NCBI GenBank assembly: GCA_021819245.1
Contig: JAKARI010000024.1
Coordinates: 1 to 37,207, forward strand
DNA: 37,207 bases
Source: Pseudomonadota bacterium
GTDB lineage: Bacteria > Pseudomonadota > Gammaproteobacteria > Acidiferrobacterales > Acidiferrobacteraceae
Direction: 5' to 3'
Positions 1 through 37,207 of this stretch are shown here, in pieces. A model generated the notes under the pieces. That model did not search any database, had not been told where the DNA came from, and was given only the letters and a program-made list of their open reading frames with translations. The number at the start of each line of letters is the position of its first letter. The first letter of the stretch is position 1. Position numbers and translations under genes: made by a program.

Positions 1-306
<306 letters not shown>

Positions 307-426
307 CAAAGCTTGAAGTCCCTTAAGGGGACAAATCTTATGATCGACAATCTTGCGACTATCGACCGGTCTTTCATTGAAGACCCGGCTCGACAAAAGC
401 GCCCACACAAATTACTTGATCCGATT

Positions 427-457
427 TTTTAAAGAGCAGTTCCAAGGCACCCTTGGA
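427..457 (-). promoter_or_regulatory. rrn leader antitermination region: boxA and boxB-like hairpin
   Basis: On the minus strand, downstream of the rrn promoter, the leader first shows a perfect hairpin (TCCAAGG-GTG-CCTTGGA, 441-457). It then shows TGCTCTTTAA (429-438), the boxA element of ribosomal antitermination complexes (NusB/S10). Hairpin then boxA is the order known for boxB and boxA in E. coli rrn leaders. The remaining roughly 120 bases to the 16S start hold no gene and presumably contain the RNase III processing stem. Confidence 0.85.
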
Positions 458-467
458 AGAGACGCGC

Positions 468-495
468 ATTATACGCAGTTGGTGAGGTCCGTCAA
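468..495 (-). promoter_or_regulatory. rrn P1-type sigma-70 promoter
   Basis: Minus-strand -35 TTGACG (490-495) and perfect -10 TATAAT (468-473) are separated by 16 bp. The -10 is followed by a GC-rich discriminator (GCGCGTC), a feature linked to stringent ppGpp/DksA control. Upstream is an AT-rich UP-like stretch (TTTTCTGAAAAAGA) that is also the last sense codons of tyrS. The -35 overlaps the tyrS stop codon (492-494). Transcription would start near 461. Confidence 0.9.
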
Positions 496-1703
496 GCGTC
501 TTTTTCAGAAAACCGCAAACGCAAGAAACGATGCTTCCCGACCTGCACCAGCCTCACCGTGTTGGGCAAAAAGACCAAGGTCTCGACGGCGCGTTCCCCA
601 TCTACCTTGACCCCGCCTTGACGGATGAGCCTCAAACCCCCGGAGGTCGACTCGACCAAGCCCGCGCCCTTAAGCGCCTGCGCAACCGGCAATCCTGCCG
701 AAGGGATGTCTAGCATACGCTCGTCGATGGCCTCCGGTAAACCCTTTCGGCTCACTACGGACAGAAAATATTCCTGGCTACGGTCGGCCTCGGCGGCGCC
801 ATGGAATCGCGCCACCAGCTCATGGGCCAGCGCAAGCTTCGCGTCCCGCGGATTGGCGCCATGATCCACGGCCCGACGGAGATCGTCTAACTCGGCCTGG
901 GGGCGCAATGACAAGAGCGCGAAATACCGCCACATGAGCGGGTCGGAGATCGACATCACCTTACCAAACAAGGTGTTGGGGGGGTCGGAGACCCCGATCG
1001 CATTCCCCAGGGATTTAGACATCTTCTGAACGCCATCGGTACCCTCCAGAATGGGCAGGGTCATGACGACCTGAGGGGCTTGGCCATAGGCGCGCTGGAG
1101 CTCGCGGCCCACGAGCAGATTGAATCGCTGATCGGTACCCCCGAGCTCTATGTCGGCACACAAGGCCACGGAATCATAGCCCTGCACGAGGGGGTAGAGG
1201 AACTCATGGACGGCAATCGGCTGATGTTCCCTATAGCGTTTCGCGAAATCGTCGCGCTCGAGAAGCCGCGCAATGGTGTAATGTGAGGCCAGACGCACAA
1301 AATCATAGGCCCCGAAGGTCTCCATCCACTGCGAGTTAAAGACCACCTCGGTGCGTGACCGGTCGAGGATCTTGAAGACCTGCTGCTCATAGCTTGCGGC
1401 GTTGCGCGCCACATCCTCGGCCGAAAGCGCCGGCCGGGTGGTATTCTTACCCGTGGGGTCCCCGATCCGGCCTGTGAAATCTCCTATCAAAAACACGACA
1501 TTATGGCCAAGATCCTGAAACTGGCGCAGCTTACGCAACAACACGGTATGCCCCAGATGCAAGTCAGGGGCCGTGGGATCAAACCCGGCCTTGACGCGTA
1601 ACGGTCGGCCCAGGGCGAGCTTTTCGCGCAACTGCGCCTCGGAAACAATGTCGGCTGTGCCCATCCGGATGATGGACAGCGCGTCCTCTATGGCTGCCTT
1701 CAC
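492..1703 (-). CDS. tyrS: tyrosyl-tRNA synthetase
   Basis: Charges tRNA-Tyr with tyrosine in the cytoplasm; a class I aminoacyl-tRNA synthetase. The protein (403 residues) shows the HIGH-type signature HLGH at about 49-52, the KMSKS signature at about 227-231, and a C-terminal S4-like RNA-binding region from about residue 340. The [15 protein letters not shown] stretch matches the Pseudomonas/Haemophilus type of TyrS rather than E. coli TyrS. I chose the GTG at 1703 because AAGGGGG lies 8 bases upstream and this N-terminus matches the family. The longer frame from ATG 1748 would overlap the anmK start. It is divergent from anmK with 43 bp between. The 3' end doubles as the upstream part of the rrn promoter, so transcription from tyrS runs straight into the rRNA operon. 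Confidence 0.95.
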
Positions 1704-1746
1704 GATCACTACCCCCTTTGGCAGCGCCAAGGGTACCATAGCGACC

Positions 1747-2880
1747 ATGTCAGGCGGGACCGAAACCAGCGCGCGCCACTATATCGGGCTCATGTCGGGC
1801 ACGAGCGCAGATGGCGTGGATGCGGTGTGCGTGCGCTTCGATGACAACCCGCGGCGCGTCGCGCTGGCGGCGCATGAATACCGGCCCTACCCCGAATCCC
1901 TGCGCCAACGCCTGCTATCGCTCATGGTCCCGGGGGATGACGAGATCGACCGCATGGGTGTACTCGAGGGGGAGCTCGCGGAAATATTTGCCGCGGCCAG
2001 TGTCGCGGTACACCGCAAGGCGGGCCTTGCGGCCACCGATATCGCCGCCATTGGCTCCCATGGGCAGACCATCCGCCATCGGCCTCATGCGTCTTGCGCC
2101 TTCACCCTGCAGATCGGCGACCCGGCGCGGATCGCCGACCGCACCGGGATCATGACGATCGCCGATTTCCGGCGCCGGGACATGGCGGCCGGCGGCCAGG
2201 GAGCGCCGCTCGTGCCGGCCTTTCACCAGTGGCTCTTTGGCCACGCCACGCGCACTCGCGCCATTGTCAATATCGGCGGGATCGCCAATATCACGGTGAT
2301 CCCGGCCGCAACCGCCCAGGCCCCCGTGCGCGGCCTCGATACCGGACCCGGCAATGCCCTGCTGGACGGCTGGGCCTATCAGCACACCGGCAAGGCCCAG
2401 GACACCGATGGGAGACTTGCCGCCCGGGGACGGATGGATGACGCGCTCTTGGCGATCCTGAAAGACGACCCGTATTTTAGTGCCCCGCCGCCCAAGAGCA
2501 CGGGCCGCGAACACTTTACCTCGAAGTGGCTCGCCGACCGCCTCACACGGCTCGGCCGCGACCTCACGCCCGCCGACGTTCAGGCCACCCTGATTGGGCT
2601 GACCGCCGACACGATCCATGAGGCGCTCGCGCCACTCCATCCCGAAGAGGTCTACCTGTGCGGCGGCGGTACCGCAAACCCGGTACTGGTCGCGGCGCTC
2701 GCGGCTCGTGTGGGGGTCCCGATCGAGACCACCGCCCGCTTGGGCCTCGACCCGCAACTGGTCGAGCCCACCGCCTTCGCCTGGCTCGCCCGAGAGGCCC
2801 TCGCCGGGCGTCCCGCCAACCTGCCATCGGTCACCGGCGCCCGCCACCCGGTGGTGCTGGGCGCCCTCTATCCCGCATGA
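1747..2880 (+). CDS. anmK: anhydro-N-acetylmuramic acid kinase
   Basis: Phosphorylates and hydrates 1,6-anhydro-N-acetylmuramic acid to MurNAc-6-phosphate in cytoplasmic peptidoglycan recycling. The 377-residue protein begins with the family signature [12 protein letters not shown] (about 14-25) and keeps GSHGQTIRH, the NIGGIANIT block and the [10 protein letters not shown] block near the C-terminus. Length fits the family (about 370). The ATG at 1747 is chosen because this N-terminus aligns with the family; the upstream ribosome-binding site (AAGGG, 13 bases away) is weak, and longer in-frame starts would run into tyrS. In Pseudomonas an M23 peptidase gene lies between tyrS and anmK, as I recall; it is absent here. 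Confidence 0.95.
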
Positions 2881-2893
2881 CCGGCCCAAACGC

Positions 2894-2921
2894 GAAGGCC
2901 CCTCGCTAAGGAGGGGCCTTC
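2894..2921. terminator. hairpin between convergent anmK and erpA
   Basis: A perfect 11-bp stem (GAAGGCCCCTC with GAGGGGCCTTC, loop GCTAAG) sits 13 bases past the anmK stop and 27 bases before the erpA stop. Neither side has a long T-run, so it is an imperfect intrinsic terminator, but position and symmetry suggest a shared bidirectional terminator. Confidence 0.6.
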
Positions 2922-2948
2922 GGGGACCGCGACCGATCCGAATAGACG

Positions 2949-3305
2949 TTAGACCGAGAATGACGACCCGCACCCGCAGGTGCTCTTGGCCTGGGGATTT
3001 TTGATAACGAACTGCGCGCCGTCGAGACCCTCTTGATAGTCGATCTCGGCCCCCGCCAGATACTGGAAGCTCATGGGATCGACAAGTAAGGTCACGCCGC
3101 CCTTGTCGATACGCGTATCGTCCTCGTTGGCGTTCTCGTCGAAGGTAAACCCATACTGGAAACCCGAACATCCCCCGCCCGAGACAAAGACCCGCAGCAT
3201 GAGCGCCGGGTTATTCTCCTCGGCAATCAGCTCCCTGACCTTCTGCGCCGCGCTATCGGTAAAGTGCAGGGGGCTTGGCATCTCCACGGCAACGGCTTCT
3301 GTCAT
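2949..3305 (-). CDS. erpA: iron-sulfur cluster insertion protein ErpA (A-type carrier)
   Basis: Cytoplasmic A-type carrier that delivers Fe-S clusters to apo-proteins. The 118-residue sequence has the three conserved cysteines of the family, Cys46 ([10 protein letters not shown]) and the C-terminal pair Cys110 and Cys112 (STCGCGSSF). The N-terminal region and length match gammaproteobacterial ErpA better than IscA. The ATG at 3305 has GAGGAG about 8 bases upstream. It lies 69 bp downstream of the bactofilin gene on the same strand and may be expressed independently. The window encodes several Fe-S proteins (RimO, the GlcF-like protein) that are plausible clients. Confidence 0.93.
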
Positions 3306-3374
3306 GCTCGCAACTCCTCATAAGCTCACACTAATTTTCATTATCCGCGCACGGTACCGCCGGGTCAAACCCCA

Positions 3375-3797
3375 TTAGGTTATGACGGGATCGGAGATCC
3401 CTATGGCCTTGAGCTTCGGGGCCCCCTTTTCGGCCTCATGGATCAGCCCGCCATTGATCGTGGCGCCAAGGGCCATCTCCAGGCTCTTATAGGTCATATC
3501 GCCGGTAATCTCGGCCTTGGCCTGCAGCTCCACGCGTTCCGAGGAATGGACGTTGCCCCGGACGATCCCATTGAGAATGAGATGCGGGACCTTGATGTTC
3601 CCCGTCACCTCCCCGCGCTCGCTCAAGATCAGGGTACTGCCCTCGCCCTGCGCGGTAATATCGCCGTGAATCTTGCCGTCGACGCGCAGGCCGCCCGAAA
3701 AGACCACATTGCCCGTGATCTGTGTCTGCTCGCCGATCAGGGTATCTATGGTGTTGCAGGGCTTTTCGCCCGACTTCTTTCCCATCTTCTCCAACAT
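3375..3797 (-). CDS. bactofilin family cytoskeletal protein
   Basis: Bactofilins (DUF583/CcmA family) polymerise into right-handed beta-helical filaments that organise cell shape or wall synthesis. The repeated short beta-strand pattern is visible (for example ITGNVVFSGGLRVDGKIHGD and GEVTGNIKVPHLILNGIVRG), with polar tails at both ends. I use the ATG at 3797, preceded by GAGGG at 8 bases, giving 140 residues. An upstream ATG at 3812 overlaps the stop of the preceding gene as ATGA and would add five residues; either start is possible. It follows the membrane coiled-coil gene directly, so the two are probably translationally coupled and may act together at the envelope. Confidence 0.88.
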   Translation of the reverse strand: MLEKMGKKSGEKPCNTIDTLIGEQTQITGNVVFSGGLRVDGKIHGDITAQGEGSTLILSERGEVTGNIKVPHLILNGIVRGNVHSSERVELQAKAEITGDMTYKSLEMALGATINGGLIHEAEKGAPKLKAIGISDPVIT

Positions 3798-3808
3798 GGC
3801 ACCTGCCC

Positions 3809-4528
3809 TCATTCGCTAGAGTTCGGGGACACCGGGTGCGGCCACGCGTAGCTCTGCGTGACGACATATGCACCCGATGCCACCTGAATCATGACCCGTT
3901 GCGGGGTGACATTCACGGGCAGCTGCACGGACCCGCGAACCTCGTCAAAGTACTTAAAATGGACATTGCGCAGCACGTCAACAAGGCGGGCGGGCGGCGC
4001 GCCCGACGAACGGCCCGCCCCTCGCCCCTGAACGGTGAGCCGGACACGGGCGTAGATCCAGCGGTCGGCGGCGAATGGCTGCACCAGGACCAAACGGTAC
4101 CGCCAACCCGATGATGCGCGCACGACCTGAAAGCTGTCGATCTTAAGCCCCTTCGCGGCCTTCGAGGCCGCGAGCACGGTCTTGTAAAAACCCAGGCGTT
4201 CCTTCAGATGCATGCGCCGGGCATCGCTCTTTTTCAAGGCCGAGGACAGCGCCGCATAGGCGACATTTCCCGACTGCAGCAGCCGCTTGCTCATCGCAAG
4301 CTGCGCCGAAAGCCTCTTCACCCGCGCCTGCAGGGACGCAATGCGCACGCGGGCCCGGGCCTCATCGCGAACCGCATGCACGGCGTTGTAGCCCGCCACC
4401 GATTCGCCCCGCCAGAATAGCCCGATACCAGTCAAAACGCCGAGGACCACGGCCCCGGCGATCAGTCCATAACGCACCGCAGGCGACACCCGTCGCCTGA
4501 CTACCAGATCACCTATACGGTTTACCAC
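3809..4528 (-). CDS. single-pass membrane protein with coiled coil (DUF6776-like)
   Basis: No enzymatic motif is visible. The protein has a short basic cytoplasmic N-terminus, one transmembrane segment (about residues 20-39), a long helical stretch rich in Ala, Arg, Leu and Lys with coiled-coil character (about 50-115), and a beta-rich C-terminal region. I recall uncharacterised proteins of this build beside bactofilin, erpA and argC in other Gammaproteobacteria (DUF6776). The GTG at 4528 is preferred because GCGGAGG lies just upstream and it puts the basic residues directly before the membrane segment. A GTG at 4588 overlapping the argC stop would add 20 residues. Adjacency to the bactofilin gene suggests a role in anchoring or envelope shape, which is inference. 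Confidence 0.75.
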   Translation of the reverse strand: MVNRIGDLVVRRRVSPAVRYGLIAGAVVLGVLTGIGLFWRGESVAGYNAVHAVRDEARARVRIASLQARVKRLSAQLAMSKRLLQSGNVAYAALSSALKKSDARRMHLKERLGFYKTVLAASKAAKGLKIDSFQVVRASSGWRYRLVLVQPFAADRWIYARVRLTVQGRGAGRSSGAPPARLVDVLRNVHFKYFDEVRGSVQLPVNVTPQRVMIQVASGAYVVTQSYAWPHPVSPNSSE

Positions 4529-4584
4529 AACGCCTCCGCAAACCCCCTCTAGAGAGTATAACGGTTGCGAGCTACGCGACAACG

Positions 4585-5619
4585 TCACGGGAACAGCGCG
4601 ATATCGTCTAGCCCCTCGGTCTCGTCAAATCCGCACATCAGATTTAAGTTTTGCACGGCCTGTCCGCTCGCACCCTTGGTGAGATTGTCGATGGCGCTCA
4701 AGACGATCACCTTGTCGGTGCCGCGCGGCCTGTGAACGGCGATGCGGCAGAGATTGGTGCCGCGCACGCTGCGCGTCTCCGGATGCCCGCCGGGGGGCAG
4801 GACATCCACGAAGGGCTCGTCGCGGTAGCGCTCCTCATAGAGCCCCTGAAGGTCGACGGAGGGGTCCTTGAGACGCGCATAGAGTGTCGCATGAATGCCG
4901 CGGATCATGGGCCCCAAATGGGGCACGAACACGAACTCGACGGGCCGGCCGGCGGCCTGCGCAAGCCCCTGGGCGATCTCCGGCTGGTGGCGATGACCAC
5001 CCACGGCATAGGCCTTCACCGACTCGGAGGCCTCGGAGAGCAACATCGGCACATGCGCGCCGCGCCCGGCGCCGCTCGTGCCCGAGATCGCCGAGGCCAT
5101 GAGCGAGGAGAGATCCACGAGGTCATTCTCGACAAGCGGCAGGAAGCCAAGCTGCACGGCCGTCGGATAGCAGCCGGGATTGGCGATAAGTCGCGCGCCG
5201 CGGATCGCCTCGCGATGGCGTTCCGGTAGGCCATAGACTGCCTCGGCGACGAGCTCGGGGCACGCATGCTTCATGCCATACCACTGCTCCCAGAGGGCCA
5301 CATCCCGAATCCGAAAATCCGCGGCGATGTCGATCAGGCGCACGCCTTGGGCCAGAAGCCCCGGCGCATGCGTCATGGCGATGCCATTGGGGGTGGCGCT
5401 CATCACCACATCGCAACCCGCAAGGACCGTGTCGTCCTCGGGATCGGAAAATGCGAGATCGAGGCGCCCGCGCAGGCTCGGGAACAGGCTCGCGACCTCG
5501 CGCCCGACCTCGGCGCGCGAGGTGATTGCGGCAATGCGCACGCGCGGATGGCGCAGCAAGAGCCGCAAAAGCTCCGAACCCGTGTAGCCCGTGCCGCCGA
5601 TGATCCCGACCTTGACCAT
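4585..5619 (-). CDS. argC: N-acetyl-gamma-glutamyl-phosphate reductase
   Basis: Reduces N-acetyl-glutamyl-5-phosphate to the semialdehyde with NADPH, the third step of arginine synthesis. The 344-residue protein has an N-terminal dinucleotide-binding motif [15 protein letters not shown] (about 5-19) and the active-site motif NPGCYPT with catalytic Cys150. Length is typical. The ATG at 5619 gives the standard N-terminus; the ribosome-binding site (GCGGGG) is modest. Other arg genes are not in the window. It starts the minus-strand run argC, membrane coiled-coil protein, bactofilin, erpA, and is separated from the porin gene by a strong terminator, so its promoter should lie in the short gap near 5620-5660, where I see no clear one. 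Confidence 0.95.
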
Positions 5620-5660
5620 GGGAACCCCGCTTGCCTATGAAGGGGCGCCATTGTAACAGA

Positions 5661-5692
5661 GCCCCAAAAGAAACGGGGCCCGAAGGCCCCGT
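5661..5692 (-). terminator. intrinsic terminator of the porin gene
   Basis: On the minus strand an 8-bp GC stem with a TTCG tetraloop (ACGGGGCC-TTCG-GGCCCCGT, 5673-5692) is followed by TTCTTTTGGGG. It lies 23 bases after the porin stop: a classic Rho-independent terminator insulating porin from argC. Confidence 0.88.
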
Positions 5693-5715
5693 CTTGGTGC
5701 GACATGGCGTCTGAC

Positions 5716-6864
5716 TTAGAACACCTCGCGCATACCGATCGAGAACACGCTCTGCGTGCCATCGGTGGCGCCGGCCGCCACCGCAGCCGCCGAGGACACC
5801 CCGGTGATGTGCGTGCGCCGGTAGCCGCCGTAGAGGCTAAAGCCCTTCTTGAAATTGTAGAAGGTGCCGACCGCCACATAGCTCACATTGATATCCGAGC
5901 CGACATAGTACTTGTCGGTGGTGTCACCCACCTGCAGGGCCGGTGCCCAGTGGCCGACTGCGCCATCGACCCCCAGGAAGTAGTCGCGGGTGGGATTGGC
6001 CTCGCCGGAGGTGTCGAGGTTCTCCACCTGCCCCATGACCGCCACCGGACCGAAGTTGTACTTTAGACCGAACTTGGTATTGGTCTGCGCCACGCCAATG
6101 CCGGCGCTCCCAGCCGGTTCCACGTAGGTCAGGCCATCGCCCACCCCGATCGGGGCGGCATAGGGCTTGAAGGTCTGATCGCCGGCCGGGGCCGCGGCAT
6201 GGTCGCCGGCTACGAACACGCTCCAGCCCAGGGCCTTCCACTGGGCCGCCGCGGCGTAGTCGCCGTGCTGCGCCGTCATGGTCTTGACCCCGCCCGCGCC
6301 GTTGACGCCGGCATTCATGGGGCTATAGGCGAAGGCGATATGAAAGCCCTTGAAGTTCGGGGACTGGTAGAGGAGAGAGTCCGTCATAAAGCCGTTTTGG
6401 CCGAACACACCGGCCGACATGCCGCCGTTGCCGCGCGCCTGCAGGTCGGTGGTGACAAAGGCATCCCACATGACGCCGCCCGTATACTTATAGGGGCTTG
6501 CGATATTGCCGATCTCGATGGAGCCAAACCCCCCCCTCAAGCCCACGTACTTCTCCCCGGCGTCGCTCCCCGGGGCGTAGGGAGAGGTATCGAATCCCGC
6601 ATTACCCATGGTATTGACCTTCACCATGTAGTAGGCCATACCGGTCAGGCCATAGCCGAGTTTCTGGTCGGCCTCGACCCAGAGCCGGCCGCGGCCGTTG
6701 TCGAGCGTGTTGGTGCCCTGGCTCTTGACGACGCCATTGCTCGAGTCGGTCCAGTAACCGAGCTCGCCCTGGGCCATGCCGCCGATCTTGACGCCGGCGA
6801 CCGCGACCATAGGGGCTACCATCAAGGCCGCGCTCACCGCAGCCGTCAGCACCTTATATTTCAT
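5716..6864 (-). CDS. Gram-negative outer-membrane porin (general diffusion type)
   Basis: Predicted 16-stranded outer-membrane beta-barrel. The 382-residue precursor starts with a clear signal peptide (lysines at 2 and 4, hydrophobic stretch, AVA|G cleavage near residue 23). The mature protein is rich in Gly, aromatic residues and alternating strands, for example GMAYYMVKV, GGFGSIEIGNI and FNLKYNFGP-like blocks (seen here as FGLKYNFGP), and ends in phenylalanine (SIGMREVF), the usual barrel-assembly signal. This is the Burkholderia/Neisseria-like porin superfamily; selectivity cannot be read. The ATG at 6864 is chosen because it begins the signal peptide and has GAGGAGG 11 bases upstream. It is monocistronic, with its own terminator and a long structured 5' region. 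Confidence 0.88.
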   Translation of the reverse strand: MKYKVLTAAVSAALMVAPMVAVAGVKIGGMAQGELGYWTDSSNGVVKSQGTNTLDNGRGRLWVEADQKLGYGLTGMAYYMVKVNTMGNAGFDTSPYAPGSDAGEKYVGLRGGFGSIEIGNIASPYKYTGGVMWDAFVTTDLQARGNGGMSAGVFGQNGFMTDSLLYQSPNFKGFHIAFAYSPMNAGVNGAGGVKTMTAQHGDYAAAAQWKALGWSVFVAGDHAAAPAGDQTFKPYAAPIGVGDGLTYVEPAGSAGIGVAQTNTKFGLKYNFGPVAVMGQVENLDTSGEANPTRDYFLGVDGAVGHWAPALQVGDTTDKYYVGSDINVSYVAVGTFYNFKKGFSLYGGYRRTHITGVSSAAAVAAGATDGTQSVFSIGMREVF

Positions 6865-6915
6865 GTTGAGACGAGCCTCCTCACCAAACAGGATATATTG
6901 TTTTTGATTAACTCT

Positions 6916-6970
6916 AGACGCCAGAGCGTCTATCCTGGGGAGATATATCAAGCGTCCCTGGCAAAAGCAA
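6916..6970 (-). promoter_or_regulatory. possible porin promoter and 5'-leader hairpin
   Basis: On the minus strand TTGCTT (6965-6970) and TATATC, 17 bp apart, form a modest sigma-70-like promoter. Downstream is a perfect 6-bp hairpin AGACGC-TCTG-GCGTCT (6916-6931) followed by an A/T-rich stretch before the ribosome-binding site. The leader would be about 80 bases. Porin leaders are frequent small-RNA targets in enterics, but nothing here proves regulation. The rest of the 276-bp gap to 7141 shows no gene. Confidence 0.4.
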
Positions 6971-7140
6971 TAGAGAAGCGCATTCTAATATACGAAATCA
7001 CTATGGAGTGATCGCATGATAGGGAGGCCGCCCGGCAGAGACGCCGCAAGCGTACCCGCTGGTCTCGGATACAAGGTCGCCCGGCGCCCAGGATGCAGCC
7101 CGGTGGCTAGGCCCGCCCCGGCAGGCGATCACGGGGGACA

Positions 7141-10100
7141 ATGGTGACGCAGGGGCCACCCATCCCCGCTGACCCCGGTCCGCACGCGGTCAGCCGCCTG
7201 TGGGCGTTTTTCGTGCTCGGCATCCTCATGACCACGCTCATCTTCGTGGTCACCTCATGGCGCGGGCTCGAACAGGCCACGCGCCACCGCCTGGCGATCA
7301 TGGCGGCCGCCATCGGGCGCATGGAGCAGGCCAACCTCGATCATACCGCGCGCGCGATGCGGAGGCTCGATCACCTCCTCAAGCACACATCCGGGCCACA
7401 GCGCGGGCGCATCCTGCGCCTCTATCTCGCCGACCACCCGCGCGACACGAGTGTCGCGATCATCGGTGCGCATGGCCACATCGTGGTCGCGGCAGGGCCC
7501 CTCGCGGTGGCATCGCCGGCCTTAACCCCGGCCATCACCCACATCATCGCCGCATGCCCACCGGGCCACCGCTTATGCTTCTCGCCCCCGCTTGCCGCCC
7601 CGAGCGCACGCCAGACCCTTTTTGCGCGACCCCTGACGGCCCATACGACCCTGATCCTCGAACGGCCGCTCTTCACCTGGCCGCAGCTGCGTGCCCTCAT
7701 TCAGAAGCTGCCGCCCCGCTTTCACGTCTTCATCGTAAACCACAATGGCACCCTCGAATACCGGCTCCCGCGCCCGGCGCATACCGGATATCCCGGGCCG
7801 CGCCATGGCGCGCTCATGCGGGCCATGAAAAAGGCCGCCCTCAATGGCGGGACATTTTCCGGGCAGACTCAGACCGGATGGCGCTTCGGGGCCTATGAAT
7901 CGGCCCATTACGGCCTTGTCGCCGGCGTCAGCCTGCCCCTGAAAAACGTGATCGAGACCTTCGTGCGCCGGCTCGAGATACCGCTTGGGCTGATATGTGC
8001 CCTGCTCGTAAGCGCCACCGTCTATTATCGATCCTCGCGCCGGGAGATTGCCCGCACCGAGGCCGTCCAGGCCCTGGCCGACGCCCGTATCCGCGAGGAG
8101 AGGCTGTTTGCCGAGCAACAGCGCGACTTCTATCTGGCCGTAAGCGAACTCAATCAATTCATCGTGCGCCACCCGGACCCGGATCGGCTCTTTGCCGAGA
8201 CCTGCCGGATCATCATCGCCTACACCGGCCTGCTCTTTGCCTGGATCGGCCGCGTCGAGCCCTCGGGCGACATCCGGATCGTGGCCTGGAGCGAGAAACA
8301 TCCGCTCGGCATCGACTGGGCGCACTGCACCTTTAGCACCGACCCGAATCGGCCGGAGGGTTTGGGCACCGCCGGGCGGGCGGCACGCAGTGGACACATT
8401 GAGATCACAGACGACCTGGCCCAGGACGGCCGCTTTATCCCATGGCGGGCCATGCGCGAACAGGCGGGCACGCAATCTGCGGCCGCGCTCCCGATCCGCA
8501 CCAAGGGCGGGACCGTGGCGATACTGGCGCTGGGATCGGAACGGCTGAATCTCTTTGCCCCACCCCTCGTGCGTCTGCTGGAGGGTCTGGCCCAGGATCT
8601 CGCGTTCTCGCTCGAGGATGGGGAGCGCGAACAGCAACTCCTCTTTCAGGCGCGGCACGATGCCCTGACCGGCCTCGACAACCGCGCCCTCTTTCGTCAA
8701 AGACTCGAGGAGGCCCTGGCCCAGCCTGCGGCATTACGCCGGGGACTGGCGGTCGCGATCCTCGACCTAGACGGCTTCAAGGGCATCAACGACCAATTCG
8801 GCCATATCGTGGGCGACGAACTCCTGCGGCATATAGCGGCGCGAATACGGGTAGCCGTCCCACCCGCCACCGCCGTGGCGCGCCTCGGCGGGGACGAATT
8901 CGGCCTGATCCTGTCCCCGATCGATGAGCGGGGGCGGGCGATACCCATCATAGAGGCCATCCGCGCCACATTCGACAACCCCTTCGTAGCCGCGGGCCAC
9001 GAACAGCTGGCGATAGCGGCCAGCATCGGAATCAGCATATTCCCGGACGATGGCGATCAGGTCGACGATCTCATACGGCGCGCCGATCTCGCCTTATATG
9101 AGGCCAAGCGCCTGGGCAAGAACGTCTACCGCTTTTTTAGCCCGGCGCTCGAGGAGCGCCTGCTCAATCAGCACAGGCTGCAGCGCGAGTTCATCACGGC
9201 CCTGCGCGAATCCGTTCCTGTGCTCTATTTCCAGCCGCAAGTCGAGATCGTCACCGGGCGCCTGCGCAGCCTCGAGGCCCTGCTGCGCTGGCCGCGCCCC
9301 GATGGCAGGGTCTGGGTTCCGGGGGAATATTTCCCGGTCATAGAACAGGATGCCGATCTCATGCGCCGGCTGGACCTCTATGTCCTTCACCAGGCCGCCG
9401 CAGCGATCCGCCAACTCGCCGGCGAGGGCATTCGTGTCCCCATTGCCGTCAACATCCACGGCCACCACCTCCTGCACCCGAACTTCCTGAAGGATATCCG
9501 CACCATCCTCAAGGAGAACCCGGACATCGAGCGCGGCCTCGAACTCGAGATCACCGAGACCTGCCAGGTCTCCGATCTCACGGCAGCGGGCGAGACGCTG
9601 AGGGAATGCCGGGCGCTCGGTATCGCCATCGCCCTAGACGACTTCGGCACCGGCTATGCCTCGCTCAATTATCTCCAGAAACTGCCGTGCGATATCCTCA
9701 AGATCGACAAGAGCTTCGTAAGCGACATGAGCGAGGACCCCCGGGACTTTGCGATCGTAAGCGGCATCCTGACAGCGGCGCGCGTCCTGCATCTCACCAC
9801 CGTAGCCGAAGGAATCGAGCAGGCCGAGCAAGGTCTGCTTTTGCGCGATCTGGGCTGCGAGTACGGTCAGGGTTACGCCATCAGCAGGCCCATCCCCCTC
9901 GAAGCGATCGCGCGGTGGCTACACGACTGGCGGGCCCCTGGCGCCTGGATCGGCGGCCGGCGGCCGGCCACCACCGATGCCCTGCCCTGGCTTGCGCGCG
10001 CCCATCACAAGAAACAGCTCAAGGCCGTGATGGAGGCCTTGCGGTTTGCCCGCGCACCGATCCCGGAGACCGCGCTCGCGCTGGATGTCTGCCCGCTCCA

Positions 10101-10308
10101 CAAGGCCTTGCAGTCCTGGATGGGCGCCCCGCTCGCGACCCTTCATGCCCGTGTTCATCACATCATGGCCGAGGCCATGCGCGAACATGCCGAGGGGTCG
10201 CCGGCACGCGTGACGGTGCTCACGCAACTCCAGTCCGCCGAAGAGGAATTGGATACCCTGCTCCTGGAGGCCCTGGCGGCGCCGGATCGCCGCGCGATCC
10301 GCCCCTAG
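7141..10308 (+). CDS. membrane-bound GGDEF-EAL cyclic-di-GMP protein with GAF-like domain
   Basis: A 1055-residue bifunctional-type signalling protein. Order: transmembrane segment about 19-40, a periplasmic sensor region about 41-277 with no recognised ligand motif, a second transmembrane segment about 279-296, a helical linker, a GAF-like domain about 330-490, GGDEF domain about 500-665, EAL domain about 685-925, and a His/Cys-bearing tail about 950-1045. The GGDEF motif is intact (583-587) and no RxxD inhibitory site is seen upstream. The EAL domain keeps E712 of EALLRW, N771, E803, D833/D834 of DDFGTGYASL, K854, E890 and Q910, so both cyclase and phosphodiesterase activities look possible. 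The tail (H955, H956, C984, W993, H1002, H1006) loosely resembles a CZB zinc-binding domain. Start ATG 7141 has GGGGG close upstream; GTG 7144 is also possible. Divergent from the porin gene. Confidence 0.92.
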   Translation: MVTQGPPIPADPGPHAVSRLWAFFVLGILMTTLIFVVTSWRGLEQATRHRLAIMAAAIGRMEQANLDHTARAMRRLDHLLKHTSGPQRGRILRLYLADHPRDTSVAIIGAHGHIVVAAGPLAVASPALTPAITHIIAACPPGHRLCFSPPLAAPSARQTLFARPLTAHTTLILERPLFTWPQLRALIQKLPPRFHVFIVNHNGTLEYRLPRPAHTGYPGPRHGALMRAMKKAALNGGTFSGQTQTGWRFGAYESAHYGLVAGVSLPLKNVIETFVRRLEIPLGLICALLVSATVYYRSSRREIARTEAVQALADARIREERLFAEQQRDFYLAVSELNQFIVRHPDPDRLFAETCRIIIAYTGLLFAWIGRVEPSGDIRIVAWSEKHPLGIDWAHCTFSTDPNRPEGLGTAGRAARSGHIEITDDLAQDGRFIPWRAMREQAGTQSAAALPIRTKGGTVAILALGSERLNLFAPPLVRLLEGLAQDLAFSLEDGEREQQLLFQARHDALTGLDNRALFRQRLEEALAQPAALRRGLAVAILDLDGFKGINDQFGHIVGDELLRHIAARIRVAVPPATAVARLGGDEFGLILSPIDERGRAIPIIEAIRATFDNPFVAAGHEQLAIAASIGISIFPDDGDQVDDLIRRADLALYEAKRLGKNVYRFFSPALEERLLNQHRLQREFITALRESVPVLYFQPQVEIVTGRLRSLEALLRWPRPDGRVWVPGEYFPVIEQDADLMRRLDLYVLHQAAAAIRQLAGEGIRVPIAVNIHGHHLLHPNFLKDIRTILKENPDIERGLELEITETCQVSDLTAAGETLRECRALGIAIALDDFGTGYASLNYLQKLPCDILKIDKSFVSDMSEDPRDFAIVSGILTAARVLHLTTVAEGIEQAEQGLLLRDLGCEYGQGYAISRPIPLEAIARWLHDWRAPGAWIGGRRPATTDALPWLARAHHKKQLKAVMEALRFARAPIPETALALDVCPLHKALQSWMGAPLATLHARVHHIMAEAMREHAEGSPARVTVLTQLQSAEEELDTLLLEALAAPDRRAIRP

Positions 10309-10337
10309 GTCCCGAGCCACACGCTGCCCACGCCCAC

Positions 10338-10368
10338 GAAAAAGGGCCTAGGTTTGCACCTAGGCCCT
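10338..10368 (-). terminator. intrinsic terminator of the rplM-rpsI-tRNA-Gln operon
   Basis: On the minus strand an 11-bp perfect stem (AGGGCCTAGGT with ACCTAGGCCCT, loop GCAA) is followed by TTTTTCG, 10 bases beyond the tRNA 3' end. On the plus strand the same hairpin lies 35 bases after the GGDEF-EAL stop but has no T-run, so it is primarily a minus-strand terminator. Confidence 0.9.
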
Positions 10369-10377
10369 CACGATCTA

Positions 10378-10451
10378 TGGCTGGGGGACGAGGATTCGAA
10401 CCTCGGTTAACGGAGTCAGAGTCCGCTGTCCTACCACTAGACGATCCCCCA
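10378..10451 (-). tRNA. tRNA-Gln (anticodon CTG)
   Basis: A 74-base minus-strand cloverleaf. The acceptor stem TGGGGGA pairs with TCCCCCA, the U1-A72 pair being typical of bacterial tRNA-Gln. The D-loop contains TAGTGGTAGGAC, the anticodon loop CTCTGAC gives anticodon CTG (codon CAG), the T-loop is GTTCGAATC, and G73-CCA is encoded. It lies 12 bp downstream of rpsI and just before the terminator, so it is likely processed from the ribosomal-protein transcript. Confidence 0.97.
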
Positions 10452-10463
10452 AAGAGGAACGCC

Positions 10464-10856
10464 TTAGCGCTTGGAGTACTGCGGCCGCTTGCGGGCCTTG
10501 TGGAGACCGACCTTCTTGCGCTCGACCTCACGCGCATCCCGCGTCAGGAAACCCGCGCGGCGCAATGGCAGTCGCAGCGATTCATCATAGGCGAGCAAGG
10601 CGCGCGCGATGCCGTGCAGCACGGCCCCCGCCTGGCCGCTTGGCCCCCCGCCGCGGACGTTTACCAAGACGTCAAACCGGTTCTCGGTCTCGGTCACGGC
10701 AAACGGCTGGCGCACGAGCGTGCGCGACGTCTCGCGCCCGAAATATTCGTCCACGGGCCGGTTATTGACCAGAAACGCCCCCTTCCCGCGCCGCAGGTAC
10801 ACGCGCGCATTGGCGGACTTGCGCCGCCCCGTCCCGTAATGCTTGGCTTCGGCCAT
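10464..10856 (-). CDS. rpsI: 30S ribosomal protein S9
   Basis: Small-subunit protein whose C-terminal tail reaches the P-site tRNA. The 130-residue sequence has the typical [13 protein letters not shown] start, the [10 protein letters not shown] block and the basic tail ending [11 protein letters not shown]. It follows rplM by 9 bp, the near-universal bacterial arrangement, with AAGGG six bases before the ATG. Confidence 0.98.
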
Positions 10857-10865
10857 ATGAGTCCC

Positions 10866-11303
10866 TTATCCCTTTCTTAATTCGAGCGGCTTGGGCTGCT
10901 GCGCCGCATGGCTGTGGGCGCTGCCTGCAAAAACCTTCAACTTGCGCAACATCTGGCGACCAAGAGGCCCCTTGGGCAACATACCGCGCACTGCCGCCTC
11001 GATCACCTCTTCGGGGGCGCGCGCCTTCATCTCGGTGAAGGTGTGCGTCTTCAACCCGCTCTGATACCCGGAATAGCTGTGATAGAGCTTGTGTTGGGCC
11101 TTGCGGCCGGTCACCTGAACCTTGTCCGCGTTCACCACGACAATGTAGTCGCCGGTATCAACATGCGGGGTGAATTCGGGCTTGTGTTTGCCGCGCAGCC
11201 GACGCGCGAGCTCGGTCGCCAGGCGACCCAACACATGATCCGTGGCGTCGACAACAAACCAGTCGCGCCTTACTGTCTCTGACTTCGCCGTGAAGGTCGT
11301 CAT
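10866..11303 (-). CDS. rplM: 50S ribosomal protein L13
   Basis: Early-assembly large-subunit protein. The 145-residue sequence carries family blocks [34 protein letters not shown], and the C-terminal [19 protein letters not shown](F/Y). First gene of the rplM-rpsI-tRNA-Gln unit. The ribosome-binding site before ATG 11303 is weak (GGAAAAGA). A strong promoter lies about 40-70 bases upstream. Confidence 0.98.
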
Positions 11304-11341
11304 GAAAATCTTTTCCGAGGCAAAAGAGTACGAAGCGCCGC

Positions 11342-11370
11342 ATGGTACGGGCGAGCGGCCGTGCTGTCAA
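11342..11370 (-). promoter_or_regulatory. rplM operon sigma-70 promoter
   Basis: Minus-strand perfect -35 TTGACA (11365-11370), 17-bp spacer, -10 TACCAT (11342-11347). The start point would lie about 35 bases before the rplM ATG. The -35 forms one arm of an inverted repeat (GTCAAC-N18-GTTGAC, 11366-11395) whose other arm is the -35 of a divergent promoter. Confidence 0.8.
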
Positions 11371-11390
11371 CGTTTTCCCCATAATAACAG

Positions 11391-11418
11391 TTGACCCTTG
11401 CGCGCGTTGTGGTATATA
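11391..11418 (+). promoter_or_regulatory. divergent promoter facing the small-RNA locus
   Basis: Plus-strand TTGACC (11391-11396), 16-bp spacer, TATATA (11413-11418). It is back-to-back with the rplM promoter, the two -35 boxes being 20 bp apart across an AT-rich stretch. A transcript starting near 11425 would cross the small-RNA candidate in antisense and end at the terminator near 11660. No convincing protein is encoded; the frames at 11478 (17 codons) and 11573 (31 codons) lack support. Confidence 0.5.
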
Positions 11419-11426
11419 GAGCGGAG

Positions 11427-11458
11427 AAAAAAAGAAGGCGTGGGGTAAACCACGCCTT
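11427..11458 (-). terminator. intrinsic terminator of the small-RNA candidate
   Basis: A 9-bp perfect stem AAGGCGTGG/CCACGCCTT (11435-11458) is followed on the minus strand by C and seven T (11427-11433). It has the poly-U only on the minus strand, so it serves a minus-strand transcript ending here, upstream of the rplM promoter. Confidence 0.88.
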
Positions 11459-11525
11459 GAACCACCACTAGGAGGATGGAGGAGCCGGTCGACAGTCGGG
11501 CCATGACCCGATCTGTAAAAAGCAT
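11427..11525 (-). ncRNA. candidate small regulatory RNA (about 99 nt)
   Basis: A free-standing transcription unit is visible on the minus strand: strong promoter (11532-11560), predicted start near 11525, and a strong intrinsic terminator with seven T. Inside are a 5' hairpin (TCGGGT-CATG-GCCCGA), then an unpaired pyrimidine-rich segment with CTCCTCC and ATCCTCCT, both complementary to Shine-Dalgarno sequences, then the terminator hairpin AAGGCGTGG-TTTACC-CCACGCCTT. A structured 5' end, exposed anti-Shine-Dalgarno motif and poly-U terminator is typical of trans-acting small RNAs. I recognise no known family. An alternative is a leaderless 52-residue hydrophobic reading frame starting at ATG 11525 and ending at 11367, but the terminator would cut its mRNA. 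Confidence 0.6.
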
Positions 11526-11531
11526 ATAATA

Positions 11532-11560
11532 ATTATCTAATATAATTTCCCTGCTGTCAA
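11532..11560 (-). promoter_or_regulatory. sigma-70 promoter of the small-RNA candidate
   Basis: Minus-strand TTGACA (11555-11560), exactly 17 bp, then GATAAT (11532-11537), one mismatch from consensus overall, in an AT-rich patch that stands out in this GC-rich DNA. It lies downstream of the ferredoxin terminator, so it should drive an independent transcript. Confidence 0.8.
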
Positions 11561-11629
11561 GGGCCTCTTCCGATGGACCCCACTCCCGAGGAAGAAGGAC
11601 AGATATTCTGGCTCTGTAAGACCATGAAA

Positions 11630-11664
11630 AGGGGAGACTGGTTCCCGGTCTCCCCTCTTTTTTC
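11630..11664. terminator. bidirectional intrinsic terminator after the ferredoxin gene
   Basis: Stem GGGGAGACTGG / CCGGTCTCCCC (one G-T pair, loop TTC, 11631-11655). On the plus strand it is followed by TCTTTTTTC, on the minus strand by TTTTC. It immediately abuts the ferredoxin stop (11663) and can end both that minus-strand transcript and any plus-strand transcript from the 11391 promoter. Confidence 0.85.
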
Positions 11665-11977
11665 ATGAGTCGTCGAGGCGCAGACGCGCGACGGGCCGCC
11701 CGCCGACAATATGCTGCTCTAGGATCTCGTCTATATCCTCGCGGTCCACGTAGGTGTACCAGATACCCTCCGGATAGACGACAAGGACCGGCCCCTCCTC
11801 GCAACGGTCCATGCAGCCGGCGGTATTGATGCGCACACCGCCCGGGCCGGCAAGGCCCAGCGCCTTGATCCGCTGTTTGGCATAATCGCGCAAGGCGCGC
11901 GCGTCCTGCTGCTGGCAACACCGCCGCCCGTCGGTGCGTTCATTCGTGCAAAAAAAGACGTGTTGTCTATAGTACAA
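11663..11977 (-). CDS. thioredoxin-like [2Fe-2S] ferredoxin
   Basis: Small electron carrier of the thioredoxin-fold [2Fe-2S] type (like Clostridium/Aquifex ferredoxin and NuoE). In the 104 residues the cysteine pattern is Cys10, Cys20 or Cys21, Cys55 and Cys59: HVFFCTNERTDGRRCC, then NTAGCMDRCEEGPV. The only start that leaves the first cysteine motif intact is TTG at 11977, with GGGGG four bases upstream; an in-frame stop occurs 30 bases earlier. The redox partner is unknown. The start codon is only 9 bp from the divergent Fe-S gene start, so its promoter must lie within that gene or overlap it. Confidence 0.87.
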   Translation of the reverse strand: MYYRQHVFFCTNERTDGRRCCQQQDARALRDYAKQRIKALGLAGPGGVRINTAGCMDRCEEGPVLVVYPEGIWYTYVDREDIDEILEQHIVGGRPVARLRLDDS

Positions 11978-11986
11978 GAGGCCCCC

Positions 11987-13237
11987 ATGCCGCTTTTCGA
12001 TTGCTCAAACCCAGGTGACGGCGCGCCATCGGCCCTCGCCGCTGCCATACACGACGCGAGCGACCGCTGCGTGGCGTGCGGCCTGTGCCTACCGCACTGC
12101 CCCACCTATCGGGACAGTCTAAACGAAAACGAGTCCCCGCGCGGGCGCATCAGCCTGCTCGCCGCCGCCGCCCGCGGTACCCTGCCAGTCACTTCCGCCT
12201 TGTCTACCCATATTGACCACTGTCTTGGCTGCCTGGCCTGTGAAAAGGTCTGCCCGAGCCATGTCCCCTATGGGGCGCTTCTCAGAAACGGCCGCGCCTG
12301 GCTTAACCAAAATCACCCCGGCACGTGGCGCCGCCGCTTGTATCGATCGCTGATCCGCGGGGTCGATGTGCCCGGGGCGATGGCGATGGCCTACGGTGTC
12401 GCGCGCCTCATCGGGTCGCTGCCGCCGGGGTCCCGGGCGGCGCGCACCGGCCTGGGCAGCGCCGTACACGGCCTGCCCGCGCGGCCGCGCCCGGCACTGG
12501 CCGATCCGGGGGATGGGAGGGTGGCCGATGTCGCGCTGTTTCGCGGTTGCACGGCCGATCTCGACCGTCCGGCATTGAACGCCGCGATCCGGATCCTGCG
12601 CGCGGCAGGCCAGCACGTCAGCATCCCGCGCGCTCAAGGTTGCTGCGGGGCGCTCGCCGCCCACGCGGGCTTCGCCGACATCGCCTGCCGCCAAAGGCTG
12701 CGTAACAACGAGGCCTTCGAGGCTGCGGCCCCGGCCCTCGTGTCGGTGGCCTCGGGCTGCGCCGCCGAATTGCGCCACGACCACCCCCGGCCGGGGGCCG
12801 GATTCCCCGCGGTCTACGACGTTCACCGCTATCTGGTGGAAAAGACCGACCTTGCGCGCCTCGCGCTTGCGCCGCTGCCGCGGACCCTCGCCGTACACGA
12901 CCCCTGCTCGCTCCGAAACGCCCTCGGGGGCGAGCGCTTCGTCTATGAGGTGCTGGCCCGCATTCCGGAGATACGGTTAGTCGAGCTGCCGGGCAACGCG
13001 GTGTGCTGTGGGGCCGCCGGCGACTATTTCCTGCGGGAACCGGCGCGCGCCCAGGCCCTCGCCCGCAGCAAGGCTGACGCCGCCCGCGAGGCCGGGGCTG
13101 ATATGGTGGTATCTGCCAATATCGGCTGCGCCCTGCATCTTTCGGCAGCCCTTGCCCGGCAAGGGTCGCCGATTCCCGTTCACCACCCGCTTTGGGTGGT
13201 GGCCCGACAACTCCCGCCGGCCCGTGACCCGTGCTAA
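11987..13237 (+). CDS. (Fe-S)-binding oxidoreductase subunit, GlcF/LutA type
   Basis: Electron-transfer subunit with two ferredoxin-type [4Fe-4S] motifs, CVACGLCLPHCP (Cys28, 31, 34, 38) and CLGCLACEKVCP (Cys79, 82, 85, 89), and two CCG domains (GCCGALAAHAG and VCCGAAGDYF) that in HdrB/GlcF relatives bind a further cluster. At 416 residues it matches the glycolate oxidase iron-sulfur subunit (about 407). The FAD subunits GlcD and GlcE are not adjacent, so the substrate is uncertain; lactate and heterodisulfide-type roles share the architecture. Start ATG 11987 is preferred (AGAGG five bases upstream); a GTG at 11960 is in frame but overlaps the divergent ferredoxin. Its stop overlaps the region just before coq7, suggesting co-transcription. 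Confidence 0.85.
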   Translation: MPLFDCSNPGDGAPSALAAAIHDASDRCVACGLCLPHCPTYRDSLNENESPRGRISLLAAAARGTLPVTSALSTHIDHCLGCLACEKVCPSHVPYGALLRNGRAWLNQNHPGTWRRRLYRSLIRGVDVPGAMAMAYGVARLIGSLPPGSRAARTGLGSAVHGLPARPRPALADPGDGRVADVALFRGCTADLDRPALNAAIRILRAAGQHVSIPRAQGCCGALAAHAGFADIACRQRLRNNEAFEAAAPALVSVASGCAAELRHDHPRPGAGFPAVYDVHRYLVEKTDLARLALAPLPRTLAVHDPCSLRNALGGERFVYEVLARIPEIRLVELPGNAVCCGAAGDYFLREPARAQALARSKADAAREAGADMVVSANIGCALHLSAALARQGSPIPVHHPLWVVARQLPPARDPC

Positions 13238-13248
13238 AGTCTCGGGTC

Positions 13249-13884
13249 ATGAGAACGTTCACCCGCATAGACCGGCTCATCGACCAGCTCGACCAGGGCC
13301 TCAAAGCCCTGCTCGTGCCACCCCCCGCGGACCCTTACCCCGAGACCGTGCCACACGAACAGGAGGGCCTGTCGCCCGAGGAACGCGCGCTGGGGGGGCG
13401 ACTTATGCGCGTCAATCATGCCGGCGAGGTCGCCGCACAGGCCCTGTACCAGGGACAGGCCTTATGGGCGCGCGATGCGCAGACGCATGATACCCTGCGC
13501 GCGGCCAGCCGTGACGAACGGCAACACCTCGACTGGACGGCCGCGCGCGTGAAGGAACTCAAAACCCACACAAGCTACCTCACGCCCGTCTGGTACCTGG
13601 GATCGTTCGCCATAGGGGCGGCCACCGCGCTGTTGGGAGACAAGGTGAGCCTAGGCTTTGTCGCAGAAACCGAGCGTCAGGTGATTGCACACCTGCAAGG
13701 CCATCTCGAAAGGCTCCCGGCCGCCGACCAAAGGACGCGCGCGATCATAGAGCACATGGCCGCCGATGAGGCCCGGCACGCGGCCGCGGCCGCCGACGCC
13801 GGAGGCCGTCCCTTGCCGAGGCCTGCCCAACTCGCCATGCGGCTTGCCGCGCGCGTCATGACCAAGACTGCGTTCTGGATTTAG
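13249..13884 (+). CDS. coq7: demethoxyubiquinone hydroxylase Coq7
   Basis: Di-iron monooxygenase that performs a late ring hydroxylation in ubiquinone synthesis at the membrane surface; it replaces UbiF in many Proteobacteria. The 211-residue protein has the ferritin-like ligand set: Glu60 (NHAGEVAAQ), Glu90 and His93 (RDERQH), Glu142 (ETERQV), Glu174 and His177 (DEARHA). The start ATG 13249 fits the family N-terminus; a GTG at 13231 would add six residues overlapping the upstream stop. It requires oxygen, so the host can use aerobic respiration. It follows the Fe-S gene by 11 bp and its stop codon overlaps that of the convergent VOC gene. Confidence 0.94.
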   Translation: MRTFTRIDRLIDQLDQGLKALLVPPPADPYPETVPHEQEGLSPEERALGGRLMRVNHAGEVAAQALYQGQALWARDAQTHDTLRAASRDERQHLDWTAARVKELKTHTSYLTPVWYLGSFAIGAATALLGDKVSLGFVAETERQVIAHLQGHLERLPAADQRTRAIIEHMAADEARHAAAAADAGGRPLPRPAQLAMRLAARVMTKTAFWI

Positions 13885-14309
13885 CCGCTAGGCGCTGCCC
13901 CAGGGCCGGGCGTGAGGGCCTGCGGCGGGAGAAAAATCAGCTGGACGAGCGTGCCTTCGGGATCCCGGCAATAGAGGCTGCGCGACCCGTCGCGATGCGT
14001 GCGCGGGGCCGCGGCGATCCGCACCCGGGCCCCCCGCAACCGTTCATGCCAGGCATCCACATCATCTGCGCTCGCCACCGAAAACCCGATATGATCGAGG
14101 GCCCCGCCCGGTTGAGGGGTGCCCCGATGCAAGGCGAGATTGTCAAAACCCGAGGAGAGATAGACATTATCGGCATCCGGCCGCCACACCACGGCAAGCC
14201 CCAGGACCTGGGCATAGAATGCCTCGCACGCCTCGAGGTCTTTGCACACAAGGGCCACGTGGTTTAGGCGCACACGGCCGCCGGCCCCTTGTGGGTCGTT
14301 AAGCGACAT
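13881..14309 (-). CDS. VOC (glyoxalase/bleomycin-resistance/dioxygenase) family protein
   Basis: Metal-dependent enzyme superfamily built from paired beta-alpha-beta-beta-beta modules. The 142 residues show LNHVALVCKDLEACEAFYAQVLGL at the start (His17 a likely metal ligand), LDHIGFSVASADDVDAW in the middle and LYCRDPEGTLVQLIF near the end (Glu as probable ligand). Substrate cannot be read; lactoylglutathione lyase, methylmalonyl epimerase and antibiotic-binding proteins all share this fold. The ATG at 14309 overlaps the end of yhfA by 11 bases, so it is the last gene of the rpe-gph-trp unit. Its TAA overlaps the coq7 TAG on the other strand. Confidence 0.85.
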   Translation of the reverse strand: MSLNDPQGAGGRVRLNHVALVCKDLEACEAFYAQVLGLAVVWRPDADNVYLSSGFDNLALHRGTPQPGGALDHIGFSVASADDVDAWHERLRGARVRIAAAPRTHRDGSRSLYCRDPEGTLVQLIFLPPQALTPGPGAAPSG

Positions 14310-14718
14310 CCACGATCTCGAATGAATGGCTGATCTCGGCGGTCTTGCCGAGCATGATCGACACCGAGCAGTATTTCTCGGCGGACAGGCGGATGGCCCG
14401 CTCCACCGCCGCCTCCTTCAGGCCCCGGCCGCTTACCACAAAATGCACATGGATGCGGGTAAAGACCTTGGGGTCCTGTTCGGCGCGTTCGGCCTCGATG
14501 CGCGCGCTGCAACCACGGATATCCGCACGGGCCTTGCGCAGGATATGGACGACATCGAAAGACGTGCAGCCCCCCATTCCGGCGAGCACGACCTCCATCG
14601 GCCGTGGTCCGAGATTACGGCCGCCATGATCAGGGGGCCCGTCCATGGCAACCTTATGGCCGCTGTCTGTGGTCGCGGTAAAAGCGACCTCCCCATCCCA
14701 CTCAACTACTGCTTTCAT
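14299..14718 (-). CDS. yhfA: OsmC-family protein, YhfA type
   Basis: Member of the OsmC/Ohr superfamily; the two conserved cysteines of the peroxidase site are present, Cys51 (GMGGCTSFDV) and Cys117 (EKYCSVSIML). The sequence closely resembles E. coli YhfA as I remember it (SAEKYCSV..ML.K, DPKxFTxIxxHF), whose physiological role is not well defined; thiol peroxidase activity toward organic hydroperoxides is the family expectation. Start ATG 14718 has GAGGGG seven bases upstream and gives 139 residues; it overlaps the trpC end by 17 bases, indicating coupling. A longer frame from 14769 lies wholly inside trpC and is less likely. Confidence 0.88.
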   Translation of the reverse strand: MKAVVEWDGEVAFTATTDSGHKVAMDGPPDHGGRNLGPRPMEVVLAGMGGCTSFDVVHILRKARADIRGCSARIEAERAEQDPKVFTRIHVHFVVSGRGLKEAAVERAIRLSAEKYCSVSIMLGKTAEISHSFEIVDVA

Positions 14719-15514
14719 CGACCCACCCCTCAAATAATTCAGCAAGTCTCGCGCCGGGATCCGCGGCAACCATGAAGGCCTCGCCCACCAAAAACCCGCG
14801 CAACCCAGCCGCCTTGAGACGCTGGACCTCGTCTTGACCCAGGATCCCGCTCTCGGTTACGACAAGACGTCCGGGCGGCACGAACCCTACCAATTCCAGT
14901 GTTCGATCGATGGTCGTGACAAAGCTCTGGAGATCGCGGTTATTGATGCCAAGCAGCCCCCCCGGAAGCGCCAGGGCGCGCTCGAGCTCGGCGGCATCAT
15001 GCACCTCGATCAGGGCATCCAGACCGTAGGCCTGGGAGGCGTCATACAGCTCTTCGAGTTCTCCTGGAGGCAGGGCTGCCACAATCAGCAAGACGCAATC
15101 TGCATCCATAGCCCGCGACTGGGCGATCTGATAGGCGTCCACCATGAAATCCTTGCGCAACACCGGGAGCCGACAGGCCGCCCGGGCCCGCACCAAGTCA
15201 TCGGGCTGCGCGCCAAAATAGTGCGCATCGGTGAGCACCGAAAGGGCCGAGGCGCCGGCGCGCTCATAGGCGCGCGCCACCGCCTCAGGATCCAGGCCCT
15301 GGCGCAATACCCCCCGGCTCGGGGAGGCACGCTTCATCTCCGCGACCACCGCCGGTTTACCGCGCGCCACACTAGCCGAAAGCGCCGCTGCGAAGCCACG
15401 CGCCGGGGCAGCGGCCCGGATACGCGCCTCGAGATCCGCAAGTCCGACCTGGGCACGGGCGCGCGCGACCTCCGCGCGCTTGTCCGTCAATATACGCGTC
15501 AAGACCCCGTTCAT
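14702..15514 (-). CDS. trpC: indole-3-glycerol phosphate synthase
   Basis: Closes the indole ring: converts carboxyphenylamino-deoxyribulose phosphate to indole-3-glycerol phosphate, releasing CO2. A 270-residue TIM barrel with family blocks VVAEMKRASPSRG, SVLTDAHYFGA, LRKDFMVDAYQI, GINNRDLQSF and VVTESGI, all conserved around the active site. It is monofunctional, with no fused phosphoribosylanthranilate isomerase. The ATG overlaps the trpD stop as ATGA. TrpF, TrpA and TrpB are not in the window. Confidence 0.97.
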   Translation of the reverse strand: MNGVLTRILTDKRAEVARARAQVGLADLEARIRAAAPARGFAAALSASVARGKPAVVAEMKRASPSRGVLRQGLDPEAVARAYERAGASALSVLTDAHYFGAQPDDLVRARAACRLPVLRKDFMVDAYQIAQSRAMDADCVLLIVAALPPGELEELYDASQAYGLDALIEVHDAAELERALALPGGLLGINNRDLQSFVTTIDRTLELVGFVPPGRLVVTESGILGQDEVQRLKAAGLRGFLVGEAFMVAADPGARLAELFEGWVDESSS

Positions 15515-16539
15515 GTAAACCCGTGCGTCAACGTCACGAACTCCGCGAGCTTGGCGGCGGGTCGACCCTCCTGCAGAAGGGCGCGCGCACGCGCCACACC
15601 GGCACCGATATCCGCGACCAGTCCGGCCACATAAAGGGCCGCCCCGGCATTAAGAATGACAGCGACCGCCGCCGGTCCCTGATCGCGTCCCGCGAGGACC
15701 CGCCTTAACACCTCAAGGCTCATCTGCGCGGAATCCACCTTGAGCAGGCCGAGATCCCCGGCCGGTAGCCCGAAATCCGTGGGCGCCAGCCGGTACCGGC
15801 TGAGTACGCCCTCTTTCATTTCGCACACCTCCGTCGGTGCCGCCGGGCTGATCTCGTCGAGCCCGTCTTCCGAGTGAACCACGAGGGCATGGCGGCCGCC
15901 GAGCGCGGCGAGCGCCGACGCAAACGGCTCGAGCAGGTCGCGGGAGAACACGCCTACGAGCTGGTACGGGGCGCGCGCCGGATTGGTGAGCGGCCCGAGC
16001 ATGTTGAAAAGGGTGCGTATGCCAAGCTCCCGGCGGGGCAAGGCGGCGTGGCGCATGGCCTCATGGTGGCGCGGGGCAAACAGAAACCCCACGCCGACAC
16101 GCTCGATGCACAACGCAACCTGCTCAGGGGTCAGGGTCAGAAGCGCCCCCGCGGCCTCGAGCACATCGGCGCTGCCCGAGCGGCTCGACACCGAGCGGTT
16201 GCCATGCTTGGCCACCTTGGCCCCCGCGCACGCGCACACGATCGCCGCGGCCGTCGAGATATTGAATGTCGAGGCGCCATCACCCCCGGTGCCGCAGGTG
16301 TCGACCAGATGGCTGCTATCGGCGATCGCCACCCGGGTCGACAGGTCGCGCAGCACCTCGGCTGCGGCGACGATCTCGGTGACCGTCTCGCCCTTGACGC
16401 GCAGCCCCATGAGCAAGGCGCCGATCTGTGCCGGCGTCCCGGCCCCGCTCATGATCTCGGATACGGCCCCCTTCATCTCGGCAGCACTCAGATCGGCCCG
16501 GATGGCAAGCCGTGCGATGGCGTGTGTCAGGGCGCTCAC
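15511..16539 (-). CDS. trpD: anthranilate phosphoribosyltransferase
   Basis: Transfers phosphoribose from PRPP to anthranilate, second step of the tryptophan branch. The 342-residue protein carries the family [33 protein letters not shown] and [12 protein letters not shown] blocks that bind PRPP and anthranilate. The GTG at 16539 overlaps the trpG stop as GTGA and gives the usual length; the longer frame starting at 16635 lies inside trpG and lacks a ribosome-binding site. TrpD is separate from TrpG, unlike the fused enteric form. Confidence 0.96.
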
Positions 16540-17111
16540 GGCCGCCCGCCATGCAGAAAGTTCTCGAGCAGGGCGTGCCCCTGTTCGCTCAAGATCGACT
16601 CGGGATGAAACTGTACGCCCTCCACCGGCCACCACTTGTGACGCAGTCCCATGATCTCGCCGTCATCCTCGCTCACGGCGGTGACCTCTAGGCACTCCGG
16701 CAGGTCCTCTTTGGCAACCACAAGCGAATGATAGCGGGTCGCCGTAAAGGGCTTTGGCAGGCCCCGGAAGACACCCGTCCCCGTATGGGATATGGGCGAG
16801 GTCTTGCCATGCATCACGCGCCCGGCACGCACCACCCGCCCGCCGAAGGCCTGCCCTATGCTCTGATGCCCAAGACACACGCCAAGCAACGGTATGTGCT
16901 CGCCGAAACGCATGATGAGATCGAGCGATATGCCGGCCTCATTGGGCGTGCACGGGCCCGGAGATATGACGATCCGCTCGGGCGCCAGACGCTCGATCTC
17001 CTCGAGCGATATCTGGTCGTTGCGTGCCACATGCACCTCTTGGCCCAATTCGCCCAGATATTGCACGAGGTTATAGGTAAATGAGTCGTAGTTGTCGATC
17101 ATGAGAATCAT
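16536..17111 (-). CDS. trpG: anthranilate synthase component II (glutamine amidotransferase)
   Basis: Class I glutamine amidotransferase that supplies ammonia to TrpE. The triad is visible: Cys79 in GVCLGHQ, His168 and Glu170 in FHPES. At 191 residues it is a stand-alone domain. The same protein can serve as PabA for folate in bacteria lacking a second copy. The ATG overlaps the trpE stop as ATGA, so synthesis of the two subunits is probably coupled. Confidence 0.96.
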
Positions 17112-18643
17112 AGGTCACCCGCCTTGGGCGCTGCTGGCGCTCCCTCATGGACCTTGTCGCGTGACCCAAAGCCCGAGACCGCGAGCTCCGCGGCCTTGAT
17201 CATGGCCCGCGCCTTATTCATGGTCTCGTCCCACTCGCGCTCCGGGACCGAGTCTGCCACGATCCCGGCCCCGACCTGCAGGAAGAGCCGGCCATTGCGC
17301 ACCACGGCCGTACGAATGGCAATCGCCATGTCCATATTGCCGTTCCAGCCGATATACCCCACCGCGCCGGCATAGAGCCCACGCTTGACCGGCTCCAGCT
17401 CATCGATAATCTCCATGGCGCGCACCTTGGGGGCACCGGTCAAGGTGCCCGCCGGAAAGGTGGCGCGCAGGACGTCGAAGGCGTCGAGCCCGGGACGCAG
17501 ACGTCCCGTGACGTGCGATACGAGATGCATGACATGCGAATAGCGTTCTATGGTCATGCAGTCGGTCACCGCCACGCTCCCGGTCTCCGCCACCCGCCCG
17601 ACGTCATTGCGCCCAAGATCGACGAGCATGACATGCTCCGCCCGCTCCTTGGGATCGGCCAGGAGTTCGGCCGCCAGCGCCGCATCGCGCTCGCTATCCT
17701 CGCTGCGCGGCCGGGTGCCTGCGATCGGTCGGACCGCCACCTCACGGCCCTCGAGCTTGGCCAGGATCTCGGGTGACGAGCCTACGACGTGAAACTCGCC
17801 GAGATCGAAGAGATACATGTAGGGGGAGGGGTTGATGCGGCGTAAGGCCCGGTACAGGTCGAGCGGGGTAAAGCCCATGGGCGCCGACAACCTTTGCGAC
17901 AGGGCCACCTGCATGATATCGCCGGCGGCGATGTACTCGCGGGAGCGCTCGACGGCGGCCTCGAAACCGGACCGGGTGAACCCCGACACGAAATCGGCCT
18001 CGCGCACCGCGCGCGCCGTCCCGGGCGGGGACATCGGTGCCGCAATCGGCTCGCGCAAGGCGCCTTCAAGCTCGTCGAGCCGCCGGTTCGCCTGCGCGCG
18101 GCCGGCCTCGCCCGAGGCGGCATCGGCATAGACAACTAAAGACAGGGTCCCGCGCAGATTGTCGAAGATGACGAGTTCTTCGCTCACCAGGAATAAGGCG
18201 TCGGGCCCGCCGATCTCGTCAGGCTTGTGATTTTCCCCGAGGGTGGGTTCGATGTGGCGCACCGTCTCGTATCCGAAATACCCGACGAGGCCGCCATGGA
18301 ATCTCGGGAGTGCTGGATCCGGCAGGACCTCGAAGCGCGCCTTGAAGGCCCGCACCGTGGCGAGAATATCATCGGTCCACCCCCGCTCGATGACCACCCC
18401 GTCGCGCTCGAGCGCCACCTCGTGCCCAAAGAGCTGCAGACAGAGGCGCGCAGGCAGGCCGATCACTGAATATCGGCCCCACTTCTCGCCACCCTGCACG
18501 GACTCGAGCAAATAGGAATATCGCCCCTGCGCGAGCTTCAGATAACAGCTCAGCGGGGTATCGAGATCGGCCGGCACCTCCCGGATAACGGGGGTCAGGC
18601 GGCCACCTACGGCATTACATGTCAAACAACGCTTTTCTGGCAT
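17108..18643 (-). CDS. trpE: anthranilate synthase component I
   Basis: Converts chorismate and ammonia to anthranilate, the committed and feedback-inhibited step of tryptophan synthesis. The 511-residue protein has the N-terminal [15 protein letters not shown] block (the LLES element of the tryptophan-inhibition site) and the chorismate-binding core: [58 protein letters not shown] and [11 protein letters not shown]. The start ATG 18643 has GAGGA nine bases upstream. Its N-terminus has an unusual Cys6-x-x-Cys9 pair in place of the more typical family start. It is preceded by gph with a 69-bp gap that holds no tryptophan-codon leader peptide. Confidence 0.96.
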
Positions 18644-18712
18644 GGGATAAGGTCCTCAAGGGGTACGGGCTCATCATCGTTCCCTTAAGGCGCCATCGGC
18701 GGCCGGGGCAGG

Positions 18713-19420
18713 TCATGGCAGGGCCTGCGCGCACAAGAAACGCGCCTCGAAGCGAAAAAAATCCCGGACGCCGGGAAATGCTGGAATCATGGCCACAGCA
18801 CCCAGCGCCATGAGGTCGGCGCCGTGATGATAGCCGTAGGCGACCGCGAGCGCCGGCATCCCGGCCGCGTGCGCGGCGCGCATGTCGTTTGCCGAATCCC
18901 CCACCAGCGCGGCCCCATTAGGCGCAACACCGAGACGCTCGCAGGCCGTTAAGAGCGGCAAGGGATCGGGTTTTGCGCGCGGCAGCTCATCGCCGCAGAG
19001 AATAAGATCGAAGGCGCCGGCAAGACCCAAGGCCCGCAGCAGGGGCCTTGTAAACCGCGAGGCCTTGTTCGTGACGCAGGCCAGACGAAACCCGTCGGCG
19101 CGCAACTCGGTCAGGGTCTGTGCGACCCCTGGGTACAGAGAACTGCGGTCGGCGACATGGGCCTCGTAATACGCGCCATAGAGGGCCTGCGCCTCCTTGA
19201 AGAGGACCGGATCGGGCTCCCCGAAGCGCTCGCCCGTCAAGGCCCTCTTGATGAGCCGCGGAACCCCATCCCCGATCCATGCGCCCACCATCGCCTCATC
19301 GCATGCCGGACGCCCAAGGCTCGCCAGCATGTGATTGGCGGCATCGGCCAGATCCGGGGCGGTATGGACGAGGGTGCCGTCTAGATCGAACAAGAGCCCC
19401 GCCAGCGGGAAGGTGGTCAT
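18713..19420 (-). CDS. gph: phosphoglycolate phosphatase (HAD family)
   Basis: Hydrolyses 2-phosphoglycolate, the product of RuBisCO oxygenation (also called CbbZ in autotrophs) and of DNA-end repair. The HAD motifs are clear: nucleophile [10 protein letters not shown] (about 9-18), the VTNKASRFT motif [16 protein letters not shown] motif III and [15 protein letters not shown] motif IV. At 235 residues it matches Gph. The ATG overlaps the rpe stop as ATGA. A terminator-like hairpin with seven T lies inside its last codons, about 40 bases before the stop. Setting between rpe and trpE resembles the Acidithiobacillus arrangement I recall. Confidence 0.93.
18755..18776 (-). terminator. intrinsic-terminator-like hairpin inside the 3' end of gph
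   Basis: On the minus strand TCCCGG-CGT-CCGGGA is followed by TTTTTTT. It encodes the FPGVRDFF residues of Gph and lies about 110 bases before the trpE ATG. Ribosomes translating gph would block the hairpin, so it may act as a translation-sensitive attenuator or partial terminator between the rpe-gph and trp parts of the operon. Coincidence with coding constraint is possible. Confidence 0.5.
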
Positions 19421-20085
19421 GCCTTCGCGAGCTCCTCGCGCATTTTTTGAATGGTGGCCCGATAGTCGGGCGTGCCGAAGATCGCCGATCCGGCAACGAA
19501 TGTATCGGCACCGGCGGCGGCGATCTCCCGGATATTGTCGATCTTCACCCCGCCGTCGATCTCGAGGCGTATCGGACGCCCGCTCGCATCGATGCGCGCG
19601 CGCACGGCGCGCAGCTTGTCGAGGGCGGAGTGGATAAAACTCTGGCCTCCGAAACCCGGATTGACCGACATGATGAGGATCATATCGACCTTGTCCATGA
19701 CATAATCCAGATACGTGAGGGGCGTCGCCGGATTGAATACCAGACCGCATCGACAGCCGCTATCCTTGATGAGGCTCAAAGAGCGGTCTATATGCTCACT
19801 CGCCTCGGGATGAAAGGTAATATAAGTGGCCCCGGCCTTGACGAAATCCGGAATGAGGCGATCGACGGGCTTGACCATGAGGTGGACGTCGATATCGGCC
19901 TTGACCCCATTTTTGCGCAGGGCCTCGCAGACCAGGGGGCCTATCGTCAGATTGGGCACATAATGGTTGTCCATGACATCGAAGTGGACGATATCCGCGC
20001 CCGCCGCCAGCACGGAATGGACCTCTTCGCCCAGACGGGCGAAGTCGGCGGAAAGGATGGACGGTGCAATCTTGAAGTCGCGCAT
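19417..20085 (-). CDS. rpe: ribulose-phosphate 3-epimerase
   Basis: Interconverts ribulose-5-phosphate and xylulose-5-phosphate in the pentose phosphate and CBB (CbbE) pathways. The 222-residue TIM barrel has [38 protein letters not shown], the [13 protein letters not shown] block and [11 protein letters not shown], with the metal-binding His and Asp residues in place. The start ATG 20085 matches the family; a start at 20142 would add a 19-residue leader without support. The ribosome-binding site is weak (GGGGCC). First gene of the rpe-gph-trpEGDC-yhfA-VOC unit, divergent from zwf across a 273-bp gap. Confidence 0.96.
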
Positions 20086-20358
20086 GAATGGCCCCAGAGC
20101 TAAAGTCGGCAATGTACCCGATAGTGCGCCGATTTGCAGCACCCGACGCCCGGCCCTCGACGCTGGCGGCCTGCTGCACTATGGTGTCGGAAAGGGTCCG
20201 GCCGGGGGCGGTACGGGCCCAGGAGCGGATGCCTCGACCCCGATAGGCCCCTTTCAGAAAGGACGATGCGGTCAGCCGGTGTCATGTGGCCCTTCGATCG
20301 ATAATTCGCAAAAAACGCGCGGCGTCCCGCAAGACGTCCCCCCGGCAGAGGCCAAGCC

Positions 20359-21870
20359 ATGACAGAAGTTCCGGAATCTTGCGTACTCCTCATCTTTGGC
20401 GCCACCGGCGACCTGACCCGGCGCAAACTCGCACCGGCGCTGTTCCGGCTGCATGCGCAAGGCCTGCTCCCCAAGGGCTTCGCGGTCCTGGGCGCAAGCC
20501 GCAGGCCGCTATCCAACGACCAGTTCCGGGCGCTCATGCGCGAGTCCTGCGCCCAGTTTTGCCCCACCCCACCGAGCGACGAGCAGTGGCAGGGCTTCGC
20601 CGAACGTCTCTACTATGAGGCAGGGCACTTTACCGACCCGACCCTGTTCCAGCGGCTCAATATGTCGCTGCGCGAGATCGATCATCGCCATGAAACCGGG
20701 GGGAACCGCATCTTCTATCTTGCGACCCTGCCCAGCAGCTACCCCCTCCTTGTGCGCCAGCTTCAAGGGGCGGAGATGATCAACAAGGTCGATGATCACC
20801 CGTTTACGCGCCTCCTGGTCGAAAAGCCCTTCGGCCGCGACCTCAATAGCGCCATCGCCCTCAACGATGAGATCGCAAGCGTGTTCCGCGAAAATCAGGT
20901 CTACCGGATCGACCATTACCTGGGTAAGGAAACGGTCCAGAATATCCTGGTGTTTCGATTCGCAAATGCCCTGTTCGAACCCCTTTGGAACCGCATTCAC
21001 GTCGACCACGTCCAGATCACGGCCTCGGAGACCCTGGGTATCGAGGGTCGCGGGGACTACTACGAGGAGGCGGGCGTCCTGCGTGACATGGTGCAAAACC
21101 ACCTGCTGCAGGTCTTGAGCCTGGTCGCGATGGAACCCCCGTTGTCTTTCGATGCCGATGCGGTGCGCGACAAGCGGACCGAGGTGCTGCGCGCCCTGCG
21201 GCGCCTGGCAAACCCCGCGGACGTAGCCGCCGCGACCGTCCGCGGCCAGTATGGGCCAAGCCCCGATGGCACCCTGCCGGCCTACCGGGCAGAGCCCGGG
21301 GTGAGCCCGCAATCGCAGGTCCCGACCTATGTGGCGCTGCGGCTGTTCATCGACAATTGGCGCTGGCAGGGCGTGCCCTTTTATATCCGGACCGGCAAGG
21401 CCCTGCGGCATTCGTCGACGGAGGTCGTCATCCAGTTCCGCCAGATCCCGTTTAGCCTGTTCGGGCAGGACCAGGTGTCGCACATAGAACCCAACCGGCT
21501 CGTGCTGCGCATTCAACCCCATGAGGGCATCAGTCTGGGGCTAGGGATCAAGGCCCCGGGCCAGGAGACGCATGTCGACCATGTGCGCATGCGATTTACC
21601 TACGATCATCGTTACGAGGGCGAGATGCCGCTTGCCTATGAGCGACTCTTGACGGACGCGATGCGCGGCTACGCGGCCCTATTTGCGCGCCGTGACTCGG
21701 TCGAAGAGGCGTGGCGCTTCATAACGCCGATCCTCGATGCCTGGGCGCAAGACCCGGCCACCGACTTTCCCAACTATGCCGCCGGCAGCGACGGACCCGC
21801 AAAGGCCGATGCGCTCATGCGCGCCGACGGCCGATCCTGGCACCCGCTGGATCCTCCCGCACCCTCATGA
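20359..21870 (+). CDS. zwf: glucose-6-phosphate 1-dehydrogenase
   Basis: Oxidises glucose-6-phosphate to 6-phosphogluconolactone, normally with NADP+. The 503-residue protein has the N-terminal [11 protein letters not shown] nucleotide-binding motif (about 14-24), the EKPFGRDL block and the active-site [13 protein letters not shown] (about 183-195). The ATG at 20359 has AGAGG seven bases upstream. A possible -10 GATAAT lies at 20300-20305 but without a good -35; the rest of the 273-bp gap to rpe shows no gene. It overlaps pgl as ATGA. Gnd or Edd-Eda, which would consume the product, are not in the window. Confidence 0.96.
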
Positions 21871-22601
21871 CCTTTACCATTGCCAAAGACGCGGACGCCC
21901 TGGCAGAGGGCCTGGCCGATCGGCTCATAGTGGAGGCCTGGGCCGCTTGGGCGCAGACCCGGCGGTTGCGCATCGCGCTCGCCGGCGGGTCGACCCCGCG
22001 CGGCCTGTATGAGGCGCTGGGCCGGCGCGCCGCCACCCTTCCCTGGCAGGCGCTGGAGATCTTCTTTAGCGATGAGCGTGCGGTCGGCGCCCAGGATCCT
22101 GCCAGCAACTATCGCCTGGCCTCCCTCCCGTGGCTGTCCAAGGCCCCGCCCGGCACGCCCATCCACCGCATCCGCGGCGAACTCGGGGCGCAGGCGGCCG
22201 CCGACGCCTACGATCTGCTCGTCAGGCGCGCGATGGCCGACGGACAGGGGCTCGATATCGTCCTGCTCGGCTTTGGGCCGGACGGCCATATCGCCTCGCT
22301 CTTCCCAGAGGCGCCGCTCGCCGCGACCCGCGCCGCCGAGGCGGTGCCCGCGACGGCCGACCGGATCGCCCGTATCACGCTCACCCTGCCGGCGTTGGTG
22401 GCGTCGCACCGGCGGATCATCCTGGCTCAGGGACCGGCCAAGGCCGAGGCCTTGCGCGCAAGTCTCGCGCCCGGCGCCAAGACCCCGCTTGCGGAGCTGC
22501 TCGCCCGGGCGCCCGTGGAGTTTTGGCTGGACCGCGCAGCCGGTCAGGCACTATGCGCAGAGCCTGGTCCCTCGCTAGAAACGGTGCCGCCTGTCGTTTA
22601 G
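21867..22601 (+). CDS. pgl: 6-phosphogluconolactonase
   Basis: Hydrolyses 6-phosphogluconolactone, the Zwf product. The 244-residue protein shows the DevB-type blocks [33 protein letters not shown] and [15 protein letters not shown], the last holding the conserved aspartate and histidine. The start ATG overlaps the zwf stop, so the two are coupled. Its 3' end overlaps the convergent tonB gene by 27 bases, leaving no room for a separate terminator. Confidence 0.95.
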
Positions 22602-23255
22602 GCCGACGCGCACGCGAAATACCGTCGCATGATGGGGCATATTCTTTGTAAAGGGCGGGTAGCTGCGATCGCGCACCGCCGCCAGGGCCGCGCGATCGAT
22701 GGCGCCAATGCCGCTCGAGTGCAGGATACGCACCCATAACAGGTGCCCGGCCGGGGTCAGTTCGAAGGCGACCACGGCCATACCAGACAGCCGCAGCGCC
22801 GCCACCCGGCGCGGCACCACCAGACCTTGCTGAATACGTGTACGCAGCATCACAGCATAGCGATCGACGGCCTGCGCCACGACCGCCGCGGATGGTGGGG
22901 GCGGCGGCGGGGTCGGACGCACGATCGCCTTGGGCTCTGGCTTGGGCTGCTTCTTGACCGGCGTCGGCAAGGGCACCGGGCGACGGTGCACGATCGGCCG
23001 GGGCTTGGGCGGCAGCGGCTTGGGGATGGGTCGAGGCCGGACCACCGGGTGTGGCTTCGGGGGCTTGGGCAATGTCACGAAATGCACGGCCATGGGTTTG
23101 CGGCGCAGCCCCACGGTCTTGGCCTGTGAGTGCGCCCAGACCATCAGGACGGCAAACAAGAGGCCCTCGAGGACGACCGCCCAGAGCGTCGCCCGCAGGA
23201 ACGGGAATCGCTTCTCCGGAAGGACCGGCGCGATAGGCAGCCGCGAAGCACTCAT
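22575..23255 (-). CDS. tonB: TonB-family energy transducer
   Basis: Periplasm-spanning protein that passes proton-motive energy from ExbB-ExbD to outer-membrane receptors. The 226-residue protein has a basic start, one transmembrane segment (about 22-41), a long Pro/Lys/Arg-rich spacer (about 62-122 with many PKP and PRP repeats and a run of six or more Pro), and a C-terminal TonB domain including SGMAVVAFELTPAGHL and AALAAVRDRSYPPF. ATG 23255 has GGGAG seven bases upstream and gives a short cytoplasmic tail; the frame also extends to 23312 inside exbD. No TonB-dependent receptor is in the window, so the substrate is unknown. Confidence 0.88.
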   Translation of the reverse strand: MSASRLPIAPVLPEKRFPFLRATLWAVVLEGLLFAVLMVWAHSQAKTVGLRRKPMAVHFVTLPKPPKPHPVVRPRPIPKPLPPKPRPIVHRRPVPLPTPVKKQPKPEPKAIVRPTPPPPPPSAAVVAQAVDRYAVMLRTRIQQGLVVPRRVAALRLSGMAVVAFELTPAGHLLWVRILHSSGIGAIDRAALAAVRDRSYPPFTKNMPHHATVFRVRVGLNDRRHRF

Positions 23256-23274
23256 GAGATCACTCCCGCCGATG

Positions 23275-23673
23275 TCAGTGCTGATGGGCGGCAATGCCGA
23301 TGCTCGCGACACCGGCCTTGCGTGCCGCGCTCATGACCGTCACGAAGTCCTGAAACGGCACGTTCTTCGCCGCCGCGACGGTGACGTCGGGGCGCCGGCC
23401 GCCCACGCGGCGCGACAAAATCCGTGTCAGCGCGGCGCGGCCCACGACGCGGCCCTGGACATGAATCGCCCCACTGGATGTGAGCGCGATCAGGATCTGC
23501 GGCCTCGGGAGCATTTTCGCAGTGCTGGCCTGCGGCAGCGCGAGCCCTAGGCCATGATCCGGGATCATGCGCAAGGTCAGGATCATGAAAAACACCAGCA
23601 AGAAGAACATCACATCGATCATGGGGATGAGCTCGATGCGCCCCTTCTTGGTCTCGAAATAACGCATCCTCAT
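23275..23673 (-). CDS. exbD: ExbD/TolR-family biopolymer transport protein
   Basis: Inner-membrane partner of ExbB in the proton-driven motor. The 132-residue protein has one transmembrane segment (about 16-35) with the essential aspartate Asp20 in IPMIDVMFFLLVFFM, and a periplasmic domain. The ATG overlaps the exbB stop as ATGA and tonB follows after 19 bp, the classic exbB-exbD-tonB order. A TolQ-TolR identity is less likely because TonB follows and TolA, TolB and Pal are absent. Confidence 0.92.
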   Translation of the reverse strand: MRMRYFETKKGRIELIPMIDVMFFLLVFFMILTLRMIPDHGLGLALPQASTAKMLPRPQILIALTSSGAIHVQGRVVGRAALTRILSRRVGGRRPDVTVAAAKNVPFQDFVTVMSAARKAGVASIGIAAHQH

Positions 23674-24362
23674 GAGGACTTCGCCATGCGTGCCGGGGCC
23701 GCACCGGTATCGGCCACGACTTCCTCATCGGAGGGGATCATGACCGGCGCGCCGTCCATGCGATTCAAGAGCATGGTCTTGACGATATCGAGCTGATGCA
23801 AGACGACACGCACCTTGTTGTTGAGCCCATTGAAGGCGAGCAGACCGGTCATGGCGACAAAAAGCCCGGACGCGGTGGCAACAAGGGCATCGGCGATACC
23901 GCCCGTAACCGCAGTCGGGGCATGCCCGGGGGCCGACAGTACGGAAAACGCGTGAAACATACCGACGATGGTGCCGAAAAGCCCCAAGAGGGGGGCCAAC
24001 GTCACCACCGTATCGAGGACCCAAAGCCGCTTGTCGAGGGCCGGGGCCAGGCGCAAGGTGGCCTCGTCTAGGCGATTGGCCAGTTGTTCGCCGCTCGTAA
24101 GGCCCATGTGGCGCACCGCCACATCGACCAAAATGGCCTCGGGGAGACCGGGGGCGCTCGCCGCAAGGGCCGCGAGCTGGGCCCGGGTTGCCTCTTTGTA
24201 GGCGCCCAGACGCTCGACTAGGGTATTACCTTGAAGCAGCGTACGCCGCAGATACCACGAGCGGTCGATGATGACGGCCAGCGCAATCGTGAGGATCACG
24301 ACCATGAGGTAGAGTACGCCATCGGAGTAATTTGCAAGATGGATTAAATAATGAACGGTCAT
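23670..24362 (-). CDS. exbB: ExbB/TolQ/MotA-family proton channel protein
   Basis: Inner-membrane channel subunit of the ExbB-ExbD-TonB energy system. The 230-residue protein has an N-terminal transmembrane segment (about 12-32), a cytoplasmic helical region, and two C-terminal membrane segments in the conserved block LDTVVTLAPLLGLFGTIVGM and ADALVATASGLFVAMTGLLAFN. The ATG at 24362 has GGAGGA six bases upstream. The longer frame to 24692 crosses the divergent promoter region and is not used. Only weak promoter candidates (for example CATAAA near 24433) are visible upstream. Confidence 0.92.
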   Translation of the reverse strand: MTVHYLIHLANYSDGVLYLMVVILTIALAVIIDRSWYLRRTLLQGNTLVERLGAYKEATRAQLAALAASAPGLPEAILVDVAVRHMGLTSGEQLANRLDEATLRLAPALDKRLWVLDTVVTLAPLLGLFGTIVGMFHAFSVLSAPGHAPTAVTGGIADALVATASGLFVAMTGLLAFNGLNNKVRVVLHQLDIVKTMLLNRMDGAPVMIPSDEEVVADTGAAPARMAKSS

Positions 24363-24578
24363 CGCCAGTCCTCCGTAAAGGCGCCACGATGACGCCCTTA
24401 TGTGACCTGCGTTTGGCGTGAGGATGACGGATTTATGACACGTCGCCGAAACGGGGCCGGTGACCCGGACATCCGGCGCAAAGAGGGCCTTCGGGCCGCT
24501 GCGCGGGGATCGCGCGGTATCGGCCGTATTCGTGCCGATAGGGCGCCGCGCGGATGAGAGGCGCGCCGGTCCCGGCAA

Positions 24579-24607
24579 TTGACAGCAGGGGTCAACTTGC
24601 GTATGAG
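24579..24607 (+). promoter_or_regulatory. sigma-70 promoter of the CopD-like gene
   Basis: TTGACA (24579-24584), 17-bp spacer, TATGAG (24602-24607), ending 30 bases before the ATG. TTGAC and GTCAA (24579-24595) also form a short inverted repeat that could be an operator. The first 12 bases, TTGACAGCAGGG, are identical to the start of the small-RNA promoter at 11549-11560. Confidence 0.65.
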
Positions 24608-24636
24608 GGGGAGGGTTTCTTTCGAGGTTGCGCCCC

Positions 24637-25086
24637 ATGTCGTATCTCATCGCCATCCATGGCCTGTTCGCGGTGTTATGGGTCGGAGGCATGTTCTTTG
24701 CTTACATGATCCTGCGGCCGGCGGCCCAGCCGCTTGAGGCGGCCCAGAGATTATCCCTTTGGGCCCGGACCTTTGGACGTTTCTTCCCGTGGGTATGGGG
24801 CGCGGTCGTGGTCTTGCCTGTGAGCGGTTACTATCTCGCCATCACGCGCTTCGGGGGGATGGCGGCCCTGCCCCCGTTTATCAACATCATGCAGGTGCTG
24901 GGGATCGTCATGATCCTTTTGTACCTCCATATCTTTTTCGCGCCCTACCGGCGCCTGCGGCAAGGGGTTGTGGCGGGCGATTTCGTAAAGGCCGGGCACG
25001 CCCTCGGCCAGATCCGTCGATTGGTCGCGATCAACATGGTGCTGGGACTTATCACCATCTTCATCGCCCTCGTCGGCGCCAACTAG
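24637..25086 (+). CDS. CopD-like four-helix integral membrane protein
   Basis: A 149-residue inner-membrane protein with four predicted transmembrane helices (about 1-26, 43-66, 76-100, 121-147). The first helix carries a histidine (IHGLFAVLWVGGMFFAYM), a pattern seen in CopD-family and related small heme- or copper-associated membrane proteins. Function is not established. The ATG at 24637 has GAGG upstream; a TTG at 24628 is also in frame. It has its own promoter and is followed 45 bp later by rimO, so they may be co-transcribed. Confidence 0.75.
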   Translation: MSYLIAIHGLFAVLWVGGMFFAYMILRPAAQPLEAAQRLSLWARTFGRFFPWVWGAVVVLPVSGYYLAITRFGGMAALPPFINIMQVLGIVMILLYLHIFFAPYRRLRQGVVAGDFVKAGHALGQIRRLVAINMVLGLITIFIALVGAN

Positions 25087-25131
25087 GCGCTTTTGCCCCC
25101 TAGCGGCCCAAGGCCTTTTCGGGACCCGTTC

Positions 25132-26478
25132 ATGCACAGCCCGTCATCCCCGCCGCCCCCTCGGGTCGGTTTCGTGAGCCTCGGCTGCCCCAAGGCCCTC
25201 GTCGACTCGGAACAGATCCTGACCCGGCTGCGCACCGAGGGTTACCATACCGCTGCCTCCTACCAGGATGCGGACCTCGTCATCATCAACACCTGCGGAT
25301 TCATCGATGCCGCCATCGAGGAGTCGCTCGACGCGATTGGCGAGGCGGTCAGCGATAACGGGCGCGTCATTGTCACGGGATGCTTAGGCGCCAAGGCCGA
25401 GATCATTCGGGCGCGCTACCCCGAGGTCCTGGCGATCACAGGGCCCCACGACGAGCCGGCGGTCATGGCGGCCGTACATAGGCACCTGCCAAGGCCTCAT
25501 GACCCCTTTGTCGACCTCGTTCCGCCTCAGGGCATCAAACTGACCCCGCGCCATTACGCCTACCTGAAGATCTCGGAAGGCTGCAATCATAGCTGCCGGT
25601 TTTGCATTATCCCCTCATTGCGCGGTCGGCTGGTCAGTCGCCCCATGGGGGACATCATCGGCGAGGCCGAACGCCTGGTAGACTCCGGCGTCAAAGAGCT
25701 GCTCATCGTCTCGCAAGACACCAGCGCCTACGGCGTCGATCACAAGCACCGCGTCGCGTTTGTGGGGGGGCGTCCTGTGAAGATGTCTTTTCCGGGGCTG
25801 GTCGCGGAACTCGCGAGGCTTGGGGTATGGGTGCGGCTACACTACGTCTATCCCTACAAAAGCGTAGACAGGATCCTCGCGCTCCTCGACATCGACGGGG
25901 TGTTGCCCTACCTCGACGTCCCATTTCAACACGCGCATCCGCGGATACTGACGGCCATGCGCAGGCCAGCGGGGCGCGCGCACCCCAGCGCCAGCGTACA
26001 GGCATGGCGCAAGGCGCGCCCCGATCTGGTCTTGCGCAGCACCTTCATCGTCGGCTTTCCAGGGGAGACCGAGGCTGAGTTCGAGACCCTGCTTGAGTTC
26101 ATGGAAGAGGCCGGAATCGACCGCCTGGGGGCATTCCCCTATTCCCCGGTTGCTGGCGCGGCGGCCAATGCCCTGCCCAATCCGGTCCCTGAGACCATCA
26201 AGCACGAGCGGCTTGAACGGCTCATGGCGCGTCAGGCGACTTTGAGCGCCGCGCGCCTTAAGGCGCGCATCGGCCAGACCTACCGGATATTGATCGACGA
26301 ACACACCGACAGCGGGCTCATCGGCCGCAGCTACGCCGAGGCCCCGGAGGTCGACGGCGTAGTCCGCATCGCGGTCGGCGGGGCCCGTCCGGGGGATTTC
26401 GTGGACTGCAGAATCGTTGCCGCCGATACCCATGATCTCACCGCCGTCATGGCGCCCATCGCGAATGCGAAGGGTTAG
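25132..26478 (+). CDS. rimO: ribosomal protein S12 methylthiotransferase RimO
   Basis: Radical-SAM enzyme that adds a methylthio group to Asp88 of ribosomal protein S12. The 448-residue protein has the N-terminal cluster cysteines Cys19 ([12 protein letters not shown]), Cys55 (NTCGFID) and Cys84 (TGCLGA), the radical-SAM motif Cys151-x3-Cys155-x2-Cys158 ([13 protein letters not shown]), and a C-terminal TRAM-like region. The SLGCPKxxVDSE and PSLRGRxVSR patterns distinguish RimO from MiaB. The start ATG 25132 fits the family; a GTG-type start upstream would add residues without homology. The ribosome-binding site is weak (GGGA). Confidence 0.96.
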
Positions 26479-26506
26479 CCGTTACCCGGCGTCACCTCGA
26501 GGCGAG

Positions 26507-26530
26507 CGCGCCGCCCCCCGCGGCGGCGCG
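26507..26530. terminator. GC-only hairpin between convergent rimO and the DUF302 gene
   Basis: CGCGCCGC and GCGGCGCG form an 8-bp stem around an 8-base C-rich loop, 28 bases past the rimO stop. There is no T-run on either side, so it is at best a weak bidirectional terminator or Rho-dependent pause site. Confidence 0.35.
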
Positions 26531-26553
26531 GCCCCGCGGTCACCATCACGGCC

Positions 26554-26973
26554 TCAGGGAGAGGCCGCGAGCGCGTCGCGCACCGCCTCAAGCTTGGCGC
26601 GGACCTCCCACCCCAATTCCGTCACGCGCGCATTGTTGACAAGCGCCAGGACCGACACCGGGTCCATGAATGATACCTTGATGGTCCCCGCCTTCGGGGT
26701 CTCGCGCACGACCACATTGCAGGGGAGCAGCAGCCCGATGGCGGGTTCCGCGGAGATCGCCTTATCGGCCAGCACGGGATTGCAGGCCCCGAGTATGTTG
26801 TAGTGCGGCATGTCGCGGCCGAGCTTGGCCTTCATCGTGGCGCTGACATCGATCTCGGTCAGCACCCCAAACCCCTGCCCCTTGAGCGCCTCGACCACTC
26901 GCCCTCTTACAGCCTCGAAATCACCCGCCACCAAGACGTCGAACCCGTATGCCACCTGTCCGTCTTCGATCAT
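26554..26973 (-). CDS. DUF302 family protein
   Basis: A 139-residue soluble protein. The pattern YGFDVLVAGDFEAVRGRVVEALKGQGFGVLTEIDV, then YNILGACNPVLADKAISAEPAIGLLLPCNVVV, is characteristic of DUF302, a small alpha-beta fold often found in sulfur- and iron-oxidising Proteobacteria; its biochemical role is not established. Two cysteines (in ACNP and LPCN) are typically conserved. The ATG at 26973 has GAGGAGG eight bases upstream. It follows the unrecognised gene at 27018 by 44 bp on the same strand. Confidence 0.88.
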   Translation of the reverse strand: MIEDGQVAYGFDVLVAGDFEAVRGRVVEALKGQGFGVLTEIDVSATMKAKLGRDMPHYNILGACNPVLADKAISAEPAIGLLLPCNVVVRETPKAGTIKVSFMDPVSVLALVNNARVTELGWEVRAKLEAVRDALAASP

Positions 26974-27017
26974 GACTACCGCCTCCTCATAAATCCTGAT
27001 TCCCGCTCGCCATCACC

Positions 27018-27446
27018 TCATGCGCCACAAGGGGATTGCCGGTCCTTACATCGCGTGAACGCCAACACCACCCGCCTACGCCTATCCGGATCTTCATGGT
27101 GACGAGCCAACCATGCATCGAGACGGCTGACAAGCAGTTGTGGGGCATGCCCCATCAAAAGACCGCCATAAAAGTGGTAGAGCCGCACCTCGCATGGCAC
27201 GGCCTCGTGCAGGCCCCGCCCCGCCACCTGAAAATTCAGCCACGCCATGACCGGCATGTGGTCAGTAAGCGAGCGCGCCACCCACAACCGGCGCTCCACA
27301 CGGATCGTTATGCGCAACACAGAAATTTCGACATTCAGGGGTCCGCCAAGCCGCGCCAGCGCCAGAGCAACACGGTTGTAGCAGGCCGCATCAATCATCC
27401 TGGGCAGGGTACGGACCGGGGCGTGGGTTCGGGGATCGAAGGCCAT
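27018..27446 (-). CDS. protein of unknown function (142 aa)
   Basis: I do not recognise this protein. It is soluble by appearance, basic (many Arg and His), with no signal peptide or clear membrane segment. A central hydrophobic beta-like region (PLNVEISVLRITIRVERRLW) is followed by a YHFYGGLLMGHAPQLL segment and a helical Arg-rich tail with two cysteines. The reading frame is credible because ATG 27446 has GGGAGG four bases upstream. It sits between the fba terminator and the DUF302 gene and is probably co-transcribed with the latter. Confidence 0.65.
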   Translation of the reverse strand: MAFDPRTHAPVRTLPRMIDAACYNRVALALARLGGPLNVEISVLRITIRVERRLWVARSLTDHMPVMAWLNFQVAGRGLHEAVPCEVRLYHFYGGLLMGHAPQLLVSRLDAWLARHHEDPDRRRRVVLAFTRCKDRQSPCGA

Positions 27447-27508
27447 GACACCTCCCGAGATCGCGTCGGTCAGAGTATGCCATGAAAGCCCTCGACAATG
27501 ACAGGGCG

Positions 27509-27540
27509 AAAATACCCCACGGGCCCGGGACCCGCGGGGT
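27509..27540 (-). terminator. intrinsic terminator of the CBB operon
   Basis: On the minus strand ACCCCGCGGG and CCCGTGGGGT (one G-T pair, 27514-27540) form a 10-bp stem followed by ATTTTCG. It lies 17 bases beyond the fba stop and closes the prk-tkt-gap-pgk-pyk-fba unit. Confidence 0.82.
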
Positions 27541-27557
27541 CTTCTTGACGCGCGACC

Positions 27558-28622
27558 TTAGTTTACGCGCGGGTTCAACTCGCCCTTGGCGTAGCGTTTG
27601 GTCATATCCTCGAGATCGATGACCCGGATCTTCGAGGCCTTTCCCGCCGAACCGAAGGCCTCGTAGCGTGCCTTGCAGATATCCTTTCCGGCCTGGACCG
27701 AGTCCTTTAGGAACTTCCGCGGGTCGAAATTCTTGGGATTCTTCGCGAGGCTCCTGCGAATCGCCCCGGTGATGGCGAGCCGCAGATCGGTATCGATGTT
27801 GACCTTGCGCACGCCATACTTGATCCCTTCCTGAATCTCCTTGACCGGCACACCGTAGGTCTCGCCGATATCACCACCGAACTCGTGAATGATCTTGAGC
27901 CATTCCTGGGGTACGGACGAAGACCCGTGCATGACGAGATGCGTGTCGGGGATGCGCTTGTGAATCTCCTTGATGCGCTCGATGGCGAGAATATCCCCCG
28001 TGGGCGGCCGGGAGAATTTGTACGCCCCGTGGCTCGTGCCAATGGCGATCGCAAGCGCGTCCACCTTGGTCTTTTTCACGAAATCCGCCGCCTGTTCTGG
28101 ATCGGTAAGCAGCTGGTCATGAGACAGCTTGCCTTCGGCCCCCGAACCATCCTCTTCGCCCGCCATCCCGGATTCGAGCGAACCCAGGCATCCGAGCTCA
28201 CCTTCGACGGAAACACCGACCGCATGCGCCATATCCACGACCCGGCTCGTGACCTCGATATTGTATTCATAGGTCGAAGGGGTCTTCATGTCTTCCTTCA
28301 GGGACCCATCCATCATTACAGAACTGAATCCCGACCGTATCGAGCGCTGGCACACCGCGGGGCTCGCCCCGTGGTCCTGATGCATCACGATCGGAATATG
28401 CGGGTACTGCTCTATGGCCGCCAGAATCAGATGGCGCAGAAACGGCTCGCCGGCATAGCTGCGCGCCCCGGCCGATGCCTGAACGATCACCGGGCTATCG
28501 ACCTCTTGGGCAGCCTGCATGATCGACTGTATTTGCTCCATGTTGTTCACATTGAAGGCGGGCACGCCATAGCCGTGCTCGGCGGCATGATCCAGCAGCT
28601 GGCGCAGAGATACAAGGGACAT
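27558..28622 (-). CDS. fba: fructose-bisphosphate aldolase, class II (CbbA type)
   Basis: Zinc-dependent aldolase joining dihydroxyacetone phosphate to glyceraldehyde-3-phosphate (and to erythrose-4-phosphate in the CBB cycle). The 354-residue protein has the catalytic and metal block MHQDHGAS (His81, Asp83, His84), [39 protein letters not shown] and the HGSSSVP loop. Length and the GEEDG insert match the CbbA/Fda subclass of autotrophs. The ATG at 28622 has AAGGAG six bases upstream. Last gene of the operon, 33 bp after pyk. Confidence 0.97.
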
Positions 28623-28655
28623 GGTCTTCTCCTTAAAATTCCAAATGAATCGAAT

Positions 28656-30098
28656 TCAGTCGCTAACCGCGAAATCGCCAGCGCGCACGATCTTCATGGT
28701 ATTTGTGCCGCCGGGCTTGGCCAGCGGCTCGCCAATGCTGAGAATGACGAGATCGCCGTCCCGAACCGCTCCGCGCCGCCGCAGCTCGTCAATGGCTTCC
28801 GCCATGATCCGCGCCGGATCTGTGGAGGTCAGGGAAAACCCCACCGGATAAACACCGCGGTAGAGAGTCACCTTTCTACGGGTTTCCACATGCGGCGTCA
28901 AGGCGTAGATCGGCACCGCCGAACTGATGCGCGACATCCAAAGTGGCGTTGACCCGGATTCGGTCAAGGAGGCTATGGCGCGCACCGGTAGATGGTTGGC
29001 GCTATACATGACCGCCATGGCGATGGCCTCGTCGACGCGCTCGAAATGATTGGACATGCGGTGCATGGAAAACACCGCCTCATCCTCTTTTTCGGCCTCG
29101 CGGCACACCCGGTCCATGGCGGCAACAGCGGCCACCGGGTGCTTGCCCGTGGCGGTCTCGGCCGACAGCATGACGGCGTCAGTCCCGTCCAGGACCGCAT
29201 TCGCCACATCCGATACCTCGGCACGCGTGGGAATCGCGTTCTCGATCATCGATTCCATCATCTGTGTTGCCGTAATGACGACCCGATTCATCTTGCGTGC
29301 GAGCCGAATAATGCGCTTTTGAACCGGCGGCAGGGCGGCATCACCGATCTCGACCCCGAGGTCGCCGCGCGCCAGCATGATGGCGTCAGACACCCGGATG
29401 ATCTCCTCGATCGCCTCCACCGCCTCGGCGCGCTCGATCTTGGCTACGATTCCGCCGTTGCCGCCGGCGGCGCGCAGCAGCGTGCGGGCCTCCTCGATAT
29501 CCTTGGCATTACGGGGAAAGGAGATCGCCACATAGTCGGCCTGAATCTGCGCCGCCCACTTGATGTCTTCGCGATCCTTATCGGTCAGGGCACGCGCAGA
29601 CAAGCCACCGCCCTGGCGGTTGACGCCCTTGTTGTCCGAGAGTTCGCCGCCGACTACCACCCGACACACGATCTCGGCGCCATTAACCTGATCGACCCAC
29701 AGAACGATGCGCCCGTCGTCGAGCAACAAGGTAGCGCCGCGCGCGACATCCTTGGGGAGCGCCTTATAGGTAACCCCCACGCGCGTCGCATCTCCGGCGT
29801 CCAGCGGCAAGTCGGCATCAATGACAAATCGCTGGCCCTCCTCGAGCCGCACGCATTTGCCCTTGAAGCGCCCTATGCGGATCTTCGGTCCCTGCATGTC
29901 GGCGATGACGCCGACCTGCCGACCATGGGCCTGTGCGCGATCCCGCACGAACTCGGCACGCTGCTTGTGGACCTCGGGCAGACCATGGGAGAAATTGAGC
30001 CGGACCACATCAACCCCGGCCTCGATCAGCTTATCCAGGACCTTGGGGTCATCCGTGGCAGGGCCCAGAGTGGCCACGATCTTCGTTCGACGCTGCAT
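28656..30098 (-). CDS. pyk: pyruvate kinase
   Basis: Converts phosphoenolpyruvate and ADP to pyruvate and ATP; here it links fixed carbon to central metabolism. The 480-residue protein has RTKIVATLGPA, VVRLNFSHG, the catalytic IVAKIERAEAVE, MLARGDLGVEIG, the ATQMMESM loop and MLSAETATGKHP. The ATG at 30098 is the expected family start, but it has only TAGGGT directly upstream and no proper ribosome-binding site. A 16-codon frame ends three bases before it (see 30102-30152), suggesting translational coupling. Lying between pgk and fba, as in the Acidithiobacillus cbb cluster I recall. Confidence 0.97.
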   Translation of the reverse strand: MQRRTKIVATLGPATDDPKVLDKLIEAGVDVVRLNFSHGLPEVHKQRAEFVRDRAQAHGRQVGVIADMQGPKIRIGRFKGKCVRLEEGQRFVIDADLPLDAGDATRVGVTYKALPKDVARGATLLLDDGRIVLWVDQVNGAEIVCRVVVGGELSDNKGVNRQGGGLSARALTDKDREDIKWAAQIQADYVAISFPRNAKDIEEARTLLRAAGGNGGIVAKIERAEAVEAIEEIIRVSDAIMLARGDLGVEIGDAALPPVQKRIIRLARKMNRVVITATQMMESMIENAIPTRAEVSDVANAVLDGTDAVMLSAETATGKHPVAAVAAMDRVCREAEKEDEAVFSMHRMSNHFERVDEAIAMAVMYSANHLPVRAIASLTESGSTPLWMSRISSAVPIYALTPHVETRRKVTLYRGVYPVGFSLTSTDPARIMAEAIDELRRRGAVRDGDLVILSIGEPLAKPGGTNTMKIVRAGDFAVSD

Positions 30099-30101
30099 AC
30101 C

Positions 30102-30152
30102 CTACGACATGACGACGGTCTTTGCCGCCGCCACCCTGCAGTACTTACCCAT
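30102..30152 (-). CDS. 16-codon upstream reading frame before pyk (putative leader peptide)
   Basis: ATG 30152 has AAGGG five bases upstream (30158-30162), a better ribosome-binding site than pyk itself. It encodes MGKYCRVAAAKTVVMS and stops with TAG three bases before the pyk ATG, in the same frame. It could be a leader peptide that couples pyk translation, or a relic of an N-terminal extension now cut by TAG. The 110-bp pgk-pyk gap contains nothing else obvious. Confidence 0.4.
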   Translation of the reverse strand: MGKYCRVAAAKTVVMS

Positions 30153-30208
30153 AGTGTCCCTTACCCGACCCCGATGCCACCCATCGCCTGCCATGCGCGG
30201 ACGCCGCC

Positions 30209-31393
30209 TCAAGCGCCGGCGCCCCGCTCTTCCAGAATCGCGACCGCCGGAAGGGTGCGGCCCTCGAGAAACTCGAGAAACGCGCCTCCGCCGGTAGAAA
30301 TGTAGCTGATCTTGTCAGCAACCCCGTATTTCGCGACCGCCGCGAGCGTATCACCGCCGCCGGCGATCGAAAATGCCTCGCTGTCGGCTATGGCATGCGC
30401 CAACGCACGCGTCCCATCCCCGAATTGGTCGAATTCGAAGACCCCGACCGGTCCGTTCCACACGATGGTTCCGGCCTTGCGCAGGATATCGGCGAGCATT
30501 CCTACGGTTTTGGGTCCGACATCAAAGATCATGTCGTCTGCGGCCACGTCGCGGGCACCCTTCAAGGTCGCCTTGGCATCCGGCGAGAATTCCTTGCCGC
30601 ACACCACATCCACCGGAATGGGGATCGACGCGCCCCGCTCGTTCGTCTCTTTCATCAACTTCTTGGCCGTGTCGACCAAATCCGGCTCCGAAAGCGATTT
30701 GCCAATCGGAAGCCCCGCGGCCGCCATAAAGGTATTGGCGATACCTCCCCCCACGATCAGCTGATCCACGCGCTTGCTCAAGCTTTCAAGAACCACGAGC
30801 TTGGTCGAGACCTTGGATCCGCCGACAATGGCCACCATCGGCCGCCTGGGGCTATGGAGGGCCCGTCCGAGGGCATCGAGTTCGGCCGCGAGCAAGGGAC
30901 CCGCGCACGCCACAGGGGCATATTTGGCGACACCATGAGTCGACGCCTGGGCGCGATGGGCGGTACCGAAGGCATCCATGACATAGACGTCGCACAAAGC
31001 CGCCATCTTGCGCGAAAGCGCGTCGTCGTTTTTCTTTTCGCCTTTGTTGAAGCGGACGTTTTCACACAACACGACGTCCCCGTCCTTCATTCCCGACACA
31101 CCATCCAGCCAGTTTGCCACCAGCCGTACCGGCTTGCCGAGCAGGCCACTTAAGTGCTCCGCGACCGGCGCAAGCGAGTACTTCGCGTCCGCCACCCCTT
31201 CCTCGGGCCGGCCCAGGTGCGACATGAGCATCACCCGCCCGCCCTTTTTGGACGCCGAGATGATCGTCGGCAGGCTTGCACGGATACGCGTATCGTCGGC
31301 TACCTTGCCATCCTTGAGCGGGACGTTCAAATCCTCGCGCACCAGGACCCGTTTACCGGCCAGGTCGAGGTCGACCATCTTCAGTATCGTCAT
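30209..31393 (-). CDS. pgk: phosphoglycerate kinase
   Basis: Phosphorylates 3-phosphoglycerate to 1,3-bisphosphoglycerate, the first reductive-phase step of the CBB cycle and reversible in glycolysis. The 394-residue protein begins [25 protein letters not shown] and has the LMSHLGRP substrate motif, [15 protein letters not shown] and the C-terminal [34 protein letters not shown] nucleotide block (family C-terminal signature at about 350-383). The ATG at 31393 has GGAGGG six bases upstream. Follows gap by 21 bp. Confidence 0.97.
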
Positions 31394-31414
31394 ATCGATC
31401 CCTCCGAGCCCCCT

Positions 31415-32428
31415 TTAGCGTGCCTTCATCAAGGCTACGGTGGTGTCGAGCATGCGGTTGGAGAACCCCCACTCGTTGTCGTACCAGGCGAGGACCTTGA
31501 CGAGGGTCCCCTCCATAACCTTCGTGAGGGTTGCCTCGTAGGTGGATGACGCTGGATCGTGATTGAAATCCACCGACACGAGCGGCTTGTCGTTATAATT
31601 CAGGATCCCCTTGAGCTCGCCATCAGCCGCGGCCCTCATGATCGCGTGAACCTCGTCCTTGGTGGTGCTGCGCGCGGCGGTAAACGTAAGATCGACAAGC
31701 GAGACATTGATCGTCGGCACGCGCACGGCGAAGCCGTCGAGCTTGCCATTCAAGTCGGGCAACACGAGGCCCACGGCTGCAGCCGCACCGGTCTTGGTGG
31801 GAATCATCGACTGCGTCGCCGAACGCGCGCGGCGCAGGTCGCTGTGATAGACATCCGTCAGGACCTGGTCGTTGGTATAGGAATGCACGGTGGTCATAAG
31901 GCCATGCTTGATGCCAATCTTCTCATGCAAGGGCTTTACCAGCGGCGCCAAGCAGTTGGTAGTGCATGAGGCATTCGAGATCACGGTATCCGTGGCCTTG
32001 AGCGAGGCGTGGTTTACGCCATAGACGATGGTCGCATCGACATCCTTTCCGCCGGGGGCCGAGATAATGACCTTCTTCGCACCCGCCTTCAGGTGCGCCG
32101 AGGCCTTCTCCTTGGTCGTGAAAAAGCCCGTGCACTCGTGAACGACATCAACCTTCAGGTCCTTCCATGGGAGCTGCGATGGATCGCGATTCGATACCAC
32201 GCGAATCTTGTCACCGTTGACGATCATGTAATCGCCGTCAACGGTGACCGAACCCCGAAAGCGGCCATGAACGGTATCGTACTGGGTGAGATGCGCGTTG
32301 GTCTCGGCGTTTCCGAGGTCATTTATCGCGACGATCTCGATCTCCTTGTTCCGTCCCGACTCATACAAGGCGCGCAAGACATTACGCCCGATGCGCCCAT
32401 AGCCGTTGATCGCGACTCTGATTGCCAT
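31415..32428 (-). CDS. gap: glyceraldehyde-3-phosphate dehydrogenase, type I
   Basis: Interconverts glyceraldehyde-3-phosphate and 1,3-bisphosphoglycerate; CbbG in the CBB cycle. The 337-residue protein has the [13 protein letters not shown] dinucleotide motif (about 8-20), Asp37 in AINDLG (the residue that usually favours NAD over NADP), and the active-site [12 protein letters not shown] with Cys155. The ATG at 32428 has GGGGGA seven bases upstream. It lies between tkt and pgk, 79 bp after tkt, with a hairpin in the gap. Confidence 0.97.
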
Positions 32429-32459
32429 ACCACCATCCCCCGTTAGATGAAATATCCGG

Positions 32460-32496
32460 AAAAAGGGCCTGGGGCGCAGTTTCCATTGTGCGCCCC
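32460..32496 (-). terminator. hairpin in the tkt-gap gap (possible partial terminator)
   Basis: On the minus strand GGGGCGCA and TGCGCCCC form an 8-bp stem with a 10-base loop (32471-32496). The T-run TTTTT starts seven bases later (32460-32464), so termination would be inefficient. It could reduce readthrough from tkt into gap or stabilise a processed mRNA end. Confidence 0.45.
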
Positions 32497-32507
32497 GCCC
32501 CGCAAAT

Positions 32508-34553
32508 TTATTTCAGCAGCGACAAGACCGTCTCGGCCACGCGGGCCGCCGTGAAGCCGAAATGCTCGAACAAGGCCTCTGCAGGCGCGGACTCACCGAA
32601 TTGGTCGATGCCCACCACTGCCCCAGTGAGACCCACGTACTTGCGCCAGAAGCTCGTGATGCCGGCCTCGACCGCAACCCGTCGCGTCACAGCCTTCGGC
32701 AGAACCGACTCGCGATAGCCCTCGTCTTGGGCATCAAACACCCCGGTATTGGGCATGGACACAAGCCGGACCCGCCGGCCTGCCTCGGTAAGCTTCTTGT
32801 AGGCGTCCATCGCGATGCCCACCTCGGATCCGGTAGCGATGATGATGGCCTCCGGGGCGCCACCCTGGGCCTCCGCCAGGACATAGCCCCCGCGGGTGAT
32901 CTGCTTTATGGTCTCGCCGGACCGTGCCTGATGGTTCAGTTTTTGCCGCGAAAACACCAGACAAGTCGGACCATTGGTGCGGTACAAGGCCTCCTTCCAT
33001 GCCACGGCCGACTCGACGGCATCGGACGGGCGCCACACCGACATGTTCGGAATCATGCGCAAGGTGGCCAGCTGCTCAATGGGTTGATGCGTCGGTCCAT
33101 CCTCGCCTAGGCCGATAGAGTCATGGGTATAGACGAAGATCGACCGCTGCTTCATGAGGGCGGCCATGCGCAGGGCATTGCGCGCATATTCGGAGAACAT
33201 GAGGAATGTTGCGCCATAGGGCACGAAGCCCTTGTGCAATGCGATGCCGTTCATGATCGCCGACATGCCGAACTCGCGCACGCCGTAGTAAATGTAATTG
33301 CCGCCGGGGTTTTCCGCCGACACGCCGCGACAGCCGGACCATATGGTAAGGTTGGAGCCCGCAAGGTCTGCAGACCCGCCCATGAGCTCGGGCAGCCGCG
33401 GCCCGAAGGCGTTCAATGTATTCTGCGAGGCGTTGCGCGAGGCGATGGTCGCCGCCTTGGCATTGGTGTCAGCGATATAGGCGTCGGCCTGCGCGGCAAA
33501 ATCCTTGGGCAGCTCACCCTGCATGCGCCGCAGGTACTCCGCGGCGAGCTCAGGATAGGCGGCACGGTAGGCGTCAAAACGCCGCCGCCAGTCGGCCTCG
33601 GCCTGTCCCCCTCGGGCCTTTGCGTCCCACCCCTTATAGATGGCATCGGGGATTTCGAAGGGCCCATACTTCCAGCCCAGCCGCTCGCGCGTCGCCGCAA
33701 CCTCCTTTTCACCAAGGGCCGCGCCATGGCACTCCTCCTTGCCTTCCTTGTTCGGTGATCCGAACCCGATCACCGTCTGGCAGCAGATGAGCGAGGGCTT
33801 GTCAGTGACCTTGCGCGAGGCCTCGATCGCGGCTTTGACCGCATGCGCGTCATGGCCATCGACACGCGGCACCACATGCCACCCATAGGCCTCGAAACGC
33901 TTCGGGGTGTCATCGGTAAACCAGCCATGCACCTCGCCATCGATGGAAATGCCGTTATCGTCATAAAACGCGATCAGTTTGCCAAGGCCCAGGTGTCCGG
34001 CAAGCGAGCAGGCCTCATGGGAAATGCCCTCCATCAGGCACCCGTCTCCCATGAACACATAGGTGTGATGGTCGACGATATCATGCCCGGGCTTATTGAA
34101 CTGGCTCGCGAGCGCGCGCTCGGCGATCGCCATGCCCACCGCGTTGGCGACCCCCTGACCCAGGGGGCCGGTAGTCGTCTCGACGCCCGGGGTGCAGCCG
34201 TATTCCGGATGCCCAGGGGTCATCGACCCCATCTGGCGAAACCGCTTGATCTCCTCCATGGGCAGGGCGTAGCCCGTAAGGTGCAAAAGGCTGTAAAGCA
34301 GCATCGACCCGTGGCCGTTCGACAACACGAAACGATCGCGGTCGGCCCATGCCGGGTTGGCCGGATTGTGCTTTAGGTAGTCGTTCCAGAGGACCTCGGC
34401 AATGTCCGCCATGCCCATGGGCGCGCCCGGGTGGCCGGAATTGGCCTTTTGCACGGCATCCATGCTGAGCGCGCGCACGGCATTGGCGAGTTCACGGCGG
34501 CGGGGGTCGACCTGCCCCCCCGCTTTTGAGCGGCTTTCGGGCTTCACAGACAT
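32508..34553 (-). CDS. tkt: transketolase
   Basis: Thiamine-diphosphate enzyme moving two-carbon units between sugar phosphates; in the CBB cycle (CbbT) it regenerates xylulose- and ribose-5-phosphate, and its erythrose-4-phosphate feeds aromatic synthesis. The 681-residue protein shows [32 protein letters not shown], the [13 protein letters not shown] cofactor motif, DDNGISIDG, and the pyrimidine-domain [16 protein letters not shown]. The ATG at 34553 has GAGGA six bases upstream. Follows prk by 28 bp. Confidence 0.97.
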
Positions 34554-34581
34554 GATTAATCCTCGAAAAGAACAGTAATCT

Positions 34582-35505
34582 TTACTCGTAATGGCCGGAT
34601 GCGGCCTTCAGCAGATGATAGGCGATTAGAAGCTGCGTCAACGCAAGCGGGTGCGACCTCAACTTCTCCCCGGTCGTGCCGGTGATATCACCGATACTCC
34701 CGTGCCGGAGGTGATGATGTTCGCCCGGGATGTGACGCCACAAGAGATCCTCCAGACGCTTGGCCTTTTCGTCCGAGATGTTGCCGTCGATCTCGAGCCG
34801 GTCTACCGGCAGGCCCATGTCGCGGTCGAGCACCATATGGACGCCATTGCCGCCTTGCTCCAGAACATCGGAGAGATCGGGATGGGGCAAGGTGGGGCGC
34901 AAAATCAGCGAGGCATTGAGATGGCTTCCCGTCTCCTTCTTGTCGTTCTCGGGCGGCCAGAAACATATCACCATATCCGCCCACTTGCGCTGGGGCCGAA
35001 TAAACGCCTCGGAGTCCGGCTCGCGCAGTTTCATTTCCTTCGCCACGGCCTCGGCCGTGTGTCCGCGCTTTTGCGTGTCGCGCCGCATCTTCCACTGGAA
35101 GCGGAGGTCTTCGGGCGGCGCGAGATAGAGCTTGACGTCATAGGCGTCGCGCATCGCCTTGGTCGAGAATCCGAGCAGACCCTCGACGATGATGAACTCC
35201 TTGGCCTCGACATAAGACGGCGGATCGAAATCCCCCGTCGAATGGTTATAATGCGGCTTCAGGATGGCCTGACCATCCTTGAGCAGATTGAGGTGCTGCT
35301 CAATGATGTCCATATAATTGCAGTCCGGGTGCAGGGCCGTAAGCCCCTTCTCGGCGCGCTGCACGCGGTTATACTTGTGATAGTCATCCGTGCAGATAAC
35401 CGTGCACCGGTGCTCACCGATCACCTTGGCAATGCCACTTGTAATGGTGGTCTTTCCGGCCGCCGAATCACCGACGATCCCCAACAGGATCGGCTTCTTT
35501 CCCAT
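34582..35505 (-). CDS. prk: phosphoribulokinase
   Basis: Phosphorylates ribulose-5-phosphate to ribulose-1,5-bisphosphate, a hallmark CBB step (CbbP). The 307-residue protein has a Walker A loop GDSAAGKTT (12-20), [10 protein letters not shown] with the catalytic Asp region (38-47), and the EGLLGF motif. The P-loop has Ala where the redox-regulated chloroplast enzyme has Cys16, so thioredoxin control through that pair is not expected; Cys34 and Cys38 are nearby but differently placed. The ATG at 35505 has GAGGAG seven bases upstream. First gene of the prk-tkt-gap-pgk-pyk-fba operon. RuBisCO genes are not in the window. Confidence 0.95.
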
Positions 35506-35584
35506 CTCACTGCTCCTCGATCAGGCAAAATGGTCCGGCAGATCCTGCCTTACCCCCCCGCCTCACCCATGAATGATTGTGCTG

Positions 35585-35613
35585 TTTATCGCGCTATCCG
35601 AGCCTCTTGCCAA
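35585..35613 (-). promoter_or_regulatory. likely sigma-70 promoter of the CBB operon
   Basis: Minus-strand TTGGCA (35608-35613), 17-bp spacer, GATAAA (35585-35590), placing the start about 70 bases before the prk ATG. The 251-bp gap to the upstream gene also has a T/G-rich patch (TTTTTGTTGTCGATTGGCA) just upstream. A LysR-type CbbR site might be expected here, but I cannot identify one with confidence. Confidence 0.5.
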
Positions 35614-35697
35614 TCGACAACAAAAACTCCCCCGGCCTTTGAACCTCCCCACCAAAGGGACGCGATTTGCCGCCCGGACTGGCCCAAAGAACCAAGC

Positions 35698-35714
35698 CGC
35701 GGCCAAGAGCCGCG
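35698..35714. terminator. hairpin downstream of the inositol-monophosphatase-family gene
   Basis: CGCGGC-CAAGA-GCCGCG is a perfect 6-bp stem 43 bases beyond the stop at 35757. The minus-strand flank is GCTTGGTTCTTTGG and the plus-strand flank TATTTTCC, so neither is an ideal poly-U; a weak terminator separating this gene from prk is plausible. Confidence 0.45.
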
Positions 35715-35756
35715 TATTTTCCCTCACCTTGCCCCCGTTCGGCAATAGCGGCGCCC

Positions 35757-36587
35757 TTAATGCCCTTCCGTACCCTGGCAGATCCAGGCCCGCCAGGCCT
35801 CATGCAAGTCCATGGAGCGGGCGGCAAGCGCCGACGATGGCGCAAGGTTGCCATACGGCAACGGGTCGCCGTCGATGGTCGTGGCGACCCCGCCCGTTTC
35901 ACAGAGAATCAGGCTGCCCGCCGCGTAATCCCACAATTTCTGGCCGCCATGAAGGGAGATATGGGCGCGACCTACCGCGAGCCAGCACCACTCGAGCGCA
36001 CATGACCCCCAATTGCGCTGCGACCCGTAGGGCGGATCCGTACCCAGCCGTCCGGCCAATCGGGGCTTAAGACGCTTGAAATCCACCAGCGCCACGCACC
36101 GTCGCAATGCCGGTGGCCGCCCGAGCGCGGGCAGGCGCTCACCGTTGAGCCAGGCCCCTTGGCCGCGCAAGGCCGTGAAACACTCCCCACGCACCGGGTC
36201 GTAGACCACGCCAAGGACCGGCTTTCCTTCTTGCAAAAGCGCGAGCGACACCGAAAAAAAGGGCAGGCGGTTTACGAAATTCGTCGTCCCGTCGAGCGGA
36301 TCGAGGCACCAAACGCCATGCGCCGAGTCAAGCGAGGCGCGCTGTTCGGCCTCGGACATCTCCTCGCCCATGACGGCAAACTGTGGCCAGCGGACCCGGA
36401 GTTCCTCAGAAAGTCGTGCCTGCACCGCGGTATCGGCTGCGGTCACGAGACTGCCGTCTTCCTTGAATCGCGACCCGGTTACGCCATAGAGCGGCATGAT
36501 TTCCCGCACAGCGGCCTCTCGCACGAGGCCCTCCAGAACCAACAGCGCGGCGTGGTTGCACGGATCGGGGCCCCGGCCTGCCGTCAA
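35757..36587 (-). CDS. inositol monophosphatase family protein
   Basis: Mg-dependent, Li-sensitive phosphatase superfamily. In 276 residues the metal motif GEE (Glu75), DPLDGTTNF (Asp96, Asp99, Gly100, Thr101) and WDYAAG (Asp220) are all present. Family members act on inositol-1-phosphate, histidinol phosphate, PAP (CysQ) or fructose-1,6-bisphosphate; the substrate cannot be assigned. The start is taken as TTG 36587 because AAGGGGG lies nine bases upstream, four bases after the preceding stop; no ATG gives a full family N-terminus. Coupled to the thioredoxin-family gene and lying just upstream of the CBB operon, which lacks a recognised bisphosphatase. Confidence 0.88.
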   Translation of the reverse strand: MTAGRGPDPCNHAALLVLEGLVREAAVREIMPLYGVTGSRFKEDGSLVTAADTAVQARLSEELRVRWPQFAVMGEEMSEAEQRASLDSAHGVWCLDPLDGTTNFVNRLPFFSVSLALLQEGKPVLGVVYDPVRGECFTALRGQGAWLNGERLPALGRPPALRRCVALVDFKRLKPRLAGRLGTDPPYGSQRNWGSCALEWCWLAVGRAHISLHGGQKLWDYAAGSLILCETGGVATTIDGDPLPYGNLAPSSALAARSMDLHEAWRAWICQGTEGH

Positions 36588-36591
36588 GGGG

Positions 36592-37146
36592 TCACGCCCC
36601 CTTCCATTTTATTGAGCAGCCGATGCTTGGGACCTGATCGCGTGGCCCCTGGCCGGTACGTGCCACCTGGACCATGGCCTCGAAAAGCTCACGCCGCGCA
36701 CCGGCGACCGGCTCCTTGCGGCTGGCATCGAGTCTTCCGCGGTACTGAAGCGTCAGATCCGGCCCGTAACCGAAAAAATCCGGCGTACACACCGCCCCGA
36801 ATCGACGCGCCACCTCCTGCGTCTCGTCGTAGAGATAAGGGAACGGGAAGTGGTGCTCCTGTGCCATACGCTGCATGTTCGCGAACGAATCCTCGGGGTA
36901 ATCCGTCGGATCATTGGACATGATGGCGCAGCTTCCGATCCCCTCGGCGCGCAAGGCGGCCACATCGCGAATAAGGCGGTCGCGGATCGCCTTCACATAG
37001 GGACAATGATTGCAGATAAACATCACGAGCAGGCCGCGCTCGCCACGCACATCGGCGAGACCAAGGACGCGGCCATCGGTGGCCGGGAGCCGAAAATCAG
37101 GCGCCGGACGCCCGAAATCGCAAACGGGGGTTTCTGTGCTGACCAT
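36592..37146 (-). CDS. thioredoxin-family (AhpC/TSA-like) redox protein
   Basis: A 184-residue thioredoxin-fold protein with Cys45-Asn-His-Cys48 in LLVMFICNHCPYVKAI, the position of the thioredoxin CxxC, and the cis-proline region AVCTPDFFGYG. It begins with the PAPDFRLPATDGR pattern of peroxiredoxin/ResA-like proteins. No signal peptide is seen, so it is probably cytoplasmic. The exact partner is unknown. The ATG at 37146 has GAGG five bases upstream and an extended -10 (TGACATAAT) lies 39 bases further up; the next gene starts four bases after its stop. Confidence 0.87.
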   Translation of the reverse strand: MVSTETPVCDFGRPAPDFRLPATDGRVLGLADVRGERGLLVMFICNHCPYVKAIRDRLIRDVAALRAEGIGSCAIMSNDPTDYPEDSFANMQRMAQEHHFPFPYLYDETQEVARRFGAVCTPDFFGYGPDLTLQYRGRLDASRKEPVAGARRELFEAMVQVARTGQGPRDQVPSIGCSIKWKGA

Positions 37147-37184
37147 AAACGCCTCATCAACCTGACGGGCCGTGTGGGGGGTGC

Positions 37185-37193
37185 ATTATGTCA
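37185..37193 (-). promoter_or_regulatory. extended -10 promoter of the thioredoxin-family gene
   Basis: On the minus strand TG-A-CATAAT (extended -10) occurs about 40 bases before the ATG. The matching -35 would fall beyond the right edge of the window, so the promoter cannot be fully judged. Confidence 0.5.
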
Positions 37194-37207
37194 CACCTTG
37201 ATCGGCC

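What the first reader, a model, noticed from the sequence alone, without database searches (positions are those of the whole stretch)
11427..11560. Undescribed small RNA candidate with anti-Shine-Dalgarno motifs
A complete minus-strand transcription unit is visible with no credible protein: TTGACA-17-GATAAT, a predicted 99-nt RNA with a 5' hairpin, an unpaired CTCCTCC/ATCCTCCT segment complementary to ribosome-binding sites, and a 9-bp terminator stem followed by seven T. It lies between a ferredoxin terminator and the rplM promoter, so it cannot be leader or tail of either. This architecture resembles trans-acting CCUCC-motif RNAs, but I recognise no known family.
Basis: partly seen in the sequence, partly recalled or inferred. 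Interest (0 to 1): 0.72.

Follow-up and report, generated by a model that had tools for sequence, protein, structure and literature searches.

The report
Ancient ribosome-site-blocking small RNA beside rplM
A small-RNA gene lies beside a ribosomal-protein gene, and it appears to be the unrecognised gammaproteobacterial counterpart of a small RNA, known so far from betaproteobacteria, that blocks the ribosome-landing sites of messenger RNAs.

Summary
The minus strand at 11427-11560 carries TTGACA-17-GATAAT, a predicted 99-nt RNA and a strong terminator. Promoter, a 26-nt core (CTCCTCCATCCTCCTAGTGGTGGTTC) and terminator are conserved in the order Acidiferrobacterales.

"No known family" is half right. 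The RNA matches Rfam RF02278, "Betaproteobacteria toxic small RNA" (B. cenocepacia NcS27, B. pertussis S17), over the whole model but below its cut-off (30.6 against 50 bits). Related RNAs occur in 83 of 274 sampled GTDB Gammaproteobacteria. Of 90 such places, 54 lie just upstream of rplM-rpsI. Of 11 copies above the Rfam cut-off, 2 lie upstream of rplM, 5 beside coq7 (in reversed orientation, without rplM) and 4 near neither.

Most likely it is a trans-acting, Hfq-assisted RNA that pairs with ribosome-binding sites and lowers translation of metabolic genes; its targets are unknown. New here: the class-wide reach, the rplM linkage, opposite discriminators on the sRNA and rplM promoters (suggesting opposite stringent control), and, conserved in this bacterial family, an opposite-strand promoter starting at the RNA's 3' end.

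The parts
11532..11560 (-). sRNA promoter TTGACA-N17-GATAAT, followed by an AT-only discriminator (TATTATA)
   Evidence: promoter of 10-11/12 in 29 of 29 order loci scanned and 30 of 30; discriminator 0-1 G/C of 7 in 30 of 30
11427..11525 (-). Predicted 99-nt small RNA (start inferred 7 nt after the -10 box; end at the T tract)
   Evidence: z-score -3.96
11492..11516 (-). 5' hairpin, variable in sequence
   Evidence: A 5' stem is predicted in 15 of 15 family loci; pair support mixed: 68.7% of cells paired, covariation score above 500 of 500 shuffles, but number of both-side-changed pairs no better than shuffles
11459..11484 (-). Conserved core CTCCTCCATCCTCCTAGTGGTGGTTC with two anti-Shine-Dalgarno segments
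   Evidence: 44 of 57 order genomes with up to 3 mismatches; 35 named contigs in a collection of 84,980 species genomes
11462..11479 (-). Small hairpin CCAUC/GGUGG that presents CUCCUAGU in its loop; counterpart of hairpin 1 of RF02278
   Evidence: 99.7% of cells paired, but only one of five pairs varies as a pair (UG/UA/CG) among 58 sequences
11427..11458 (-). Intrinsic terminator, 9-bp stem (11435-11458) and T tract
   Evidence: 9 of 9 stem pairs show both-side changes across 58 sequences
11342..11370 (-). Separate rplM promoter TTGACA-N17-TACCAT with an all-G/C discriminator
   Evidence: 15 of 15 family loci, discriminator 7/7 G/C
11391..11418 (+). Candidate antisense promoter TTGACC-N16-TATATA with extended -10 (TGG), predicted start about 11425 at the 3' end of the sRNA
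   Evidence: spacing 16 in 12 of 15 family loci, 15 in L017, 18 in L018, not found by the pattern in L019; nothing in 12 of 14 loci of other families
10866..11303 (-). rplM (ribosomal protein L13), downstream neighbour
   Evidence: TIGR01066, 205 bits
11663..11977 (-). 2Fe-2S ferredoxin-like gene, upstream neighbour
   Evidence: below curated cut-offs; best NF041612, 72 bits of 150
13231..13884 (+). coq7, a neighbour shared with B. pertussis S17
   Evidence: NF033656, 260 bits; PMC11722255 passages

Best explanation
This is a trans-acting small RNA, orthologous to the betaproteobacterial RF02278 RNAs (NcS27, S17), in a gammaproteobacterial branch that Rfam's cut-off misses. It is made from its own sigma-70-type promoter and ends at its own terminator. 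Outside the window's family the transcript has a longer 5' leader, which may be cut off as RNase E does to S17. The core offers one single-stranded CUCCUCC and one CUCCU in a hairpin loop. With Hfq these pair with the Shine-Dalgarno region of mRNAs, block ribosome entry and lower translation of metabolic and transport genes when growth slows. Shown here: the signals of a transcription unit, their conservation, the terminator's covariation, the family relation by sequence, layout and (in part) synteny, and the presence of hfq and dksA. Inferred: transcription itself, processing, Hfq binding, targets and stringent control.
For: Full-length sub-threshold match to RF02278. A model built from 45 class sequences, without the window's order and without above-cut-off RF02278 copies (though these 45 were themselves found with RF02278), gives the window 50.0 bits, the next window hit being 14.1, and scores 11 above-cut-off RF02278 copies in 10 loci at 34.0-57.4 bits. 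Synteny: 54 of 90 class matches examined, 53 of 81 genomes, have rplM within 1 kb downstream on the same strand, median 162.5 nt; 39 of those 54 also have a ferredoxin, glcF-like or coq7 match on the other side. Above-cut-off copies just upstream of rplM-rpsI: G652 and G658. Papers, passages read: S17 lies beside coq7, is Hfq-dependent, RNase E-processed, and represses by pairing near the RBS (PMC11722255); NcS27 is a double-hairpin RNA predicted to cover RBSs (PMC5688073). hfq in 21 of 21 searched genomes including the own one.
Against: The Rfam gathering score is not met (30.6 against 50). PrrF RNAs reach 33.6-36.3 bits with the same model, overlapping the weakest RF02278 copies (34.0, 35.0, 36.3), so score alone does not separate them. 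Of 11 above-cut-off copies only 2 are beside rplM; 5 lie 0.6-0.75 kb from coq7, but with coq7 in the opposite orientation to 21 of 24 class rows and no rplM within about 10 kb; 4 have none of the tested genes near. Of 90 class matches, 36 lack rplM within 1 kb, some because the contig or stretch ends. Four of five core-hairpin pairs never vary. No RNA data. The only target search, for near-perfect complements in the own genome, found the locus itself and two 2-mismatch sites, against two for the reversed control pattern.
Confidence: 0.8

Rival explanations
1. A cis-acting leader or attenuator of the rplM-rpsI operon: the hairpins sense something and decide whether transcription goes on into rplM.
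For: Where rplM is found near a class match it is downstream on the same strand, 54 of 54 rows.
Against: Strong terminator and a separate conserved rplM promoter in 15 of 15 family loci. 22 of 76 core-like class matches lack rplM within 1 kb, although several of those stretches end early. Nine of 11 above-cut-off RF02278 copies have no rplM in the stretch examined, about 10 kb each way for five of them, and NcS27/S17 are reported as independent RNAs.
Confidence: 0.08
2. A convergent CU-rich small RNA (like PrrF or cuckoo-type RNAs) that is unrelated to RF02278 and resembles it only because both carry anti-Shine-Dalgarno motifs and a terminator.
For: PrrF scores 33.6-36.3 bits with model R2; score below Rfam's cut-off; coq7 orientation differs between the five family-f113 copies and most class rows.
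Against: Copies both above and below the cut-off lie just upstream of rplM-rpsI on the same strand, which convergence does not predict; the window scores 50.0 bits with R2.
Confidence: 0.08
3. A coding leader: the core reads ...S-S-I-L-L-V-V-V... in one frame, as in a branched-chain amino-acid attenuator.
For: The frame is open in the window (184-codon mechanical ORF 11367-11921).
Against: No frame with a start is kept among 30 loci; the nearest ATG falls in all three frames. Nearly every wobble base of the core is fixed, and the frame runs through the terminator.
Confidence: 0.02

Closest known systems
RF02278 Betaproteobacteria toxic small RNA (B. cenocepacia NcS03/NcS05/NcS27/NcS62; Herbaspirillum Hsnc59/63/86/107)
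   Same: CUCCUCCA start, second CU-rich segment in the loop of hairpin 1, terminator as hairpin 2, full-length alignment; two above-cut-off copies just upstream of rplM
   Different: Scores below the gathering score; hairpin-1 stem shorter and loop CUCCUAGU; one copy in each order genome with a core match, whereas four are reported for B. cenocepacia (PMC4603805 passages)
S17 of Bordetella pertussis (PMC11722255, abstract and passages read)
   Same: Near coq7; sigma-70-type promoter; conserved segment of two CU-rich sites followed by a terminator; precursor longer than the conserved part
   Different: S17L is 190 nt and S17S 67 nt; here about 99 nt in the window and an estimated 130-185 nt in the other families of the order; processing not tested
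NmsRA/NmsRB of Neisseria meningitidis (PMC5362039, abstract and passages read)
   Same: Two anti-Shine-Dalgarno motifs, metabolic targets, link to the stringent response
   Different: Tandem siblings, GC-rich discriminator in NmsRA, levels rise without relA; not compared by sequence here
PrrF (RF00444)
   Same: CUCCUC segment before a terminator; R2 score 33.6-36.3 bits at four loci
   Different: Rfam assigns three of these four loci to PrrF at 158-162 bits (the fourth, L207, was not scanned); none of the five tested neighbour genes within about 2.5 kb of any of the four

Membership tests
RF02278 Betaproteobacteria toxic small RNA | Score at or above the Rfam gathering score (50 bits) | tested here: not met
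   30.6 bits; 0 of 60 searched relatives reach it, best 40.7
RF02278 Betaproteobacteria toxic small RNA | Whole-model alignment with both CU-rich segments and both hairpins | tested here: met
   Model 1-64 of 64
RF02278 Betaproteobacteria toxic small RNA | Reverse test: a model made without the window's order and without above-cut-off RF02278 copies finds both the window and RF02278 copies | tested here: met
   Window 50.0 bits, next 14.1; 11 copies in 10 loci 34.0-57.4 bits, but PrrF 33.6-36.3, so the weakest copies are not separated from PrrF
RF02278 Betaproteobacteria toxic small RNA | Shared genomic place (rplM / coq7) | tested here: inconclusive
   rplM-linked like the window in 2 of 11 above-cut-off copies; 5 near coq7 in reversed orientation; 4 near neither; S17 reported beside coq7
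RF02278 Betaproteobacteria toxic small RNA | Occurrence in Betaproteobacteria | tested here: not met
   The window lies in Acidiferrobacterales (titles of the order's contigs)
RF02278 Betaproteobacteria toxic small RNA | Growth inhibition when overexpressed in E. coli | not testable with these tools
   Even for S17 the E. coli effect was weak (PMC11722255)
Hfq-dependent trans-acting sRNA | Intrinsic terminator with T tract, and hfq in the genome | tested here: met
Hfq-dependent trans-acting sRNA | Hfq binding and regulated mRNAs | not testable with these tools
   Needs RNA experiments
PrrF (RF00444) | Gathering score 90 bits | tested here: not met
   17.1 bits

The most novel reading that the evidence does not exclude
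The 'betaproteobacterial toxic sRNA' is an ancestral regulator of the whole GTDB class Gammaproteobacteria, originally fixed between coq7 and rplM-rpsI. It and the ribosomal-protein operon beside it form a growth switch with opposite ppGpp/DksA control (AT-only versus GC-only discriminator): when ribosome genes go off, the RNA that masks ribosome-binding sites comes on. In the window's bacterial family a convergent promoter starting at the RNA's 3' end makes a full-length antisense RNA that titrates it.
Probability: 0.2. Interest if true: 0.78.

Novelty: new variant of a known kind. Interest (0 to 1): 0.57.

Why it matters
RF02278 RNAs are described as currently found exclusively in Betaproteobacteria (PMC7011215 passages). 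If the orthology is right, this is a much older RNA kept beside a ribosomal-protein operon in many lineages of a large class, and missed by annotation because the Rfam cut-off is tuned to one branch. That would give a ready set of relatives for finding conserved targets and for asking why this RNA stays at rplM. The opposite discriminators make a link between ribosome synthesis and mRNA masking directly testable.

Tried and rejected
No E. coli match to 11300-11700. The exact class consensus (not the window's own core) is in no viral contig. A betaproteobacterial-type copy had no match in plasmids. Two attempts to find the 16S rRNA 3' end in 21 genomes found nothing, probably a limit of the held sequences, so a comparison with the true anti-Shine-Dalgarno tail was not made. 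Rejected: coding leader, rplM attenuator, PrrF membership.

Printed precedent: searches for the core letters, for rplM-upstream sRNAs, for Acidiferrobacter sRNAs (terms too broad to be useful) and for double-hairpin sRNAs in Gammaproteobacteria (listing seen) gave no paper describing it. Only open-licence PMC papers are held. The founding paper (Kimelman et al. 2012) was not held and the NcS27 paper (Sass et al. 2019) was seen only as cited in a review.

Bookkeeping: one search used 90 of the 93 matches listed (window's own, G004 and one G299 copy left out). In some searches the second G200 copy was read from the first copy's place by mistake, so G200 counts twice among the 54 rows. The split of the 90 into 76 core-like and 14 other was made by eye. 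Alignments A1 (58) and A3 (45) used sequences picked from these and, for A1, from the order.

Full report
What is there. On the minus strand, between a ferredoxin-like gene and rplM, lie TTGACA-17-GATAAT (11560-11532), a predicted 99-nt RNA (11525-11427) and a 9-bp terminator with a T tract. The RNA is more stable than 200 of 200 dinucleotide shuffles, z -3.96. The neighbours match L13 and S9 (rplM, rpsI) and COQ7 above curated cut-offs, and a 2Fe-2S ferredoxin and GlcF below them.

Conservation. BLAST with 421 bases found the locus in 12 of 13 genus relatives at 75-87% identity. In more distant families of the order only the core and terminator, and sometimes the promoter stretch, are left in the match. 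The 26-nt core occurs with at most 3 mismatches in 44 of 57 genomes of the order, 30 of 34 of the better ones, reversed control 0 of 57. It occurs exactly (one base degenerate) in 35 contigs of a collection of 84,980 species genomes, with titles Acidiferrobacteraceae, Acidiferrobacterales, Sulfuricaulis, Muproteobacteria, unclassified Gammaproteobacteria/Proteobacteria/Pseudomonadota, and one 'Nitrospira' bin. Among the 30 order loci read in detail, a promoter of 10-11 of 12 consensus letters precedes the core in 29 of 29 scanned. The predicted 5' part before the core is 41-46 nt in the window's family (15 loci) and 72-126 nt in the 15 others. No frame is kept through the core.

Relation to a known family. 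At Rfam's gathering scores the window gives only rRNA and tRNA. With relaxed thresholds the best match is RF02278 at 30.6 bits (cut-off 50), E about 1e-4, model 1-64 of 64. RF02278 at E <= 0.1 marks 47 of 60 relatives, none above the cut-off; at that loose threshold 5 of 14 control genomes ring too. At E <= 0.001 it marks 83 of 274 genomes of the class (67 of 221 genera), 2 above the cut-off, with 0 of 14 controls.

Place in the genome. I examined 90 of the 93 listed class matches. rplM lies within 1 kb downstream on the same strand in 54 rows (53 of 81 genomes; G200 counted twice), median distance 162.5 nt, and in no row in another arrangement. Of the 90, 76 have the CUCCUCCA-type core by eye and hold all 54; the 14 others hold none. 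Of the 22 core-like rows without rplM, 6 have ferredoxin, glcF-like or coq7 nearby and 16 neither, several in short stretches. 39 of the 54 rplM rows also have one of those three genes on the other side; L082, L083, L085 and L193 have coq7, sRNA, rplM and rpsI close together. Of 11 above-cut-off RF02278 copies, the two of family f194 (G652, G658) lie about 260-275 nt upstream of rplM on the same strand; the five of family f113 lie 588-754 nt from coq7; four copies in three other loci have none of the tested genes in the stretch. Widening to about 10 kb each way found no rplM at the five f113 copies, and their coq7 points the other way from that in 21 of 24 class rows with coq7. B. pertussis S17 is reported between a glycosyltransferase gene and coq7 (PMC11722255, passages). 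The rplM-linked above-cut-off copies are the main argument for orthology; the coq7 link is suggestive only.

Models and covariation. On 58 sequences the terminator stem has both-side changes in 9 of 9 pairs; the core hairpin is paired in 99.7% of cells but only one pair varies as a pair (UG, UA, CG), so covariation supports the terminator strongly and the core hairpin weakly (similar on 45 sequences). The 5' hairpin of the family has mixed support. Model R1 (includes the window's order) marks 153 of 369 class genomes and 28 of 299 in a phylum-wide draw at E <= 0.001; these are upper bounds, since PrrF RNAs are among the hits. Model R2, without the window's order and without above-cut-off RF02278 copies, gives the window 50.0 bits, next 14.1; eight order relatives 50.4-62.9, the 11 RF02278 copies 34.0-57.4, four PrrF-type loci 33.6-36.3.

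How it probably works. In the passages read, S17 is Hfq-dependent and cut by RNase E to 67 nt; 70 of the genes that rise without it have complementarity at or near their ribosome-binding sites, and one target was confirmed by compensatory changes. NcS27 overexpression attenuates growth and it is described as a regulator of metabolic shutdown on nutrient loss (PMC5688073 and the review PMC10987360, passages). The same kind of segments is conserved here; hfq is in 21 of 21 and dksA in 13 of 13 searched genomes. I therefore infer translational repression by ribosome-binding-site masking. Targets are unknown.

Possible control. The 7 bases after the -10 box of the sRNA promoter hold 0-1 G/C in 30 of 30 order loci, those after the rplM -10 box 7 of 7 G/C in 15 of 15 family loci (the rplM pattern was not found in the 15 other loci). 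AT-rich and GC-rich discriminators are typically activated and repressed, respectively, by ppGpp/DksA (statements in PMC5362039 and PMC6013443, passages). Opposite control is a prediction. Against easy generalisation, the Neisseria NmsR RNAs go up when relA is lost.

Antisense promoter. Downstream of the terminator the family keeps, on the other strand, TTGACC-16-TATATA, with a TG extension in L005-L016; the spacing is 16 in 12 of 15 loci while the spacer sequence changes, 15 in L017, 18 in L018, not found in L019 by the pattern. In a scan with looser rules (one point added for TG) all 15 family loci score 9-10 (shuffle p 0.000-0.020), while of the 14 other loci scanned 12 score nothing, L024 scores 8 (p 0.165) and L030 scores 10 (p 0.015). 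Its predicted start, about 11425, lies at the 3' end of the sRNA, so the product would be antisense to the whole RNA. This is untested and could equally serve something else.

Noticed in passing
window 11391-11418 (+): Promoter-like TTGACC-N16-TATATA (extended -10), conserved in the window's family, facing into the 3' end of the sRNA; would yield an antisense RNA.
   Followed up: partly
window 11630-11663 (+): Terminator-like hairpin with a T tract on the + strand in the ferredoxin-sRNA gap; with the promoter above it would bound an antisense unit of about 240 nt. Its T tract (A tract on the minus strand) is missing in L010-L013, where the hairpin persists with changed bases.
   Followed up: partly
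L140, L188, L223, L090: Two or three tandem matches in one locus (G232, G317, G338, G200), reminiscent of sibling sRNAs. The G317 copies lack the typical core.
   Followed up: no
L206, L207, L208, L222: PrrF-type loci score 33-36 bits with a model built from mostly rplM-linked RNAs; the shared CUCCUC plus terminator may be convergence or distant kinship (Rfam named L206, L208 and L222 PrrF; L207 was not scanned).
   Followed up: partly
L229-L233: In five family-f113 genomes the above-cut-off RF02278 copy lies near coq7 in the orientation opposite to most class loci and without rplM within about 10 kb; a rearrangement or a paralogue.
   Followed up: partly
window 1-306 (-): The contig end carries the 5' part of a 16S rRNA gene.
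   Followed up: no
   Followed up: no
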